Positions 1 to 64,000 of a stretch of DNA of 64,000 nucleotides are shown here, piece after piece. The notes beneath the pieces were generated by a model, which saw only the letters and a program-made list of their open reading frames with translations, ran no database searches and was not told where the DNA came from. The position numbers and the translations under genes are program-made. The stretch spans positions 1,081,353 through 1,145,352 of the forward strand of contig JAJVIF010000001.1 in the NCBI GenBank assembly GCA_022072165.1, read 5' to 3'. This DNA comes from a bacterium. Its GTDB lineage: Bacteria > JAJVIF01. Positions within the stretch are counted from its first letter, which is position 1, and every line of letters starts with the position of its first letter.

Positions 1-1
1 T

Positions 2-631
2 CCCGGGATGCCCTACACCACCGCAGCGGCGACTCCCCTGGCGGCCCTCACAGCGCATCACATGCTCGTGCACCGGGCGATGCTGGCTCCAGGCGAGACG
101 ATCCTGATTCATGCGGCGGGCTCCGGAGTCGGGACCATGGCGCTGCAGTTCGCCCGGATGATTGGTGCCCGGATTTTCGCGACCGCTTCCACCGAGGCCA
201 AGCTGGCACATGCCCGGTCGCTTGGAGCTGAGCAGACTATCAACTACACCACAGAGGACTGGGTCGGCCGGGTCCGGGAGCTGACTGGCAAGGCCGGTGT
301 GGATGTCGTGTTCGAAAATGTCGGCGCGGACACCTGGACCGGGTCGTTGCGATCCCTCGCCAAAGGGGGACGGCTGGTCACCTGCGGCGCCACCTCCGGC
401 CCCATCGTGGAATCGGACCTGCGTCTGGTCTTCTTCAAGAATCTGAGCATCCTGGGATCCACCATGGGGAGTCTGGGGGAGATGCAGCACATCTGGCGAC
501 TGGTGGAGCAGGAACGGGTCGGACCAGTCATCGACCGCACCTTCCCCATCAGCGCCATCCGCGAAGCCCATCAGCATATGGAGTCGCGGCAGCAGTTTGG
601 CAAGGTCGTGCTGACCCACGACTGGGACTAG
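2..631 (+). CDS. Quinone oxidoreductase-like medium-chain dehydrogenase, 3' part
   Basis: The reading frame is open to the left edge, with Pro-Gly codons before the first Met, so the start and the N-terminal GroES-like domain lie outside the window. The visible part of about 209 residues is the cofactor half of a medium-chain dehydrogenase/reductase. It has the Rossmann glycine motif HAAGSGVGTMALQFA, then ARSLGAEQTINY, where NADPH-using members place their ribose-phosphate contacts, and a DVVFENVG strand. The C-terminal end AHQHMESRQQFGKVVL is typical of the family. Zinc-free quinone oxidoreductases and zinc alcohol dehydrogenases share this half, so the substrate cannot be told. The family is sure; calling it NAD(P)H:quinone oxidoreductase-like is inference. 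Confidence 0.85.
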   Translation, partial: PGMPYTTAAATPLAALTAHHMLVHRAMLAPGETILIHAAGSGVGTMALQFARMIGARIFATASTEAKLAHARSLGAEQTINYTTEDWVGRVRELTGKAGVDVVFENVGADTWTGSLRSLAKGGRLVTCGATSGPIVESDLRLVFFKNLSILGSTMGSLGEMQHIWRLVEQERVGPVIDRTFPISAIREAHQHMESRQQFGKVVLTHDWD

Positions 632-717
632 AGTATCCTCCGCCAGCAATTTCGCAGGCTCAGTCTTAACACTCACAGGACCAAGACAGACACAGGACAA
701 AGGAGCAGGCACGGCTC

Positions 718-1332
718 ATGGGGCTCATGGATATGCTCAAAGGTGGCAGCAGTGGCAGCGATGGCCGCGATGCGGTCGAAACCCAGAATCGGGTCGGCAT
801 CATCACCACGACCGCCGGCACGATTCATGTCTTTTTCTATCCGGATGTCGCCCCGGCCCATGTGCGGAACTTCATCTATCTGGCAGAAAAGGGCTTCTAT
901 AGTGGCAGCCCCTTCCACCGGATTGTCGATCAGTTCGTGATCCAGACCGGGGAAGCACGTCCGGGCTGGAAAGAAAAAGTGCCTCCCATGCAGGCGGAGT
1001 TCAGCAGCCTGCTGCACCAGCGCGGGACCCTGGCCGCAGCCCGGACCAGCGACCCCAACAGCGCGACCAGCCAGTTCTATCTGGTCATCGCCCGGACGTT
1101 CGCCCATCACCTGGACCGGCAGTACACCGTCTTCGGGCAGGCGTTCCGGGGACTGGAGGTCATCGACACCATTGCCCAGAACTGGCTCGATAAAACGGCA
1201 CGGATGGGTGAGCGGGAGGCGGAGCGGACCCCTGGGGACGACACCATTGTCTCGGTAGAGATCGTGGATGCTGGTCCTTTTAACGACGAAATCGCGGACT
1301 GTAAGCGGGACCTGCTGCAGCCCTCGAAATAG
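718..1332 (+). CDS. Cyclophilin-type peptidyl-prolyl cis-trans isomerase
   Basis: A 204-residue cyclophilin that would catalyse cis-trans isomerisation of prolyl bonds during protein folding. After a Gly/Ser-rich lead of about 25 residues the core begins at GIITTTAGTIHVFFYPD. It continues through the catalytic segment SPFHRIVDQFVIQTG (the FHR arginine is present), the ATSQFYLVIA strand, and YTVFGQAFRGLEVID near the end. No signal peptide is seen, so it is probably cytoplasmic. The ATG at 718 was chosen because AGGAG lies 12 bases upstream; another in-frame ATG at 727 is possible. It stands alone, downstream of the oxidoreductase. Confidence 0.92.
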   Translation: MGLMDMLKGGSSGSDGRDAVETQNRVGIITTTAGTIHVFFYPDVAPAHVRNFIYLAEKGFYSGSPFHRIVDQFVIQTGEARPGWKEKVPPMQAEFSSLLHQRGTLAAARTSDPNSATSQFYLVIARTFAHHLDRQYTVFGQAFRGLEVIDTIAQNWLDKTARMGEREAERTPGDDTIVSVEIVDAGPFNDEIADCKRDLLQPSK

Positions 1333-1397
1333 GTCCATCCCTGCTGGCCGGAGTCGACATAGCAGGATGCCATCACTCGCCGGTCTGGAACAGCGTG

Positions 1398-1406
1398 TGC
1401 TACGCT
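1398..1406 (+). promoter_or_regulatory. Putative extended -10 promoter element, TGCTACGCT
   Basis: TGC followed by TACGCT, 42 bases before the start of the secreted protein gene. The same nonamer recurs before several other genes in this window. No good -35 box is visible. Inferred from recurrence and position only. Confidence 0.4.
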
Positions 1407-1447
1407 CTCCACTGATCACGGACTCTATCCCGCTTCGGAGGACGCGC

Positions 1448-2137
1448 ATGCGCATCCCGTCCCTCGCTGCTCAGTGCGGAACCACACTCCTCATCGGGCT
1501 CCTCTTTGCCGGTGTCGCCCACGCCGACGGGGCTCGTCGTGAAGCCCCCATCGAGCCCCTGGCCCTCCGGGAAGCCCCCGCAGAAGAGACCCAGGTGGCG
1601 GCTGACGCCCCGGCGGAAGCTGCACCGGAAACGCCCGTGATGCAGAGTGTCAATCGGGGGCTGACCTCGTGTGAGCAGTTGCGGATTGATCTGCACCGGC
1701 AGCAGCGGAACTTCTACCAGCGCAAGCGTGAGGATCGACGCGCCGCATACAGCGCCATGCGCAATGGCGATCCGCATGCCCGGTACATCTGCATCGGCAC
1801 CACCTGCGATGGTCCGCGCCAGAAGGAGATGTACCACAAGGTCATGATGTGGGATCAGCGGAATCGGGACCTGCAGCACCGGCTGCACCACGGCCCGCTG
1901 GGGTCCTCCGATGACTGTCATGTCTTCCACCTGGCAATGCAGGAGCATCTCTTCCGCGGTGCCAAGTATGTCGGCGGCAAAGGCTTCCACGGCAAGGAGC
2001 ACCACGGCAAGCAGTCGCGCAAGCCGAAAGGTCAGCAGCAGGCTGCAGTCGCCGATGCCCCGCAGGATCGCCGCGATCCGTTCGAGGTCGAGCTGGAGCG
2101 CCGTTACCAGCGGGCTCGTCGGACCCGGGGCTACTAA
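1448..2137 (+). CDS. Secreted protein of unknown function with His/Lys-rich segment
   Basis: I do not recognise this 229-residue protein. The ATG at 1448 has GGAGG six bases upstream and begins a classical Sec signal peptide: MRIPSL, a hydrophobic core TTLLIGLLFAGV, and AHA-type cleavage near residue 28. There is no lipobox. The mature part starts with an Ala/Glu/Pro-rich linker and then a compact region holding four cysteines (TSCEQL, YICIGTTCDG, DDCHVFHL) that could form disulfides outside the membrane. Near residue 180 there is a Gly/His/Lys-rich stretch (GFHGKEHHGKQ) that might bind metal or polyanion. A strong hairpin terminator follows at once, so it is probably monocistronic. Confidence 0.75.
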   Translation: MRIPSLAAQCGTTLLIGLLFAGVAHADGARREAPIEPLALREAPAEETQVAADAPAEAAPETPVMQSVNRGLTSCEQLRIDLHRQQRNFYQRKREDRRAAYSAMRNGDPHARYICIGTTCDGPRQKEMYHKVMMWDQRNRDLQHRLHHGPLGSSDDCHVFHLAMQEHLFRGAKYVGGKGFHGKEHHGKQSRKPKGQQQAAVADAPQDRRDPFEVELERRYQRARRTRGY

Positions 2138-2170
2138 AGTCCCAGGTCGGTGCCCTGTACATCACCATGA

Positions 2171-2208
2171 CGCCCGTCGGCCAGCCGCTGACGGGCGTTT
2201 TGCTTTTT
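2171..2208 (+). terminator. Rho-independent terminator
   Basis: An 8-bp stem, CGCCCGTC (2171-2178) with GACGGGCG (2190-2197), followed by TTTTGCTTTTT. It ends the transcript of the secreted protein gene. Confidence 0.85.
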
Positions 2209-2224
2209 GCTGTAATAGCGCCTG

Positions 2225-3988
2225 ATGGCACCGCGTCCCTCGCTCCGTACGCTGCGTGATCAGCTGGCAGCGCTCCCCGGAGGCGACTTCGAGCTAGCCT
2301 TTCTACAGCTCCTGGCGGCGTGGGCGCGACAGTTGCCAGCGTGGTACCCGCACCTCCCCGACCCCGGGCGGTATCTCCGCGAGGGCTGGCTCGACTCCAT
2401 CCTGGAAACGTTGCCCGCCGGGGTTCGCGACAGCGTGCACCCTGTACCGGTCCTCCCCGATAAACTCTTTCCGCCGTTCGACACAGCAGACCCTTTCGGG
2501 GTGACATCACCCCTGGCCGCCCTTTTTCTGGCGACACAACATGCGCGACTGACGAAGGCTGAGACTCGCGCCCAGGGGCTGGTCTTCACCACCCGCCCCG
2601 CCGCCCGGGAACTCCTGCGCAGGGTCACAACGCACCTCATACCCCGCTTTGATGAGCCGTTACGCATCATGGAGCCCAGCGCCGGTGCCGGGATGTTCTG
2701 GGAATGTCTAATTGCGAATCGCCTGGAACCGCTGCCGGAAGCTGAGCGTTTCCCCGTACTGATCGACCTCTTCTCCCAGCATCTCTATGCCATCGAAATC
2801 GACCCCGTACTCACAAGCTTGTTGCGCTTCCGCAGTCAGACGGCTCTCCTGCTCATGCAATGTCAGCAGCCGACGCTGGATGAAGCGCTCCTCAGCGAAC
2901 CGGTCCGGTTGCCACTGCAGCTCCTTTGTCGTGATGCCCTGTCTCCTGAGCCATTGCCAGCGTCATGGCCCCGGGCATTTGATCTGGTCATCGGTAATCC
3001 CCCTTTCGGCTACGCCGAAGCCCTGAGCGACGCGCAGGTCACCGACTGGCAACAGCGCTACCAGTTGGCGCAGGGACACTTCGACCGGTCATGGCTTTTC
3101 ATTGAACAATCCGTGCGGTGGCTCACTCCTGGCGGGCTCCTGGCGCTGGTGCTGCCGGAAGGGGTCCGGCATCGACCCCAGGCGGCCAAAGTCCGGTCGT
3201 GGCTCGCCCGCCACACCGATCTCCTCGTCTCCAGGGACTTCGAGGCTCGCTTCCCCAGCACACACATGCACGGAATCTACATCGTGGGTCGTCGACGATC
3301 CCGGCCGCTGGAGTTGACTCCAGCCCCAGCGACCACCTCCTCACGCATTTCTGTCGCTGGAGCAGCACGTACGGTCCCCCTGGGAGAGCTGATGCTGGTA
3401 CGACGTGGGGAAGAGGTCGGGATCGAATGCTGCGTTCCGTTGCGGGAGCAGCCGGATTACTTTCCGACCCTTCGGGGTCGGGATATGACGCCCCTGGGCA
3501 ACCTCAACTTCGTCATTGGCCTGCCAGAGGTGCACAAGCCGATGGCGTGGTACCAGACGTCCAAAATCCTGGTCCGCAAAACGGGGCGACGACCAGTTGT
3601 CACGCTCAATCTGCTCGGGGGCGCGGTGGTGCTGCAATCGGTCTACATGCTGCTGGCCCGTCCAGTCTGTAATCGACTGGATGAACTGTTGGCGCTGGGC
3701 TGGCTGCTGACGATCCCCCCCTTTGCGGACCAACTAGCTCTGGGCGCTGGTCAGAAGCGGACCTTTCCACAGATCACGCAACAAACCGTGCGGCAGCTTC
3801 CCGTGCCACCTTTAGATGAGCTGCGGGTGCTGGCTCAGCGTTTGGACGAGATTGCACCAGCTTTCGGGATGACAGGAGTCCTGCATATCCAGGACGCGGT
3901 GATGCTGGCGGAGTCCGGACTGGCACAGGAGATCGCAGGTCGCTACCACCACCTGGAAGTCCCGTACAGCGACTGGCAGGCGGGCTAA
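2225..3988 (+). CDS. Orphan N6-adenine DNA methyltransferase
   Basis: A 587-residue S-adenosylmethionine-dependent DNA methyltransferase expected to methylate the N6 of adenine at a specific site. Motif X-like GLVFTTRPAARELL is near residue 118, the SAM motif I EPSAGAGMFWE near 150, and the catalytic motif IV NPPFG at about 258-262, in the gamma order seen in TaqI and type IIG enzymes. The C-terminal third resembles a target-recognition region. No nuclease domain is fused, and no restriction endonuclease lies beside it, so it is orphan as far as the window shows. The ATG at 2225 has no ribosome site, but TGTAAT ends eight bases before it, so the mRNA may be leaderless. The stop overlaps that of the convergent gene by 4 bp. 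Confidence 0.85.
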   Translation: MAPRPSLRTLRDQLAALPGGDFELAFLQLLAAWARQLPAWYPHLPDPGRYLREGWLDSILETLPAGVRDSVHPVPVLPDKLFPPFDTADPFGVTSPLAALFLATQHARLTKAETRAQGLVFTTRPAARELLRRVTTHLIPRFDEPLRIMEPSAGAGMFWECLIANRLEPLPEAERFPVLIDLFSQHLYAIEIDPVLTSLLRFRSQTALLLMQCQQPTLDEALLSEPVRLPLQLLCRDALSPEPLPASWPRAFDLVIGNPPFGYAEALSDAQVTDWQQRYQLAQGHFDRSWLFIEQSVRWLTPGGLLALVLPEGVRHRPQAAKVRSWLARHTDLLVSRDFEARFPSTHMHGIYIVGRRRSRPLELTPAPATTSSRISVAGAARTVPLGELMLVRRGEEVGIECCVPLREQPDYFPTLRGRDMTPLGNLNFVIGLPEVHKPMAWYQTSKILVRKTGRRPVVTLNLLGGAVVLQSVYMLLARPVCNRLDELLALGWLLTIPPFADQLALGAGQKRTFPQITQQTVRQLPVPPLDELRVLAQRLDEIAPAFGMTGVLHIQDAVMLAESGLAQEIAGRYHHLEVPYSDWQAG

Positions 3989-4548
3989 ACCGGCGGGGCG
4001 TCCGGCAGGTCCGGGACATCAAGGCTGGTGAGTCCGACCGCCCGACTAATGGAGGCGAGCCACTGCTGATTACAGGCGACGACCAGGAGGTCGAGGATTT
4101 CAGTGTCGGAGTAGTGGGCGGTGAGGCCGCTCCAGAATTCGGCATCCATGGTGCCGCTATGCACCCGGGTCGCGAGATCCAGGAGCAGCTGGTCCTGCGG
4201 GGAGGCCAGAGCTGAAGTCACCCGCTGCTGCAGGATCGCTTCAAGCAAATCAGGAGCCATAGCCGCATACATGTCGTTGCGCTCCTGCACTCCCCGCATG
4301 GCATACGGGGCGTGCTCCAGGACCGCCATCTGAGCCGCGATAAGCAACTGCTGTCGCTTACTGATGCGCTCGGTCATCTCCTGCTCGGTTGTTCGCATGA
4401 CCGACAACAAATGCGCGTATGACGGACGTCGCGCCAGAATCTTCAGGAGTGTCGGGACCCCTCCCAGGTGCGTCTCAAAGTCCCGGTACATCGCGGCGAC
4501 ATCTTCCGGGACCTGATCCTGACCGAGCGGCGTAAGAAAGGGATGCAC
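3985..4548 (-). CDS. Carboxymuconolactone decarboxylase / AhpD-like protein lacking the CxxC pair
   Basis: A 187-residue all-helical protein of the AhpD/carboxymuconolactone decarboxylase-like superfamily. The order LIAAQMAVLEHAPYAMRGVQ followed by LLLDLATRVH and DTEILDLLVVACNQQWLAS fits the family's core helices. At the position where peroxidase members carry a CxxCxxxH motif this protein reads HAPYAMRGV, so there is no redox cysteine pair and a thiol peroxidase role is unlikely. The GTG start at 4548 has GGAGG seven bases upstream. It is the last gene of a minus-strand group after an enoyl-CoA hydratase, which suggests a link with acyl-CoA or aromatic-acid breakdown, but the substrate is unknown. 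Confidence 0.6.
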   Translation of the reverse strand: MHPFLTPLGQDQVPEDVAAMYRDFETHLGGVPTLLKILARRPSYAHLLSVMRTTEQEMTERISKRQQLLIAAQMAVLEHAPYAMRGVQERNDMYAAMAPDLLEAILQQRVTSALASPQDQLLLDLATRVHSGTMDAEFWSGLTAHYSDTEILDLLVVACNQQWLASISRAVGLTSLDVPDLPDAPPV

Positions 4549-4579
4549 GATGCGTCCTCCGAAGTGAGATGGCTGGTGG

Positions 4580-5347
4580 CTACGACTTGCGCTGCTGCTT
4601 TTCCAGAAAGGCGGTCATGCGCTGGTACTTGTCATCGCTCTCAAAGCAGGACGCCTGTCCGAGCGACTCGATGAGGAACCCGACATCGGACCCCGTGCGA
4701 TGGCTGGCATTGAGGGCGAGCTTGGCGAGCCTGAGTGCGAGCGGACCATTGGCCGCGATTTGCGATGCCACTTCCTGAGCGGCGTCCAGGAGCCCGTCAT
4801 CCGGCACGACCCTATTGACGAGTCCGATGCGCAGGGCTTCAGCGGCATCGATGATGCGGCCTGTAAAAATCAGGTCCCGGGCCATGCCGAGCCCCACCAG
4901 TCGGGGGAGCCGCTGCGTCGCGCCGGCCCCAGGCAGGATGCCCAGAGTAACCTCGGGCTGCCCAAAGCGTGCGGACTCGCCTGCGATGCGCAGGTCGCAG
5001 GCCAGCGCCAGTTCACAGCCGCCCCCGAGTGCCCAGCCCTGAATCGCGGCGATGACCGGCGTCGGGAACTGCTCCACCGCCTGAAACAGCCGGGAGTTGA
5101 TACCCGCCAGGGCATCAAAGCGATTCCGCTCACGCAACTCGCCGATGTCGGCCCCGGCCGCGAAGGCTTTGCCAGCGCCGGTCAGGACCAGGCAGGCAAG
5201 GTCGGCATCCCGGGCGAGTTCCGCCAGGATCCCATGCAGTGCCTGCACCATCGCCAGGTCGATGGCGTTGCGTTTCTCGGGGCGATTGAGGGTCAGGATC
5301 GCGACTGATCCCACCCGCTCGGTCAGGACCAGCGGTGCGGCTTCCAT
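4580..5347 (-). CDS. Enoyl-CoA hydratase/isomerase family protein
   Basis: A crotonase-fold enzyme of 255 residues that would hydrate trans-2-enoyl-CoA in beta-oxidation or a related acyl-CoA pathway. The N-terminal LNRPEKRNAI, the oxyanion-hole segment FAAGADIGEL and the second one AIQGWALGGGCELALACD are all present. So are the catalytic glutamate region GQPEVTLGILPGAGATQRL and the LVNRVVP segment. Hydratases have two catalytic glutamates; one is clear in QPEV and the other aligns with CELALACD. I prefer the ATG at 5347, because TACGCT lies eight bases before it (leaderless pattern). A GTG at 5365 overlapping the upstream stop is an alternative. It lies between an unknown gene and the AhpD-like gene. 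Confidence 0.9.
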   Translation of the reverse strand: MEAAPLVLTERVGSVAILTLNRPEKRNAIDLAMVQALHGILAELARDADLACLVLTGAGKAFAAGADIGELRERNRFDALAGINSRLFQAVEQFPTPVIAAIQGWALGGGCELALACDLRIAGESARFGQPEVTLGILPGAGATQRLPRLVGLGMARDLIFTGRIIDAAEALRIGLVNRVVPDDGLLDAAQEVASQIAANGPLALRLAKLALNASHRTGSDVGFLIESLGQASCFESDDKYQRMTAFLEKQQRKS

Positions 5348-5355
5348 ATGACCAC

Positions 5356-5364
5356 AGCGTAGCA
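5356..5364 (-). promoter_or_regulatory. Putative extended -10 element TGCTACGCT on the minus strand
   Basis: Read on the minus strand the bases are TGC then TACGCT, ending eight bases before the ATG at 5347, which lacks a ribosome site of its own at normal spacing. The distance fits transcription starting at or next to the start codon. Confidence 0.4.
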
Positions 5365-6270
5365 CTAGCCCTCCGCTGGCAGTCGGGGAAACGGCAGGTT
5401 GTTGCTCCAGCGCTGGGCGACCGACCCACCGTCATCAAAGGTGAGGAAGAATGGGACGAGCGAGGTGAGAGCATGTCCCAGATGGAGAAAGTGCCAGCCG
5501 GTCACAGAAATCAGATCGTCGTCGGGGACCAGGACTCCAAAGATCGCCCCATCCTGCAGCGCGCCGGAGAGCGGATTGAGCCAGAGACGTCCTGTATAGC
5601 GCCAGCCCGCCGCCCGGGCGGTCTGCACAGCGTCGTCATCGCACACCAGCCAGGTTTCGACAGCATCGAACGGCTCATCGACCGGACTCTGGTGCGGCAA
5701 ACGCGGCGGCTGGTCCTCCAGACTCACCGGGAACTCTTTCAGCGCCCAGCACCGGTACTGCCAGTGATCAGGTCCACAAGGGACACCTCCGGCGGCGAAA
5801 TCCCGCGGTCCTTCTTTGCCCGTGAGTTCATACAGCACCGGGGTCATCGCGAAGCAGGGCCAGGGTGGTGGCTCGGGACCCAGGACATCCGCCACCCGCA
5901 GCGGACTCTTCAGGCGGAGGACCACCAATTCATCGTCGGTCCATTCCACCTGATGCTGTTGCGGTGCGAGATCAAAGGGGTCCCCCATCCGGAACGCAGC
6001 CAGTTGGCCTTCATCGGTCAGCCTTCGGAGCAGCGATGAGCGTGGCAGCCACCACTCCTCCCGACAGATGACGGTCGTCAGCAACGTGGGCCAGTCAATC
6101 TCATCTGGGGTCGCCGGCAGGGCCGCTACAGGCTGGAAGACGGTGTATCCCGGCCCGGATTCCGGCAGGGGGAGGAGCTCCTGATGACACTGCAGGAGGA
6201 GTTCTGACACCCCGTCAGTAGTGAGGTCTTCGAGGATCTCGCAGGGCACCAGGTGGGCGGCAGGCAGCAT
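5365..6270 (-). CDS. Conserved-looking hypothetical protein, 301 aa
   Basis: Not recognised. The protein is 301 residues, acidic, rich in Trp and Pro, and has no signal peptide or membrane segment, so it is probably cytoplasmic. It contains short patterns such as REEWWLPRSSLLRRL and DELVVLRLKSPLRVADVLG, and ends with FLTFDDGG. Codon use looks like that of its neighbours. The ATG at 6270 has no ribosome site, but CATACT ends seven bases upstream, matching the leaderless pattern seen elsewhere here. The stop codon abuts the region where the enoyl-CoA hydratase starts. Confidence 0.65.
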   Translation of the reverse strand: MLPAAHLVPCEILEDLTTDGVSELLLQCHQELLPLPESGPGYTVFQPVAALPATPDEIDWPTLLTTVICREEWWLPRSSLLRRLTDEGQLAAFRMGDPFDLAPQQHQVEWTDDELVVLRLKSPLRVADVLGPEPPPWPCFAMTPVLYELTGKEGPRDFAAGGVPCGPDHWQYRCWALKEFPVSLEDQPPRLPHQSPVDEPFDAVETWLVCDDDAVQTARAAGWRYTGRLWLNPLSGALQDGAIFGVLVPDDDLISVTGWHFLHLGHALTSLVPFFLTFDDGGSVAQRWSNNLPFPRLPAEG

Positions 6271-6316
6271 ACGGTGGAGTATGCACGGAATCCGGGTCCC
6301 GACTCTCAGGGAGGTT

Positions 6317-6325
6317 TGATACGCT
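6317..6325 (+). promoter_or_regulatory. Putative extended -10 promoter of the aldehyde dehydrogenase gene
   Basis: TGA followed by TACGCT, 37 bases before the GTG start. It fits the TGnTACGCT pattern that recurs in this window. No clear -35 box. Confidence 0.4.
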
Positions 6326-6362
6326 CACACGCAGCACGCATCGCTCAGTCACGAGGTGCCCT

Positions 6363-7841
6363 GTGAGCACATCTATCGAAGCGCCACCGGTTGCCCCCGG
6401 CAAGCTCTGGATCAATGGTGAGGCAGTGGACGCCGCCAGTGGCGCGACATTCACCAGCATCAATCCCGCCACCGAAGCGCCGGTGACCACCATCGCGCAG
6501 GGGGGACGAGCTGACATCGATGCCGCGGTCGCCGCCGCCCGCCATACCTTTGACCAGACCGACTGGCCCGTGTGGGACCCCCACAAGCGGGCGAAGGTCC
6601 TCTGGCGCTTCGGCGAACTCCTCATGGAGCGTCGCAACGACATCGCCCTCCTCGATACGCTCGAGGCCGGCAAAACCCTCTTTGAGACACAGAAAATCGA
6701 GACCCCCCTGGCCGCGTCAATCCTGCAGTATTTCGCGGGCTGGGCGGACAAAATCCATGGTGAGACGCTGCCATCGGATGCCAGCAAGCTCTTGTACACC
6801 CTCCGGGAGCCGATTGGGGTCGTGGGGATGATCACCCCCTGGAACTTCCCCCTCCTCCTCGCCTGCTGGAAGATCGGGCCGGCCCTCGCCTGCGGCAATA
6901 CCGTGGTGCTGAAGCCCTCTTCGGCGACCTCCCTCTCCGCCCTGGCGCTGGGCCAGCTGGCGAAGGAAGCCGGGATCCCCGATGGGGTCCTGAACATCGT
7001 CGCCGGACCAGGGGGCGAGGCAGGGCAAGCGTTGGTGGAGCATCCCGGGGTCGACAAGATCGCTTTCACCGGCTCCACCGAAGTCGGCGTCCACCTGAGT
7101 GCCATCGCCGCGAAAAGTGTCAAGCGCATCACCATGGAGCTCGGGGGCAAGAGCCCGAACATCATCTTTGCGGATGCCGATCTGGATGCCGCCCTCCGTG
7201 GGGCAACCTCAGCCATCCTTTACAACAAGGGCGAAGTCTGCGCAGCGGGGTCACGCTGCCTGGTGCAGGCGGAGATCTACGACGAAGTCGTGCAGCGCCT
7301 GAAGTCGAATTTCGAAAAGACCGCCGCAGCGCAGGGCGATCCGCTGGACTCTGCTACCCGCATGGGGCCGCAAGTCTCCCGGGATCATCAGCAGACGGTG
7401 CTTGGCTATGTCGCGAAAGGGCAGGCCGATGGGGCGCAACTGGTCACGGGCGGGACCGAGAATCCCGACGCCCTTGGCGGACGGGGCTTCTTCGTGAAGC
7501 CCGCCCTCTTTGCCGAAGTCGAGCCGGGCATGACCATCGCGCAGGAGGAGATCTTCGGACCCGTCCTGGCGCTCATCCGCTTCACCGATGAGGCTGATGC
7601 GATCCGCAAGGCAAACGACTCCATCTACGGCCTGGCCAGTGGCGTGTGGTCGCGGGACATCGGACGCGCCCTGCGGGTTTCCCGGGCCCTCCGCGCCGGG
7701 ACTGTCTGGGTCAACTCCTACAACCTCTATGACCCCGCCCTCCCCTTTGGGGGGTACAAGCAGTCTGGGTTCGGACGGGAACTGGGGGCCGCTGGTCTGG
7801 AGGCCTACTCTGAGACCAAGAGCGTCTGGGTCCAGCTGTAG
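6363..7841 (+). CDS. NAD(P)-dependent aldehyde dehydrogenase
   Basis: A full-length 492-residue aldehyde dehydrogenase that would oxidise an aldehyde to the acid with NAD(P). Visible family motifs are the cofactor-binding TPWNFPLLLACWKIGPALA, the KPSSATSL loop and FTGSTEVG. The catalytic glutamate region MELGGKSPNIIFADAD (Glu about 259) and the nucleophile segment GEVCAAGSRC (Cys about 293) are both intact. The C-terminal SYNLYDPALPFGGYKQSGFGRE is typical of betaine/retinal-type ALDH1-2-like enzymes. The GTG at 6363 has GAGG five to six bases upstream. It is monocistronic. The substrate cannot be inferred from context. Confidence 0.93.
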   Translation: MSTSIEAPPVAPGKLWINGEAVDAASGATFTSINPATEAPVTTIAQGGRADIDAAVAAARHTFDQTDWPVWDPHKRAKVLWRFGELLMERRNDIALLDTLEAGKTLFETQKIETPLAASILQYFAGWADKIHGETLPSDASKLLYTLREPIGVVGMITPWNFPLLLACWKIGPALACGNTVVLKPSSATSLSALALGQLAKEAGIPDGVLNIVAGPGGEAGQALVEHPGVDKIAFTGSTEVGVHLSAIAAKSVKRITMELGGKSPNIIFADADLDAALRGATSAILYNKGEVCAAGSRCLVQAEIYDEVVQRLKSNFEKTAAAQGDPLDSATRMGPQVSRDHQQTVLGYVAKGQADGAQLVTGGTENPDALGGRGFFVKPALFAEVEPGMTIAQEEIFGPVLALIRFTDEADAIRKANDSIYGLASGVWSRDIGRALRVSRALRAGTVWVNSYNLYDPALPFGGYKQSGFGRELGAAGLEAYSETKSVWVQL

Positions 7842-7898
7842 CTCTCAAGCGGTCCGAGAAACAGTGCAAGAGGGAGGAGCTGGAAGGCCCCTCTCTCT

Positions 7899-8936
7899 CT
7901 ATTTGTGCACAGCTTTAGCGGCCAAAAGATTAGAGAATTCGAGCAGTCTGGCCAGTATGAGTTCAGCTTGTGGGATGCTCAGGAGCCCGAGGCCGCAGGC
8001 CGGGGTCACGATCGGACGCCGCAAGCACGCTTCCTGCAGGCCCGGCTCCAGGCCGTTGATCATGGTCAGCCACGCTTCCACCAGCAGCCCGACATCCACC
8101 GGCGCATCCGGCTCCCAGGTGTCGATGACTCCCCAGGCAATCTCCAGCCTCCCGGCCAGGATTTCCGGTGTCAGGAGCGGCAGCGCTTCGAGGAGCTGGG
8201 GGAGATAGTGGGCCGCATCGAATGAGAGCACATCGAGTCCCAGGCCGCCGAAAGTCGCGAAGGAGGTCCCGGCACAGCAATGGATGCCAACCCGGACATC
8301 CGCCTGCTTCAGGACTCCGATCAACTGCTGGTACATCGAGCGCCAGGCCGGACGCAAAGTGCCTTCCTCGAGCGCCAGGTTCCAGGCTGGTTCATCGAGC
8401 CAGACATCGACCTCTCCCGCTCCCCGCTCGCGGAACTCCAGGGCGATGGCGACTCCCAGCGCCCCGATGAGTCGCCCCAGTCGCAACACTTCCGCTTCGT
8501 TCTCCAGCACTGGCGCGCCATCGGGTTGCTCCAGCAAAGAAGCGAGCGTGATGGGTCCGGGCAACGGAGATTTCACTCGGGGACGGATACCGAACTGGCC
8601 CGCCGACAAGGCCTCCCGGAAGGCGGCGTAGCCTGACGCCTGCCGACTCAGGGCTTCCTCGGCTTCCCGTGCGCGATGAAGGTCGGCATCCCAGTCGGTC
8701 AACTGCACTCCCTCCGGAATCACCAGGAGGCGTCCTCCCCCTTCGGTGGGGAGAGCCCCGGGGAGAATCCGGATCACGCTCTGCCCAAAGCGCTCCTGGG
8801 GAGAACGTTGGGAGAGCTGGGGCCACGTGGGGAAAGCGGGGGAAGCCCGGCGCACAACAGCCAACGCGCGCTGTGGATCCGTGAACGGGAGGCTGCCGAG
8901 GGTCGTGACCAGTGGGGGAGAAGCCGGGTAGCGCAT
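7899..8936 (-). CDS. MetE/UROD-like zinc methyltransferase (short 'core' form)
   Basis: A 345-residue protein with the TIM-barrel pattern of the cobalamin-independent methionine synthase C-terminal domain. Key points are VKSPLPGPITL, then DVWLDEPAW, the zinc-ligand segment GIHCCAG (His-x-Cys), WGVIDTWEP, and a final TPACGLGLLS holding the third cysteine ligand. The N-terminal half of ordinary MetE, which helps bind the polyglutamated folate, is missing. Short MetE-like proteins of this kind are known to transfer methyl groups from donors other than methyl-THF, such as corrinoid proteins. Its real donor and acceptor are unknown. It is transcribed alone; a weak TGCTACCAT lies about 21 bases before the ATG. 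Confidence 0.75.
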   Translation of the reverse strand: MRYPASPPLVTTLGSLPFTDPQRALAVVRRASPAFPTWPQLSQRSPQERFGQSVIRILPGALPTEGGGRLLVIPEGVQLTDWDADLHRAREAEEALSRQASGYAAFREALSAGQFGIRPRVKSPLPGPITLASLLEQPDGAPVLENEAEVLRLGRLIGALGVAIALEFRERGAGEVDVWLDEPAWNLALEEGTLRPAWRSMYQQLIGVLKQADVRVGIHCCAGTSFATFGGLGLDVLSFDAAHYLPQLLEALPLLTPEILAGRLEIAWGVIDTWEPDAPVDVGLLVEAWLTMINGLEPGLQEACLRRPIVTPACGLGLLSIPQAELILARLLEFSNLLAAKAVHK

Positions 8937-9491
8937 GGGGGGATCTCGTGAAGTCGCATGGTAGCAGGGCTTCGGCGATCCCGCGCCAGGGGGTGAAGGG
9001 GGGAGGCTTCAGGAAGACTCCCGGAAAAAATTCTGAGGGCTCCCCTCGCTCCTCAGTCCAGCATTGAGTAGAAGTTTTATGGCCAAATCTGGATCAGATG
9101 TGCTGCCTTTTCCCCTGTTTTCGTGCAGCATCTATCACGTTCAGGTAACCAAAATAGCCGCTTTAGGAGACTTCCCATTTTGCTTGCCATGCCCGGGGAC
9201 CTCCCCGATGATGGGCTCCCCTGTCACCGACCTGGACTCGGGTTCAGCGTCGATCGCCAGGGACCCACGACAGTCGCCTTCGTCGCCTTCAGACTACCAG
9301 CCACTCCGGCTTGGGTCGCCACCCTCCCCCTCCCGCAAGCAGCGGACCGGGGAAAAAGGCTTGGAAGGATCGCTGTCGTGAGAGTTGGTGGGACCACCAC
9401 CACCTCCAGGCTGCCACTCGCACAACTTACGTCACGTTCGAGCACGGTCCCCACGGCGGGACAAATGACCAGGAAAGTGAGACCGCCAACA
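8937..9491 (+). other. Long intergenic leader before nrdJ
   Basis: About 555 bases without a gene I can support. The nrdJ frame happens to stay open back to 9123, but those codons show no family similarity. I looked for a cobalamin riboswitch and found no B12-box, and no NrdR-box palindrome. A short GGTGG/CCACC hairpin lies near 9385-9402. The region also divides the divergent MetE-like gene from nrdJ, so both promoters should be here. Confidence 0.5.
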
Positions 9492-12350
<2,859 letters not shown>

Positions 12351-12398
12351 ATTCTCCAACTGCGCTCCAGAGCGCAAGACGAGCGAGCGTGTGATACG

Positions 12399-12430
12399 CG
12401 CCCCGGACCTGCGAGGGTCCGGGGCGTTTT
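12399..12430 (+). terminator. Rho-independent terminator of nrdJ
   Basis: A perfect 11-bp GC-rich stem, CGCCCCGGACC (12399-12409) with GGTCCGGGGCG (12416-12426), followed by TTTT. It lies between nrdJ and the convergent glycosyltransferase gene. Confidence 0.85.
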
Positions 12431-12462
12431 GCGCCTGACCGGGGCATGGCATCGATCTGGAA

Positions 12463-13635
12463 TCAGGAAACGGAGTCGGTGACGCCGACGATCGCTCCCT
12501 GCGAGTCCAGCTGATAGCGTCGGCCCCGCCAGGACATCCGACGGGTCCTCGCCGCGTCCAGCCAACAGAAAGGCATCACCAGCTGAAAGACCAGCAGCCA
12601 GAGCCACTGCTGCCACGGACCGGCCGTCCCCCAAAAGGCGCGATTCATCGACCGCATCCACCACCAGCTACCGACAAGCACCAGCAGGAGCCCGACTCCC
12701 AGTATTCGCGGATCAACAAACCTGCAGCCGACAAGCCAGAGAAGCACCAGCCACCCCTCGAAGGCCAGGGGGAGTCGCCAGAAACTGGCAGGCGCGATCA
12801 CGCGCCCCAGCAACATCCAGCGACAGAGATGATCCAGCGCGACCCGCAAGCTGACCTGGTCGGCCGGCATCCGCGCCACCGCTGGCACCAGACGCACCCG
12901 CATACCCTGCGACACCACCCACCCGCCCAGGGCAGCGTCTTCGCTGATGAGATCCCGTCGTGTGTGAAACAGCCGCATCTGGTCATACGTGCTGCGTTGC
13001 AGGCCATAGCAGGCTCCGGCGCAGTAGGCCAGGGTCCGCTGGAGATCGCCCCGCGCCATAGCTGGCATGAACCAGTAGTTCGTGAAGGCCGCAAGGAGTC
13101 CGGCCCCCGGATGCGCGGAGGGCTCGTAGTACGGCGGGCAAAACACCGCCCCGACATGCGGCTCTTCCAGCAGCGCGGCCGCTCGATGGATCATCGCTGC
13201 GGTCATCTCAACATCCGCGTCGGCGAAAAGGAGCACATCGCCCGAGCTGGCATCGATGCCGGCCGCCAGATTGTGGATTTTCCCGTTTTCCGCTGGATGG
13301 CAGGGTCCTGCGCGGACGCCCCGCCATCGCGACTCTGGATGCTCCGCCAACCAGGACTGGAGCCGGGCCCAGGCGGGCTCCGACTCTGTCTCCATGACCA
13401 GCAACAACTCCCCGGCGACCCCTGCCATCGCTCGCTCTGCGGCTGCCAGATGACTCACGGGGAGATCCCCTTTTACCGGAACGATGAGGCTGATGCTCCG
13501 GGAAGGGGGCACGACCGGCTGCTCCAGCCGTCGCCGGAGCGCGAGATTCGCCTGCCAGCGACGTCCGTGCGCCCGCAACAGGAGCAGGAGCCAGCCGCTG
13601 AGGAGTACCAGCCCGGTCAGGAGCGCTGTTCGCAT
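12463..13635 (-). CDS. Membrane glycosyltransferase family 2 (ceramide glucosyltransferase-like)
   Basis: A 390-residue integral membrane glycosyltransferase. An N-terminal membrane helix (about residues 5-21) anchors a GT-A catalytic domain: ISLIVPVKG, then LLFADADVEM (DxD-type metal site, about 139-141) and the SEDAALG aspartate near 232. The HLCRWM segment near 269 matches the (Q/R)xxRW signature of processive and ceramide-glucosyltransferase enzymes, with His in the first place. Two or three helices close the C-terminus. Relatives include HpnI-type transferases of hopanoid or sphingolipid glycosylation; the acceptor lipid is not shown here. The ATG at 13635 begins the membrane anchor. It is divergent from the flavin reductase-like gene. 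Confidence 0.82.
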   Translation of the reverse strand: MRTALLTGLVLLSGWLLLLLRAHGRRWQANLALRRRLEQPVVPPSRSISLIVPVKGDLPVSHLAAAERAMAGVAGELLLVMETESEPAWARLQSWLAEHPESRWRGVRAGPCHPAENGKIHNLAAGIDASSGDVLLFADADVEMTAAMIHRAAALLEEPHVGAVFCPPYYEPSAHPGAGLLAAFTNYWFMPAMARGDLQRTLAYCAGACYGLQRSTYDQMRLFHTRRDLISEDAALGGWVVSQGMRVRLVPAVARMPADQVSLRVALDHLCRWMLLGRVIAPASFWRLPLAFEGWLVLLWLVGCRFVDPRILGVGLLLVLVGSWWWMRSMNRAFWGTAGPWQQWLWLLVFQLVMPFCWLDAARTRRMSWRGRRYQLDSQGAIVGVTDSVS

Positions 13636-13701
13636 ACCGTGGCTATTGTCTATCGTATAGAGCAGGCAGGTCGCCCTGCGACCAGTCCAAAGGAGGCGCC
13701 G

Positions 13702-14454
13702 TTGGGACGTATCACCGATGCAGGCAAGCGCAAGCCCCAGATGCTGGACATCGTGCTCACTGGCATCCATGTTCGTTCGCCACACGCGCTTGAGCTGACG
13801 GCGGACCGACTCCCCGACCCGATCACGGGCGAGATGCTCCCCTTCACGTTCCGGCCCGGACAGTGGGTCTACCTCATCGATGCCCAGGGGTTCCGGGCCG
13901 ACCAGCGCGCCTTCTCGCTGGCATCTGCGCCTTCAGAAGCCACCATTGAACTGGGTATCGAGATTGTCCCTGGCGGTCTCTTCACACCCCGCGTACTGCA
14001 ATGGCGGATCGGAGACGAGTTCACCCTCCGGGGTCCCTATGGGACCTTCCAGTTGCAGGAGCCCCTCACACAGGACCTGCTGCTGATCGGTGGCAACGCG
14101 GGAGTCGTCCCTCTCCGGTCGTTCGTGCGCCATCTCGCGGCCAGTCCGACTCCTCCCAACCATCGGGTCTGCCTGCTGGCCTGTCACCACCATCAGGATC
14201 TGGCCTTTTACGATGAGGAGTTCCGGACATTGATGTCAGCGCACGCATGGTTCGAGTATCAGCCGATGGACACAGGCGTTGCGGCCCCTGGCACGCTGCC
14301 GCAAGCACTGCACGTCGAGCTGACAGAACGGAATCAGGACATGCCGAATCTTTGCTACGTCGCTGGGGTGAAAGCCTTCACCAGCGCTGTGGAGGCGATC
14401 CTGACGGAGGTCGGGGTCCCGCCAGGACAACTCGCGATCGAACGTTTCGATTAG
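13702..14454 (+). CDS. FAD/NAD(P)H-binding oxidoreductase of the ferredoxin-reductase family
   Basis: A 250-residue two-domain flavoprotein. The N-terminal beta barrel carries FRPGQWVYLID and the FAD-binding RAFSLAS signature. The second, nucleotide-binding domain begins at LLLIGGNAGVVPLRSF (the GGxGxxP loop), and CYVAGVKAFTSAVEAIL near the end contacts the nicotinamide. No Fe-S cysteine cluster is present at either end, so it is a bare FNR-type reductase module, which normally passes electrons from NAD(P)H to a separate partner. The TTG start at 13702 is supported by AAAGGAGG five bases upstream; earlier in-frame codons run antisense to the glycosyltransferase and are not used. The partner is unknown. 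Confidence 0.85.
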   Translation: MGRITDAGKRKPQMLDIVLTGIHVRSPHALELTADRLPDPITGEMLPFTFRPGQWVYLIDAQGFRADQRAFSLASAPSEATIELGIEIVPGGLFTPRVLQWRIGDEFTLRGPYGTFQLQEPLTQDLLLIGGNAGVVPLRSFVRHLAASPTPPNHRVCLLACHHHQDLAFYDEEFRTLMSAHAWFEYQPMDTGVAAPGTLPQALHVELTERNQDMPNLCYVAGVKAFTSAVEAILTEVGVPPGQLAIERFD

Positions 14455-14469
14455 TGCAGCCCTCCTGCG

Positions 14470-14478
14470 TGCTACGCT
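14470..14478 (+). promoter_or_regulatory. Putative extended -10 promoter of the riboswitch operon
   Basis: TGC then TACGCT, ending about 12 bases before the first paired bases of the riboswitch, which is the expected distance for an RNA starting near 14485. It matches the recurring TGnTACGCT element. Confidence 0.5.
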
Positions 14479-14489
14479 TCCGTCTCCAG

Positions 14490-14650
14490 TCCCCCCGCAG
14501 GACGGGAAGAGCCGTGCGATTCGGCCGCTGACCGGCAACTGTGATGGTGAGGCGTCGCCCCAGACCATGCCATCTGGACTCCGTCATAGGAGTCTGGAGA
14601 AGGCGGGGGCCGCTGTTGACCCGAAGCCAGGAGACCATCGGCGGGGGTAT
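14490..14650 (+). promoter_or_regulatory. Cobalamin riboswitch (B12-box aptamer)
   Basis: The hallmarks of the cobalamin aptamer appear in order. A closing stem pairs CCCCCGC (14492-14498) with GCGGGGG (14641-14647). Next come GGGAAgagCCGTG and the near-consensus CCGGCAACTGTGA (14532-14544). After a variable arm comes the B12 box GAAGCCAGGAGACC (14623-14636). Downstream, GGAAGC (14659-14664) can pair with GCTTCC (14691-14696), directly beside the GGAGG ribosome site of the first gene. Control is therefore probably at translation start; no U-rich terminator is seen. Binding of adenosyl- or another cobalamin would be expected to switch the operon off. Confidence 0.92.
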
Positions 14651-14705
14651 CACCACAGGGAAGCTGCGTGCCCGGGTCATTGCACGTCAGGCTTCCGGAG
14701 GCCGT

Positions 14706-16433
14706 ATGGCGTCCCTGGTCACAGCCCCCCCCTCAACCCTGCTCTTGCCGTTGAGTCTGCTGCTCCTCCTGGGCTGTCAGCCTGATGCCCCGTCCACCAA
14801 AACACCAGCCACCGCCTCTGCGGAGAAACCGGTCGTGAAGTTTGTCCGCGATGGCGTCGTCCTGCCGCACGGCAAAGGCTCCAGCGCGCTCATTGGCTCG
14901 GCCTGGAGCGCCATGCGTCCGCAGGGCGCGCTGTCACTCGGCCCGCAGCACGGGCTCTTTGTCCCCTGGCAGGCCACTCCTGGCGATCAGGTGTTCACCA
15001 AAGTGCAGGGACAGGTTGCCATCGGCACGGCCCCGATGAATCCCTCCCCGCTCCCCTTTATGCCGGTTCCCCTGGGCGACATCCGTCAGGAAGTCCTGCG
15101 TGGCAATCTCCCCGACTCCTGCGTGGCCCTCGCCGGGACCAGTGTGGCGGTCGGCACATTTACCGGACATCTCATCGGCCGTCAGATATTGGAGGATGCT
15201 GCGCCAGTCAGCAAAGCGCTCGTTACTGGCGGCATGATTAAGAGTGTCGCGTTTTCCCGGGAACCTGCGATGCGTCCATTTCCTCCCGATGGCAGCTACC
15301 AGCCACCGGTGGTCTTCGCCGGTGAGCAATCGACCCGCGGACGATTCCATGCACTGACCTGGCCTGCACTCACACCCCTATGGCAGATGGAAATCAGCAA
15401 GGACCTGGGTGAAGGTCGTCTCCCGGATGCGACCAACCCCTACGGCATCTACAGCTTGCCCGCCATCTTCCAGATCACCAGTCGCGAGGATGGAGTCTAC
15501 TTCGTCGGGGTCCACAGCCAGATCCTCCCCGATGGCACCAAGCGCAACCTCTCGCGACTCTACGCCTACACCAATGAGGGGGAGCGTCGCTGGGTCTGGC
15601 CTGCCGATGCCCCGGCGCCGGTGAACATCCTGCGCTTCGATGTCGAGGGTCCTCATCTGCTGCTGGGTGCGAGCCGCTCATTCGAGACGCAGCCGATACC
15701 AGAGTGGCCGGACCGTCAGCTGATCGTGCTCGATCGCTCATCGGGGCGGCAGGTGTCGCAGGCCACGATCCCGGCCCTGGCAGGATTCCAGGATGCCCCC
15801 TTTATCTGGCAGGGACTAAGTCTGGCTCCCGGCGGCAACCGGGGCGTCATCGGACTCTCTGACGGGCGCGGGATACTCCTGACGCTCCTCCAGGATCGCC
15901 TGGTCCTGCGGCAGACGCTGGACCTCGGGACACCGATCGAAATCGGGGGACTGCAGCTCACATCGCCCGTCGCCTACGCCATCTGCACTGAGACCACAGC
16001 CTTTTTGCACACCGGCGGCAGCAATATCCCCCCCGGGGGGAGTACCAGCGCTACAACGCCGCCGTCGCCGCATCCGGGCGCGAACACACTGACCGCCATT
16101 GATCTCGCCAGCGGGGAGGTGCAGTGGCAGCATCGGGAAGCGAGCGGCTTCAACGGGCTGGCCACCGATGGGCTTGGGCGGTGGCTAGTCACCACCACCG
16201 GCAATCCCACCTATGCGGACCAATCGGGGGCGTACAGCGTCCTGGTCTTCGACACGTATCGCACCGGTGCGGCGACCGACAAGATCGTCTTCAAGCAGCC
16301 GCTGCAGGGCGCGCCGTTCTTCAACTTCGCGATTTCGGCCGATGGCTTCTTCATCGCGGTGACTGAAACTCCGCTGGCGACCCCGGATGGCGTGAACATC
16401 GAGGGAGTGTGGCAAACCCATGTCTGGCATTAG
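14706..16433 (+). CDS. Beta-propeller surface lipoprotein, first gene of the B12-controlled operon
   Basis: A 575-residue lipoprotein. The ATG at 14706 has GGAGG four bases upstream and starts a signal peptide ending in the lipobox LLLGC, so it would be lipid-anchored outside the inner membrane. The mature chain is all beta, with repeated short strands. At least one PQQ/quinoprotein-type blade signature is clear (LTAIDLASGEVQWQH, about residues 460-474), and weaker blades include LIVLDRSSGRQV and RLYAYTNEGERRWVW. I read it as a beta propeller. Its position behind a cobalamin riboswitch and ahead of ECF transporter genes suggests capture or delivery of corrinoid, like the unrelated propeller lipoprotein BtuG of Bacteroides. 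That role is inference. It overlaps the next gene by 14 bp. Confidence 0.75.
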   Translation: MASLVTAPPSTLLLPLSLLLLLGCQPDAPSTKTPATASAEKPVVKFVRDGVVLPHGKGSSALIGSAWSAMRPQGALSLGPQHGLFVPWQATPGDQVFTKVQGQVAIGTAPMNPSPLPFMPVPLGDIRQEVLRGNLPDSCVALAGTSVAVGTFTGHLIGRQILEDAAPVSKALVTGGMIKSVAFSREPAMRPFPPDGSYQPPVVFAGEQSTRGRFHALTWPALTPLWQMEISKDLGEGRLPDATNPYGIYSLPAIFQITSREDGVYFVGVHSQILPDGTKRNLSRLYAYTNEGERRWVWPADAPAPVNILRFDVEGPHLLLGASRSFETQPIPEWPDRQLIVLDRSSGRQVSQATIPALAGFQDAPFIWQGLSLAPGGNRGVIGLSDGRGILLTLLQDRLVLRQTLDLGTPIEIGGLQLTSPVAYAICTETTAFLHTGGSNIPPGGSTSATTPPSPHPGANTLTAIDLASGEVQWQHREASGFNGLATDGLGRWLVTTTGNPTYADQSGAYSVLVFDTYRTGAATDKIVFKQPLQGAPFFNFAISADGFFIAVTETPLATPDGVNIEGVWQTHVWH

Positions 16434-18285
16434 CCGCCTCTTCCTGCGATGCGCGTTCCTCCTGCTGGCGATGCTTCTGGCATCGTGCGGACCTGCCGCC
16501 CCCCCACACCTGACAGCCACCATCGATGAAACAGGGCTGCATGTGGCGATCGATCCGCCATCGACCCTCACGCGACTGACGCTGGAGCAGGGCGCGATCC
16601 CGGTCCAGACCTGGGAGCAACTCCCGGTCAGCAGTCGCCTGGACCTCCCGGTCCCGATGACCCCTGGCGCAGGCTATACCCTCCGCGCCACCTGGCAGAA
16701 ACAGGATCTGCCGGTGCTGGAGTTGCGTGCACCCGAGGCCAGCGCGACCCCGCTCCGTATCGTCATCAGTCGCATTGGCGACGCCACGCCGCTGGTGCTC
16801 CTCCCTCCCGATGACACCATCCCGCTGGTCATGGCGCTGCCCCCTGGCGACAACAAGCTGCTGCTCGATGTCGATCTCGCCACACCGACCCCCGGAGTCG
16901 CAACACTCATCTACCCGGCAGCGCTCCTCCCCGAGCCACAGGGGGACCGGTCGCAGGTCCGGCGCATTCCCTTTGAACTCCAGGGACAGCGGTACACCGA
17001 AACCTTTCCAGTGCGTCTGCGAGGTACCCCGCAGGAACTCCGGCTGGTGGTGCAGTTTGAAGCAAACGGTGTACCTGGACTTCGCGAGTGGGAACGAATC
17101 GTGACCCTCGTCCCCCTGGATGTCGCGGCACTCCAGGGGAGTCTGACGCTGGATGAAGTCCGACTGCCCGCCCCGCCTCCCGGAACACCCCCCAGTCCGG
17201 TGATGGAATCCGCCATTCGGCTGCCGGATGCGACCTGGGAACGGGTAGGATCGCTCTTCGGGATTCCTGCACGGCAGATCCATGCCGACAGCCCCTACGC
17301 GATGGCTCAGTTGCGACTTACGAATCACGGCGAGGTCCCGCTGCCGATCATCTGCGCACTCGACGTCCGGGAAACCGGGATCGACATAAGCGCTGCCAGC
17401 TTCCAGCCCGCGGGCTGGCTCGCTACCGGGGGAGCTGATGCCCCGCAGGTCGTGCGGCATGTGATGCTGCCACCAGGGAGTGCGGAGGTGCTGCTGCCGT
17501 TGTATGTGCGACCGACAGTCCGGCCCGGCACCTACCACCTGGTCCTGACCGCGCATCTTGCGGGAAGTGAGTTGCCGTTGTTTATCCATACCCAGGATCT
17601 GGCGGTGACTCGCCCGGGGAGCCTGGTCTCCCTGACTCTGTTGGCGATGTGCCTGTTGACCGTCCTTACAGGTGCAGCACTCGCACTCACCTGGCAGCGA
17701 TTGCTGGCTTCCACCGATGCTGGCACGCTCATGAGCCTCGCACTCCTCGCTGCGCTGCTCGCCGGAGGTGGACTGACCATCGGTGCGGCCAATCTTGTCC
17801 TCGCTGCGGTGCTGGGACCGTTCAATGTCTTTGTCGGCGAAATGGCGGGAGAGGTCTGGACCGCCGGCATCATCACTATCGCCATCCGCCTGCGACCTCG
17901 TCCGGGGACCTTCACGCTCCTCTATCTGACCCAGGCCCTCTTGCGTGGCATCTTGGCGGGTCAGCTGCAGATTCTCGACCTGCTCATCTATGGCACGGCC
18001 ATCGGACTGACAGAACTGCTCCTCTGGGTGAGTGGTGTCACTGTGGGTGCCGCTGCGAAGTCGCGCTTCTCACTCACTTTCGGTCTGCGACTGATCCTGG
18101 CACTCGCTCTGGCGGATGCGGTCGGTACGTGGGTACAACTCGCCATCGGCATGGGGCTCTATCGACTCCAGTATGCCGAGTGGTACCTGGTGGCGACGGT
18201 CCTGATCACCGGCTTCGGATTCACGCTCCTGGGCGCTGCCGGAGCGCTGCCACTGAGCCGGGAATTGCGTCGCACGCATGGCTGA
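16420..18285 (+). CDS. Lipoprotein fused to an ECF S-component-like membrane domain
   Basis: A 621-residue protein of two parts. Residues 1-23 form a lipoprotein signal peptide (lipobox LLASC, Cys 23). Residues 24 to about 395 are a beta-rich, Pro-rich extracytoplasmic region resembling stacked Ig-like domains, for example TNHGEVPLPIICALDV and LPLYVRPTVRPGTYHLVL. From about 401 a membrane helix leads into six or so further helices (about 436-612). The Gly/Ala-rich segments VLGPFNVFVGEMAGEVWTAG and LIYGTAIGLTELLLWVSG recall S-components of energy-coupling factor importers. Position between a B12 riboswitch and EcfA/EcfT genes supports a substrate-binding role, most likely for a corrinoid or cobalt. 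The fusion to a lipidated outer domain is unusual. Confidence 0.65.
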   Translation: MSGISRLFLRCAFLLLAMLLASCGPAAPPHLTATIDETGLHVAIDPPSTLTRLTLEQGAIPVQTWEQLPVSSRLDLPVPMTPGAGYTLRATWQKQDLPVLELRAPEASATPLRIVISRIGDATPLVLLPPDDTIPLVMALPPGDNKLLLDVDLATPTPGVATLIYPAALLPEPQGDRSQVRRIPFELQGQRYTETFPVRLRGTPQELRLVVQFEANGVPGLREWERIVTLVPLDVAALQGSLTLDEVRLPAPPPGTPPSPVMESAIRLPDATWERVGSLFGIPARQIHADSPYAMAQLRLTNHGEVPLPIICALDVRETGIDISAASFQPAGWLATGGADAPQVVRHVMLPPGSAEVLLPLYVRPTVRPGTYHLVLTAHLAGSELPLFIHTQDLAVTRPGSLVSLTLLAMCLLTVLTGAALALTWQRLLASTDAGTLMSLALLAALLAGGGLTIGAANLVLAAVLGPFNVFVGEMAGEVWTAGIITIAIRLRPRPGTFTLLYLTQALLRGILAGQLQILDLLIYGTAIGLTELLLWVSGVTVGAAAKSRFSLTFGLRLILALALADAVGTWVQLAIGMGLYRLQYAEWYLVATVLITGFGFTLLGAAGALPLSRELRRTHG

Positions 18286-19702
18286 TCCCTCAGCCCCATT
18301 GCTGATCACCCAGGGCGGGTCAGTCCAGTTCCCTGGCACGAACGCGCCAAGTCTCACCTGGCCTGCGATGACCATCGCGCCGGGCGAGCGGGTCCTCATC
18401 GCCGGACCCACCGGCTGCGGAAAAACCACGTTCTGGTCGCTGCTGGCTGGACTCCTCCCGACATCGCATGTCACTGGTGCGGCGACCACGCTGCTACTGG
18501 GGACGTCCCTGCCACAGCTGGTACCGGCAGTCCATGGACGGGTGCTGGGGGCACTCTTCCAGACGCCTGCGGATCAGCTCCTCGCGACTTCATGTTCCGA
18601 AGAAATCGCGCTCGGCTTGCGACCGCTGGGGTTGACTGAATTGGCGATAAGGCATCGCGCTGCTGAAGCACTTAGCCAGGTCGGACTCCAGGGCTTAAGC
18701 GACCAGCCACCGGCACTCCTTTCCGGCGGGGAGCAACAACGCCTCTGCCTCGCCGCCGCCATCGCGCGTCAGCCTGCCTGGCTCCTCCTGGATGAGCCTT
18801 TTTCCCAGCTTGACCCGCAAGGCGCCCGGGCACTTGCGGAGTGCCTGAGGCGGATCACGACCGAGCTGCAGTGCGGGATTGTGCTGACCGAGCACCGACT
18901 CGCCCTCGCTTCCCGCTGCGCGGATCGTCTGCTCTGGCTGGAGTCCGGCGATATCCGAGCCGATGGCCCGGTCACCGCACTGCTTTCGCAACTGCCCCGG
19001 CCTGCTTTCAGGCCACGCGCTGTCGCACCATCGTCAGCCGCCCGGCGGGTCCAGGCCAGGCAGCTCGAAGTGCAGTTTGTCGATCAGCCCCGACCTGCCC
19101 TGCAACTGGACACGACGCTTTCACTGGACGGCCTGACTGTCCTGCTGGGCACGAATGGGTCCGGCAAATCCACTCTGCTTGCGCTGCTGTCGGGGGAGCA
19201 GCGACCCACCCGCGGCACCCTGCGTTGGCACGACTCATCTCGCCCCCGGGTAGCCCTCGTTCCCCAACAGACTGACTTCCGGCTGTTAGGCGGCACCATC
19301 GCGCAGGATCTCGCCCTCACCGGAGCCCCGAAGCGTGCCATCAGCGAAGTCGCGGCTGCCTTGCGGCTTCCGGACCTCGGGCTCCCCCCGCTGGCGATGA
19401 GTCGGGGGGAACGACTCCGGATCGCCCTCGCCGGCGCACTGTTGGAACAACCGGACCTGCTCCTCCTCGATGAACCCACCACCGGACAGGACGCCGATGC
19501 CCTGCAGCGGCTCCTGGAAATCCTGCAGTCCCTCACGATCCCCATCGTGCTGGCGACCCATGATCTCGACTTCGCCCGGGCAGCGGCTGATCAGGTCTGG
19601 CTATTGCGCGCTGGCACCCTGATAGCCACTGGTCCTGCCGACCTGCTGTCGGATGTCGCGCTCCTCGAGGACGTGGGATTGCAGGAGCCGGACGATGGCT
19701 GA
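18278..19702 (+). CDS. ECF transporter ATPase with two fused ABC domains
   Basis: A 474-residue protein that joins both ATP-binding subunits of an energy-coupling factor importer in one chain. Domain 1 has Walker A GPTGCGKT (43-50), signature LSGGEQQR (148-155) and Walker B LLLDEP (169-174), followed by an H-loop in LTEHR. Domain 2 has Walker A GTNGSGKST (291-299), signature MSRGERLR (374-381), a variant of LSGGQ, and Walker B LLLLDEP (394-400), with ATHDLD as H-loop. Both sites look able to bind ATP. It overlaps the genes on both sides by the same 8 bases (ATGGCTGA), so translation is tightly coupled. Confidence 0.92.
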   Translation: MADPSAPLLITQGGSVQFPGTNAPSLTWPAMTIAPGERVLIAGPTGCGKTTFWSLLAGLLPTSHVTGAATTLLLGTSLPQLVPAVHGRVLGALFQTPADQLLATSCSEEIALGLRPLGLTELAIRHRAAEALSQVGLQGLSDQPPALLSGGEQQRLCLAAAIARQPAWLLLDEPFSQLDPQGARALAECLRRITTELQCGIVLTEHRLALASRCADRLLWLESGDIRADGPVTALLSQLPRPAFRPRAVAPSSAARRVQARQLEVQFVDQPRPALQLDTTLSLDGLTVLLGTNGSGKSTLLALLSGEQRPTRGTLRWHDSSRPRVALVPQQTDFRLLGGTIAQDLALTGAPKRAISEVAAALRLPDLGLPPLAMSRGERLRIALAGALLEQPDLLLLDEPTTGQDADALQRLLEILQSLTIPIVLATHDLDFARAAADQVWLLRAGTLIATGPADLLSDVALLEDVGLQEPDDG

Positions 19703-20579
19703 CTGGACCGCCACCCTCCTGACTCCCGCACCGGCGACCGGCTGGTATGGCCGGTGCAGTGCCGCAGCCCGCCTCTGGACCGGCCTGCTCCTGGCGCTGC
19801 TGGTGCTCCTGATCGATCAGGTCCTGCTGCTGCTCCTGCTCGCGCTGGTGGTGGTGGGGCTCTCCCTGACAGTGCGATTGAGGCCGCTGCAGCGACGCGC
19901 TTTCTTCGGAGCCATTCTCCTTTTGCTCTGGGGAGTCATGGTATCCCAGGGGCTGTTTTATCAGCGTGTCCCCAGGGAAGCGCTGATCACGCTGATTCCC
20001 CCAGGCGACATCGCCGGCCTGCCCTTCGATGGGCTGCGCATCTATCGCGAGGGGCTGCTGTATGGCCTCAGTCAGAGTCTCCGCTTCGTGGTGCTGGTGG
20101 GGTATAGCCTGCTGGTGACCTTCACGACTCCCCTGCATGAACTGCTCGGAGGGCTGCGGTCACTGGGGATTCCCGGATCCCTTGCGCTGATGACGCTGAT
20201 CGCGCTTCGGAGTTTGCCGACCCTGGCGCGGGAGGTCCTCGAAGTCCAGCGAGCCATGCGCCTGCGCCGACTCACGGTGTGGCGTTTGGGACTGGCCGGG
20301 ATGTTGCGCCCGCTTCTCGACCGGACGCTCTGGCGTGCTACAACGCTGGCGGCAAGCTTGCAGCTACGGGGCATTGACCCCATCGCGCCGGACCTGGGAC
20401 CGATCCCGCGCATGTCTTTGCATGAACGATCTGGCCTGCTGCTACTGGGCGCGGTGGTGCTAGTCGCGTTGTGCGCCAGGGTGCTCCTGCTGCTCTATTG
20501 GCGGGGGTGGTGGTATGCCCCTGACTGGACCGGTCTCTATGCTTTCGCCAGCTGGCTCGCGTCCCCTATTCGCCTGTGA
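19695..20579 (+). CDS. ECF transporter transmembrane coupling protein (EcfT)
   Basis: A 294-residue membrane protein with about six hydrophobic helices (two before residue 60, others near 70-88, 127-145, 160-175 and 246-268). Between the last ones lie two basic cytoplasmic coupling helices, holding VQRAMRLRR (about 184-192) and ASLQLRG (about 220-226), at the places of the two Ala-Arg-Gly-type motifs by which EcfT docks on the ATPases. This is the T-component linking ATP hydrolysis by the preceding protein to toppling of the S-component. The ATG at 19695 overlaps the ATPase stop. It ends the riboswitch operon; no terminator is evident, and a TATACT at 20630 probably starts the next transcript. 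Confidence 0.88.
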   Translation: MADWTATLLTPAPATGWYGRCSAAARLWTGLLLALLVLLIDQVLLLLLLALVVVGLSLTVRLRPLQRRAFFGAILLLLWGVMVSQGLFYQRVPREALITLIPPGDIAGLPFDGLRIYREGLLYGLSQSLRFVVLVGYSLLVTFTTPLHELLGGLRSLGIPGSLALMTLIALRSLPTLAREVLEVQRAMRLRRLTVWRLGLAGMLRPLLDRTLWRATTLAASLQLRGIDPIAPDLGPIPRMSLHERSGLLLLGAVVLVALCARVLLLLYWRGWWYAPDWTGLYAFASWLASPIRL

Positions 20580-20672
20580 GATGTTGCGTTCGATCAGGAT
20601 CGATTCAGCTACGCCTAAATGCTGGCCGGTATACTGACCTGTCGCTCACTGACGTTCCCCCCAGGTGACCAC

Positions 20673-23126
20673 ATGCGCCGTCCGCTCCTCCACGCTTTCT
20701 GCTGCCTCCTGCTGACTTCGGTGGTGGCCTGTGCCCAGGCCAGCTCGCCCTTGCCAGAGAACTCGCGCGAAACCGCGACTCCACCTGTATCGACCCCGGT
20801 CGCTCAGGGTGTGCTCGGGATGTACCAGCTCTCGATTGCCCAGTCCGCAGGGACACCGGAAGTCTCATTGACCCCCTTGCGCGACTCGCAGGCGGTCGGC
20901 GACAGCTACCTGCTCGATGCCTCCGCCTATTTTTCCGGAGCGCTCTGCGGCGACTGTGTCCGGCTCTCGGGGATTCGGCTGGTCGATACCACAACCCTCG
21001 ACCTCGACTTCACTCTCCGCCATCCCTTCCCGCTCCCTGCCGCTTCTCCCGCACCGAAGGATCGACTGGACCTGCACATCTTTGATGTCACAGGCATTCT
21101 GGTCAGCGCCGAACCGGGAGGACCGTTCTTCCCCGCCAGCCAGACTCGCATCGCGCCGGTCCGGCTCCTCAATCCGCACGGCTACACAGGCGTACTCGAC
21201 CCCTGGCTGGATCGCATCTTCCCGACTCCCCAGGCCGATGCCCACCCATACCGTGTCTTTGCCATCGATGAGACGGCCGGCAACTTCGCTGCCGGGCATC
21301 CCACCGGCTTCGCGGACCTGGCCGCCCCCCGGGGCTTCAATGTCTTCGCGCAAGGGAGTGCTGCAACACAGACCTATCGACTGCGGATGCCCCCCGCCGG
21401 AACCTCGCTCAGCTTCAAACAGGATGCCCTGCTGGTCATCAGCGCCAGTTGGGGTCAGGGCGCTGGCAGTAAGCCAGAGCGGATGTCGCCAGTGTACCGG
21501 GCGCCGGAGTTCACCCAGAAAGCCCCCTGGAGCGTCACCGCGAACGTCACGGCGAACACACTCACCGGTGGCCAGGCCTCGTCCAGTGCAACCATTGGCG
21601 TCACGATCCGCGACTGGCAGTGGGAGGTACCCCTGGCCCCCACCTGGCCCGACCCGGACAGCCGGGGCACCATCAGGACCAGCAGCAATCCGGTGCAGGT
21701 GCTGTTGGAGGTGCCGGGGGTCACGAATGGCGCGGTCTCGGTTGATCCCACCACGTTCCCGGGAATCGGCCACACCCGGACAGGCCAAATCGACATCATG
21801 AATGCGTTGTCCGCAGCTGAGGGGACCTACATCGGTCTCGTGCAGGTCATCGACAGTCACGACAACGCCCTTGGCATCGCCCAGGATGATCCGATACCCG
21901 GCTTCCTCGGGCAGCTGCGGACGGCTGCGGTCTTTACAGTGACAGTAGCCCCTGGTGGTGGTCCTGGTCCCTTTGGCAGCGCGGTGCTGATCAGTGATCG
22001 TGATCTGAACGATATCGCCGGCCTCTTCAACACCAACATGCCCGAACTCGTCACCGATGGGAGCGATCTGTACCTTGGCTATCAGGGACCGGCAGATGAA
22101 GCGGTGGTGGCCCGCAGCACCAACTTCGGCAGCAGCTGGACCAATGTCGAGGTCTATCAGGGCGCTCCGGGAGCGTTCCTGGACCCCAGCATCGGCTGCG
22201 TCGCCAACAGCGATGATCTGCAGGTGGTGCTCGCCGCGCCGGATGACACCGGCACATACAGCAGCCGCTCGCTGAACAATGGCAGCTCCTGGAGTCCTTT
22301 GCTCAAGGTGCATGATGATCTGGGATCGCCCGACGACTCCCAGGCGATCACGAGCGGTACTGGCGCACCGGTCGCCATCTTCGGGACGATTCGGGAATCG
22401 GGCGGGACGCTTGAATTCGTGCTCGGCAGCGCGGTCTTCAACGGCACCCTCTGGTCCGAGCGCTCCCTCGTCACCGAGGCCCGTCCCGGCACCGGTCCGG
22501 GGCTGATCCGCATCGATGAGTCCCCCATGATTTACCGACTCTCCGATAACTCCCTGGTCTGCCTTTTCAGTTCCAACGAGCGGCCCATTGCCTCGCTGGG
22601 TGACGACACCATCAGCGAGCCTGTGGCTGCCAGAAGTCTCAATGAGGGCGTGAGCTGGCAGGACTGGACTTATGTCCGGCCCCTGGATGGCACCCGGACC
22701 ATCGAGACCCTCGCCAGTGCGCGACAGGGCGACACGCTCTACTTCGTGGAAGTCGCAGAAGACGGAACCCCGTCACTCCGCCGGAGCACCAATGGCGGAC
22801 TGGCCTGGCAAAGTCGCCCGCTCCCCACAGAACTGACGAGTGTCGAGAATGGCATCTGCGAGATCGCGGCGGGCCCGGATCAGACGCTGGCGCTCATCTG
22901 GGCGTCGGGTGGCGGGGGGAACGCGACACTGCTCTGCAGTCTCTCAGACAATGGCGGAGATACCTGGGGGACAGTCCTTCCGTGTGAGGATGATCCGGGG
23001 AATCTCTATACAGTCTACGCGGCCTCCGCAGTCTTTACGACCAACGGACGCCTGCATATTGCCTTCACGAGCAATCGACGCCCTGGAGGGCAGATTGGCT
23101 GGTACAGCGTCAGTCAGCAGCCTTAG
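20673..23126 (+). CDS. Large lipoprotein with BNR/Asp-box (sialidase-like) repeats
   Basis: An 817-residue exported protein. The ATG at 20673 has AGGTGA four bases upstream and starts a signal peptide with the lipobox-like SVVAC. The first 430 residues are beta-rich and unrecognised, with motifs such as DLDFTLRHPFPLP and LDLHIFDVTGILV. The C-terminal part carries five Asp-box signatures of the S-x-D/N-x-G-x-x-W type: STNFGSSW, SLNNGSSW, SLNEGVSW, STNGGLAW and SDNGGDTW. These build a six-bladed propeller as in sialidases. The catalytic arginine triad cannot be confirmed, so enzymatic sialidase activity is not claimed; a binding or structural surface role is equally possible. Its stop overlaps the convergent methyltransferase stop. 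Confidence 0.8.
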   Translation: MRRPLLHAFCCLLLTSVVACAQASSPLPENSRETATPPVSTPVAQGVLGMYQLSIAQSAGTPEVSLTPLRDSQAVGDSYLLDASAYFSGALCGDCVRLSGIRLVDTTTLDLDFTLRHPFPLPAASPAPKDRLDLHIFDVTGILVSAEPGGPFFPASQTRIAPVRLLNPHGYTGVLDPWLDRIFPTPQADAHPYRVFAIDETAGNFAAGHPTGFADLAAPRGFNVFAQGSAATQTYRLRMPPAGTSLSFKQDALLVISASWGQGAGSKPERMSPVYRAPEFTQKAPWSVTANVTANTLTGGQASSSATIGVTIRDWQWEVPLAPTWPDPDSRGTIRTSSNPVQVLLEVPGVTNGAVSVDPTTFPGIGHTRTGQIDIMNALSAAEGTYIGLVQVIDSHDNALGIAQDDPIPGFLGQLRTAAVFTVTVAPGGGPGPFGSAVLISDRDLNDIAGLFNTNMPELVTDGSDLYLGYQGPADEAVVARSTNFGSSWTNVEVYQGAPGAFLDPSIGCVANSDDLQVVLAAPDDTGTYSSRSLNNGSSWSPLLKVHDDLGSPDDSQAITSGTGAPVAIFGTIRESGGTLEFVLGSAVFNGTLWSERSLVTEARPGTGPGLIRIDESPMIYRLSDNSLVCLFSSNERPIASLGDDTISEPVAARSLNEGVSWQDWTYVRPLDGTRTIETLASARQGDTLYFVEVAEDGTPSLRRSTNGGLAWQSRPLPTELTSVENGICEIAAGPDQTLALIWASGGGGNATLLCSLSDNGGDTWGTVLPCEDDPGNLYTVYAASAVFTTNGRLHIAFTSNRRPGGQIGWYSVSQQP

Positions 23127-23899
23127 TGCGGCGACTGCCCCAGAACCGCAAAGACCCGATGCGGAATCTGCAGGATATCGCCGGGAAAATCAGTTGCCAG
23201 CATCGCGGCATGTTCGGCATCGAATGCCTCCACTGCAGCGGGTGGCAGACTCGCACCGATGCCGGCACTGGCCCGGATGCGTCCCCTCCAGGCTTCGGGG
23301 GTGTACTCCACAGGTACATCAAACGAAAAGCTTTCGAGATTGATGAATCCACCCTGTGCCAGGTCCGCCAGTTCCCCAGCATGGAGGCCGGTCCCACCAC
23401 CCAGCTGCCATGCCGGATTGTGCTGCTGAATGAGTTGCTCGGTGCACCAGGCGATGTTGCCCGGCAGGGGAATCCAGTCGAAGTGCGCCACGACCAGCCA
23501 GCCCCCCGGCATCAGGAGTCGTCGGGCTTCCGCAGCGACCGCTGGCGCATCAAACCAGTGCCAGCATTGTCCGGCGCTGACAACGTGGCTGCCATGCGCC
23601 GGCAGTCCAGTATTTTCCGCCGTGGATGTGACCCACGAGATCCGCAGCCCTTCTTCCCTCGCTAACCGGCTTGCCTCTTCAATCATGGCATCGTCCTTGT
23701 CCACACCAAGGACATTGCACCCCCGTCGCGCAAATCCCTGCGCGAGGGTCCCGGTGCCAGTCCCCAGGTCGATCACCGTCTGCCCCGGGCGCCCAATGCC
23801 CCAGCCCTGCAGACGATCAAAAAGGGCCGGGGGGAAGCCCTGGCGATGACGGGCGTAGTCGCCCGCTGCTTTGCCGAACTGGACAGTGGCCGGATCCAT
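23123..23899 (-). CDS. Class I SAM-dependent methyltransferase
   Basis: A 258-residue methyltransferase of the UbiE/Methyltransf_11 type. It begins with FGKAAGDYARHRQGFP, typical of this group, followed by motif I VIDLGTGTGTLAQGFA, the acidic ribose-binding GVDKDDAMI and the post-I SAGQCWHWFD segment. The product strand is LLMPGGWLVVAHFDWIP. The substrate is unknown; relatives act on small molecules, including quinones and fatty acids. The ATG at 23899 was chosen because the longer frame runs antisense through the tRNA-Ser gene and is an artefact. Transcribed alone. Confidence 0.88.
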   Translation of the reverse strand: MDPATVQFGKAAGDYARHRQGFPPALFDRLQGWGIGRPGQTVIDLGTGTGTLAQGFARRGCNVLGVDKDDAMIEEASRLAREEGLRISWVTSTAENTGLPAHGSHVVSAGQCWHWFDAPAVAAEARRLLMPGGWLVVAHFDWIPLPGNIAWCTEQLIQQHNPAWQLGGGTGLHAGELADLAQGGFINLESFSFDVPVEYTPEAWRGRIRASAGIGASLPPAAVEAFDAEHAAMLATDFPGDILQIPHRVFAVLGQSPH

Positions 23900-23948
23900 A
23901 GCTGGCTGATATAGTACCGAGTCTGCCTTGCGGCAGCCTGCCTCATCC

Positions 23949-24041
23949 GGAGGGGTGGCAGAGTGGTCGAATGCGTCCGACTCGAAATCGGATATTGCTC
24001 CAAAAGGGCAATCGGGGGTTCGAATCCCCCCCCCTCCGCCA
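23949..24041 (+). tRNA. tRNA-Ser (anticodon CGA)
   Basis: A 93-base class II tRNA. The acceptor GGAGGGG pairs with CCCCTCC, the anticodon stem-loop is TCCGA-CTCGAAA-TCGGA (anticodon CGA, 23983-23985, reading UCG), and a long variable arm TTGCTCC..GGGCAA is present. The T arm holds GGTTCGAATCC, and the encoded GCCA end is intact. A TATAGT at 23910-23915 may be its -10 box. Confidence 0.97.
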
Positions 24042-24044
24042 GAC

Positions 24045-24116
24045 GCTCCCATAGTTCAACGGATAGAACGGGGGTTTCCTAAACCCTAAATGGAGGTTCG
24101 ATTCCTCCTGGGGGCG
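24045..24116 (+). tRNA. tRNA-Arg (anticodon CCT)
   Basis: Acceptor GCTCCCA pairs with TGGGGGC, D stem GTTC/GAAC, anticodon loop TTCCTAA (anticodon CCT at 24078-24080, reading AGG), T stem GGAGG/CCTCC. CCA is not encoded, unlike in the tRNA-Ser four bases upstream, with which it is surely co-transcribed. Confidence 0.95.
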
Positions 24117-24145
24117 CGTTTTGGCGTCCCACTCTGCTTTGCGAT

Positions 24146-25825
24146 TTAGTGACCGTACGCTGTCAGCTGATAGATGCCCGACTCCACTGGTCCGATCCGC
24201 CAGAGCGCTCCGACTGGAATCCAGACATCCGCCGGTTCCGGACGAGCAGACAGCTTCCAGCTCAGATGGAGCAGACTCCCGGCGGGCGCTGCCTCTACCG
24301 CTGCTGCAACCATTGGGTCGAGGTAGAGGAGGTCCGGTCGCATAGCTGGCGACGTATAGCCGAAATCAGCCCCGTGCTGCGCCGATGGAGGCACCACCTC
24401 GCCCTGATAGACCGGTCGATCCACGAACGCCCGGGCATAGTCCACGGAGGTAATGTCATATCCCGGCTCGCCAAACACCAGCCAGCCCTCGGGGAGAGCC
24501 TGCAATTGCGGGACAGCGTGGAGCCAGCGATTCGCCTCCGGATATCGCCAGATGACATAGCCGTTGGCGTAGTTGTTGAGGACTGTAAAGAGCAAGATGC
24601 CACAGAGTCCTGCCGCACCCAGGCGACTGGATTTGAGGTGACTGGTGGCGACCAGCGGCTGCATCAGCACCCACAACAGCGGCAGCAGATAGTAGAGACG
24701 AAACCAGCCATCCTGCGGACGATACTGCGTATGAAACAGGACAAACGGCAGCGCCCAGACGAGTGCCAGTCTCCAGTGCTGCCGGGCTGCTCCCGTCTGA
24801 CGACTGTGCCACCAGATGCTGCAGCACAACCCGATGCCGAGGAGCCCCAGCAGTCCCCCTGTGATTTGCGGGAGTCGCGGGTTGATCTCAACCCACCACC
24901 ACGATGCCAGCGGCGCAACACCGCCGACATACTCCAGATTCCCCTGCAACACCGCCGGACTCTCATAGGGCATCGCCCAGAACAGTTGCCGATGGCTACC
25001 GACTATGAGCGACCACCAGTACATCACGGCTCTCTCATCTGATGGGAGCGTACCCCACCACCAGTTCTCGGGATTGTGTCCATAGTGTGTGAGCCACGTC
25101 AGATACGACGCCGGATCCAGGCTCCCCTGGGCGATCCATCCACCCAGCAGATAGCAGCCGATGATCGGTCTGAGGAGCCAGCCAGTGATGGTCGTCCAGC
25201 TCGCTTGATCCGCCTCCTCTCGGGGACTGCTGTAGGCCGCCCACAAAATCGCCGGTAAGGCCAGAATCGCAATCTGATGCCAGAGGAGCGCGAGGGTGTA
25301 CCACCAGGCCGCGCGACGCAGGCTGGCATGGGTCATCCCCGACGTGGGCCACTGCAGCAGTTCCCGCCAGGTCAGGGTCAGGCAACAGAGGGTGAGGGCA
25401 TACAACGTAGGAGTCACGCTCAACAGCCAGAGGTACCACGCGCTTCCCAGCCAGAGCAGCAGCAACGCGACCCACCCGCTGCCCCATCCCAGCTGGCGCA
25501 GGGCACTTCCCACTGTCCCAAGCGTTAACAGGGTCGCCCCGACACTGATGGGCCGCATGACAGCGAGCGGCGTGAAATCAAAGCCCCAATGTTGCAGCGC
25601 GGTCCAGAGGAGCCAGATCAGCGGGGGGAATCCGAGGTGATGCGGATGCAGCCGGTCACTCCAGGACCCCGACTGAATCAGCGCGGTGTAGTAGATCGTG
25701 TCGTGGTAGTAAAAGGAGAGCCGCGGCAGCAGGTATGCCATCAGCAATCCCAGTGCGGCGACCAGCAACCAGACCGAGTCCGGCCGTCGCGCTACAGATG
25801 GGGGCTCGGCAGGTTGGGCAACCAT
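24146..25825 (-). CDS. Polytopic membrane protein, GT-C glycosyltransferase-like
   Basis: A protein of about 559 residues with ten or more hydrophobic helices and a C-terminal soluble tail. The first loop after helix 1 holds acidic FYYHDTIYYTALIQSG and HPHHLGFPPLIWLL, the kind of first extracytoplasmic loop where GT-C (mannosyltransferase/PMT-like) enzymes carry their catalytic acid. This suggests transfer of a sugar from a polyprenyl carrier, but no family signature is decisive. The ATG at 25825 is used; a GTG at 25834 is also open. Neither has a clear ribosome site. It is the last gene of the heme operon strand run, 27 bases after hemY, with no evident functional tie to heme. Confidence 0.65.
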   Translation of the reverse strand: MVAQPAEPPSVARRPDSVWLLVAALGLLMAYLLPRLSFYYHDTIYYTALIQSGSWSDRLHPHHLGFPPLIWLLWTALQHWGFDFTPLAVMRPISVGATLLTLGTVGSALRQLGWGSGWVALLLLWLGSAWYLWLLSVTPTLYALTLCCLTLTWRELLQWPTSGMTHASLRRAAWWYTLALLWHQIAILALPAILWAAYSSPREEADQASWTTITGWLLRPIIGCYLLGGWIAQGSLDPASYLTWLTHYGHNPENWWWGTLPSDERAVMYWWSLIVGSHRQLFWAMPYESPAVLQGNLEYVGGVAPLASWWWVEINPRLPQITGGLLGLLGIGLCCSIWWHSRQTGAARQHWRLALVWALPFVLFHTQYRPQDGWFRLYYLLPLLWVLMQPLVATSHLKSSRLGAAGLCGILLFTVLNNYANGYVIWRYPEANRWLHAVPQLQALPEGWLVFGEPGYDITSVDYARAFVDRPVYQGEVVPPSAQHGADFGYTSPAMRPDLLYLDPMVAAAVEAAPAGSLLHLSWKLSARPEPADVWIPVGALWRIGPVESGIYQLTAYGH

Positions 25826-25852
25826 GCGTGCCACGGGAGTGTAGACAATCCC

Positions 25853-27205
25853 CTACTGACGCATCCGCTCCGCGAGCTTCAGCCCATTCCCGGCCACCTG
25901 ATCCAGACTGATCCCGCCATCGAAATTCCCGACCAGATGGAGTCCCTGTTGCTGTTGGAGTCTCTGACGTACCCCTTCCATCCGGACACCATGTCCGGGC
26001 ACATACTGGGGTATCGCCTGCCGCCACCGGACAATCCGCTGCCAGGTGGGCCCCGTGCGGACTCCCAGGATCTGCGAAAGCGCTTCGTGGACCTGCCTCA
26101 CCAGCGCGGCATCATCAAGCTCCAGTGCACCGGGGTTCGTGAAGCCGCCGATAAAGCAGGTCAGCAGCGTATGACCCGCAGGCGCGCGCTCAGGAAACAG
26201 GCTGGAGAGAAACAGTGCACCCAGTAACGGAATCCCCTGATTTCGCGGGATCAAAACACCGAATCCTGATGGGATCTGGGCAAAGGCCGCATCGGGATAC
26301 CCCAGATGCACGCCGGCAATCGGGGCGTAGGGAATCTCCCGCAATAGCCCTGAAAGTTTTGGGTCCAGCGCATCGATAAGCTTCGCTGAAACCACTGCCG
26401 GAGTCGCCATGACGACCTCCGATGCCCGCCAGGACTCCCCTCCTGCCACGACCTCCCACCCCCCATCCCTGGGAGAAAGACCCTCTACTGGTGTCTGGCA
26501 GTGCAGCCGATCCCCCAGCAACTCCGCGAGCCGTTGCGGCAATCGCTGCAGCCCGGTCCGGAACGACAGCAGTCCCTTCGGCGGTGCGGGCTCGCCCGCC
26601 CGCTTCGCCTGCTTGCGGGCTGCCATCGCCCCCCGCATCAGGGAGCCCGCCGACGACTCAAACTCCACCAGCGCTGGAAACGCCGAAGCGACCTCCAGCT
26701 GTCGCGCCTCACCGGCATAGATGCCCGATATGAAGGGGTCCACCAGGTAGGCGACCGCTTCCGGACCGAGGCGACGCTCCATGAACGCCGCCACCGACTC
26801 CTCTGCATCCCGGCGGGACGGTCGGGGTTGCCAGGGCTCCTGCACCATCCGCCACTTGCCAGGCCCACTCAACGCCGTCGTGGTCAGCAGTCCCGGCGGA
26901 GCTGAAGGGAGCCTGCAGAGCTTCCCCTCCCGGAAGATGTATCGATTTTTCGCCGCAGCAGAGGAGTAGAGCACTTCCTGCCGCAGCCCTATGGCATCGA
27001 TCAGGTACTGCAGGTTTTTGCCGGAAGCCTGGACCGTGTTCGGGCCATGCTCAATCTGATAGCCATCGACACGTTCGGACCGCACAACTCCTCCCTCAGC
27101 CTCTCCGGCCTCCAGGACCAGGACTTCCCGTCCCTGCTGCTGAAGTGCAATTGCGGTCGCGAGTCCCGCCATGCCTGCCCCGATGATGATGACCGGCAGC
27201 GTCAT
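25853..27205 (-). CDS. hemY: Protoporphyrinogen/coproporphyrinogen oxidase, FAD-dependent (HemY type)
   Basis: A 450-residue flavoenzyme that removes six electrons from protoporphyrinogen IX (or coproporphyrinogen III) to give the porphyrin. The N-terminal FAD site VIIIGAGMAGLATAIAL and EAGEAEGGVVRSERVDGY are clear, and HLVGNFDGGISLDQVAGNG near the end closes the FAD site as in HemY. The middle contains the substrate-domain pattern LVDPFISGIYAGEARQL. This type uses oxygen as acceptor. It overlaps ferrochelatase by 4 bp (ATGA), so the two products of adjacent steps are made together. With hemN present, the protoporphyrin route is likely, but the sequence alone does not exclude the coproporphyrin route. 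Confidence 0.93.
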   Translation of the reverse strand: MTLPVIIIGAGMAGLATAIALQQQGREVLVLEAGEAEGGVVRSERVDGYQIEHGPNTVQASGKNLQYLIDAIGLRQEVLYSSAAAKNRYIFREGKLCRLPSAPPGLLTTTALSGPGKWRMVQEPWQPRPSRRDAEESVAAFMERRLGPEAVAYLVDPFISGIYAGEARQLEVASAFPALVEFESSAGSLMRGAMAARKQAKRAGEPAPPKGLLSFRTGLQRLPQRLAELLGDRLHCQTPVEGLSPRDGGWEVVAGGESWRASEVVMATPAVVSAKLIDALDPKLSGLLREIPYAPIAGVHLGYPDAAFAQIPSGFGVLIPRNQGIPLLGALFLSSLFPERAPAGHTLLTCFIGGFTNPGALELDDAALVRQVHEALSQILGVRTGPTWQRIVRWRQAIPQYVPGHGVRMEGVRQRLQQQQGLHLVGNFDGGISLDQVAGNGLKLAERMRQ

Positions 27206-28398
27206 TCGTCAGCCTTTACCTGCGACACCAGTTGCTGCGGACCAGAGCGCTTCCGGACATCCGGCCACCAGGGAGCGGTGACACGCAGCGACTCCGGGCG
27301 AAACGTAGTTCCCCGTCTTCTCGCTTCCAGATACTGCGGGTACCCGACAAGCTGCGAAACTGGTCGACGGCGTCCGGGGAGCGTGCACGCCACCGGCACC
27401 GGTCCGGGCTTGCGGAGGCGCTTCAGCACCATCCCTGCCAGTTCCGCACAGAACTCCGGGTCGGCATTGACGCAGGGCACGGTGGCGAAAGCGCTGATGC
27501 CGCATTCCGACGCCAGCTCCCGATACTGGTGATCGATCTCCTCCAGGGACTCCAGATTGTCCGCGACGAAGCTGATCGGTACGGCGATGATCCCCTCGAC
27601 TCCTTCATCCGACCACCGGGGAATGGCCTCATCGGTATAGGGCTTCAGCCATTCCACGGGACCCACCCGCGACTGAAAAGTCACTTCCCAGCGTCCGACA
27701 TACCCCACCTCCCGTACCAGTGCGGCCGCAGTCGCCCTGATTTGCCGCGGGTATGGGTCTCCCTGATCTACGAAGCTTTGCGGCAGCCCATGCGCTGAGA
27801 ACATCAGCACCCGGTTGCCGGTCAGACGGGCGTCATCCCATTCCTGCAGTGACTGCCGCAGCCGGTCGCCGAACGTGCGAATGAACCCAGGATAGGTCGG
27901 GAATTGCGGGAGCGTGTCCCAGGGCATCGATGGCGCGAGGGTCGCCATCACCTGCCGCATGGCGTTGATGGTGCTGCCGACAGTCGAGATCGAGTAATGC
28001 GGGTACATCGGTGCCAACAGAATTCGGTCCACGCCCTGGGACAGCAGCTCTCTGACACCCTCTGCCAGGGTCGGCAGCCCATAACGCATCCCGATGCTCA
28101 CCGGTACAGCGACCCCTGCAGCCTCCAGCTCCCGGCGCACCAGTTCCGACTGTTCCTGCGTAATGGGGACCAGCGGCGAGGACCCACCCAGGGTCGCATA
28201 GGCCCGGGCGACCTTGGGGGTACGAAAGTAGACGATGATTTCAGCCAGTGCTCGCTGCCCCAGCGGACCCAACGGCGTATCGAAGATGTCAGGGTCCGTA
28301 AAGAGATCCCGCAGAACGAGGGGGATTTCCTCCAGCGACCGGGGGCCGCCGAAATTCGCGATGAGCACGCCAGGCTGGCCGGGGATGTCGCGTGTCAT
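27202..28398 (-). CDS. hemH: Ferrochelatase
   Basis: A 398-residue enzyme that inserts ferrous iron into the porphyrin. The start GVLIANFGGPRSLEEI and the region LAPMYPHYSISTVGS are typical. The metal-site histidine is in FSAHGLPQSF (His 203), and the conserved glutamate in SFVADNLESLEEID (Glu 283). It is longer than the usual 310-370 residues because of a basic C-terminal tail of about 60 residues with two or three cysteines upstream (VPCVNADPEFC). That spacing could suit an Fe-S cluster as in some ferrochelatases, but the full four-cysteine set is not seen. It sits between hemN and hemY in the operon. Confidence 0.95.
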   Translation of the reverse strand: MTRDIPGQPGVLIANFGGPRSLEEIPLVLRDLFTDPDIFDTPLGPLGQRALAEIIVYFRTPKVARAYATLGGSSPLVPITQEQSELVRRELEAAGVAVPVSIGMRYGLPTLAEGVRELLSQGVDRILLAPMYPHYSISTVGSTINAMRQVMATLAPSMPWDTLPQFPTYPGFIRTFGDRLRQSLQEWDDARLTGNRVLMFSAHGLPQSFVDQGDPYPRQIRATAAALVREVGYVGRWEVTFQSRVGPVEWLKPYTDEAIPRWSDEGVEGIIAVPISFVADNLESLEEIDHQYRELASECGISAFATVPCVNADPEFCAELAGMVLKRLRKPGPVPVACTLPGRRRPVSQLVGYPQYLEARRRGTTFRPESLRVTAPWWPDVRKRSGPQQLVSQVKADE

Positions 28399-28401
28399 GA
28401 C

Positions 28402-29802
28402 TCACAACGTCCGGGAGAACTGACGCTCCCGCCCCTGTCGTGGCAGATACGCATCGAAGACCATGCAGATGTTGCGAACGAAGAAGCGTCCGATGGGCGT
28501 CACTTCCAGTCTCCCGGGTGCCAGTGTCAGCAATCCATCCGCGATGAGCGGCTGCAGGTCCGCGAGCTCCGGCGCGAAATGCCCGGCGAAATCGATGCCC
28601 CACCGCAATTCAAACGCGGGGATGTCCAGGACAAAGTTGCAGGTCAGATCGAGGATCAGTTCCCGGCGCAGTTCATCTTCCCGGGTGAGTCGATACCCCC
28701 GATGGACCGGCAAGGCACCCTGCTCGATCGCGTGGTAGTAGTCCGGAAGCTTCTTGACGTTTTGCGCGTAGGTGGTTCCCAGGTCGCTGATAGCGGACAC
28801 CCCATGCGCCAGCACATCGGTCCCCCGCTGGGTGGTATAGCCCATGAAGTTGCGGTGCAGGCTCTGCTCCTGCTGCGCCAGGACCAGTTCATCCTCTGGC
28901 AGGGCAAAATGGTCGAATCCGATGGCGACATACCCCGCGGACCGCAGGGCTTCCCAGGCGTGAAGAAAGAGCTCGAATTTGGCGGGCCCTTCCAGCCGCG
29001 GCAGTTCGCCGAAGCGTCGCTGCGCCGGACTCTTCCAGGGGACATGGGCATAGCTGTAGAGCGCAATACGACTCGGTCGCAGGTGCAGCACGGTCTGGAG
29101 TGTGTCGGCAAACGTCCCGATCGTCTGCTGCGGGAGGCCGTAGATCAGATCCAGATTGATCGCCTCCTGCCCCCGCTCTCTCAGAGACTGGATGGTCCAT
29201 TCGGTCTGTTCCCGGGACTGGTGCCGGTTGATCACTTCCTGCACTGTCGGATCAAAATCCTGCACGCCCAGCGAGTACCGGTTGAACCCTGCTGCGTGCA
29301 ACATGTCGAGGTGACTCGCGGTGACGGTCCGGGGGTCGAGTTCCACCGCCAGTTCTGCTCCCGGAGCAAAGCGATAGTGCGACTGGAACGCGGACATCAG
29401 CTCAGATAGCTGCGGCGGTGTCAGGTAATTCGGTGTCCCACCTCCCAGATGAAACTGTGCCACTGGACGCTCAGTCTCCACCCGTGCAGCCATCAGTTCG
29501 ATTTCTTTCAGCAGCGCTTCTAGATACGGCGCGACCAGTCCCTTGTCCTCGGTGATGATGGTGTTACAGCCGCAAAAGTGACAGCGGGTCAGGCAGAAGG
29601 GCAGATGCGTGTAGAGCGAGAGCGGGTCGGTCGCCGTGCGCATCTCGCGGTTCGCCGCCAGCGATGCTTCCCAGTCTGTCCAGCCGAAGGCTTCCGAAAA
29701 GCGGGGTGCTGTGGGGTACGACGTGTACCGGGGGCCGCTGGTGTCGAGCTTCTCCAGCAGCGGCAGCAGGGTGGCGAAGTCCGGGGTGACAGCACTGCTC
29801 AT
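28402..29802 (-). CDS. hemN: Oxygen-independent coproporphyrinogen III oxidase (radical SAM)
   Basis: A 466-residue true HemN, which decarboxylates two propionates of coproporphyrinogen III with SAM radicals. It begins with GPRYTSYPTAPRF, and the cluster motif FCLTRCHFCGC gives the CxxxCxxC cysteines 70, 74 and 77 plus the extra Cys 79 that separates HemN from the HemW heme chaperone. LGGGTPNYL and YSLGVQDFDPTVQEVINR follow. The C-terminal RNICMVFDAYL is also specific for HemN. It overlaps hemE by 4 bp. As no oxygen-dependent HemF is visible, this enzyme would allow heme synthesis at low oxygen, while HemY beside it needs an acceptor such as oxygen. Confidence 0.95.
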   Translation of the reverse strand: MSSAVTPDFATLLPLLEKLDTSGPRYTSYPTAPRFSEAFGWTDWEASLAANREMRTATDPLSLYTHLPFCLTRCHFCGCNTIITEDKGLVAPYLEALLKEIELMAARVETERPVAQFHLGGGTPNYLTPPQLSELMSAFQSHYRFAPGAELAVELDPRTVTASHLDMLHAAGFNRYSLGVQDFDPTVQEVINRHQSREQTEWTIQSLRERGQEAINLDLIYGLPQQTIGTFADTLQTVLHLRPSRIALYSYAHVPWKSPAQRRFGELPRLEGPAKFELFLHAWEALRSAGYVAIGFDHFALPEDELVLAQQEQSLHRNFMGYTTQRGTDVLAHGVSAISDLGTTYAQNVKKLPDYYHAIEQGALPVHRGYRLTREDELRRELILDLTCNFVLDIPAFELRWGIDFAGHFAPELADLQPLIADGLLTLAPGRLEVTPIGRFFVRNICMVFDAYLPRQGRERQFSRTL

Positions 29803-30857
29803 GCGCGTTGCACCCCTGCCGGCGCACTGGTCCGGAGTTGTTGCACGGCCTGCACGAACGCCTGCGCTCCTTCAACTGGGGTGTCGCGCAGAATCCCATG
29901 CCCAAGATTGAAGATGTGTCCCGGCGCGCCACCCATCCCTTCATGGAGGTCCTGCACGGCGCGCTGAATTTCCTCAGCGGGTCCATAAAGCAGGGCAGGA
30001 TCCAGGTTTCCCTGCAGCGCTGGCGCAGGCCCGAGGCTCAGTCGGAGCGCTGCGAGGTCCTGACCGTAGTCGATGCCATACACATCAGCCCCCACTGGCA
30101 GTGTCTCGGCCCAGTACCCCCCGATGCCGCGCGGGAAATAGACCAACGGAGCCCCGGTGCGTCCCCGAAGTTCCTGGATCATCTCCTGCATGACCGGGAC
30201 AACAAACGCGCGGAAGTCTGCCGGCGGTAGCTCCCCGGCCCAGGTGTCGAAGAGCATCAGGACATTCGCCCCAGCCTCCGCCTGCATCGCCAGGTACGGC
30301 ACCATCGCCTCAGCAAGACGCTGCAACAGGGCCCGGAACAACGCCGGCTCCTGGTGGCGCATCCGACGCAATGTACGGTGTTCTTTCCCCCCCTCGCCCT
30401 CCACGAGGTATGTCGCGAGCGTGAACGGCGCGCCGCAGAATCCGATGAGCCCGACCTCCTCGCCGATCCGGGTACGGATCGCCTGATGCGCCTCGCCCAC
30501 AAATCCCATCGCAGTCGCCAGATCCACCGATGCCAGTGCCGCCAGGTCTGCACTGGTTCTCACAGGATTCAGAATGCGCGGGCCACCATCGCCAATTCGC
30601 AACTCGATGCCCAGCGGCTCCAGTGGCGTGAGGATGTCCTGGAAGATGATGACCGCATCGACATCGAGGCGGTCCAGGGGCTGTACAGAGATGTCGCGGC
30701 ACAGGACCGGCGTCTTGCAGCAGGTGAGGAATTCGTGCTCCGCCCGGAGGGCGCGATACTCGGGGAGGTAGCGTCCCGCCTGACGCATGAGCCAGACCGG
30801 CGGCCGGTCCACCGGTTGACATCTGGCGGCCGCCAGGAGTCGTTCGCGTTTGTTCAT
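29799..30857 (-). CDS. hemE: Uroporphyrinogen decarboxylase
   Basis: A 352-residue enzyme converting uroporphyrinogen III to coproporphyrinogen III. The family signature MRQAGRYLPEYR is at residues 24-35, the substrate aspartate lies in IIFQDILTPLEPLG, and GFCGAPFTLATYLVEG and FDTWAGELPPADF follow. The C-terminal FNLGHGILRDTPVE is the second family signature. The ATG at 30857 has GAGG close upstream. It follows the response regulator gene by 83 bases, the widest gap inside the heme operon, so a secondary promoter there is possible; none is obvious. Confidence 0.97.
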   Translation of the reverse strand: MNKRERLLAAARCQPVDRPPVWLMRQAGRYLPEYRALRAEHEFLTCCKTPVLCRDISVQPLDRLDVDAVIIFQDILTPLEPLGIELRIGDGGPRILNPVRTSADLAALASVDLATAMGFVGEAHQAIRTRIGEEVGLIGFCGAPFTLATYLVEGEGGKEHRTLRRMRHQEPALFRALLQRLAEAMVPYLAMQAEAGANVLMLFDTWAGELPPADFRAFVVPVMQEMIQELRGRTGAPLVYFPRGIGGYWAETLPVGADVYGIDYGQDLAALRLSLGPAPALQGNLDPALLYGPAEEIQRAVQDLHEGMGGAPGHIFNLGHGILRDTPVEGAQAFVQAVQQLRTSAPAGVQRA

Positions 30858-30940
30858 GGTGCCTCGTGCCTGCGTTCTCTCTGTCCGGACATACCGTGCC
30901 AGCCACGCAATGTCGGGTTGTCACCGGCCTGTCATACCGC

Positions 30941-31633
30941 CTATCCCTCGAACCGGTAGCCCCGCCCATAGACGCTGATGATGTATTGCGGCTGACTCCG
31001 GTCCGGTTCGAATTCCTTACGGAGTTTGACAATGAAGTTATCCACAGTCCGTTCCGTGGGCATGGCCTCCGGACCCCAGACCCGCTCGATCAGTTCCGCC
31101 CGATCGATAACCTCGCCCCGCCGCTCAATAAAGAGCCGCATGATCTCGAATTCCTTGCGTCCGAGGGTCTGACGTCCGCTGTTACCGATTGCTTCTTGGG
31201 AGCGCAAATCAACCGAGTATGGACCGAACTGGTAGACCCCGCCATGCGGCGCATAGGCCGGCTGCCGGGAGCGCTCGATCAGCCGGGCAACCCGCAGCTT
31301 GAGTTCCTGCAGCGCGAAGGGCTTCGTCAGGTAGTCATCGACCCCGGCGGAAAAGCCGGCTTCTTTGCTGGAAAGATCATCCTTGGCGGTCAGCATCAGA
31401 ATCGGCACCCGATTCCCCACCGCCCGCAAACTCCTGGCAATCGAGAATCCGTCTTCACCGGGGAGCATGACATCCAGGATCACCAGGTCCGGCGCTGCGA
31501 CAGCAATCTGCTCCACGGCCCCCTCTCCTGACCTGAGCCATTCCAGCCGGTAGCCCTCGCCAGTGAGATTGGCGTTGATCAGCTGGCCGATGAGGAACTC
31601 ATCCTCTACAAGCGTGATGCGTCCTGCGCTCAT
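30941..31633 (-). CDS. OmpR/PhoB-family response regulator
   Basis: A 230-residue DNA-binding response regulator. The receiver domain has the acidic pair VEDE (10-11), phosphoacceptor Asp 54 in LVILDVMLPGEDG, the Thr in LMLTAKDD and Lys 104 in YLTKPF. The C-terminal winged helix ends with TVDNFIVKLRKEFEP and the wing YIISVYGRGYRF, which marks the OmpR/PhoB class. The partner kinase gene ends 3 bases before its start. The pair lies between hemL and hemE in the same direction, so it is made together with the heme enzymes and may sense a heme-related or redox signal. That link is inference from position. Confidence 0.95.
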   Translation of the reverse strand: MSAGRITLVEDEFLIGQLINANLTGEGYRLEWLRSGEGAVEQIAVAAPDLVILDVMLPGEDGFSIARSLRAVGNRVPILMLTAKDDLSSKEAGFSAGVDDYLTKPFALQELKLRVARLIERSRQPAYAPHGGVYQFGPYSVDLRSQEAIGNSGRQTLGRKEFEIMRLFIERRGEVIDRAELIERVWGPEAMPTERTVDNFIVKLRKEFEPDRSQPQYIISVYGRGYRFEG

Positions 31634-31636
31634 CCC

Positions 31637-32788
31637 CTACCCCGCTGGAATGAGATCCCTGGTCGGGACCAGATCATCGAACGTCCCTCGCGGGAGCCGG
31701 AGGGTGATGGTAGTCCCCTGCTGGGGTCCGGGGGAGGCAGCCTGCACCCTGCCCCCCGCCATCGTCACCAGCTTCCGGACCAGATAGAGTCCCAGCCCGG
31801 TCCCTTCGCTGGTGCGGGTCAGCTCATCCCCGGCCCGCCAGAAGCGATCGAACACTCGCGGGACATCCGCAGCCTGAAGCCCAATCCCCTGGTCCGACAG
31901 ACTGAGCACGGCTTCGGCTTCCTCACCGCGTAGCTCCACGCTGATCACTGGCACACCGGGCGAATACTTCAGCGCGTTGTCGAGCAGATTGTCGAGCACC
32001 AGTTGCAGGGCCCCCCGATCAAACCGGGCCACAATGGGATTGGGGCAGTCCAACGTCAGACTCCCTTCCCGGGCGGTCACATCCGCCTCCCGGGCCTTGG
32101 CCCAGATCCGGACTTCCCGCCCAAGCTCCAGCGGCTCCAGATGGAGCCTGAGACGCCGGGCATCGAGGGCGCTGGTCTGCAGCATGTTGGCGATGAGCCG
32201 CTCCAGTCGCTGAATCTGCACCAGTCCCGCTTCCAGCATCGGGGCCGGATCCCCCAGCGCGGCAGGTTGGTCCTTCAGCGTCTCCAGTAGCAGGCGCAGC
32301 GAAGCGAGCGGGGACTTCAGTTCATGGGTCGCGGCCTGCAGGAAATTGGTCATCTCCCAGTTCAGCCGTAGAGCCTTGCTCTGACTCGCCGCCACGGCAC
32401 CCAGCGAAATGATGACCAGCGCCAGCAGCAGCGACCCCTCTCCCAGGATCATGACCCGGCGTCGCTCGTACGACGCATGAATCGCCGTTTCCGCCGAGGG
32501 GGAGAGCACCACCACCTCATGGGGGCTTCCGGGAAGGATGACCTGAAACGCGTGCTCACTGGCTGACGCCTCAGCCTTCGGGATCCGCTCCAGCCCTGGG
32601 GGGAGCGGTCCGGGGTCCGCCGCCAGCGCCCACTCCAGCGCTTCGACCTGGGCTGCATGAATGGCGCCCTGCTCCAAATCGTTGACCCGCCGCAGGAAGA
32701 ACACGCCCCACCACACCACCAGGATGGCCAGCATCAGGCTGGACAGCAGGAAAAAGAGGAGAGCCGGTTGACGCCAGGCGGTGCGCAT
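31637..32788 (-). CDS. Membrane sensor histidine kinase
   Basis: A 383-residue two-helix sensor kinase. Membrane helices span about 8-31 and 113-134, with an extracytoplasmic sensor of only about 80 residues between them. No HAMP domain is evident: the second helix runs almost directly into the dimerisation helix, whose phospho-His 155 lies in QAATHELKSPLASLR. The ATPase domain has the N box DNLLDNALKYSP, the G1 box DQGIGL, an F box FDRFWRA and the G2 box GTGLGLYLVRKL. All catalytic parts are present. The small periplasmic domain shows no cysteine or heme-binding CxxCH motif. It starts 25 bases after hemL. Confidence 0.94.
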   Translation of the reverse strand: MRTAWRQPALLFFLLSSLMLAILVVWWGVFFLRRVNDLEQGAIHAAQVEALEWALAADPGPLPPGLERIPKAEASASEHAFQVILPGSPHEVVVLSPSAETAIHASYERRRVMILGEGSLLLALVIISLGAVAASQSKALRLNWEMTNFLQAATHELKSPLASLRLLLETLKDQPAALGDPAPMLEAGLVQIQRLERLIANMLQTSALDARRLRLHLEPLELGREVRIWAKAREADVTAREGSLTLDCPNPIVARFDRGALQLVLDNLLDNALKYSPGVPVISVELRGEEAEAVLSLSDQGIGLQAADVPRVFDRFWRAGDELTRTSEGTGLGLYLVRKLVTMAGGRVQAASPGPQQGTTITLRLPRGTFDDLVPTRDLIPAG

Positions 32789-32813
32789 TGTCCGGGGGAG
32801 TGTACCGGCCCCG

Positions 32814-34091
32814 CTATGCCCTCGCGAAAAAGTCGTGCAGGACGTTCAGCAATCGCTCCACATCTGCTGGTGTGTGGGCGGTCGAGAGGAACCCGACCTC
32901 ATACCCGCTCGGGGCCCAATAGATACCAGACTCCAGCAGGTGGCGATGCAAGGCGGCATACGCCGGCATCGCTTCGGCGGAGATGTCAGCGGCCTGACGG
33001 ATGCTCACTTGGGGGACCCCATAGCCCCAAAAGACCGACCCCAGCCGGAAGAAAGTCCAGGGCCATGACGTGTCCACGCCCGCTTCAAGGGCAGCCCCCA
33101 GCGACTCCAACTGATCGTAGATCCCCTCGGTTTGCAGCACCCGGAGCGTCGCCAGTCCGGCAGCCATCGCGACCGGATTCCCACTCAGGGTCCCAGCCTG
33201 ATAGACCGGCCCCAGAGGGGCCAGATGCTCCATCACCTCGCGCCGACCCACCACCGCCCCTACCGGCATCCCGCCGCCGATGATTTTCCCGAGGGTCACC
33301 AGATCGGCTCCGATGCAGTTGGTGAGTCCGCCCCAGCCATAGCGGAAGCCCGAGATCACTTCGTCGAGGATCAACAGTGCGCCATGCTCAGCACAGAGGC
33401 GCTGCAACGTTCCGGTGAAGGTGTCATCCAGCAGGATCAGCCCGTTATTCGCCGGCAAGGGTTCGATGATAGCGGCTGCCAGTTCGCTACCAAAGGACGC
33501 AAAGACCGCTTCCAGGGCCGGGATGTCATTCAGCGGCGCGACCAGGGTCTCTGCGGCGAATCCTTCGGGGACTCCAGCGGAGCCGGGGAGTCCCTGGGTC
33601 ACCACCCCGCTGCCAGCCTGTACCAGCAGATGATCAACGTGGCCGTGGTAGCACCCGGCAAACTTCAGGACTTTCGGCCGTCCGGTTGCCCCCCGGGCCA
33701 GACGAATGGCGGTCATCACTGCTTCGGTCCCACTGGAAACAAACCGGACCTGCTCGAATCCAGGAAACGCACTGACAATCAGTTCCGCCAGTTCGACATC
33801 AGCAGGGGTCGGCGTACCGAAAGAGAGTCCCTTCGCCGCAGCTTCCTGCACAGCGCTGACGACTGCCGGATGCGCGTGACCAAGGATCAGCGGACCCCAG
33901 GAGTGGCAGTAATCGGTGTACGCATTGCCATCCGCGTCCCAGATCTGCGCGCCTGCCCCCCGGGTCATGAAGAGCGGCGTCCCTCCCACATGGCGAAACG
34001 CCCGGACCGGCGAATGCACGCCGCCAGGGATTACCTGTTGCGCACGCTCAAAGAGTGCTGCGGACTGGCTGATCACGGTCGACTGCGACAT
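32814..34091 (-). CDS. hemL: Glutamate-1-semialdehyde 2,1-aminomutase
   Basis: A 425-residue PLP enzyme making 5-aminolevulinate from glutamate-1-semialdehyde, the second step of the C5 heme pathway. IPGGVHSPVRAF, VSSGTEAVMTAIRLAR, the LILDEVISGFRYG aspartate and the PLP-binding Lys 269 in TLGKIIGGGMPVGA are present, and the length is standard. The ATG at 34091 has GGAGGG about 11 bases upstream; a longer frame overlaps hemB and lacks similarity. It is unusual that its N-terminal half is so close to hemB, 40 bases, which fits co-transcription with hemA, hemC/D and hemB. Confidence 0.97.
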   Translation of the reverse strand: MSQSTVISQSAALFERAQQVIPGGVHSPVRAFRHVGGTPLFMTRGAGAQIWDADGNAYTDYCHSWGPLILGHAHPAVVSAVQEAAAKGLSFGTPTPADVELAELIVSAFPGFEQVRFVSSGTEAVMTAIRLARGATGRPKVLKFAGCYHGHVDHLLVQAGSGVVTQGLPGSAGVPEGFAAETLVAPLNDIPALEAVFASFGSELAAAIIEPLPANNGLILLDDTFTGTLQRLCAEHGALLILDEVISGFRYGWGGLTNCIGADLVTLGKIIGGGMPVGAVVGRREVMEHLAPLGPVYQAGTLSGNPVAMAAGLATLRVLQTEGIYDQLESLGAALEAGVDTSWPWTFFRLGSVFWGYGVPQVSIRQAADISAEAMPAYAALHRHLLESGIYWAPSGYEVGFLSTAHTPADVERLLNVLHDFFARA

Positions 34092-34131
34092 CTGCGGAGA
34101 CCCTCCGGGGGCGCGATCTGCTGCCGGAACG

Positions 34132-35142
34132 CTAGAGGACCTGAGCCTGGAGCAGTTCCCGGGCGTGATAGGTGATGAGGATACCGGCACCGGCACGGAC
34201 CATCCCGGTCAGATTCTCCAGCGCGAGCGACACCACTTCGCCGAGGCCCGCCTGCGCCATCAGATGCACCATGGCGTATTCGCCAGAGACGTTGTACGCC
34301 GCCACCGGGAGGTCAGTCCGGGAGCGCACGTCCGCAATGACATCGAGGTAAGCCAGCGCTGGCTTCACCATGAGGATGTCCGCCCCCTCGGATTCATCAA
34401 GGGCAGCTTCCAGACGCCCCTGCCGTCCGTTGCGTGGATCAAGCTGGTAACTGCGCCGATCCCCGAAACCGGGAGCCGAGCCCGCCGCTTCCCGGAAGGG
34501 ACCGTAGTACGCGCTCGCGAACTTGACGGCGTAGCTCATGATCGGAACATGGCTCAGCCCTGCGCTATCGAGCAGCAGACGTATCGCCCCCACCCGGCCA
34601 TCCATCATGTCTGAGGGGGCGACGACATCCGCTCCGGCTTCGGCATGTGTCAGCGCGACCCGCGCCAGCTGCATCGCGGACACATCATTCTGAATCCGGC
34701 CAGTCGCCGCATCCGGAAAGCCGCAATGCCCGTGGGTCAGATACGCGCACTGGCAGACATCGGTCATCACCAGCAGGTCCGCTCCGAATTCCTGCTTTAG
34801 CGCCCGGACCGCCTGAGGCACGATGCCTCCGGGGTCTGCCGCGATGTCGCCGCTTTCATCTTTACCGGCCGGAAGCCCGAAGAGCAGGACCGAACGTATT
34901 CCCAACGCGAGGTCCGCAGCACACTGCTCTACCAGACCCGGAATAGTCACACGACTCAGCCCCGGCAATGCCTGAATTGGGCCAGCCGCCGCTGGGCCTT
35001 CCACGACAAAGTGCGGCATCACCAGCTGCGAACGATGCAGTCGGGTCTCCGCGACCAGTTCCCGCATGAGAGGATTTTCGCGCAGGCGTCGCGGACGAAA
35101 CATCCCCGCCGGCACAAACAGAGGCTCGTCTGGTGAGTCCAT
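34132..35142 (-). CDS. hemB: Porphobilinogen synthase (5-aminolevulinate dehydratase)
   Basis: A 336-residue enzyme joining two 5-aminolevulinates into porphobilinogen. The zinc-site cysteines are seen in VMTDVCQCAYLTHGHCGF, so this is a zinc-dependent type rather than the Asp-rich Mg type. The Schiff-base lysines lie in IMSYAVKFASAYYGPFR and MVKPALAYLD. The ATG at 35142 has AAGGAG seven bases upstream, overlapping the end of the hemC/hemD gene. It is the third gene of the heme operon. Confidence 0.97.
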   Translation of the reverse strand: MDSPDEPLFVPAGMFRPRRLRENPLMRELVAETRLHRSQLVMPHFVVEGPAAAGPIQALPGLSRVTIPGLVEQCAADLALGIRSVLLFGLPAGKDESGDIAADPGGIVPQAVRALKQEFGADLLVMTDVCQCAYLTHGHCGFPDAATGRIQNDVSAMQLARVALTHAEAGADVVAPSDMMDGRVGAIRLLLDSAGLSHVPIMSYAVKFASAYYGPFREAAGSAPGFGDRRSYQLDPRNGRQGRLEAALDESEGADILMVKPALAYLDVIADVRSRTDLPVAAYNVSGEYAMVHLMAQAGLGEVVSLALENLTGMVRAGAGILITYHARELLQAQVL

Positions 35143-35152
35143 CTCGCGCTCC

Positions 35153-36808
35153 TTAGCGGGCGTACTCCATGAACTTGGTGAGGGCCTTCACCAGCCCCGA
35201 CGGGGTCGGATCATCAGCCATCACGATCGGCTTCAGTTCCCGATCCTCGCAGGCATCGCGGGTCGTCGGACCAATAGCCAGGGCCGTCCACCCCGGACGC
35301 CAGGGATTCACTGCCAGAAAGCTCTCGACTGTGCTGGGGCTGCTGAATGTAATGACATCCACTTTCGGAAAGTCGGGCAGGGGAGGATGCGCGACCGACA
35401 GCGTTCGGTACGGCCGGACGAGATCCACCTCCATCCCCTCTTCCATCAGGGCTTCCGGCAGATCGTCCCGTCCTTCATCAGCCCGGATATACAGCACCCG
35501 GCAACCGGGATTCAACAGTTCCCGATCATCCAGAAAGTCCAGCAGGCTGTCGGTATTCCCCCGTCGCGGATGTCCCGCCACTTTCCAGCCCGCTTCTTCC
35601 ACACTCTCGGTCGTCGCCTGCCCCATCGTGACGACCACCGCCGGACGCGGTCCGGCCAGGTGCATCCCCCAGCCTGCCGCATCACAGAGATGCTCGACTG
35701 CTGCGGGCGACGTAAAGAGGGCGAGGTCATAGTCCCCGGAGGAGGCAATCGCGGCCTGCTCTTCTGTGTCAAGCGTCCGTGTGATCGTCAGGATGGCGGG
35801 CTGGACCCATACGGAAGCTCCAGCGATGAGCAACGCACGGGTGAGCTGCTGCCCCCGTCCTCGCGGACGAGTGTTCAGCACGGTGAGCCCCGACAACGGA
35901 CCTTCTGCCGGCAGGCCATCATTCAGGGGTGAGAGGTCGTGCAGGGCAGAGCGCAACAGATACGCCGCATCGGAGCCGACCACCCGGGTCCGGATGTGAT
36001 GACTGCCACTGGGCGTGAAGTAAATCGCTTCCAGCTGGTCGCTGCCATCGGATAAGCGGGTTACCAGCGCTCCTAGTGGCGCGTTGCAGCCTCCCCCCAG
36101 CTGGTGCAGCAATTCGCGCTCGATGCCGACCTGCACCCCGAGCAGGGGATCATGGATCGACTGTAAGTGCCCCTGCGTCGTGGTGTCATTGTCCCGGCAC
36201 TCGATGCCAAGCGCTCCCTGTCCCGGAGCCGGCAGCATTTCCTGCAGGGTGAGATCGCGACGCACCAGTGATCCCAGATCAATCTGCTCTCCCAGTCGGT
36301 CGAGGGCCGCCTGTGCCACCACCAGCGCACCGACCGTTCCCGCCTGGACTTTCGCGATGCGGGTCGGGATGTTCCCCCGCATCACCGTAAAGGCCAGGTC
36401 CCGCTGGAGGGCCAGCAACTGAAACTGCCGTCGATTGGAAGAGGTACCGACCACCGTCCCGGGGGCCAGCCCAAGAGGCTGGTCCGGATCGGCGGCGTCA
36501 GGATGAATCAGCAGCACATCGGCGACCGCGGCCCGCTCCGGCACCGCGGCGAGCGCGAGCCCTGGCGCGAGGCGGGTCGGGAGATCCTTGAGGGAATGCA
36601 CCGCCAGGTCCACCTGATCGGTCAGCAACGCCTGTTCGAGTTCCTTGGTAAAAAAACCGACCCCTGCCGTTTCAGTCAGGGGGATTTCCTGCTGTTCATC
36701 GCCGGTCGTGGAGATCAGGACCAGTTCCGCAGGGACTTCCAGTCGGGACTGCACCCGCTCCGCCTGCCAGCGCGCGAGGGCGCTGGCCCGTGTTCCGAGA
36801 CGCATCAT
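35153..36808 (-). CDS. Fused hydroxymethylbilane synthase / uroporphyrinogen-III synthase
   Basis: A 551-residue bifunctional protein. Residues 1 to about 297 are hydroxymethylbilane synthase (HemC): MRLGTRASALARWQAE, the catalytic Asp 75 in DLAVHSLKDLPT, and dipyrromethane-cofactor Cys 241 in LGGGCNAPLGA. Residues from about 305 are uroporphyrinogen-III synthase (HemD): LTVLNTRPRGRGQQL, LALFTSPAAVEHL and ITFSSPSTVESFL, ending near LVKALTKFME. Fusing the two lets the unstable linear tetrapyrrole pass directly to ring closure. Such hemC-hemD fusions exist in scattered bacteria. The ATG at 36808 is next to one at 36805. It follows hemA by 5 bases. Confidence 0.95.
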   Translation of the reverse strand: MMRLGTRASALARWQAERVQSRLEVPAELVLISTTGDEQQEIPLTETAGVGFFTKELEQALLTDQVDLAVHSLKDLPTRLAPGLALAAVPERAAVADVLLIHPDAADPDQPLGLAPGTVVGTSSNRRQFQLLALQRDLAFTVMRGNIPTRIAKVQAGTVGALVVAQAALDRLGEQIDLGSLVRRDLTLQEMLPAPGQGALGIECRDNDTTTQGHLQSIHDPLLGVQVGIERELLHQLGGGCNAPLGALVTRLSDGSDQLEAIYFTPSGSHHIRTRVVGSDAAYLLRSALHDLSPLNDGLPAEGPLSGLTVLNTRPRGRGQQLTRALLIAGASVWVQPAILTITRTLDTEEQAAIASSGDYDLALFTSPAAVEHLCDAAGWGMHLAGPRPAVVVTMGQATTESVEEAGWKVAGHPRRGNTDSLLDFLDDRELLNPGCRVLYIRADEGRDDLPEALMEEGMEVDLVRPYRTLSVAHPPLPDFPKVDVITFSSPSTVESFLAVNPWRPGWTALAIGPTTRDACEDRELKPIVMADDPTPSGLVKALTKFMEYAR

Positions 36809-36813
36809 GGTGG

Positions 36814-38073
36814 TCAGGCATCCGCCAGCAGCGTGGCGCGCATGGGTTCAGGAAGCTGCTGCAGGGCCGGACCCAACTGACGCGCCAGCAATGCCAGCGC
36901 TCCAGGTGGCAGGTCGGCGAGATATGGTGCCAACTGTGCTTCCAGGTCGGCGGGTGGCAGTGTTTTACGCCCCCGCAGACTCTCCAGCACCGGCGCGACT
37001 GGCGCGAGCACCCAGCGCATCAGGAAGTCGTCGAGCCGCGCCCGCACGTACTCCTCTGCTTCCGCTGCTGCCGCCGCCCGTCCTGCCTTGTTGGCATCGA
37101 CTGTCGCCTGCAGATCGTCCATATCATGCAACAGAACCCCAGGCAGCGTCCGGGCCAGGGGGTCGATGTTACGGGGGACGCCGAGGTCATAGACCTGCAG
37201 CGGTTGAAGTCGTCCCCAGGTCGCGGCGGCCAATGCAGCGGCATCGATCAGCGGACGGTCCACCGCCAGACAACTCACCAACGCGACCGCTCCGTGCATA
37301 TGCTCGATGAAGTCCATCAGACGTCCGCCGGTGAACTGATGATCGGACGCGAGTTTCGACAGCGACGACTCGCTCCGGTTCAGGACCACCACCGAGGGGC
37401 CGGCCTTCTTCAGTGCGCGCAGGACCGCCTGGGCGATTTCCCCCGCCCCCAGCACCACGATGGTTCCCTTCCCGGAGACTCGTCGCAGTTCCTGTGCGAC
37501 CAGCGAAGCGACTGACGCCGCCCGCTGCTGGATGCTCGTGTGGGTCCGCACCCCTTTGCCAACACTCAGGGCCTGCTGAAACACCTGATTCAACACTTTG
37601 TCAGTGGACTGCGACTGGCGCGCCTTTTCGTAAGCGGTCCGGACCTGCGCCAGAATTTCGGTGTCGCCCAGGACCAGACTGTCCAGCGACGATGCCACCC
37701 TGAACAGGTGGTGCAAGGCCTCGGTCCCCTCCCGCACACTCCATTCCAGGCCATCCGCATCGGCAGGGCTCAATGCTCCCAGCAGTAAGTCCTGAATCTG
37801 CTGCAGCGCAAGAGTCGCCTGGGGGCCGGAGACATAGAACTCGGTCCGGTTACAGGTCCCCAGATAGACCGCGCCAGTGATCAGCCCTTCGGCCCGGAGT
37901 CGATCACATAACGTCTCCCACGCCTCCTCCCGGAGGACCAGTCGTTCGCGGATCCGTACCGCCGCTTCACGATGGGTAATGCCCAGCATCGCGACAGGGA
38001 GTGTCGGAGCAGGCGCGTTGTGCCTCATTCCGGGGGAAGAGTAAAAATCATGAGGTCCCCAAATGTCACTCAT
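36814..38073 (-). CDS. hemA: Glutamyl-tRNA reductase
   Basis: A 419-residue enzyme that reduces glutamyl-tRNA to glutamate-1-semialdehyde, the entry step of the C5 heme pathway and the usual control point. The N-terminal MLGITHREAAVRIRE, the active-site Cys 74 in YLGTCNRTEFYV, LVLGDTEILAQVRTAYE and the NADPH-binding IVVLGAGEIAQAVLRAL are present. The ATG at 38073 has AGAGGAG 12 bases upstream; an ATG at 38028 would also retain the whole domain. First gene of the heme operon. Its promoter must lie in the 115 bases before the divergent tRNA-Arg gene, but I see no clear boxes on this strand. Confidence 0.96.
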   Translation of the reverse strand: MSDIWGPHDFYSSPGMRHNAPAPTLPVAMLGITHREAAVRIRERLVLREEAWETLCDRLRAEGLITGAVYLGTCNRTEFYVSGPQATLALQQIQDLLLGALSPADADGLEWSVREGTEALHHLFRVASSLDSLVLGDTEILAQVRTAYEKARQSQSTDKVLNQVFQQALSVGKGVRTHTSIQQRAASVASLVAQELRRVSGKGTIVVLGAGEIAQAVLRALKKAGPSVVVLNRSESSLSKLASDHQFTGGRLMDFIEHMHGAVALVSCLAVDRPLIDAAALAAATWGRLQPLQVYDLGVPRNIDPLARTLPGVLLHDMDDLQATVDANKAGRAAAAAEAEEYVRARLDDFLMRWVLAPVAPVLESLRGRKTLPPADLEAQLAPYLADLPPGALALLARQLGPALQQLPEPMRATLLADA

Positions 38074-38139
38074 CTGTCACATCGCTCCTCTGCTTTCCCA
38101 GACGTGACCTGTGACGCATTTGCGCGCCTTAACTGAGGG

Positions 38140-38169
38140 TTGTCAGCCCCGGCCCCTCTCTGGTACATT
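38140..38169 (+). promoter_or_regulatory. Putative promoter of tRNA-Arg(GCG)
   Basis: TTGTCA (38140-38145), an 18-base spacer, then TACATT (38164-38169), 19 bases before the tRNA. Good fit to a housekeeping promoter. Confidence 0.5.
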
Positions 38170-38188
38170 GCCCGTTCCACAGGCACGC

Positions 38189-38264
38189 GCGTCTGTAGCT
38201 CAGTGGATAGAGCACCAGCTTGCGGAGCTGGGTGTCGCAGGTTCGAGTCCTGCCAGACGCGCCA
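38189..38264 (+). tRNA. tRNA-Arg (anticodon GCG)
   Basis: A 76-base tRNA. Acceptor GCGTCTG/CAGACGC, D stem GCTC/GAGC, anticodon arm CCAGC-TTGCGGA-GCTGG (anticodon GCG at 38222-38224), T arm GCAGG-TTCGAGT-CCTGC, encoded GCCA. It reads the arginine codons CGC and CGU. Most bacteria use anticodon ACG, changed to ICG, for this box, so a GCG anticodon is unusual. Confidence 0.95.
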
Positions 38265-38387
38265 CCTGCTCTCCCCGGACCTGCCAGTCCGCATTCGCCC
38301 CCTCGAGCCTCCCACCTGAATCACCCGTTCCGGGGACGTCCTTCGAGGACGCTCATCCGAACGTGGATCGCGTCGGAGACTGCTCAC

Positions 38388-38663
38388 ATGACCTCGCACC
38401 ACCTGATCTGCCCCAACTGCGACTCGCGCCTGGAAGCCCGGGCCTGTAAACAACGGTGCCCCCGATGCGGATACTTCGACTCCTGCAGCGATTTTCCCTC
38501 GTACCATGCCGACGGGACTGATGGACAAATTTCCTTACCAATGTCTGTAAAAGTACTTGACACAGCCCTACAGGACCCGTATTCTCTTCCTCAGCAACCG
38601 AGGCATCGCATTCAGGAACGATCTGCGACCCTCGAGTTGCTCGAAGACTCTGTCCCGCTTTAA
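38388..38663 (+). CDS. Small zinc-ribbon protein, 91 aa
   Basis: A short protein whose first 30 residues hold a two-knuckle zinc ribbon: ICPNCDSRLEARACKQ then CPRCGYFDSCSDF. The pattern CPRCGYFxSCSDF looks conserved and is the strongest evidence that this is a gene. The ATG at 38388 has GGAG nine bases upstream; the longer frame begins inside the tRNA and is not real. The last 55 residues are low in recognisable structure, and the 3' end overlaps the start of a candidate small RNA, so the true stop may be less important than the ribbon. Function unknown; possible nucleic-acid or protein adaptor. Confidence 0.6.
   Translation: MTSHHLICPNCDSRLEARACKQRCPRCGYFDSCSDFPSYHADGTDGQISLPMSVKVLDTALQDPYSLPQQPRHRIQERSATLELLEDSVPL
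38557..38585 (+). promoter_or_regulatory. Strong housekeeping-type promoter for the candidate ncRNA
   Basis: A perfect TTGACA (38557-38562), a 17-base spacer and TATTCT (38580-38585). It lies inside the end of the zinc-ribbon frame and points toward a structured region ending in a terminator. Confidence 0.6.
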
Positions 38664-38768
38664 GCCTCGGGATCTCCCGCGCCCGATGCCTTGAAGCGGG
38701 ACCCCTGACACACCTACCTTGAGTCTGCGCCTGCTCTCCCCCCTGGTTCGCCGGGGGGGAGGCTTTTT
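38592..38768 (+). ncRNA. Candidate structured small RNA of about 180 nt
   Basis: This stretch is bounded by a TTGACA/TATTCT promoter and a strong terminator. Nested helices can form: AGACTC (38645-38650) with GAGTCT (38721-38726), GTCCCGCTT (38652-38660) with AAGCGGGAC (38694-38702), and TCGGG (38667-38671) with CCCGA (38682-38686). The upstream segment CCGAGGCATCG (38598-38608) can instead pair with GCCTCGG (38664-38670) or with CGATGCCT (38684-38691), so two exclusive folds are possible. The size fits 6S RNA, but I cannot match its conserved bubble. It could also be a cis-acting leader. Candidate only. Confidence 0.42.
38736..38768 (+). terminator. Rho-independent terminator of the candidate ncRNA
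   Basis: CTCCCCCC (38736-38743) pairs with GGGGGGAG (38754-38761) around a TTCG-containing loop, followed by TTTTT (38764-38768). Confidence 0.85.
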
Positions 38769-38866
38769 CACCCCAGTTCTGCCGCATTGGGCAGATCTGC
38801 AGCGGGTCAGTCCTGAGACCTGACAGATACTCCATGTTATGACTTATATCCAGCCTTCCCGGTCCC

Positions 38867-38875
38867 TGCTATGCT
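38867..38875 (+). promoter_or_regulatory. Putative extended -10 of the ArsR-type regulator gene
   Basis: TGC then TATGCT. It is the only promoter-like element I see in the 300 bases between the terminator at 38768 and the regulator gene; that stretch otherwise holds no supported gene. Confidence 0.35.
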
Positions 38876-39072
38876 CAAGGTTGTTGCGCCTGCCTGCGTT
38901 ACACGCCGGGCTCTCATCCGCACTCTCCGAGAGCCGGTCGCTGCCAGACTGATGTTCGCAGCCCCGTTCTGTGAGGGCTATGCAGGATGTCAGGTTTGGT
39001 ATCCAACGTTAACAGTACGGCTTCAGCGGAGCCCACCTGATCCTGGCGTGCTGTGGGAGTCTTCCCGCAGTC

Positions 39073-39660
39073 ATGGCACCGGTCCCACTTACAGCTATGG
39101 CGCACGAACTCTCCACGTCCCGCGAAAAAGCGCTCCTGGACCCCACCCGCCTCAAAATGGTGCTCCAGCTCTCCACCCCCCGGACCGTCAAGCAGGTCGC
39201 CGACCGCCTGGGCGTGTCCTATCGCCGCCTCTACCACCACATGCAGGTCCTGGAAGAAGCTGGCGTAGTGGAGCAGGTCAATGTCCCGCATCGACGCTCC
39301 GTGGCGGAGCGGTACTACAAGGTCCGGGAAGGCGAGCTACTGATCTCGCCGCAGCAGACCGGGACTTCCCTGAGCGAAACGCATCTCCTCGCCCAGCAGG
39401 TTGCCACCACTACTACGAATGAACTGACCACAGCACTTCAGTTGCAGCGACATTTCCAGCTGCGGGTTGCGCGATTCGAGGTTCACTGCGATCCGGCAGA
39501 TCGCCACGATGTCCTGAAAAACATCGAACATATCCTGGCCGAAGCCGAAGAGCGGATACACGCGCTGGATCAGCCCGGTGGCGACAGCACCCTGGTCCTG
39601 TTTAATCTCGCCTTCGAGACGCCAGATTCCGAACCGGGTACCGCAGGATCCGACCACTAG
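39073..39660 (+). CDS. ArsR-type winged-helix transcription regulator
   Basis: A 195-residue DNA-binding protein. Residues about 15-90 form an ArsR/HTH_20-like winged helix: LDPTRLKMVLQLSTPRTV, the recognition part VADRLGVSYRRLYHHMQVLE and the wing AERYYKVREGELLI. There are no metal-binding cysteines, so it is not a classical metal sensor. The C-terminal half is an alpha-beta domain of unknown role that may bind a ligand or make dimers. The ATG at 39073 has GGGAG 13 bases upstream; ATG 39097 is an alternative. It is monocistronic and its targets are unknown; the nearby genes are unrelated small proteins. Confidence 0.8.
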   Translation: MAPVPLTAMAHELSTSREKALLDPTRLKMVLQLSTPRTVKQVADRLGVSYRRLYHHMQVLEEAGVVEQVNVPHRRSVAERYYKVREGELLISPQQTGTSLSETHLLAQQVATTTTNELTTALQLQRHFQLRVARFEVHCDPADRHDVLKNIEHILAEAEERIHALDQPGGDSTLVLFNLAFETPDSEPGTAGSDH

Positions 39661-39694
39661 TCACAAATCAGGGTGTGCTGCAGGCCGCTGCAGA

Positions 39695-40042
39695 CTAGCT
39701 GTCCTGGCCGCTGGGCAGGACATCGCGCTGTGCTGGCGTGATTTCGTTCGGACTGTCAATGGTTCGGGACGTCTGTTGATCCCAGCCAGACTTCCCCTCA
39801 GGCAGGACCTCTGCTGGCGGTGTCTTCTCGCGAGTCATGTACCAGCCGACTCCCAGCACCACCACTACGAGCAGCACGAGTCCCACGAAGAACGAGGTCA
39901 TGTTGACGGAACCCCGTACCCGGGGTTCAGCCAGCATCTCCGCCCCCATTTCCTTCTGCAGGGCGTTGCAGGTCGGGCAGAACTGGACCTTCCCCGGTAC
40001 CACCGCGTCGCAATTCCAACAAAGACGCTGGGGCTGACTCAT
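39695..40042 (-). CDS. Small membrane protein with N-terminal zinc ribbon
   Basis: A 115-residue protein. An N-terminal zinc ribbon, LCWNCDAVVPGKVQFCPTCN, is followed by one membrane helix (about residues 50-67, FFVGLVLLVVVVLGVGWYM) and a polar Pro/Ser-rich tail. The ribbon would lie in the cytoplasm. The ATG at 40042 has GGGAGGA six bases upstream. Function unknown. The same CxxC..CxxC ribbon plus helix layout is common among uncharacterised bacterial proteins. Confidence 0.75.
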   Translation of the reverse strand: MSQPQRLCWNCDAVVPGKVQFCPTCNALQKEMGAEMLAEPRVRGSVNMTSFFVGLVLLVVVVLGVGWYMTREKTPPAEVLPEGKSGWDQQTSRTIDSPNEITPAQRDVLPSGQDS

Positions 40043-40188
40043 GACGATCCTCCCTGGCCGATGGCGCATCCTCCGGATGGTGGACCGGCCTGGTGGTGAT
40101 GATAGCCAACCTCTCGGTAGTTCGACCTGATGTCTAATCAGCTATCTTGCCCGAATCACAACTTTCCCACCTGCGCGCCACCGACGCC

Positions 40189-40194
40189 TATACT
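40189..40194 (+). promoter_or_regulatory. -10 element (TATACT) for a probable leaderless gene
   Basis: TATACT ends seven bases before the ATG at 40202, which has no ribosome site. Transcription would begin at the start codon. Confidence 0.45.
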
Positions 40195-40201
40195 TTTTCG
40201 A

Positions 40202-41572
40202 ATGAAACGCCCGACGCCCCGCTGCTGGAGCCACTGGGTACTGAGCAGTCTGGTCTGCCTGGTCCTGCTGAGCCTGACCCCTCCGCTAGACGCCGCCCCA
40301 TCAGCTTCCACGCTGCGACTCCTCTTTCTCCGCCAGGGCGACCTCTGGAGCGCTGCTCCCGATGGCTCCGATCAGCGCATCGCCCTCGCCACTGGCAGCA
40401 CAATTCAGCGCTACGCCGTCGCGCCAGTGGGGAACCGGGTCGCGGTCGTCCGGCGACTGGGAGCCCTGGATGCGCTGGAGATTCATGATCTCGTCACGGG
40501 CGAAGCGTTTCTGGTCCGGGCGGCAGAGGGTTTCGTGGAGTCCCTGGCCTGGACCGGCGAGGCCATACCCCATCTCGGGTATTCCTACGCCCCGGATCGC
40601 CAGACCCCACTCCGAATCTTCATTACCCAGGGAGGTGCGGGTGTCCAGCGACTGAAGCTGGAAGCTGAGGAACGACTTCTGTACTTCTACCCGGCCCCGG
40701 ATGGAATCGTCGCGGTGGTGAAGCACCCCGGCGGACTCCGATGGATGAAGTGCCGTCGCGATGCCACCGAAGAGGTCCGGGGATTTCCCGGCAAGTCCAT
40801 CACAGCAATGCCGCTGGATCAGCGTCGCTGGCTCGCCAGCCTCTACGCCCCCGGGGTTGGACGCGCTCTGCAGCTCCTCGAGGCCCAGCCACGCGGCCTG
40901 CTGATGCGACAGGAGGCATCCTGGGAACGCGCCGAACTCCGCTTCAGCGACACCCCTGCGTTTAAGAGCCCCATTGGCGAGCCACTGAAGGTGGTGTTGC
41001 GGGCTGACTCCACCGACCCCGGGATCACGGACAGCCAGATTCTGATCTGGGACCTCGCACGGAAGCAGATCACCGGAGTTGTACTCCCCGGAGAGTTGCT
41101 GGTCGATGCCCCCATCGCCGAGGTCCAGGGGAAGCGGATCATCTTCTGCAGCCAGCATCGCGATGGCGCGGGCTATGGCACCCTGCCCGCCCTCTGGAGC
41201 CTCTCCTGGCATGGCGCAGACCGTGCACTCCTCGTGGCCAATGGTCAGTCACCCGCCTGGTGGAAGATGGAAGCCGCGCCCGAACTGCAAGCGCCAGGCA
41301 TCGACATCACCCTCGATCTTCCCGAAGAACCTGTGATCGTGGACGACCCACCGGCAGACGCTGATGAAACAGCTACAGCGACGGCCGACGCAGGAGCAGC
41401 CGGCGCGAGTGATGTGGATGAAGAGGCCGGTCCGCCTGAATCGGAAGGTGAGAAAGACGGAGAGCTTGTGGAAGAGCCCACAGACGATGAAGCAGAGCCC
41501 GGGGATGAAGAAGCCGGGGAGGATCCAGAGACAGAAACGGACAGCGAGAAAGGTCCCGCGTCACGTAACTGA
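40202..41572 (+). CDS. Secreted protein with beta-propeller-like domain and acidic tail
   Basis: A 456-residue exported protein of unknown function. The ATG at 40202 starts a signal peptide with hydrophobic core VLSSLVCLVLLSLTPPL and cleavage near DAAPSA. The mature part begins LRLLFLRQGDLWSAAPDGSD, the style of TolB/WD40-like propeller blades, and more blades follow (DALEIHDLVTGE, LIWDLARKQITG). The last 80 residues are extremely acidic, with alternating Glu/Asp/Pro/Ala runs such as ADETATATADAGAAG and EPGDEEAGEDPETE. Such tails bind calcium or positive surfaces in other proteins; no role is proven here. Confidence 0.72.
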   Translation: MKRPTPRCWSHWVLSSLVCLVLLSLTPPLDAAPSASTLRLLFLRQGDLWSAAPDGSDQRIALATGSTIQRYAVAPVGNRVAVVRRLGALDALEIHDLVTGEAFLVRAAEGFVESLAWTGEAIPHLGYSYAPDRQTPLRIFITQGGAGVQRLKLEAEERLLYFYPAPDGIVAVVKHPGGLRWMKCRRDATEEVRGFPGKSITAMPLDQRRWLASLYAPGVGRALQLLEAQPRGLLMRQEASWERAELRFSDTPAFKSPIGEPLKVVLRADSTDPGITDSQILIWDLARKQITGVVLPGELLVDAPIAEVQGKRIIFCSQHRDGAGYGTLPALWSLSWHGADRALLVANGQSPAWWKMEAAPELQAPGIDITLDLPEEPVIVDDPPADADETATATADAGAAGASDVDEEAGPPESEGEKDGELVEEPTDDEAEPGDEEAGEDPETETDSEKGPASRN

Positions 41573-41618
41573 CAGCTTCTACGCCATGGCTGTCCAGAGA
41601 TTTGACCCGACCGAAAAG

Positions 41619-42374
41619 CTAGCGGGTGTTCACCGCTGATTTCGCCGCCAGCAGCTTCTGACGCAGCTTGGGGGTCGGCTGTTGTGACAGACCATAGTCG
41701 AACTCGTCCAGGGCATCGGCGGTCTGGTTTTTCCAGCCAAGGTAGAGCAGCCCCATGTAGTAGTGCGCCTCGGGAGCGAAGAGTCGCTTGAGCTTGATGG
41801 CGGTATCCAGGGAGTTGTAGGCCTGCAGCAGCTTGTCGTTGTCGCCTGCGAAGAGTTTGGTCTGCGACGCCCCGATGCAAACCCAGGCCCGGTACTGGTA
41901 GTCCCCTTTGGTCTTCTTCTGGGCTGCTTCCGACAGAACCAGCGAATCTTCGTACCGCTGCTGGGCGTAAGCCCGCCACGCGAGGTGCAGCTGGGCCGAT
42001 CCCTTTTCTTCTTCAGAGGCTGCCTTTTCTTCCAGGATGCGTCGGCAGATTTCATCCACTGCTTCCCAGTCCTCGAGGTACTCGTAGATCCGGGCGGCAT
42101 TCACGAGGCCTTTGACGTTCTGCTCGGGATTCGCTTTGTAGGCGCTCTCGAACGCTCTGGCGGCTCCCCGATCGCTCTTGAACTTCTCCATCGTCATACC
42201 CTGAGCGATGTAGAAAATACCGGGGTTGACCTGCTTGATGCCGAAGATCACCATCGGCAGGAGCAACAGCACGATGCTCAGGTTGATGATCTTCTTCATC
42301 GCAGCCTGATCGGCCGCGGCCTGCTGGACCTTGCTGGGCTTGGTCTTGTACTTCTTCTTAGGGGGCATGGCCAT
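41619..42374 (-). CDS. Membrane-anchored TPR-like protein
   Basis: A 251-residue protein. A basic N-terminus (PPKKKYKTKPSK) and one membrane helix (about 32-47) precede a soluble helical domain of about 190 residues. Its repeats, for example LVNAARIYEYLEDWEAVDEI, AQLHLAWRAYAQQRYEDSL and AHYYMGLLYLGWKNQTADAL, have TPR spacing. TPR domains hold protein partners; the topology suggests the repeats face the periplasm. The ATG at 42374 has GGAGGA 11 bases upstream; ATG 42368 is also possible. It stands alone, convergent with the acidic-tail protein gene. Confidence 0.75.
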   Translation of the reverse strand: MAMPPKKKYKTKPSKVQQAAADQAAMKKIINLSIVLLLLPMVIFGIKQVNPGIFYIAQGMTMEKFKSDRGAARAFESAYKANPEQNVKGLVNAARIYEYLEDWEAVDEICRRILEEKAASEEEKGSAQLHLAWRAYAQQRYEDSLVLSEAAQKKTKGDYQYRAWVCIGASQTKLFAGDNDKLLQAYNSLDTAIKLKRLFAPEAHYYMGLLYLGWKNQTADALDEFDYGLSQQPTPKLRQKLLAAKSAVNTR

Positions 42375-42459
42375 AACTGACCGTTCCTCCGGACCAGCTC
42401 CGCCGGCAGGCGGGCAAGCGATTTGATGCGCAGTTGGCGATTATACGAACCCTGCCCGC

Positions 42460-43419
42460 CTACTGGCTCGCTGGCAAGCGTAAAAAGGCGATGGCAAAGC
42501 CGACATAGCTCGCCATCAGGAGCAGGTACATGTGCTTCCAGCTGGGATGATTCTCTCCCCTCGAAAGCGCGGAGGGGTCCCGGAGAATGAGCCAGACGAT
42601 GTATGCCCCCCAGAGAGCCAGCAGCGACAGAGGCAGCGTGGTCATCGGGAGGTACCCCCCGAGTGCCAGCACCGCGATCACCAGGTAGGGCAGGACAAAG
42701 CAGGGTGCGATCAGCAGGGCGCTCCGCTCGACCCCCAGCAGCACTGGCAGGGTCCGGGCACCGTATGCGGCGTCCCCTTCCATGTCGGCATAGTCTTTGG
42801 TCGTCGCCGCCCCCACTACGAAGAGGAACATCACCACGCCAACTAACCAGGGCTCCGGCTGCAGCACCGGCTCCGGACGAATCGCCAGCCAGCCCGCGAC
42901 CGGCAGCAGAATCCCCCGCGGGATGGCCATCGCGATGTTGGCCACGATGCCATTGTTCTTAAAGCGGAACGGGGGTGCGCTGTAGAAAATCGACAGGAAC
43001 GTCGCTACCGCCACGACCGCCAATGGTCCTGGCCCGACCCAGAGCGCAACTGCCCAGGCCTGGGCGTAGAACACCCAGGTAAACAACCACGCGGTCTGCA
43101 TCGACAGACGTCCCGCAGGGAGCGGGCGACCCGGCTTGTTGATCCGGTCGATGTCAAGATCGTAGATCTGGTTGATGGCGTTGCTGCCGGCATTCATCAG
43201 CCCGCCCGCCAGGGCCAGCAGCAGGCCCTTGATCAGCACCAACGAGGCCGGCTCCTGCCCCAGCGAGCGACTCCAGCCCCAGGCCATGAGCGCGCCGCAC
43301 AGGATCCCCACAAACGGCCCGAGCAGCGTGAATGGACGCGCCAGGTCGAGATAGTCCTGGAGCGTGGCACCCGGCGCGGGTGCTGATGCGGGGTCCGGGA
43401 TCGTGGCCTCTGTTGCCAT
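42460..43419 (-). CDS. UbiA-family prenyltransferase
   Basis: A 319-residue membrane enzyme with about eight or nine helices that transfers a polyprenyl group. The first aspartate motif is NQIYDLDIDRINKPGRPLP (N83, D87, D91) and the second DYADMEGDAAYGARTLPV. The first motif with INKPxRP is closer to chlorophyll-synthase and geranylgeranylglyceryl-phosphate-type members than to heme O synthase or MenA. No pigment genes are in the window, so the aromatic or lipid acceptor is open. The ATG at 43419 has AGGAG close upstream. It follows the Nudix-like gene by 25 bases on the same strand, so the two are probably co-transcribed. Confidence 0.85.
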   Translation of the reverse strand: MATEATIPDPASAPAPGATLQDYLDLARPFTLLGPFVGILCGALMAWGWSRSLGQEPASLVLIKGLLLALAGGLMNAGSNAINQIYDLDIDRINKPGRPLPAGRLSMQTAWLFTWVFYAQAWAVALWVGPGPLAVVAVATFLSIFYSAPPFRFKNNGIVANIAMAIPRGILLPVAGWLAIRPEPVLQPEPWLVGVVMFLFVVGAATTKDYADMEGDAAYGARTLPVLLGVERSALLIAPCFVLPYLVIAVLALGGYLPMTTLPLSLLALWGAYIVWLILRDPSALSRGENHPSWKHMYLLLMASYVGFAIAFLRLPASQ

Positions 43420-43444
43420 GGCTCCTGCGCTTAGGGGGGGAATG

Positions 43445-44056
43445 TCAGACCTGTGCGGAGTGCTGCTGCAGCCAGGGGAGGAGCCAGGCGCTCCAGGACT
43501 CCAGTCGCTCCTCAGCAGCTGCCAATTGCGGCAGGGTCCACCAGCCGCCGGTCATCTTATCAGTCTCGGCAATGGACACCGGCTGCTCCGCTGGCAGGTC
43601 CAGGACATAAGCGATGCCGCAATGGACCTGCCCGACCTCGGTGCTGTCATCCAGGATGACCCCGGCAGGACTGAGTCGGCCGCTCTCAAGGGCGAGCCCC
43701 ACCTCCTCAAGCAGCTCGCGTGAGAGTCCCGGCCAGAATGGTGGTGACCCATCCTCGGGATTCAGATGTCCGCCGATCCCAACAGAAAGCCGTCCATGCA
43801 GTCGCGACTCGCCCTGCGTTGCCAGCCGGGTCACGGTGAAAATCTCTTCGCCACGTCGCAAACAGACGTACGGAATGATCTGCAGATGCGAGGGGTCACG
43901 CTCGGCTCTGGTGCGATCCAGGAAGTAGCCGGCATCATCCACGAGCTGCATCAGCGCTGGAGTCAACGGCGCGAGAGACTCCAGGGCGGTCACGCGCAGG
44001 GTGCTCAGGACCACCTGACGAGGCACCACCCAGACTTGTTCGTCAGTTTTTTGCAC
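43445..44056 (-). CDS. Nudix-domain protein
   Basis: A 203-residue protein with a Nudix fold. The box region reads GIGGHLNPEDGS, then LSRELLEEVGL, giving the RExxEE core needed for metal binding, with a longer spacing before it than in standard boxes. The chain before it (PYVCLRRGEEIFTVTR, QGESRLHGRLSVGIGGH) resembles a group of Nudix proteins annotated near phosphoesterases. It would hydrolyse a nucleoside diphosphate linked to some moiety; the substrate is unknown. The GTG start at 44056 has an AGGAAG 16 bases upstream, a weak site. Shares a transcript with the UbiA gene. Confidence 0.75.
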   Translation of the reverse strand: MQKTDEQVWVVPRQVVLSTLRVTALESLAPLTPALMQLVDDAGYFLDRTRAERDPSHLQIIPYVCLRRGEEIFTVTRLATQGESRLHGRLSVGIGGHLNPEDGSPPFWPGLSRELLEEVGLALESGRLSPAGVILDDSTEVGQVHCGIAYVLDLPAEQPVSIAETDKMTGGWWTLPQLAAAEERLESWSAWLLPWLQQHSAQV

Positions 44057-44095
44057 TTTCGCCTAATCTTCCTGAAAGCCGCTTGAAATCAGGCC

Positions 44096-44124
44096 TTGCG
44101 GGGGCACTGACGGCTGGATATAGT
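44096..44124 (+). promoter_or_regulatory. Putative promoter of the 99-aa gene
   Basis: TTGCGG (44096-44101), a 17-base spacer, TATAGT (44119-44124). Predicted leader of about 150 bases before the ATG at 44283. Confidence 0.5.
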
Positions 44125-44282
44125 GCTGATGCGTAAGGTCCACGGTGGATGGGATTCTACCAGCCGACCTGCCCGCAGCCCGGATGTCGGCGCGGCGTAT
44201 GCAGCAGCCCGCCGATGGCATCCAACGTAGTGCTGCGACCGGTACGCCGGCGGAACCTGACCGACAAGGGTGATCCTCGACC

Positions 44283-44582
44283 ATGATCTACGTGACAGAA
44301 GAGGCCGTGGAGCGCGTCTCGCAGACCCTCACCGAGCACTCCTACGATCTGATGCAGCTCTTCAAGGAACTAAAGCAGGAAAATCCCCGCGTCGCGGAAT
44401 ACATCCTCTGTCAGTCGCAGAAGAGCAAGAATTCCCTGGAAGTCATCGGTACCGGTATCGTGGTCTACCTCCTGCTCAAAATGCAGCACGACATGGAAGT
44501 GACCCTCACGCCGGAAGAGGTCGGACGCTTCAGCGACTTCATCGCCAACCTCCGCCCGGAAGATTTCCTCGCCACCGACTAA
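44283..44582 (+). CDS. Hypothetical protein, 99 aa
   Basis: Not recognised. A small, acidic, probably all-helical cytoplasmic protein. Readable segments are EEAVERVSQTLTEHSYDLM, ENPRVAEYILCQSQKSK and a hydrophobic helix VIGTGIVVYLLLKMQHDM that is too polar at its ends to be a sure membrane anchor. It has its own promoter, a 150-base leader and a terminator, so it is monocistronic. AGGGTG lies about 10 bases before the ATG. Confidence 0.65.
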   Translation: MIYVTEEAVERVSQTLTEHSYDLMQLFKELKQENPRVAEYILCQSQKSKNSLEVIGTGIVVYLLLKMQHDMEVTLTPEEVGRFSDFIANLRPEDFLATD

Positions 44583-44614
44583 TACCAGCAGCGAACCTCC
44601 TTGATCAGAAGACA

Positions 44615-44646
44615 CAACCCCCGCGGTCACGGGGGTTGGTGCTTTC
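44615..44646 (+). terminator. Hairpin terminator between convergent genes
   Basis: CAACCCCCG (44615-44623) pairs with CGGGGGTTG (44630-44638), followed by a short T-containing tract. Confidence 0.65.
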
Positions 44647-44676
44647 TAGAACCGGCTGGGAACGGGCATCCTCTGC

Positions 44677-45207
44677 TCAGGCCAACTCCAGTCGACCCCG
44701 GACGAAGTCCTCGACCGCCCCGAGCGAAAAATCACCATGGAGTCGGTCGAGATTCTCCCGGCCATAGGCGTTCATCGGTTCCAGGGCACAGGTGTCGGAG
44801 TGAACGTCCACCAGTCGGATCCCCAGATGCGAGAGGACCGTGTCGATTTTGTGAATGGAGAGGGGCTCTTGAGGCGCTGCAGCGGAAGGCTGAGGTCGGG
44901 GGGTGGTAGGACTGACACTGACCGGTGACTCCTGAGGGAGTTGCCGGACAGCGCCATTGGAGGCATTAGGCTGCGGCGGTCCCTGGAAGCTCATGAGGGG
45001 TGGTTCCATCGCCATCCCCTGCTGCAGTTCTTTCACGGTCCGGACGAGCAAGGCAACCTTCGCTTCCAGGGTCTTCAGATGCCCTTCCAGTTCCTTGACT
45101 CGCAGATCCGTCTCGCTCCGCTGCTTCTCCAGCGCCTGGACTTTTTGCTCCAGTTTGCGAACCACCGGATGCTGACTGATGTTCCCTGTACTGCCAGCTT
45201 GCGACAC
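44677..45207 (-). CDS. Coiled-coil protein of unknown function, 176 aa
   Basis: A cytoplasmic protein whose first 70 residues are a strong coiled coil (VRKLEQKVQALEKQRSET, VKELEGHLKTLEAKVALL). A Pro/Ser/Gln-rich linker follows, then a C-terminal helical domain of about 60 residues with IHKIDTVLSHLGIRLVDVH. The GTG at 45207 was chosen because AAAGGAG lies six bases upstream; the longer frame has no ribosome site. A TACAAT on this strand at 45358-45363 may be the -10 box, giving a leader that contains an 11-base direct repeat. The layout suggests an oligomeric scaffold, but no family is recognised. Confidence 0.65.
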   Translation of the reverse strand: MSQAGSTGNISQHPVVRKLEQKVQALEKQRSETDLRVKELEGHLKTLEAKVALLVRTVKELQQGMAMEPPLMSFQGPPQPNASNGAVRQLPQESPVSVSPTTPRPQPSAAAPQEPLSIHKIDTVLSHLGIRLVDVHSDTCALEPMNAYGRENLDRLHGDFSLGAVEDFVRGRLELA

Positions 45208-45307
45208 CACATACTCCTTTGCTGACTCTGCCCTTGTCCTCCAAAGCGCGGCGTTGGAGGAGAGGCAATGCAGCGGTGTTGTCACGGCACTGAGTTCCGC
45301 CGCATGT

Positions 45308-45334
45308 GACGTCGAAAGCGGAAGACGTCGAAAG
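45308..45334 (-). repeat. 11-bp direct repeat in the leader of the coiled-coil gene
   Basis: GACGTCGAAAG occurs at 45308-45318 and again at 45324-45334, 16 bases apart. It lies between the putative promoter and the start codon, as an operator would. Confidence 0.5.
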
Positions 45335-45431
45335 TTGAAGGCCGCGGCGGATCCTCGGATTGTACAAATCTTATGCAGCACATGCCGACTGGTGCCGTCG
45401 AATCGGTCACATTTTCGTACCGAAACTCCGC

Positions 45432-45887
45432 CTAGTCGTGGTCCGCAAAGCCTTCACCCTCGAGTGTCGAAGCGAAAACTCCAGCATCAGCGCACATTTC
45501 CGCATGATCAAAGGCCATCCGGGCCTCCTCCATCTGGCGGACCACCCGGGCATCGGCCGCGTCATCCCCCGACTGCAACTCGCCGGAGATCACCTCCGCC
45601 GTGTAGCAAATCGCGATCGTGTGGCGGTGCGGGTCCCGTTCGGGGTGCGAGTAGATCCCCACTAGTCTGTCCAGCCGGACCCGGAGTCCGGTCTCCTCTT
45701 CCGCTTCCCGGACCGCGGCCTGCTCTACGGTTTCCCCCTGATCGACGAACCCTCCCGGCAGTGCCCAGAACCCGGCGAAGGGCTCATGGCCTCGCTTGAT
45801 CAGCACGATCCCTCCCTGATGCCTGATGATGATGTCGACACAGACTGCCCGACTATTGGCAGGGACTCGATTCAGGGGGGTGGACAT
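45432..45887 (-). CDS. Nudix hydrolase (ADP-ribose pyrophosphatase-like)
   Basis: A 151-residue Nudix hydrolase with an intact box: GGFVDQGETVEQAAVREA then EEETGL, matching Gx5Ex7REUxEExGU in full. The chain before it, FAGFWALPGGFVDQGE, is typical of NADH/ADP-ribose pyrophosphatase-like members. It would cleave a nucleoside diphosphate-X and may sanitise nucleotide pools. The ATG at 45887 has GGGAGAG nine bases upstream; the longer frame runs into the divergent rqcH region. Monocistronic, divergent from rqcH. Confidence 0.9.
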   Translation of the reverse strand: MSTPLNRVPANSRAVCVDIIIRHQGGIVLIKRGHEPFAGFWALPGGFVDQGETVEQAAVREAEEETGLRVRLDRLVGIYSHPERDPHRHTIAICYTAEVISGELQSGDDAADARVVRQMEEARMAFDHAEMCADAGVFASTLEGEGFADHD

Positions 45888-45966
45888 GGCCCGGACTCTC
45901 CCACAGCTGACAGGACTCAGGTGATGCGACAGTGCCTTCGGTGCACCAAATGATAGAGTCGCACAA

Positions 45967-47817
45967 ATGCAGCAGGATGCGCTCTGCCTCGCCCGATTAC
46001 TCGACAGCGCGCGTCCCCTCCTGGCAGGGGCCATCATTCGGGATTGCCAGTCCGCCCCCGATGGTCGCGGCCTGATCGTCGCCCTGGCTAATGCCCAGGG
46101 TTGTCGCGGGATGCTCTTTTCCCTGAATGCGCGTCATTCCCGCTGGCATCTGCTGCAGGACCTCCCATCGCGGAACGCTGCGCTGGACACACATCTGGTG
46201 ATGGTGGCGCGTCAAAAGCTGGCAGGTGGACATCTCCGGGAAATCGAACAGCCATCAGGGGAACGCCTGCTGAGCATCACAACGACACGTCGCGACTTCA
46301 CCGGTGAAACTGAGGAGTACCGCCTCATCGCGGAACTCATGGGTCCCGATTCCAATCTGCTGGTGCTCGATGCCGAAGGGACCATTCTCGCCACCTGGCG
46401 GATCGCCCATGCGTATGACAACGCCTACCGCGAAATCCGTCCGGGGAAAAACTACGTGCCACCTCCACCACCAGGGCGGCTCCCGATGCAGCCGCTGCCC
46501 GTAGAGGAATGGCGACGCTTCGCTTCCCAGCAATCGCCGGATCGTCCGTGGCAGGGTCTCCTCCTCGCGACCTTTCGGGGACTCACGCCGGGTCTCATCC
46601 AGGCGGCCTGCGCCAGCGCAGACCTCCCGCCCCGGACGCCGGTGGGGTCGCTGACCTCCGCCCAGATCCACCACTGGGCAGGCGCCATCGAGGATCTGTG
46701 GGTAGATGTCCAGCAGGGCTCCCGGCTCCCCCCCTGGGATGCGTGGCTCGACTTTCAGGCGGATCCCAGGACACTGCATCAATGCGCGGCGGAGCTGTTC
46801 GCCGAGTGGGAAGCCCAGGACCAGGACCGGGAACGAGCCGATCAGTGGCGCGCCGCCATGAAGGCCCGGGAGAAGGACCTACAGACGTTGCGGGGGCATC
46901 TGCTGGAGGACATGTACGCCCATCGGGGAGCCCTCGCGCATCGACGCATCGGCGATCTCATCTTTGCCCAGCTCCATCTCTTTCCCCCGGATCGCCCAGG
47001 CTACGACCTCACCCTTGAGGTGCCGGATATCTATGCCACTCCGCCAGAGTTACCCGTTGATGCCCTCCCGGATGACATGAGCCTCGAGGAACTGGAGCGA
47101 CTGACGAATCCCGCGCCGCCGCTGGTAGCGATCACGATCCCGGCCGATAAATCAGCGCAACAGGTCGCCCGGGAGGCGTACCACCGGGCCGGTCGCGCAC
47201 AACGGGGCATCACCGAAGTCAACACCCGGCTGGCTGCTGTTGACCTGGAACTGGAGCGATTGCATCAGCAGCAATCGATCTGGGAGGAGTATCTGCGGGT
47301 CGAGCCCAATCGCTGGAAGCAGGTGCTGACCGCCCTGCGACAGGGGAAATCTCTCCCGGCTCCTCCATCGGCCAAAGGAACAGCGAAACCTGCCGCCAAA
47401 GCCAGCATCGTCCCTCAGGGACTGCAGGGAATCAGCCTGCAGGTCTATCAGCTGCCCGATGACACCATCGCCTATGTCGGGGGCAATGCCCACGCCAATG
47501 AAGTGCTGTGGCGCTACGGTGAGGCGGAGCATCTCTGGCTCCATGCGAAAGGAGTCCCCGGAAGCCATGTCCTGATTCCCCTCCCCGCACATCAGGTGAC
47601 CGCGGAAGCGCTGCTGGAGGCCGCGCGGCTCGCGGTCGCCCACTCATCGGTGAAAGAGGGGACGAAAATTCCGGTCGACTACACCCGCATCCGCTATCTG
47701 AAAAAGCCGCCCGGGACCGCGCCGGGCTATGTCACCTACACGCGGGAGCGGTCGCTGCTCGTCGACCCTTTTAGTCCGCTGGAACTCAAACGACGTCGCC
47801 TTCATCCTCGTCCGTAA
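45967..47817 (+). CDS. rqcH: RqcH/NFACT-family ribosome quality-control protein
   Basis: A 616-residue protein of the Rqc2/RqcH (NEMF, fibronectin-binding A-like) family, which binds stalled 50S subunits and adds C-terminal alanine tails. The NFACT-N domain reads MLFSLNARHSRWHL, then FTGETEEYRLIAELMGPDSN. A central coiled coil (about 270-300 and 420-450) and an NFACT-R domain HLWLHAKGVPGSHVLI, KPPGTAPGYVTYT follow. The Asp-Arg pair needed for tailing in studied homologues (Asp97-Arg98 in B. subtilis) appears as Glu99-Arg100 in SGERLLSI. The ATG at 45967 has no ribosome site; GATAGA ends nine bases before it. Confidence 0.9.
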   Translation: MQQDALCLARLLDSARPLLAGAIIRDCQSAPDGRGLIVALANAQGCRGMLFSLNARHSRWHLLQDLPSRNAALDTHLVMVARQKLAGGHLREIEQPSGERLLSITTTRRDFTGETEEYRLIAELMGPDSNLLVLDAEGTILATWRIAHAYDNAYREIRPGKNYVPPPPPGRLPMQPLPVEEWRRFASQQSPDRPWQGLLLATFRGLTPGLIQAACASADLPPRTPVGSLTSAQIHHWAGAIEDLWVDVQQGSRLPPWDAWLDFQADPRTLHQCAAELFAEWEAQDQDRERADQWRAAMKAREKDLQTLRGHLLEDMYAHRGALAHRRIGDLIFAQLHLFPPDRPGYDLTLEVPDIYATPPELPVDALPDDMSLEELERLTNPAPPLVAITIPADKSAQQVAREAYHRAGRAQRGITEVNTRLAAVDLELERLHQQQSIWEEYLRVEPNRWKQVLTALRQGKSLPAPPSAKGTAKPAAKASIVPQGLQGISLQVYQLPDDTIAYVGGNAHANEVLWRYGEAEHLWLHAKGVPGSHVLIPLPAHQVTAEALLEAARLAVAHSSVKEGTKIPVDYTRIRYLKKPPGTAPGYVTYTRERSLLVDPFSPLELKRRRLHPRP

Positions 47818-47855
47818 GCTGCCAGTACAATCCGAGGTCAGAGGTTCTCCTCAGC

Positions 47856-48530
47856 ATGTCTCGTTCCGACTCCTTCGTCATTCCCCCCCTCTACGCTCCA
47901 CGAGTCACCTGGACCGTCTGGATCGGTATTCTGCTGGCGCTGGCTACGCTTGAGGCCGGACGCACCCTCGCCCTCCCGGTGGAGCAGGTCCCCCTGCGGT
48001 TTACCTGGGAGGGGTCGGTCATCACCTGGGCTCCCCGTACCCCCCTGACCGCGCTGTTGCCAGCGCTGTATGGGGCACTTGCCTCCCTCTTGCTCCTCTT
48101 CTTTGCGCGACGGATTCAGCCGGACGCACCTGGCACCATCGTGCCTCCGACACCGCTGGAAGGGTTCTCGGAGCATCTGAGTCGGGCGATCGCGGCCTCG
48201 ATGCTGCAGGTGGGCGCGCTCCATTTCGCGTGGATCGCATTCGCAATGCAGTGGGGACTCAGGGAGGTCGCGGCCTCGACATTGCGAGCCGGTGCAGTAC
48301 TGCCGTTCAACAACATGTGGGTGGTCGCGGGGTTCGTGCCGTACCTCGCCTACTCCGCCTGGTTGCTGCTGTTGTTCAACCGCGACGCCAAGCGGGGGCA
48401 GTACGGCGAAGCCGCCCTGCGCCTCAATGATCCGCTGGTGCCACCGAGCGTGCCGCATCCGCCACGCGCGGTGCCGCGACCAGCGGCCGCGCCGCGTCAG
48501 GCACCCGTGCGATCCAATACGGTGGAGTAA
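47856..48530 (+). CDS. Membrane protein with DUF1648-like segment
   Basis: A 224-residue inner-membrane protein with about four helices (20-37, 68-86, 110-130, 143-165) and a Pro/Arg-rich cytoplasmic tail. The loop after helix 1, LPVEQVPLRFTWEGSVITWAP, resembles the DUF1648 motif of SdpI-like proteins (LP..VP.HWN..G....W), though weakly. Function unknown. TACAAT (47826-47831) and AGAGG before the ATG give a normal promoter and ribosome site. It may be co-transcribed with rqcH. Confidence 0.7.
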   Translation: MSRSDSFVIPPLYAPRVTWTVWIGILLALATLEAGRTLALPVEQVPLRFTWEGSVITWAPRTPLTALLPALYGALASLLLLFFARRIQPDAPGTIVPPTPLEGFSEHLSRAIAASMLQVGALHFAWIAFAMQWGLREVAASTLRAGAVLPFNNMWVVAGFVPYLAYSAWLLLLFNRDAKRGQYGEAALRLNDPLVPPSVPHPPRAVPRPAAAPRQAPVRSNTVE

Positions 48531-48548
48531 GCAGGTGTTAGCGAATCG

Positions 48549-48770
48549 CTAGAACATCCCCGCATCGTCTTCAGGCACGGAAGGCGGCTCCTGCGGTGCC
48601 GGAGTCGCGGGCATCCCGCTACCCCGATCATCATCGATGCGGACATTTCCGCCCAGAGCGCCTTTACGGCTGGTCAGCGCCGGGACACCATTGAGCAGGT
48701 TATCGACCACCGTCCAGCCAGCGTAGACCAGCCCGACGATCACCACGAGCCAGAAGAGATTGCGGATCAA
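48549..48770 (-). CDS. Small single-helix membrane protein, 73 aa
   Basis: One N-terminal membrane helix (LFWLVVIVGLVYAGWTVV) and a short Pro/Gly/Asp-rich tail. The ATG at 48770 overlaps the stop of the HAD phosphatase gene by 4 bases (ATGA), which supports that it is translated. Function unknown. Confidence 0.6.
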   Translation of the reverse strand: MIRNLFWLVVIVGLVYAGWTVVDNLLNGVPALTSRKGALGGNVRIDDDRGSGMPATPAPQEPPSVPEDDAGMF

Positions 48771-49474
48771 GGGGAGCTCCTCTCCTGAAGGCCTGCCAGC
48801 ATCGTACCGAGTTCTGGCACCAGATGCTGCAGGTCCCCAAAGTCGCCACTACGGAGTTCCCCCGCTGGGGCGGCTTCCCGGACCCGGTCGTTGGTCGGAT
48901 CGACACAAACGGCGATCCGGGCTTCCTTCAGCAGCGGGATATCTCCGGTCCCATCCCCCATCGCGAAAGTCGCGTCGCGACCGATCCCCCACTCCGCCTG
49001 CCAGCGTCGGAGCCAGGTCCCTTTGTTCGTGCTGGGATCATCATCAGTGACCAGCATCTGGACTTTCCCAGTACAGAGACCATCGGGGTCGACCTCCACG
49101 ATGTTGGTGGCGTAGCGATCAAATCGAACCCCATGCTGTTCCTGCCAGATCGCTTCCCACCAGTGGATGCCGCTGGAGAGGACCACGCGACGGACTCCCG
49201 CCTGCTCGAGCCCACGGAGGAACGGCATGATTCCCGGCCTTAGGGGCAGCGTACGCAGGACCGCCAGGAAATCGGCCTCCGGACGTCCTGCCCAGCGGGC
49301 AATGGTGGCCTGCACCATCGCGGTGTAGGGGAGGTCGCCTTCCAGGTGCGACATCAGGATGTCCCGGCCCGCTCCCTCCCAGTACCCCAGGGGTTTTTGC
49401 AGATAACTCCAGACCCCCTTTGCAGGATGCAGGGTGCCATCGTTGTCAAAAGCGGCGAGGGTGATGCGTGTCAC
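48767..49474 (-). CDS. HAD-superfamily phosphatase (phosphoserine phosphatase-like)
   Basis: A 235-residue hydrolase. Motif I is AAFDNDGTL (nucleophile Asp, with Asn in place of the usual hydrophobic residue before the second Asp), motif II VVLSSG, motif III a Lys near TNKGTW, motif IV FAMGDGTGDIPLLKEA. The helical cap between motifs I and II (about residues 20-80) matches the phosphoserine phosphatase-like subclass IB. It would remove phosphate from a small molecule. The GTG at 49474 begins the domain; TGCTACGCT ends nine bases before it and no ribosome site is present, so it may be leaderless. Overlaps the next small membrane protein gene. Confidence 0.87.
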   Translation of the reverse strand: MTRITLAAFDNDGTLHPAKGVWSYLQKPLGYWEGAGRDILMSHLEGDLPYTAMVQATIARWAGRPEADFLAVLRTLPLRPGIMPFLRGLEQAGVRRVVLSSGIHWWEAIWQEQHGVRFDRYATNIVEVDPDGLCTGKVQMLVTDDDPSTNKGTWLRRWQAEWGIGRDATFAMGDGTGDIPLLKEARIAVCVDPTNDRVREAAPAGELRSGDFGDLQHLVPELGTMLAGLQERSSP

Positions 49475-49483
49475 GATCAGGGG

Positions 49484-49492
49484 AGCGTAGCA
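49484..49492 (-). promoter_or_regulatory. Putative extended -10 element TGCTACGCT on the minus strand
   Basis: On the minus strand TGC then TACGCT, nine bases before the GTG of the HAD gene. Same nonamer as at 1398, 5356 and 14470. Confidence 0.4.
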
Positions 49493-49559
49493 CTCGCGAC
49501 CAGCGACTGATGCCGCCGAAGTGGGGCATACTGTCATTAACATCTGCAGGAGGTGCCCC

Positions 49560-49940
49560 ATGCCTGAGTGTCCCGGCTGCCAGACGTCCTACGAAACGTT
49601 GCCTGACATCTGCCCGAATTGCGACCTGACCCTGCGCGTGCTGAATGTCCAGCCGACCCTGACCCCGCATGGCGAGGAACTCGTCGTGTTCGCACAGTTC
49701 GACAGCCAGATTGAGGCGCAGATCGTCCAGGGACGACTCCAGGGGGAAGGCATCGAGTCGATGATCGGCGGCTCCAGCATGGAGGCGTACATGGGGACCA
49801 ATGACCCCGGCGCGTTCATCCCCTACCAGCTGCTCGTGCATCGTAAGGATGCCCCGGCCGTGCTGCGCCTCCTGGCGCAGGAATCCGAATGGTCGGAAGC
49901 CGACCTCGCCCGGTACATCTCCATGCTGGATGAGGGCTAG
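49560..49940 (+). CDS. Zinc-ribbon plus DUF2007-like protein
   Basis: A 126-residue cytoplasmic protein with an N-terminal zinc ribbon (CPGCQTSYETLPDICPNC) and a domain resembling DUF2007 'putative signal transducing' proteins: LVVFAQFDSQIEAQIVQGRL, then GEGIESMIGG and YQLLVHRKDAPAVLRLL. DUF2007 proteins look like small ferredoxin-fold binding domains related to PII. The ATG at 49560 has AGGAGGTG six bases upstream, the best ribosome site in this part of the window. Role unknown. Confidence 0.85.
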   Translation: MPECPGCQTSYETLPDICPNCDLTLRVLNVQPTLTPHGEELVVFAQFDSQIEAQIVQGRLQGEGIESMIGGSSMEAYMGTNDPGAFIPYQLLVHRKDAPAVLRLLAQESEWSEADLARYISMLDEG

Positions 49941-49952
49941 CCAGCTGCGCTG

Positions 49953-50393
49953 TCAGAATCCCAGCAGCGGCGCGAGGATCGAGAGAAAATCAAAGAAACC
50001 AGACTGCTGTCGACGAGCAGAAGCCTGTTCCTCGGCCTGCCGTAAGGCCTGCACCAATTCCGCGTGATCTGCGCTGAGATGGACGATGTCTGATTCCACA
50101 TCTGCAACCTTGACTGCCACACGAGCGGCCTCTTCCTTCGCGAACTGCACATCTTTTTGCATCGAGGCCAGTTCGCTCTTCACCAGCGTCAGCTCGCTCC
50201 GGAGCTGCAGCGCTGACGACGCCGCGCTGATGGCAACCACACTCATCGCCAGCAACAACCCGACAGTCAATGCCAGCGTGACTCCGATCCATGCCGGGAC
50301 AGCACTGGCACTGGACTGCGGTGCTTGCGACGCCAGGGGGCTGCGTTCTCCGGTACTCGCCGGTGCAGTTTCGTAAGTTGGCCAGTCAGACAT
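49953..50393 (-). CDS. Membrane-anchored coiled-coil protein A, 146 aa
   Basis: A short cytoplasmic N-tail, one membrane helix (about 33-55, AWIGVTLALTVGLLLAMSVV), then a coiled coil of about 65 residues (LRSELTLVKSELASMQKDV and onward) and a hydrophobic end FFDFLSILAPLLGF. It lies 39 bases after a gene of the same architecture on the same strand, so the two are likely a functional pair. No family recognised. Confidence 0.65.
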   Translation of the reverse strand: MSDWPTYETAPASTGERSPLASQAPQSSASAVPAWIGVTLALTVGLLLAMSVVAISAASSALQLRSELTLVKSELASMQKDVQFAKEEAARVAVKVADVESDIVHLSADHAELVQALRQAEEQASARRQQSGFFDFLSILAPLLGF

Positions 50394-50432
50394 CAGTCGG
50401 TCCTCCAGTAGTACTCGATCGTCAGACGTCGG

Positions 50433-50957
50433 TCAGAAGCCCCCACTCCACCAGCCCCCCGGCACCGAGCCACCAGGGAGCCCCGGCACGATCCGTCCCC
50501 GGGGTGGTCGCTGCTCCTCATCCTCCGCTGGCGCAGGACCATCGAAATCGGCATCGGCATCCAGCGGCGAGGGTTCGGTCGCGAGGTCTCGCAGGTCCAC
50601 CTGGAGTCCGCCAAGGGCACGTTCCATCTGTTGCAGCAGCTCCGTTTGCCGTCGCACCTGCACCTCCAGCTGCTGCACCTGCGCCTGGGACCCTTTCAGG
50701 TCACGACGCACTTTCCCCAGCTCGCGCAGCCCCCCCAGCAGGCCAATGGCACAGATCGCAGCAAGCCCCAGCGCAATGCCGGTTGCCATGAGGAGCCAGG
50801 GGGGAATGCTGGTCCGGGACTGGGAAAGGACCACTTCCTTGAACACCAGTTCCGGGGGTGGCGGCGGGAGCGGCTTCTCCCCGGGGAGGGGCTCATCGGA
50901 CACCGCGAGGTTGATCTCCTCGTCGGGCACAGCATCAGGAGTTGGAGACTCAGCCAT
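50433..50957 (-). CDS. Membrane-anchored coiled-coil protein B, 174 aa
   Basis: An acidic N-terminal tail of about 50 residues, one membrane helix (about 56-75, LLMATGIALGLAAICAIGLL), a coiled coil (LGKVRRDLKGSQAQVQQLEV and following) and a Gly/Pro-rich end GLPGGSVPGGWWSGGF. It has the same order of parts as the next gene downstream and follows the TylF-type methyltransferase gene by 14 bases. Function unknown; the design suggests an oligomeric envelope protein. Confidence 0.65.
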   Translation of the reverse strand: MAESPTPDAVPDEEINLAVSDEPLPGEKPLPPPPPELVFKEVVLSQSRTSIPPWLLMATGIALGLAAICAIGLLGGLRELGKVRRDLKGSQAQVQQLEVQVRRQTELLQQMERALGGLQVDLRDLATEPSPLDADADFDGPAPAEDEEQRPPRGRIVPGLPGGSVPGGWWSGGF

Positions 50958-50971
50958 GACGATCGACCCGC

Positions 50972-51892
50972 TCAGGAGACTTGCGGGACACGCCAGAAAA
51001 CGCCGCCCCAGTCGATGACCTCGATGGGGGCAGTGATCTGGTGCGCGGCCCTGTAATCCGTGATCGCCTGCTTGCAGCCTTCCACCGCCCCATAGTCATC
51101 CACGATGCAGAACCCGCCCGGTGCGAGCTTCGGATAGAGCACGGTGATGGCATCCATAGTGGAGGCGTACATGTCGCCATCCAGGCGGAGAATCGACAAT
51201 TGCGTAATGGGCGCTGAGGGGAGGGTGTCCTTGAACCAGCCCCTGAGGAAGCGGACCTGCTCATCGAGGAGACCGTACTTGGCAAAGTTGGCCTGGACGG
51301 TTTCCAGTGACACCTTCAGAAACTCAAAGTGGTCGTGGGGATCCGCCTTGTCCAGCGCATGGTCGACGTCGGTGACCGGGGGGAGCCCTTCGAAGGAATC
51401 CGCCACCCAGACCAACCGGTCAGTGACGCCATAGGCCCGCAGTACGCCCCGCATCAGGATGGTCGCGCCACCCCGAAAGACACCGGTCTCGATGAGGTCA
51501 CCGGGGATGCCCTCGCGCAACACGGTCTCTATGCACTGCTGCAGATTATCCAGACGCTTCAGGCCAATCATCGACTCCGCGCCTGCGGGCCAGTCCCGAC
51601 CCTCCTCACGCTTAGCGCGACGGGCTTCCAGTGTCCCGCCCCGTGTGTAGTCCCGCATCACGTAGATCTCTTTGGGGGCCAGGAACTGCGCCAACCGGGT
51701 AATCAGATTAGTTTTCCAGTCCTTCCCCTCCCGGGCGGGATCCCACAAAGTCATGTTGTTAAAGGGACGATCCAGGCCAATCCAGTCGGTCAGCGACTTC
51801 TTTAGCAAATCCAGGTACAGCGAGGCGATTTCCGGCGACGCCATCAGGTCCGCCCGCTCAGGGGTCGCAGACGTCAGGACCGAAGCCGCCAC
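50972..51892 (-). CDS. TylF/MycF-family O-methyltransferase
   Basis: A 306-residue metal-dependent methyltransferase of the macrocin O-methyltransferase family. The SAM motif is LIETGVFRGGATILM, followed by VADSFEGLP, the metal-binding strand LRLDGDMYAST and IVDDYGA. These enzymes methylate sugar hydroxyls of antibiotics or surface glycans. No antibiotic cluster is nearby, so a sugar of lipid or polysaccharide is likelier. The GTG at 51892 has GGAGG seven bases upstream. Divergent from the FBPA/P gene. Confidence 0.88.
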   Translation of the reverse strand: MAASVLTSATPERADLMASPEIASLYLDLLKKSLTDWIGLDRPFNNMTLWDPAREGKDWKTNLITRLAQFLAPKEIYVMRDYTRGGTLEARRAKREEGRDWPAGAESMIGLKRLDNLQQCIETVLREGIPGDLIETGVFRGGATILMRGVLRAYGVTDRLVWVADSFEGLPPVTDVDHALDKADPHDHFEFLKVSLETVQANFAKYGLLDEQVRFLRGWFKDTLPSAPITQLSILRLDGDMYASTMDAITVLYPKLAPGGFCIVDDYGAVEGCKQAITDYRAAHQITAPIEVIDWGGVFWRVPQVS

Positions 51893-52015
51893 AGTCGTGC
51901 CTCCAGCGTTTCGCGCTCTTTTAAAGCAGTGACGGATTATCGCAGAAGCCTCCGGGACGTGCTACAACCACCCAAGCGCCACGATGCCGATGGCGCAGGA
52001 ACGACTCCAGCAAGG

Positions 52016-53128
52016 ATGGGCAGGCCTGTGGCGATCACACTCTCAGTCATCAAAGCCGATGTCGGCGGACTCGTGGGGCATACCAACATGCACCCGGCGC
52101 TGGTGGAAGCCGCCAGCGAGTTTCTCGGCGCGGCCCGTGATGCCGGCACCATCATTGACTTCGACATCCTGACAGTCGGCGATGACATCGACCTCTTTCT
52201 CACACATACCGCCGGGGAGAATGCCGAGACCATTCATCGGCTTGCCTGGGACTGCTTTGTGCAATGCGCGGAAGTCGCCGACACCCTGGGGCTGTATGGG
52301 GTCGGGCAGGACCTCCGGCAAAAGACCTTCGCCGGGAATGTCACCGGGCTGGGACCGGGGTCGGCAGAAATCGAACTGGAAGACCGGGCCTCGGAGGTCG
52401 TGCTGATCTTCTGCGCGGACAAAACCGATGCCGGGTGCTGGAATCTGCCCCTCTTCAAGATGTTCGGCGACCCCTTCAATACGCCGGGACTGGTGATCGA
52501 TCCGAAGATGAATCACGGCTACAGCTATGAAGTCCTCGACCTGGTGCACGACCGGGTCGCGGACCTCTCACTGCCCGGCGAACTCTATGACCTGCTGGCG
52601 TTGATCGGGTCGGTGGAGCACTACGGTATCCGTCGTGTGCGTCGCAACACCGATGGCTGTGTCGCCGCCTGCACCTCGGCGAGCAAGGTCTTCCAGGTGG
52701 CCGGCAAGAGTGTGGGAAAAGACGATCCGGTGATGATTGTCCGGGCGCAGTCGGGGTACCCCAGTGTCGGGGAGCTGACCGAGCCCTTCGCCCATCCGCA
52801 CATGGTGGCAGGCTGGATGCGGGGATCGCACTGGGGGCCGCTGATGCCGGTCCGGTTCGAGGACACCGGCATGAATCGCTTCGATGGTCCCCCGAAGGTC
52901 ATTTGCGCGGGGTATCAGATCACGGCAGGACGCTTTATCGGTCCGGTGGACATCTTCGATGATCCGGCGTTTGATGGGGCGCGCCGGGAAGCCATCGAGA
53001 TCGCGGACTACCTGCGCAAAATGGGCCCCTTCGAGCCCCATCGCCTGAGTCAGAGCGACATGGAATACACCACCCAGCCCCGGGTCCTGGACAAGCTGAA
53101 AGATCGCTTTCGTCCCGGTAGCGCGTAA
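52016..53128 (+). CDS. fbp: Fructose-1,6-bisphosphate aldolase/phosphatase (archaeal type, class V FBPase)
   Basis: A 370-residue bifunctional gluconeogenic enzyme that condenses triose phosphates and then dephosphorylates the bisphosphate in one active site. It aligns along its whole length with the archaeal enzyme by eye: ITLSVIKADVGGLVGH, VGDDIDLFLTHT, GLYGVGQDLRQKTF, VTGLGPGSAEIELEDRASE, FGDPFNTPGLVIDP, GKSVGKDDPVM (holding the Schiff-base lysine), HMVAGWMRGSHWGPLMPV and the final DMEYTTQPRVLDKLKDRF. The ATG at 52016 is where the family begins; a GTG at 51929 is upstream of a likely extended -10 (TGCTACAAC near 51960) and so is less likely. Common in archaea and deep-branching bacteria. 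Confidence 0.93.
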   Translation: MGRPVAITLSVIKADVGGLVGHTNMHPALVEAASEFLGAARDAGTIIDFDILTVGDDIDLFLTHTAGENAETIHRLAWDCFVQCAEVADTLGLYGVGQDLRQKTFAGNVTGLGPGSAEIELEDRASEVVLIFCADKTDAGCWNLPLFKMFGDPFNTPGLVIDPKMNHGYSYEVLDLVHDRVADLSLPGELYDLLALIGSVEHYGIRRVRRNTDGCVAACTSASKVFQVAGKSVGKDDPVMIVRAQSGYPSVGELTEPFAHPHMVAGWMRGSHWGPLMPVRFEDTGMNRFDGPPKVICAGYQITAGRFIGPVDIFDDPAFDGARREAIEIADYLRKMGPFEPHRLSQSDMEYTTQPRVLDKLKDRFRPGSA

Positions 53129-53161
53129 AGGCAGCACCAGCGAAGCAGGAGAGACTCACCG

Positions 53162-54157
53162 ATGAAGTCCTTGCGTGTGACAGTCGAACTGGTAGATGGC
53201 ACCGTCACCGGAGTGCGTCGGGCTAGTATTCAGCACCGTTCAGCCCGGGCCATTGCAGTTCCATATGCGGCACTTCGGGCTGATTCCGACTGGGAGGAAC
53301 TCACTAAGCCTGGTGTCTATTTCCTGCTGGGGTACCTCAAAGCTGGTCCCACGGTGTATGTAGGGCAAACCAACCACTTGATGGATCGGCTACGGACTCA
53401 CCGGAATCGAACCAACTGGCACGAGTTGATCGCTGTCACCAGCAGCGATGACTGGCTCACCATCGCCCACACCCATGTGTTGGAGAGTCGGTGTTATCGA
53501 CGCTGTCTGGCGAGCCGGTACTTCCTCCAAAATGCCCAAGAACCAAGGGAAAGCCAAATTTCCGCGCATGATCGTCAGGCCATTGAGGAGTTCCTGCAGC
53601 ACATGGTCTGCCTGACCCGATGCCTCGGCTATGACTTCCTGATGGACGAGCCCGACGCGAGTCAAACGGAAGTCGTTTCCACCTCCCCGGGAAATCAGAC
53701 TAAGAGTCAGTCCAAAGCTGGTGTTCCCTCCATTCAGGACATCTTCCTTCCAGGATCCGGCGCTCCGCCGCCCCCGGTTAAGCACGAGGCTCTTGTCCAG
53801 CCGAGTCATTCCCCAGTGCAGTTCCCGATCGTCTGCACAAACAAGCGAAACCGGCAAGCCACGATGCACGCCTGGCCCGGTCGGTATGTCGTGAAGGCGG
53901 GCTCGTTGCTGCGGAAAGAATCTCCGAAACTGATGGAAGATCCGGTGCAAGCTTGGATGCCCAAGTACCGAAAGGAGTTGGTGCAACTAGGCCGCCTGGA
54001 ACCAGTCGCTAACGCGCTTAGGACTGTCACGGATATTGAGTTCAAGAGTCCGTCTGGGTGTTCATGCTTCGTGACAGGCACTTCAAGTAACGGCTGGCAG
54101 GATTGGATCGACTCTGCAGGAAGACCACTGCAGCACTATCGCAAAGCACTGAAGTAA
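53162..54157 (+). CDS. GIY-YIG domain protein with C-terminal DUF4357
   Basis: A 331-residue protein. Residues about 45-90 form a GIY-YIG-like nuclease domain: KPGVYFLLGYL, then TVYVGQTNHLMDRLRTH, in which GVY and YVG replace the two signature tripeptides and the catalytic Arg is present. The C-terminal end SGCSCFVTGTSSNGWQDW matches DUF4357, often found with this domain. The middle is a loose Ser/Pro linker. Base composition is clearly lower in GC than the flanking genes and codon use is more relaxed, which suggests recent acquisition. Related proteins occur in defence and mobile contexts, but no such partner is here. AGGAGA lies 11 bases before the ATG. Confidence 0.75.
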   Translation: MKSLRVTVELVDGTVTGVRRASIQHRSARAIAVPYAALRADSDWEELTKPGVYFLLGYLKAGPTVYVGQTNHLMDRLRTHRNRTNWHELIAVTSSDDWLTIAHTHVLESRCYRRCLASRYFLQNAQEPRESQISAHDRQAIEEFLQHMVCLTRCLGYDFLMDEPDASQTEVVSTSPGNQTKSQSKAGVPSIQDIFLPGSGAPPPPVKHEALVQPSHSPVQFPIVCTNKRNRQATMHAWPGRYVVKAGSLLRKESPKLMEDPVQAWMPKYRKELVQLGRLEPVANALRTVTDIEFKSPSGCSCFVTGTSSNGWQDWIDSAGRPLQHYRKALK

Positions 54158-54230
54158 CCCCAGAAATAGTGGGTCTCGCTTGGCCGGAAGCTCTTTTCCC
54201 TTCCCTAAAATACCCGCTGCGCCGCATTCT

Positions 54231-54259
54231 TTGACTTCTATCAGAACTTCCCCTATGAT
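54231..54259 (+). promoter_or_regulatory. acnA: Strong housekeeping promoter upstream of aconitase
   Basis: TTGACT (54231-54236), a 17-base spacer, TATGAT (54254-54259). A second element, TG-T-TATAAC, lies at 54308-54316, so the gene may have two starts. The surrounding 150 bases are rich in AT compared with the window. Confidence 0.65.
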
Positions 54260-54394
54260 TTACCTGTTTGGCAAGGGGACAAGCAGGAATTATCCTGAAT
54301 ATTCCCTTGTTATAACGCTATCACGACGTGCGCCGCCATGGGGTCCCCGCCCCGACGACTCACTGACGACCGAGAGAGGATGGAACCACCATCG

Positions 54395-56464
54395 ATGGCT
54401 GATTCCCTGGCGTACAAAATCCTGCGCGACCACCTGGTGGAAGGCACCTTAAGTCCAGGCGAGGAGATCGGGATCCGGATCGATCAGACCCTCACCCAGG
54501 ACGCCACCGGCACCATGGCCTATCTCCAGTTCGAAGCCCTGGGTCTCGACAAGGTCCAGACCGAGCTCTCCCTCAGCTATGTCGACCACAACATGCTGCA
54601 GACTGGCTTCGAGAACGCCGATGATCATCGGTATCTCCAGACCGTCGCCAGCAAATACGGCATCTTTTACTCGAAGCCCGGCAACGGCATCTGCCACCAG
54701 GTCCACCTGGAACGTTTTGCCCGCCCCGGCGCGACCCTGCTTGGTTCTGACTCCCACACACCGACCGCCGGGGGCATGGGCTCCCTTGCGATCGGGGCTG
54801 GCGGCCTCGATGTCGCGGTCGCCATGGGTGGCGGCGCGTTTGTCTTCAGCTGCCCGGAAGTCGTCGGGGTCGAGCTCAAGGGACGTCTGCAGCCCTGGGT
54901 CACCGCGAAGGACATCATCCTCGAGGTCCTGCGGCGACTCACGGTGAAGGGTGGAGTCGGCCGGATCATCGAGTACTACGGCTCCGGCGTAAAGACCCTG
55001 ACAGTCCCTGAGCGTGCGACGATCACCAACATGGGGGCCGAGCTTGGCGCAACCACGTCCCTCTTCCCCAGCGATGACCGGACCCGCACCTACCTGACCG
55101 CCCAGGGGCGCAGCAAAGCCTTCACCGCGATGGCGGGCGATGACAACGCGGTCTACCACCATCAGCTGACGATCAACCTCGATGAGCTGGAGCCTCTCCT
55201 GGCGGCCCCGCATTCCCCGGACAACATCGTGAAGGTCAGCGATGTCGCCGGCACCCCGGTTGACCAGGTTTGTGTCGGCTCCTGCACCAACTCCAGCTTC
55301 CACGACCTGAACATCGTGGCGACCGCCCTCAAGGGCAAGCGGGTCCATCCCCGGGTCAGCATGACCGTCACCCCAGGCTCCATGCAGGTCTTCGAGATGA
55401 TCGCCCAGCAGGGAAAGCTCGCGGACCTCATCGCGGCAGGCTGCCGGATTCTGGAGTCCGCCTGCGGTCCCTGCATCGGCATGGGCCAGGCTCCGCCCAG
55501 TGGCGGGGTGTCGATCCGGAGCTTCAACCGGAACTTCTACGGCCGGTCCGGCACCCGGGATGCCAAGGTCTATCTGGCCTCTCCCGAGACCTGTGTCGCC
55601 TCAGCGCTCCTCGGCAAAATCGCCGACCCGCGCCGGATTGGTCCCTATATCAAGCCCGAAGTCCCTCGCAAGTTCCTCATCAATGACCGTCACATCCTCG
55701 CCCCGGCGAAAGACCCGTCAGAGGTGGAAGTCCTCCGCGGCCCCAACATCAAGCCGCTGCCGATGAACGACAGCATCGCCAACAACTTCAAGGTGGAACT
55801 CCTCCTGAAGGTGGGGGACAACATCACCACCGACCACATCATGCCGGCGGGCGCCAAGGTCCTCCCCTTGCGCTCCAACATCCCCGCGATCTCCGAGTAT
55901 GTCTTTTCAGTCGTCGATGACACCTTCGCGACCCGGGCGAAGGAAGCGAAGAAGAGCATCGTCATCGGTGGCGAGAACTACGGGCAGGGCTCCAGCCGTG
56001 AGCACGCCGCCCTTGCCCCCATGTTCCTCGGTGTAAAGGCGGTCATCGTGAAGGGCTTCGCCCGGATCCATAAGGCGAACCTCATCAACTTCGGCATCCT
56101 GCCGCTGACCTTCCAGAATCCGAAGGACTACGACGCGCTGGAGCAGGGGGACAAGCTGGAGCTGAAGGAAGTCCGGACCTCCCTGGAACAGGGGACCCCG
56201 ATCCGGGTCCGGAATCTCACCCGACGCACCACCATTGTGGCGGAGTACGACCTCACGCCCCGGGAGCGGGCCATCCTGATCGCTGGCGGGAAGCTGAACT
56301 TTGTCCGCCTCGAGCGCGAGGGGACCGCCCCCGCGGTCGAGGGCTACGCGCCTCCCAAGCCGCCGACGGAACCGAAGAAAGCCCCCGCGAAGCCGGCAGC
56401 CCAGAAGCTGGTCTCCACGAAGCACGCCACCACCCCCCGAAAGGCCGCAGCGACCAGGAAGTAA
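54395..56464 (+). CDS. acnA: Aconitate hydratase, with basic C-terminal tail
   Basis: A 689-residue aconitase that isomerises citrate and isocitrate in the TCA cycle. It follows the single-chain order of the Aquifex-type putative aconitase: LGSDSHTPTAGGMGSLAIG, the 4Fe-4S cysteines in VGSCTNSSFHD and ESACGPCIGMG, DNITTDHIMPAGAKVL, and the swivelling-domain IGGENYGQGSSREHAAL. It ends with about 45 residues rich in Lys, Ala and Pro (PPKPPTEPKKAPAKPAAQ, ending RKAAATRK) that are not part of the fold. The gene for the Sm-like protein 200 bases downstream carries a similar tail at its N-terminus. The ATG at 54395 begins the conserved region; ATG 54380 is possible. Confidence 0.94.
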   Translation: MADSLAYKILRDHLVEGTLSPGEEIGIRIDQTLTQDATGTMAYLQFEALGLDKVQTELSLSYVDHNMLQTGFENADDHRYLQTVASKYGIFYSKPGNGICHQVHLERFARPGATLLGSDSHTPTAGGMGSLAIGAGGLDVAVAMGGGAFVFSCPEVVGVELKGRLQPWVTAKDIILEVLRRLTVKGGVGRIIEYYGSGVKTLTVPERATITNMGAELGATTSLFPSDDRTRTYLTAQGRSKAFTAMAGDDNAVYHHQLTINLDELEPLLAAPHSPDNIVKVSDVAGTPVDQVCVGSCTNSSFHDLNIVATALKGKRVHPRVSMTVTPGSMQVFEMIAQQGKLADLIAAGCRILESACGPCIGMGQAPPSGGVSIRSFNRNFYGRSGTRDAKVYLASPETCVASALLGKIADPRRIGPYIKPEVPRKFLINDRHILAPAKDPSEVEVLRGPNIKPLPMNDSIANNFKVELLLKVGDNITTDHIMPAGAKVLPLRSNIPAISEYVFSVVDDTFATRAKEAKKSIVIGGENYGQGSSREHAALAPMFLGVKAVIVKGFARIHKANLINFGILPLTFQNPKDYDALEQGDKLELKEVRTSLEQGTPIRVRNLTRRTTIVAEYDLTPRERAILIAGGKLNFVRLEREGTAPAVEGYAPPKPPTEPKKAPAKPAAQKLVSTKHATTPRKAAATRK

Positions 56465-56501
56465 GTCCCTGCTGGCGGTCCCGACGGTCAGACAACACCA
56501 C

Positions 56502-56530
56502 GCGCACCGGAGCTCCCTCCGGTGCGCTTT
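56502..56530 (+). terminator. Rho-independent terminator of aconitase
   Basis: An 11-bp stem, GCGCACCGGAG (56502-56512) with CTCCGGTGCGC (56517-56527), then TTT and a pyrimidine-rich stretch. Confidence 0.8.
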
Positions 56531-56669
56531 CTATCTGTGCATCTGTACGCATAAGAGGGGATTTTCGGGGTCGTTTTCTCTCTGGGAATCGCTCGACTGC
56601 CACCGGAGCGTTACAACTCCGGAGTAGAATGCTGCTGTTCATCAGCCACACCGTCACAGGAGCAATCAC

Positions 56670-57005
56670 ATGGCCCCGAAGAAAACTGCCGCCACCAAAA
56701 CCGCCCCAAAATCCGCTGCCAAAGCAGCTCCCAAAGCCGCGAGCAAGCCCAAGGCATCCGCCGCGACCCGCGGAAGCTGGGACAAGCGCTGGGTGGGGCG
56801 GGAAATCGCAATCACCATCATGGATGACTCGGTCCTGGTCGGGATCCTGCGTGAATCCGACCCCTGGGCGCTCTGCATCGAGCTGACCGAAGAGCCAGGT
56901 GCGGAAGCCATCATTCCCCGCGATTCCATCGTCCTGCTGGAGTACAGCCCCACCGGGTACGGTGACTGGTTCAGCGAGGAATCTGACGACAACGCGGCGG
57001 GCTAA
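56670..57005 (+). CDS. Sm-like (Hfq/LSm-fold) protein with histone-H1-like tail
   Basis: A 111-residue protein. Residues 1-36 are a Lys/Ala/Pro-rich low-complexity tail (KKTAATKTAPKSAAKAAPKA) like that of histone H1 or AlgP. Residues about 41-93 read as an Sm fold: VGREIAITIMDDSVLVGIL (Sm1-type bent strands with conserved Gly), SDPWALCIEL, then IIPRDSIVLLEY in the place of the Sm2 strand. An acidic tail SEESDDNAAG closes the chain. Sm proteins form rings that bind RNA; the basic tail would add nucleic-acid binding. AGGAG seven bases upstream supports the ATG at 56670. No Hfq-type YKHA signature is present, so it is not ordinary Hfq. Confidence 0.7.
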   Translation: MAPKKTAATKTAPKSAAKAAPKAASKPKASAATRGSWDKRWVGREIAITIMDDSVLVGILRESDPWALCIELTEEPGAEAIIPRDSIVLLEYSPTGYGDWFSEESDDNAAG

Positions 57006-57100
57006 TCCGTCGTTACGCAAAGCATTGGGTATCATGCGACGCCGGACCTGTGACGGGTCCGGCGCGCTGTGTATCGTGACTTTCGCCGGAGGACTGACGC

Positions 57101-58234
57101 GTGAAGCTGCAGGAATATCAGGGTAAAGAACTCTTTCGGGCCGTCGGGATCCCGGTCCCGCCAGGCGAGGTCGCCACGACCCCCGACCAGGCGGTGGAGA
57201 TCGCATCGCGACTCGGCTGGCCGGTGGTTATCAAATCCCAGGTGCTGGTCGGTGGGCGCGGCAAGGCCGGGGGCGTCAAGCTCGCCCACACCGCCGAGGA
57301 AGCCCGGGAGAAGGCGACCGCCATCCTCGGCATGGACATCAAGGGTCTGACGGTCGAGAAGGTCCTGATCACGCAGGCGGTCGACATCGAGGCGGAGTAC
57401 TACGTCGCCATCACCCTCGACCGCGATGCCCGGCGCGATGTCATCATCGTTTCCGCCGCTGGCGGGATGGACATCGAGGAAGTCGCAGAGAAGACTCCGG
57501 AGAAAATCGTCAAGCACTGGATCGACCCCGCTGTCGGCCTCCCCCCCTGGCTCGCCCGGGACATCTGCTTCCGCGCCGGCTTCGATCAGGAAGCCGCCAC
57601 CAAGGCCGCCAGCATGGTGCTGAAGTGCTACCAGGCGTATGTCAAATACGACGCCACCCTGACCGAAATCAATCCCCTCGTGGTGACCCCGACGAAGGAA
57701 GTCTGGGCGGTCGACTGCAAGTTCATCATCGATGACAACGCCCTCTTCCGGCAGAACGTCACTGCCGAGGGAGAGACCGACGCCACGGACCCGCTGGAGA
57801 AGCTGGCCCAGGAGCGCAAGCTGAATTATGTCCGTCTGGAAGACGGCAACATCGGCATCATCGGCAACGGCGCAGGATTGGTCATGGGAACTATGGATGC
57901 TGTCCGGGACGCCGGCGGACGTCCGGCGGACTTCCTGGACATCGGCGGCGGCGCGAAAGCCGAAGTCGTAGCCAACAGCCTCGACCTCGTGCTGCAGGAC
58001 CCCAACGTGAAAGGGGTACTGATCAATGTCTTCGGCGGCATCACCCGCTGCGACGAAGTCGCCAAGGGGCTGCTGGAAGGGATCGAACGCACGAAACCCC
58101 AGGTGCCGCTGGTGGTCCGCCTCGAAGGGACCGCTGCCGCTGAAGGCCGCGCCCTGCTGGCGGAGTCCGGCCTCCCCTTCGCCAAGGGTCTGCGTGAAGC
58201 CGCTGAGCTAATCGTCCAGAAAAGCCTCAGCTAG
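57101..58234 (+). CDS. sucC: Succinyl-CoA synthetase beta subunit (ADP-forming)
   Basis: A 377-residue ATP-grasp subunit that with SucD makes succinate, ATP and CoA from succinyl-CoA. It starts KLQEYQGKELFRAVGIPVP, has QVLVGGRGKAGGVKLA, YYVAITLDRDARRDVII, the magnesium-site strand LTEINPLVVTP and the CoA-ligase-type FLDIGGGAKAEVV and NVFGGITRCDEVAKG. The GTG at 57101 has GGAGG eight bases upstream. A TATCAT (57029-57034) starts a short leader with a GCCGGACC/GGTCCGGC hairpin. Unusually, sucD is not next to it: it lies 2.6 kb away on the other strand. Confidence 0.96.
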   Translation: MKLQEYQGKELFRAVGIPVPPGEVATTPDQAVEIASRLGWPVVIKSQVLVGGRGKAGGVKLAHTAEEAREKATAILGMDIKGLTVEKVLITQAVDIEAEYYVAITLDRDARRDVIIVSAAGGMDIEEVAEKTPEKIVKHWIDPAVGLPPWLARDICFRAGFDQEAATKAASMVLKCYQAYVKYDATLTEINPLVVTPTKEVWAVDCKFIIDDNALFRQNVTAEGETDATDPLEKLAQERKLNYVRLEDGNIGIIGNGAGLVMGTMDAVRDAGGRPADFLDIGGGAKAEVVANSLDLVLQDPNVKGVLINVFGGITRCDEVAKGLLEGIERTKPQVPLVVRLEGTAAAEGRALLAESGLPFAKGLREAAELIVQKSLS

Positions 58235-58262
58235 CTCGCACCATCCAAACCGTCAATGCACG

Positions 58263-58299
58263 CGCGGGGCACGTCATCGACGTGCCCCGCGTTTTTTTT
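58263..58299 (+). terminator. Rho-independent terminator of sucC
   Basis: A perfect 13-bp stem, CGCGGGGCACGTC (58263-58275) with GACGTGCCCCGCG (58279-58291), then eight T. The strongest terminator in the window. Confidence 0.95.
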
Positions 58300-58317
58300 G
58301 TCAGAGGTTTGCATGCG

Positions 58318-59334
58318 CTAGCTGGTGAGGAGCCCCGACATCCAGGGGAGGCTGATGTTCATCCGGTAGTCGACATCCGAGTGGTCGTCGTCGAACTCGT
58401 GATACTCATGCGCCAGACCAGCGCTGGTGAGGATCTGATGAATCATCCGGTTGCCGTAGAGGAGGTTGTACTGGTCTTTGGTCCCGCAGTCGAAGTAGAT
58501 CCCCCGGAGAGCCTGCATCGCCGTGGTGGAACGACTCGCGATCGACACCGAGTCCCATTCAGTCCAGTGCTTCCAGCGCTCCCAGTCCATCTGCCCGGTG
58601 TGCAGATCAAAGGGGAGGTGGAAGCCCAACGGAGCGGCTGGGTCCGGGTCATAGTGAGCTGCCATACCCAGCGTCATGAGGACATTCACTTCATCGCCGG
58701 TTAGCTTTTCCTTGGCCCAGATCGCTTCCAGGAACTTCGCCGGCGACTCCTCGTACCTGGCGAACATCCGCAGCGCTGTGGGGAACTCCGGGATGAAGCA
58801 GTACGCGAAGTAGGCATCTCCGGAATGACTGGCGAACGCCCCCCAGACATCAGAGCGGGTCATGCCATGCACAAACGCGCCGTAGCCCCCGGACGATTTC
58901 CCGAAGACACCCCGTTTCGCCGGACTCCCCCCCGCCGCGAATTCCTGCTCCACGAAGGGGAGAATCTCCTCCAGCAGGTAATCCATGTACGGGCCGGTGG
59001 CGGTGCTGTTGATGTACTGATTCCCTCCATAGGCGGTGAAACAGTCGGGGAGCACCACGACCGCCGGGGCCATCCCCTGGGTGGAGATCAGCCAGTCGAG
59101 GCGTTCAACCAGGTTGAGCCCAAAGGGCTTCCAGTTGCTGTGCGAGCGCCCGGTCCCGGTATAGCCCACCAGGTCCATCAGGAGGGGATAGCGCTGCGCG
59201 GTGTCGTAGTCGGGAGGGGTGTAGACCAGGAGTGGTCGCCGCGTGGGGTCACCTGGCGCATTGCCCTGCAGCAGGGCGGAATCGAAGTCGAGATGGTGCA
59301 GGACGCCGCGAGCGGCGGGGACAGGTTTACGCAT
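58318..59334 (-). CDS. Alpha/beta-hydrolase esterase (esterase D family)
   Basis: A 338-residue esterase. The nucleophile elbow is GKSSGGYGAF (GxSxGG), the oxyanion region LLMDLVGYTGTGRSH, the acid likely in FDCGTKDQYNL and the catalytic His in FDDDHSDVDYRM. This fits the putative-esterase family that includes S-formylglutathione hydrolase, feruloyl esterases and enterochelin esterase. There is no signal peptide, so it acts in the cytoplasm. The ATG at 59334 has no ribosome site, and TATCCT ends seven bases before it, another leaderless candidate. Substrate unknown. Confidence 0.88.
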   Translation of the reverse strand: MRKPVPAARGVLHHLDFDSALLQGNAPGDPTRRPLLVYTPPDYDTAQRYPLLMDLVGYTGTGRSHSNWKPFGLNLVERLDWLISTQGMAPAVVVLPDCFTAYGGNQYINSTATGPYMDYLLEEILPFVEQEFAAGGSPAKRGVFGKSSGGYGAFVHGMTRSDVWGAFASHSGDAYFAYCFIPEFPTALRMFARYEESPAKFLEAIWAKEKLTGDEVNVLMTLGMAAHYDPDPAAPLGFHLPFDLHTGQMDWERWKHWTEWDSVSIASRSTTAMQALRGIYFDCGTKDQYNLLYGNRMIHQILTSAGLAHEYHEFDDDHSDVDYRMNISLPWMSGLLTS

Positions 59335-59398
59335 GGGGGCGAGGATACCCCACCCCCTGCACTCTGCTTCTTCACTGCCCGGACATGTGGGCGGTTAC

Positions 59399-60319
59399 TC
59401 AGTTCAGCGAGTTGATGACGTTCTTCAGGGCCGTCTCAGCTTTTTTGAGGCTTTCGACTTCCCCGGGATCGAGGTCCATCACCGGACGCGCCTCGATGCC
59501 ATGCTTGCCGACAATGGTCGGCACGGAGAGGCAGACATCACTCACCCCGTGATAATTCTCGATGTAGCTGGCGACCGGCAGGACCGACCGGCGGTCCCTG
59601 GCGATCGCTTCCACGACTTCCAGGATTGACAGGCCAACGGCCCAGCCTGCGCCCCCTTTGAGCCGGATGACTTCCGCGCCACCCTTTTTGGTCTCCTCGA
59701 AGAGCGCGTTCATCTTCTCCATGCTGAAGCCCGGCATGTTGCGCACCGGGATCCCCCCGATCGCCGCCCGGGACCAGACCGGGAACATGGTGTCACCATG
59801 CTCGCCCATCAGGGTGCACTCGACCGCCGTGGGGTCCACATTGAAGTACTCTGCGATCAGGGAGCGGAACCGGACCGTATCAAGCACGTTCCCGAGACCG
59901 ATGACCTGGTTCTTCGGCAGCCCCGTCGTGGTGGCCGCGATGTAGGTCATGATGTCGACTGGATTCGAGACGATGATCAGAAAGGCGCGCCGGGTGGCAT
60001 TGGTGATTTCCCCAAGCACAGAGCGCATGATGCCGACATTCCGGTTGATCAGGTCGAGCCGCGACTCATCGGGCTTCCGGCGGGAGCCGGCGGAGACCAT
60101 GATGATGTCCATGTCCGCCATGTCCGCGATGGACCCGGCCCGGATGAGGCAACGTCCGGCCACACTGGATCCGTGACGCAGGTCGAGGGCTTCCCCCTCC
60201 GCGACTTCCCCCGCGACATCGTTCACCACGATCTCGCTGGCGATGTCTGACATCTGCAGGGCGAAGGCGAAGTTCGATCCGACCCGCCCACCGCCACCAA
60301 TGATTCCGACACGCACCAT
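59399..60319 (-). CDS. mdh: Malate dehydrogenase (LDH-like type)
   Basis: A 306-residue NAD-dependent dehydrogenase converting malate and oxaloacetate. The Rossmann motif VGIIGGGGRVGSNFA, the substrate loop GSRRKPDESRLDL with Arg where lactate dehydrogenases have Gln, IIVSNPVDIMTY, and the catalytic His 174 in MGEHGDTMFPVW identify an LDH-type malate dehydrogenase. The ATG at 60319 has AAAGGAG 12 bases upstream; earlier codons lack similarity. It has its own TATACT promoter and is not co-transcribed with sucD, though both serve the TCA cycle. Confidence 0.95.
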   Translation of the reverse strand: MVRVGIIGGGGRVGSNFAFALQMSDIASEIVVNDVAGEVAEGEALDLRHGSSVAGRCLIRAGSIADMADMDIIMVSAGSRRKPDESRLDLINRNVGIMRSVLGEITNATRRAFLIIVSNPVDIMTYIAATTTGLPKNQVIGLGNVLDTVRFRSLIAEYFNVDPTAVECTLMGEHGDTMFPVWSRAAIGGIPVRNMPGFSMEKMNALFEETKKGGAEVIRLKGGAGWAVGLSILEVVEAIARDRRSVLPVASYIENYHGVSDVCLSVPTIVGKHGIEARPVMDLDPGEVESLKKAETALKNVINSLN

Positions 60320-60405
60320 GGTCTGCAGCTGCTCCTTTGTCTTGACGCTCGACTCCTGCGGCTGGCCAGCTGGTGGCTCGGCCTCACTGTCAGGATGGCG
60401 CGGCG

Positions 60406-60411
60406 AGTATA
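60406..60411 (-). promoter_or_regulatory. mdh: -10 element TATACT of mdh
   Basis: On the minus strand TATACT, about 87 bases before the mdh start, in a leader that carries its ribosome site. No clear -35 box. Confidence 0.45.
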
Positions 60412-60459
60412 CCCAACCCGCTTCGCCGCACGACGTGACTCGTCGCACGGTCTGACAGG

Positions 60460-60834
60460 CTAGTTTTCGACAGGCTGTTCTTCCACGGGAGGGGTCCGGA
60501 AGACGTTGCGCTCGAGGGTCAGCAGTTCCTTCACAATCAGGCGTTCCCGCTTCTGATTGACCACGGCGACCAGCAGTTTCGTGGGACTGTGAACCCGGAC
60601 TGACTGGAGCATGGGTTCCGGCATCCGGAACTTGAAGGAGGTTGCCACGGCGACCTCGTAGGCGTCCAGATCCTCAATCTGGATGAACCAACTCCCGGGT
60701 TCCTCGCCATGATGAATATGCGCCCGATGGTGATGACCGTTCCAGTCGAACTCGGAGTTCAGGGTCCAGTCTTCCACCGCAGCCAGCGGCTCATCATGTC
60801 CAGCCTCAGGCGGGATGCCAGGATCGTGGGTCAT
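60460..60834 (-). CDS. Hypothetical protein downstream of sucD, 124 aa
   Basis: Not recognised. A soluble protein with a His-rich segment (WNGHHHRAHIHHGEEPGSW) that could bind metal, followed by a beta-type core (FIQIEDLDAYEVAVATSFKF, LLVAVVNQKRERLIVKELL). It starts 9 bases after the sucD stop, so it is surely in the same transcript. The link with succinyl-CoA synthetase is by position only. Confidence 0.65.
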   Translation of the reverse strand: MTHDPGIPPEAGHDEPLAAVEDWTLNSEFDWNGHHHRAHIHHGEEPGSWFIQIEDLDAYEVAVATSFKFRMPEPMLQSVRVHSPTKLLVAVVNQKRERLIVKELLTLERNVFRTPPVEEQPVEN

Positions 60835-60843
60835 CTGGTGGTC

Positions 60844-61725
60844 CTAGACCCGGGCCGCGAGTCGCTCGGCGACCAGCGCTCCGATTTCCTCGATGGTGTT
60901 TGCCACCGGAATGCCCGCCGCTTCCATCGCGTCGACCTTCGCCTGGGCGGTGCCAGCATGGCCCGACACAATGGCACCGGCGTGGCCCATCCGCTTACCA
61001 GGAGGCGCGGTGCGTCCGCCGATGAATCCGATCACCGGCTTCTTCACCAGCCCATCCACGACCTGCTGGACTGCCACCTGCTCATCAGACCCGCCGATCT
61101 CGCCGACCATGACGATGATCTCGGTCTGGGTATCCTCCTGAAAGAGCGGCAGGACATCTTTGAAAGTCGTGCCGAGCACCGGGTCGCCGCCGATACCCAC
61201 GCAGGTGGAGACTCCGATCTTCCGTGCGAAAAGCTCGTTAGCGATTTCGTAGGTGAGCGTACCGGAGCGGGATACGATCCCAACCGTACCTTCAGTGAAC
61301 ATGCCGCCAGGAATGATGCCGAGTTTGCAGGAGGGGGGCGTGATCAGCCCCGGGCAGTTCGGCCCAATAAGGCGTGACCGGGAACCGTTGAGGCGGTCAA
61401 ACACCCGCACCATGTCCTTGGTTGGGACGCCTTCGGTGATCGCCACGATTACCGGGATTTCAGCGGCGATCGCCTCTTCGATGGCATCGGCGCAGAAAGG
61501 CGGGGGCACGAAGATGACAGTGGCATCGCACTGGGTCTGCTCCCGGGCTTCCCGGACCGTGTTAAAGATCGGGACCTCTTCATGGGTGGTGCCACCTTTG
61601 CCCGGCGTGACGCCTCCCACGACCCGTGTCCCGTATTCCCGCATCAGGCGCGTGTGGAACGACCCCTCGCGGCCGGTCATGCCCTGCACTATGACTTTCG
61701 TATCGGCGTTCACCAGGATGCTCAT
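60844..61725 (-). CDS. sucD: Succinyl-CoA synthetase alpha subunit
   Basis: A 293-residue subunit that carries the phosphohistidine. MSILVNADTKVIVQGMTGRE and GTPTPGKGG-type VGGVTPGKGGTTHEEVPIF begin the CoA-binding domain. LIGPNCPGLITP, SRSGTLTYEIANEL and the phospho-His 248 in GKRMGHAGAIVSG follow. A perfect TATAAT on this strand (61773-61778) gives a leader of about 40 bases. It shares its transcript with the 124-aa gene but not with sucC. Confidence 0.97.
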   Translation of the reverse strand: MSILVNADTKVIVQGMTGREGSFHTRLMREYGTRVVGGVTPGKGGTTHEEVPIFNTVREAREQTQCDATVIFVPPPFCADAIEEAIAAEIPVIVAITEGVPTKDMVRVFDRLNGSRSRLIGPNCPGLITPPSCKLGIIPGGMFTEGTVGIVSRSGTLTYEIANELFARKIGVSTCVGIGGDPVLGTTFKDVLPLFQEDTQTEIIVMVGEIGGSDEQVAVQQVVDGLVKKPVIGFIGGRTAPPGKRMGHAGAIVSGHAGTAQAKVDAMEAAGIPVANTIEEIGALVAERLAARV

Positions 61726-61772
61726 GCAGCGGACCAGTCCTTTGCGGGCGGATGTCAGGGCAACAGCCCGCG

Positions 61773-61778
61773 ATTATA
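61773..61778 (-). promoter_or_regulatory. sucD: Consensus -10 box TATAAT of sucD
   Basis: TATAAT on the minus strand, 48 bases before the sucD ATG. No good -35 hexamer at 17 bases. Confidence 0.55.
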
Positions 61779-61800
61779 CCGACCCAGGCCAATCCGCAGG

Positions 61801-63102
61801 CTACTTTTCCTGCGCGCCAGCGATCCGCATCTCATCCACCCAGGCCGCAGCCCAGTCGATCTCCATCAGCGCAAAGTAGTTGTCGAACCCCGACAGACTC
61901 TTTGCCGTGACATATCCCTGATTCAGGACCTGCATCAGGTGAGACTCGAAGCCCGCCCGGTCGCCCATCGCAGCGGCAACAAAGCCCCGTTGGAAATTTG
62001 CCCAGGGCTCTGTCGGATGCTGCACCAAAGCGAGGTCGAGCCAGCGAACGGCTTCCTGCCAATTTTTCCGGGCTATCTCAATCAGCCCCAGTTCCCGCAA
62101 CGCCTCGAACAGCGGTGGTTCCTGCTCCCCAAGGGGGCGGAGAATCTCATACGCCTCATCGAAGCGGCCCTGGGAGTACCGCACCTGCCCCCGTCCGAGG
62201 GGGAAACGCATGTCCTCTGGCCACGAGGCTTCACCCTCCTCGAATCGCGCATAGGCCTGATCAAACTCCTGCAGATTCGCGAGCCCGATCGCGACCAGGT
62301 GAAGGGAATCGGCTGATGGTGACGCCTGATGCCATTGCCGGAAGAGCTTCAGGGCTTCCTGCACGTTGCCTGCCTCGAAATGCAGCAGCCCCAGCTCCCG
62401 GGTCAGCCCGGGATAGTCCGGACGTTGCCGGTGCGCCCAGCCCAGGACTTTCAGCGCGTCTTCGCCCCGCCCCAGGCGCTGGTAGTACCGCCCCGCCAGG
62501 ATGTGGCTCCGGATGTCGTTGGGGTGCTCCTCCAGCCAGGACCGCAACCAGGTGGTGAAGATTTCATGCACCGCGACCCGCTCCGCTGGGATCCGTCCCA
62601 TCACGGAGATGACGCCGGGCTCATAGCCTGTCGCACCGGGCGCGATGGCGTCCTGCAACCAGCTTTCTGCACCTTCGATATCCCCTGCCTGTATGGAGAG
62701 CATCGCGAGACCCGCCAGGGCTGGTGCAAAGGACGCATCCTGCTTCAGCGCGGCTTCGTAGCGCTCCAGCGCGGCTTTGGCATCGCCCGCCACCAACGCT
62801 TCATCGCCCCGACCCGCCAGCACCGTCGGATGAGTGGGAGCCAGCTGCTCCGCTGCTGTATAGGCCGCTGAAGCCCCCGCTGGATCATCGTGACGCAGGA
62901 GATAGTCGCCCTGCGCTGCCAGCGCCGCTGCTTCTGCCGTAGGAAGGGGTCCCTGCTGCCGGGCAGCCGCAAGGAGGGCCGTGGCGGCATCGGGGTTGTC
63001 CTGCATCCAGGCCTGGGCTGCAGCGTCATAAGCCCCTGCCGCAGCCGTCCCTCGGGAACAGCCGGCAAGGAACATCAGGAGCAGGAGGCAGAGACGGATC
63101 AC
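61801..63102 (-). CDS. TPR-repeat lipoprotein
   Basis: A 433-residue lipoprotein. The GTG at 63102 overlaps the gltX stop by 4 bases (GTGA) and starts a signal peptide with lipobox FLAGC. The mature part is a chain of TPR units, for example DPAGASAAYTAAEQLAPTHP, DAKAALERYEAALKQDASF, FDEAYEILRPLGEQEP and WQEAVRWLDLALVQHPTEP. It would act as a protein scaffold at the membrane surface. No enzymatic domain is seen. Confidence 0.85.
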   Translation of the reverse strand: MIRLCLLLLMFLAGCSRGTAAAGAYDAAAQAWMQDNPDAATALLAAARQQGPLPTAEAAALAAQGDYLLRHDDPAGASAAYTAAEQLAPTHPTVLAGRGDEALVAGDAKAALERYEAALKQDASFAPALAGLAMLSIQAGDIEGAESWLQDAIAPGATGYEPGVISVMGRIPAERVAVHEIFTTWLRSWLEEHPNDIRSHILAGRYYQRLGRGEDALKVLGWAHRQRPDYPGLTRELGLLHFEAGNVQEALKLFRQWHQASPSADSLHLVAIGLANLQEFDQAYARFEEGEASWPEDMRFPLGRGQVRYSQGRFDEAYEILRPLGEQEPPLFEALRELGLIEIARKNWQEAVRWLDLALVQHPTEPWANFQRGFVAAAMGDRAGFESHLMQVLNQGYVTAKSLSGFDNYFALMEIDWAAAWVDEMRIAGAQEK

Positions 63103-64000
63103 GGCTGGATGTCCAGACGGGCTCGCAATTCGATGGGATCCAGCAGGTGAATGACGATTTTGAGTTCAGGTCCCTGCGGCAAGCCCGTGAGCAACGCCCG
63201 AAGCGTGTGATAGACCACCGGGGCAGGAATCCCCTCCACCTCTTTCAGGCGTTTCTGCCACGACTTCAGGCGCTGCGCGACCTCTTCCACCGGAAGAGTG
63301 CCCCAATCCGGAATTTCTTCCTTCGCCTGCTGCCAGATTTTCATGGCGGCCGCCTCGACAGGGTCCCCAAGCAGAGCAAGAACCCGATCCGGCAGCGGGC
63401 GACGGGCAACAGCGCGATAGTCGCGCAGGGCTTCGCGCATGGTGCCGAAGCTCGGCTGCAGAGCCCGCAGGATGGTGTCGTAGCCGGGTCGTGGCGACCG
63501 CAGGGAGGGCGGGAGTGGTTTGTCAGGATGCCGGGCCAGGGCATAGGCGCGGAACGCCGCCAGGAGCCGGTCCGGTGTGGCGCGCCGCAAATGCTGGGCG
63601 TTGAACCAGTCGAGTTTTTCGCGCTGGAAATGGGCGGCCGAATGCGAGACGCGATCGAGGTCGTACAGCGGCACCAACTCAGGCAGCGTGAATACCTCCC
63701 CGGCTGCCACGTCCGCCGGACTCCAGCCCAGAAGCGCCAGGGCGTTGCCGATGGCTTCTGGCAGCAGCCCCTTGCGCTGATACCCCATCAGGGAGAAGGC
63801 CCCCTCCCGTTTCGACATCTTGGCTCCCCCACTCCCCAGCAGGAGCGGCAGATGCCCATACGCGGGGGAGTCATGCCCCAGGACCTCCTGGATCGCTATT
63901 TGTCGCGGCGTGTTACTCAGGTGGTCCTCCCCCCGCAGGACATGAGTGATGCCCATGGCGTGGTCATCGACCGCAGCGACGAAGTTGTAGGTCGGCGTGC
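63099..64000 (-). CDS. gltX: Glutamyl-tRNA synthetase, 3' part
   Basis: The frame is open to the right edge (YNFVAAVDDHAMGITHVLRG), so the N-terminal part with the HIGH motif is outside the window. The visible 300 residues hold LRGEDHLSNTPRQ, the KMSKR loop AKMSKREGAFSL, FDVS-type DRVSHSAAHFQREKLDWFN and the C-terminal anticodon-binding helices. The enzyme charges tRNA-Glu, which is also the substrate of the glutamyl-tRNA reductase that opens the heme operon 25 kb away. It overlaps the TPR lipoprotein gene by 4 bases. Confidence 0.95.
   Translation of the reverse strand, partial: TPTYNFVAAVDDHAMGITHVLRGEDHLSNTPRQIAIQEVLGHDSPAYGHLPLLLGSGGAKMSKREGAFSLMGYQRKGLLPEAIGNALALLGWSPADVAAGEVFTLPELVPLYDLDRVSHSAAHFQREKLDWFNAQHLRRATPDRLLAAFRAYALARHPDKPLPPSLRSPRPGYDTILRALQPSFGTMREALRDYRAVARRPLPDRVLALLGDPVEAAAMKIWQQAKEEIPDWGTLPVEEVAQRLKSWQKRLKEVEGIPAPVVYHTLRALLTGLPQGPELKIVIHLLDPIELRARLDIQP

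What the first reader, a model, noticed from the sequence alone, without database searches (positions are those of the whole stretch)
14470..20579. B12-riboswitch-controlled ECF importer with a beta-propeller lipoprotein and a lipidated S-component fusion
A cobalamin riboswitch precedes four overlapping genes: beta-propeller lipoprotein, lipoprotein fused to an S-component-like membrane domain, double ATPase, EcfT. Known ECF corrinoid importers have a small bare S-component, and the known propeller lipoprotein for B12 (BtuG) belongs to an outer-membrane system of Bacteroides. This set suggests a new layout in which a surface propeller hands corrinoid to a lipidated outer domain of the S-component. 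The substrate is inferred from the riboswitch; cobalt or a precursor is also possible.
Basis: partly seen in the sequence, partly recalled or inferred. Interest (0 to 1): 0.92.

Follow-up and report, generated by a model that had tools for sequence, protein, structure and literature searches.

The report
Lipoprotein-fused ECF vitamin B12 importer
Next to a vitamin-B12-sensing RNA switch lies a four-gene membrane pump, most likely for B12-type molecules, whose capture subunit carries a large, lipid-anchored outer domain; the same subunit recurs in unrelated bacteria and in methane-making archaea but matches no protein family in the libraries searched.

Summary
A cobalamin riboswitch (14467-14653) precedes four overlapping genes: a PQQ-type propeller lipoprotein, a lipoprotein with beta-sandwich domains and a 1+6-helix membrane part, a fused EcfA-EcfA, and EcfT.

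The second protein defines a family without a confident Pfam, NCBIfam or PDB match. It occurs in 70 of 85 Candidatus Poribacteria genomes, 14 archaeal (Methanosarcinales-type) loci and two further bacterial lineages; in the archaea and those two it also sits beside EcfA-A and EcfT.

Substrate: 16 of 16 scanned Poribacterial loci have a cobalamin riboswitch. L167 has two, followed by a TonB-B12-type receptor, BtuF-like protein, S-fusion, EcfA-A, EcfT, propeller and TonB. Eighteen of 18 tested carriers have EcfT; none has corrin-ring CbiC. The window genome lacks BtuC, which its ECF-lacking relatives have. A corrinoid, not free cobalt, is the best substrate in these bacteria.

Corrections: the window propeller is PQQ/BamB-like, not BtuG-like (the Poribacterial one is BtuG-related). 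Hand-over from propeller to outer domain is untested. S-component membership rests mainly on context and topology; sequence matches are borderline. Archaeal operons include CobN, so the substrate there is open.

New variant of a known kind.

The parts
14467..14653 (+). Cobalamin riboswitch aptamer (RF00174)
   Evidence: cmscan 59.8 bits, E 2.6e-12, full-length match; one of only three in the genome
14706..16433 (+). PQQ/BamB-like beta-propeller lipoprotein (575 aa, P0001)
   Evidence: lipobox LLGC, Cys at residue 24; AF2 pLDDT 80, Foldseek hits include PQQ-alcohol dehydrogenase, BamB, WD40; homologous to the Poribacterial operon propeller, E 3e-30
16420..18285 (+). Lipoprotein fused to S-component-like membrane domain (621 aa, P0002)
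   Evidence: lipobox LASC, Cys at residue 23; no Pfam, NCBIfam or PDB match; family found in Poribacteria, Methanosarcinales and two other lineages
16507..17613 (+). Extracytoplasmic beta-sandwich (Ig/FN3/NEW3-like) region of P0002, residues about 30-398
   Evidence: AF2 secondary structure; Foldseek hits Ig/FN-type proteins; PF10633 NEW3 in 6 family members, best E 1.4e-4
17620..17691 (+). Linker/anchor transmembrane helix of P0002, residues 401-424
   Evidence: AF2 helix and hydropathy peak
17719..18279 (+). Six-helix S-component-like core of P0002, residues 434-620; invariant E532, R582, W588, Y589 and near-invariant E478, D566
   Evidence: AF2 helices, hydropathy and charge pattern; conservation over 31 members; PF09819 family matches 4 of 31 members, best E 0.0022
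18278..19702 (+). Fused EcfA-EcfA ATPase (474 aa)
   Evidence: two ABC_tran domains; best NCBIfam models ECF_ATPase_2, cbiO, ECF_ATPase_1
19695..20579 (+). EcfT/CbiQ-family transmembrane coupling protein (294 aa)
   Evidence: PF02361 E 2.5e-22; 76-121 bits to EcfT of other S-fusion lineages against 44 bits to a CbiQ from a genome lacking the fusion
9123..12350 (+). Context: adenosylcobalamin-dependent ribonucleotide reductase NrdJ (start uncertain), a B12 consumer
   Evidence: NF005122, 1440 bits, above cut-off
20673..23126 (+). Downstream lipoprotein; possible but unproven operon member
   Evidence: 93 bp after ecfT; one weak terminator-like site inside the end of ecfT; its N-terminal domain is shared with lipoproteins under the genome's other two B12 riboswitches

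Best explanation
The operon encodes a dedicated ECF-type importer for corrinoids (cobalamin or close relatives), switched off by its end product through the riboswitch. Protein 2 is the substrate-binding S-component: its C-terminal six-helix core is expected to bind the corrinoid, associate with EcfT and topple to release the ligand inside, driven by the fused EcfA-EcfA. Its beta-sandwich region, tethered by an N-terminal lipid and an extra transmembrane helix, lies outside the inner membrane. With the propeller lipoprotein it most likely captures or docks corrinoid (or a delivery protein such as BtuF) coming from an outer-membrane TonB receptor and presents it to the core. The module replaces BtuCD. 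Shown: genes, riboswitch, conserved synteny, co-occurrence with EcfT, absence of corrin-ring synthesis and of BtuC in this genome. Predicted: domain layout and topology. Inferred: S-component fold, corrinoid specificity, toppling mechanism. Speculative: that the propeller binds corrinoid or hands it to the outer domain.
For: Riboswitch. Same S-fusion adjacent to EcfA-A and EcfT in the window, 14 archaeal loci, L166 and L167. Cobalamin riboswitch in 16 of 16 scanned Poribacterial loci. L167: two tandem cobalamin riboswitches, then a TonB receptor whose best family is TonB-B12 (162 bits, under its cut-off), BtuF-like protein, S-fusion, EcfA-A, EcfT, propeller, TonB, and no FecCD match over cut-off in that genome. 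EcfT present in 18 of 18 tested carriers against 2 of 9 non-carriers; Poribacterial EcfT is close to archaeal EcfT (164-211 bits) while CbiQ from non-carriers scores at most 77; the one EcfA-A/EcfT locus read in full has no S gene beside it. CbiC absent in 18 of 18 carriers; BtuC-type FecCD absent in the window genome but strong in its three ECF-lacking class relatives and in all six non-carrier Poribacteria tested. B12-dependent NrdJ nearby. 1+6 helix topology and a borderline S-component family match.
Against: Sequence evidence that the core is an S-component is weak: PF09819 matches only 4 of 31 members (best E 0.0022) and not the window protein; profile comparison with S-components was inconclusive; the Foldseek top list was dominated by the beta-sandwich domains. 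Six of the 17 tested Poribacterial carriers also have a strong FecCD permease, so replacement of BtuCD is not universal. In archaea CobN is in the operon and no riboswitch is found, so the substrate there may differ. No binding or transport data exist.
Confidence: 0.78

Rival explanations
1. It is a cobalt (metal) ECF importer of the CbiMNQO type with accessory extracellular proteins.
For: EcfT scores to the CbiQ (cobalt) family; archaeal homologues sit next to cobN, as does L166 together with ChlI/D-like subunits.
Against: No CbiM or CbiN match in protein 2. Carriers among the tested bacteria lack CbiC, so cannot build a corrin ring to put cobalt in. One locus encodes a B12-type TonB receptor and a BtuF-like protein in the same operon.
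Confidence: 0.08
2. It is a wider tetrapyrrole importer: cobalamin in riboswitch-bearing bacteria, another cyclic tetrapyrrole (heme, metal-free or other corrinoid) in the CobN-linked archaeal and L166 versions, with CobN acting as a chelatase or de-chelatase after import. This extends, rather than contradicts, the main reading for the window.
For: CobN is in the archaeal operon and next to the TonB receptor of L166; the L166 receptor scores best to heme receptors (222 bits). A CobN homologue, HmuS, is a heme de-chelatase, and the role of archaeal homologues is stated to be unclear (PMC12583661).
Against: No direct substrate evidence for the CobN-linked versions. Methanogens make B12 themselves (PMC2667541), which fits neither simple need nor exclusion of corrinoid salvage.
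Confidence: 0.3
3. The membrane part is not an S-component but an accessory membrane protein, and the true S-component lies elsewhere in each genome.
For: Weak sequence link to S-components; unusual size and domain content.
Against: It is the only membrane-permease-like protein encoded beside EcfA-A/EcfT in the window and L167; 1+6 helix topology fits; no PF12822 or PF09819 S-component was found in the window genome; EcfT co-occurs with it.
Confidence: 0.12

Closest known systems
ECF-CbrT, vitamin B12 ECF transporter of Lactobacillus delbrueckii (PMC5997447)
   Same: ATP-driven ECF module plus one membrane S-component for cobalamin/cobinamide; first predicted from gene context and absence of BtuCDF, with nrdJ in its cluster, the same logic as here
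   Different: CbrT shares its ECF module with other S-components. Here the S-protein is fused to a lipidated beta-sandwich region and accompanied by propeller proteins, and EcfA-A is a single fused protein.
BtuM, small vitamin B12 uptake protein (PMC6072759)
   Same: membrane protein predicted to take up B12 without BtuCD
   Different: described as a single membrane protein; here an EcfA-A/EcfT module and a large outer domain are encoded with it
BtuB-BtuG surface system of gut Bacteroides (PMC10404256, PMC6143338)
   Same: B12 locus with a propeller lipoprotein; the Poribacterial operon propeller is profile-related to BtuG1-3
   Different: the window propeller is PQQ/BamB-like; Bacteroides loci carry btuCD for the inner membrane (PMC13398666), here an ECF module does that step
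BtuCDF
   Same: same inferred task, inner-membrane corrinoid import; a BtuF-like protein is even kept in L167
   Different: different permease and ATPase architecture; BtuC absent in the window genome
CbiMNQO / NikMNQO metal ECF importers
   Same: EcfT and EcfA subunits are related
   Different: no CbiM/CbiN; carriers lack corrin ring synthesis

Membership tests
ECF-type ABC transporter | EcfT transmembrane coupling protein | tested here: met
   PF02361 E 2.5e-22, over the curated cut-off
ECF-type ABC transporter | Two ABC ATPase domains of EcfA type | tested here: met
   fused double ATPase; best models ECF_ATPase_2 / cbiO / ECF_ATPase_1, though below equivalog cut-offs
ECF-type ABC transporter | Membrane S-component with six-helix fold | tested here: inconclusive
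   1+6 helices predicted; PF09819 in 4 of 31 members, best E 0.0022; hhalign inconclusive; fold search dominated by outer domains
ECF-type ABC transporter | Gene linkage or co-occurrence of S with EcfA/T | tested here: met
   adjacent in window, archaea, L166, L167; EcfT in 18 of 18 carriers
Vitamin B12 (corrinoid) importer | Cobalamin-responsive control element | tested here: met
   RF00174 in window, 16 of 16 Poribacterial loci and twice in L167; none in archaea or L166
Vitamin B12 (corrinoid) importer | Binds and transports corrinoid | not testable with these tools
   needs binding and uptake assays
BtuG propeller family | Profile relation of the window propeller to BtuG | tested here: not met
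   P0001 family matches WD40/PQQ/BamB chains, no BtuG; no PF16819 match
BtuG propeller family | Profile relation of the Poribacterial operon propeller to BtuG | tested here: met
   BtuG1 chain 8blw_B E 5e-18, BtuG3 8okv E 1.5e-10, BtuG2 8bmx E 2.1e-10; the alignment included the window genome's P0009 at 21% identity
BtuCDF | FecCD/BtuC permease in the window genome | tested here: not met
   no PF01032 match in G000
CbiMNQO cobalt importer | CbiM S-component in the operon | tested here: not met
   no Pfam or NCBIfam match of P0002 up to E 1

The most novel reading that the evidence does not exclude
A previously unrecognised family of ECF S-components that carry their own tethered extracellular receptor domain and work with propeller lipoproteins, spread across at least four bacterial lineages and methanogenic archaea, importing corrinoids in the bacteria and possibly another tetrapyrrole in the CobN-linked versions.
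Probability: 0.6. Interest if true: 0.85.

Novelty: new variant of a known kind. Interest (0 to 1): 0.72.

Why it matters
About a tenth of organisms inferred to take up B12 lacked BtuFCD in a 2009 survey, so other import systems were expected (PMC2667541). This family offers a concrete candidate for Poribacteria and several other lineages. S-components are usually small bare membrane proteins (my knowledge of the field); one with a tethered outer receptor and a propeller partner would show how an ECF importer can be coupled to a TonB receptor across a periplasm. The archaeal version gives an operon context for archaeal CobN homologues, whose use is stated to be unclear (PMC12583661).

Tried and rejected
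Cobalt importer: rejected as the main reading for bacteria because corrin-ring synthesis is missing. BtuG identity of the window propeller: rejected. Earlier-predicted archaeal cobalt transporter CbtX: considered, but it is COG3366, a hypothetical transmembrane protein of another description (PMC545781). Direct sequence search of protein 2, its family profile and its membrane domain in the PDB found nothing. Foldseek of the whole P0002 model was swamped by Ig/FN-like hits and cannot judge the membrane core. hhalign of the core against S-component sequences scored better than against unrelated membrane proteins on average (one-sided p 0.02) but with no significant single match. An attempt to deepen the PF09819 profile failed: one genome in the chosen phylum and no plasmid hit. 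RNA folding of the riboswitch region is no stronger than shuffles (z -0.12) and did not show a clear expression platform. The EcfT tree is too unsure for deep claims: the window branch is very long.

Full report
Observation. The window holds a full-length cobalamin riboswitch at 14467-14653 (+), 59.8 bits, followed 52 bases later by four + strand genes whose ends overlap: 14706-16433, 16420-18285, 18278-19702 and 19695-20579. The third gene encodes two fused ABC ATPase domains nearest to ECF ATPase models and the fourth a CbiQ/EcfT protein (PF02361, 80 bits). The first two products carry lipoboxes.

Protein 1. AlphaFold2 with 26 family sequences gives a propeller (pLDDT 80). Foldseek and profile searches place it with WD40, PQQ-dependent dehydrogenase and BamB propellers. 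No BtuG structure appears in the profile search, so the BtuG comparison does not hold for this protein.

Protein 2. No Pfam, NCBIfam or PDB match. The AlphaFold2 model (35 sequences, pLDDT 72, pTM 0.50, so domain packing is unsure) shows strands up to residue 397, then helices 401-424 and 434-620. Hydropathy and the charge pattern fit one anchor helix plus six helices (the topology assignment is my reading). Foldseek hits are Ig/FN-type domains, and six relatives match the NEW3 domain. In the membrane part the only transporter family that appears is PF09819, in 4 of 31 members, best E 0.0022; from my own knowledge, PF09819 members are YkoE-like S-components. Profile-profile tests were suggestive at best. 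Invariant polar or aromatic residues over 31 members are E532, R582, W588 and Y589.

The family elsewhere. Among 59 sampled relatives one, G042, has a homologue besides the window genome. Within its phylum 70 of 85 genomes do, and matching records are named Candidatus Poribacteria. A scan of 84,980 species genomes with the family alignment returned 73 loci: 59 Poribacteria and 14 archaeal, named Methanosarcina, Methanococcoides, Methanosarcinales or (one) Euryarchaeota. A sample of 385 bacterial genomes added two more lineages, G224 and G342. The family is thus real, old or mobile, and patchy.

Neighbourhoods. Poribacteria: riboswitch, BtuG/YncE-related propeller (often with a dockerin-like end), S-fusion, then a homologue of the window propeller. 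The riboswitch was found in all 16 loci scanned. Archaea: two propeller lipoproteins, CobN, S-protein, fused EcfA-A, EcfT, ABC-2 transporter; no riboswitch in eight loci scanned. L167 (G224): two tandem cobalamin riboswitches, TonB receptor with TonB-B12 as best model, BtuF-like protein, S-fusion, EcfA-A, EcfT, propeller, TonB. L166 (G342): CobN, TonB receptor, ABC-2, propeller, S-fusion, EcfA-A, EcfT, ChlD/ChlI-like cobaltochelatase subunits.

The energising module. Every tested carrier (18 of 18) has one CbiQ/EcfT; of nine non-carriers two have one. In Poribacteria EcfT lies away from the S-fusion, but these EcfT proteins score 164-211 bits to the archaeal operon EcfT, while CbiQ from non-carrier Poribacteria scores at most 77. 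In five of ten inspected loci the fused EcfA-A is beside or near EcfT, and in the one read in full there is no S gene next to them. The genomes within each group are related, so these counts are not independent.

Substrate. CbiC, needed for the corrin ring, is absent in all 18 carriers tested, so free cobalt would be of no use for B12 there. The window genome lacks FecCD permeases altogether while its three class relatives, which lack this ECF system, have them; all six non-carrier Poribacteria tested have strong FecCD, and 6 of 17 carrier Poribacteria do. G224 has none over the cut-off, G342 has a strong one. The window genome needs B12: NrdJ lies upstream. It has a single TonB receptor, 22 kb outside the window, whose best model is again TonB-B12. 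The same kind of reasoning predicted CbrT before it was proven (PMC5997447). I therefore commit to corrinoid import (confidence 0.78); cobinamide or other cobamides cannot be separated from cobalamin.

Mechanism. Expected steps: TonB receptor across the outer membrane, capture by propeller and/or the tethered outer region, loading of the six-helix core, association with EcfT, ATP-driven release inside. Only the gene set is shown. Whether the lipoproteins sit at the outer or inner membrane is unknown. Archaeal S-proteins lack a lipobox but keep a signal-peptide-like start, and there the propellers are lipoproteins, so the constant feature is an extracytoplasmic domain rather than the lipid.

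Novelty. Within the library searched I found no paper describing such an S-component or this operon (most subscription papers and preprints are not held). It works like an ECF vitamin importer, and EcfT and EcfA meet the family test; the S-component fold is the open item. I call it a new variant of a known kind. The CobN-linked archaeal version is the most open question, because the role of archaeal CobN homologues is unclear (PMC12583661).

Noticed in passing
L005 3768-7344 (G000 contig C2): A second B12 riboswitch of this genome precedes a roughly 740-aa lipoprotein (C-terminal part weakly like LIC_13355 lipoproteins) and an overlapping YncE-like propeller lipoprotein (P0009), which was aligned with the BtuG-related Poribacterial family.
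   Followed up: partly
L004 5598-8403 (-) (G000 contig C3): The third B12 riboswitch precedes an 807-aa lipoprotein whose C-terminal part is weakly similar to the propeller P0009; no Pfam or NCBIfam match.
   Followed up: partly
window 20673-23126; L004 2026-4476 and 5598-8021; L005 3995-6217: A roughly 400-residue N-terminal domain without any Pfam match is shared (26-32% identity) by lipoproteins under two B12 riboswitches, by the gene just downstream of this operon and by one further lipoprotein; probably a general surface module.
   Followed up: partly
L185 5795-7867 (-) (G000:C1, about 22 kb before the window): The only TonB-dependent receptor found in the genome; best model TonB-B12 (135 bits, under cut-off). 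None of the genome's three B12 riboswitches lies there.
   Followed up: partly
L059 3781-7605 and the same place in the other archaeal loci: CobN homologue conserved inside the archaeal ECF/propeller operon, an operon context for archaeal CobN proteins of unclear use.
   Followed up: partly
L166 3026-6078 and 13778-18998 (-): CobN, ChlD/ChlI-like cobaltochelatase subunits and a TonB receptor that scores best to heme receptors flank the same ECF set; suggests metal insertion into or removal from an imported tetrapyrrole.
   Followed up: no
L008 6434-7795: The Poribacterial BtuG-related propeller carries a C-terminal dockerin-like domain (PF00404), unusual for a B12-binding protein; it may anchor the propeller on the cell surface.
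   Followed up: no
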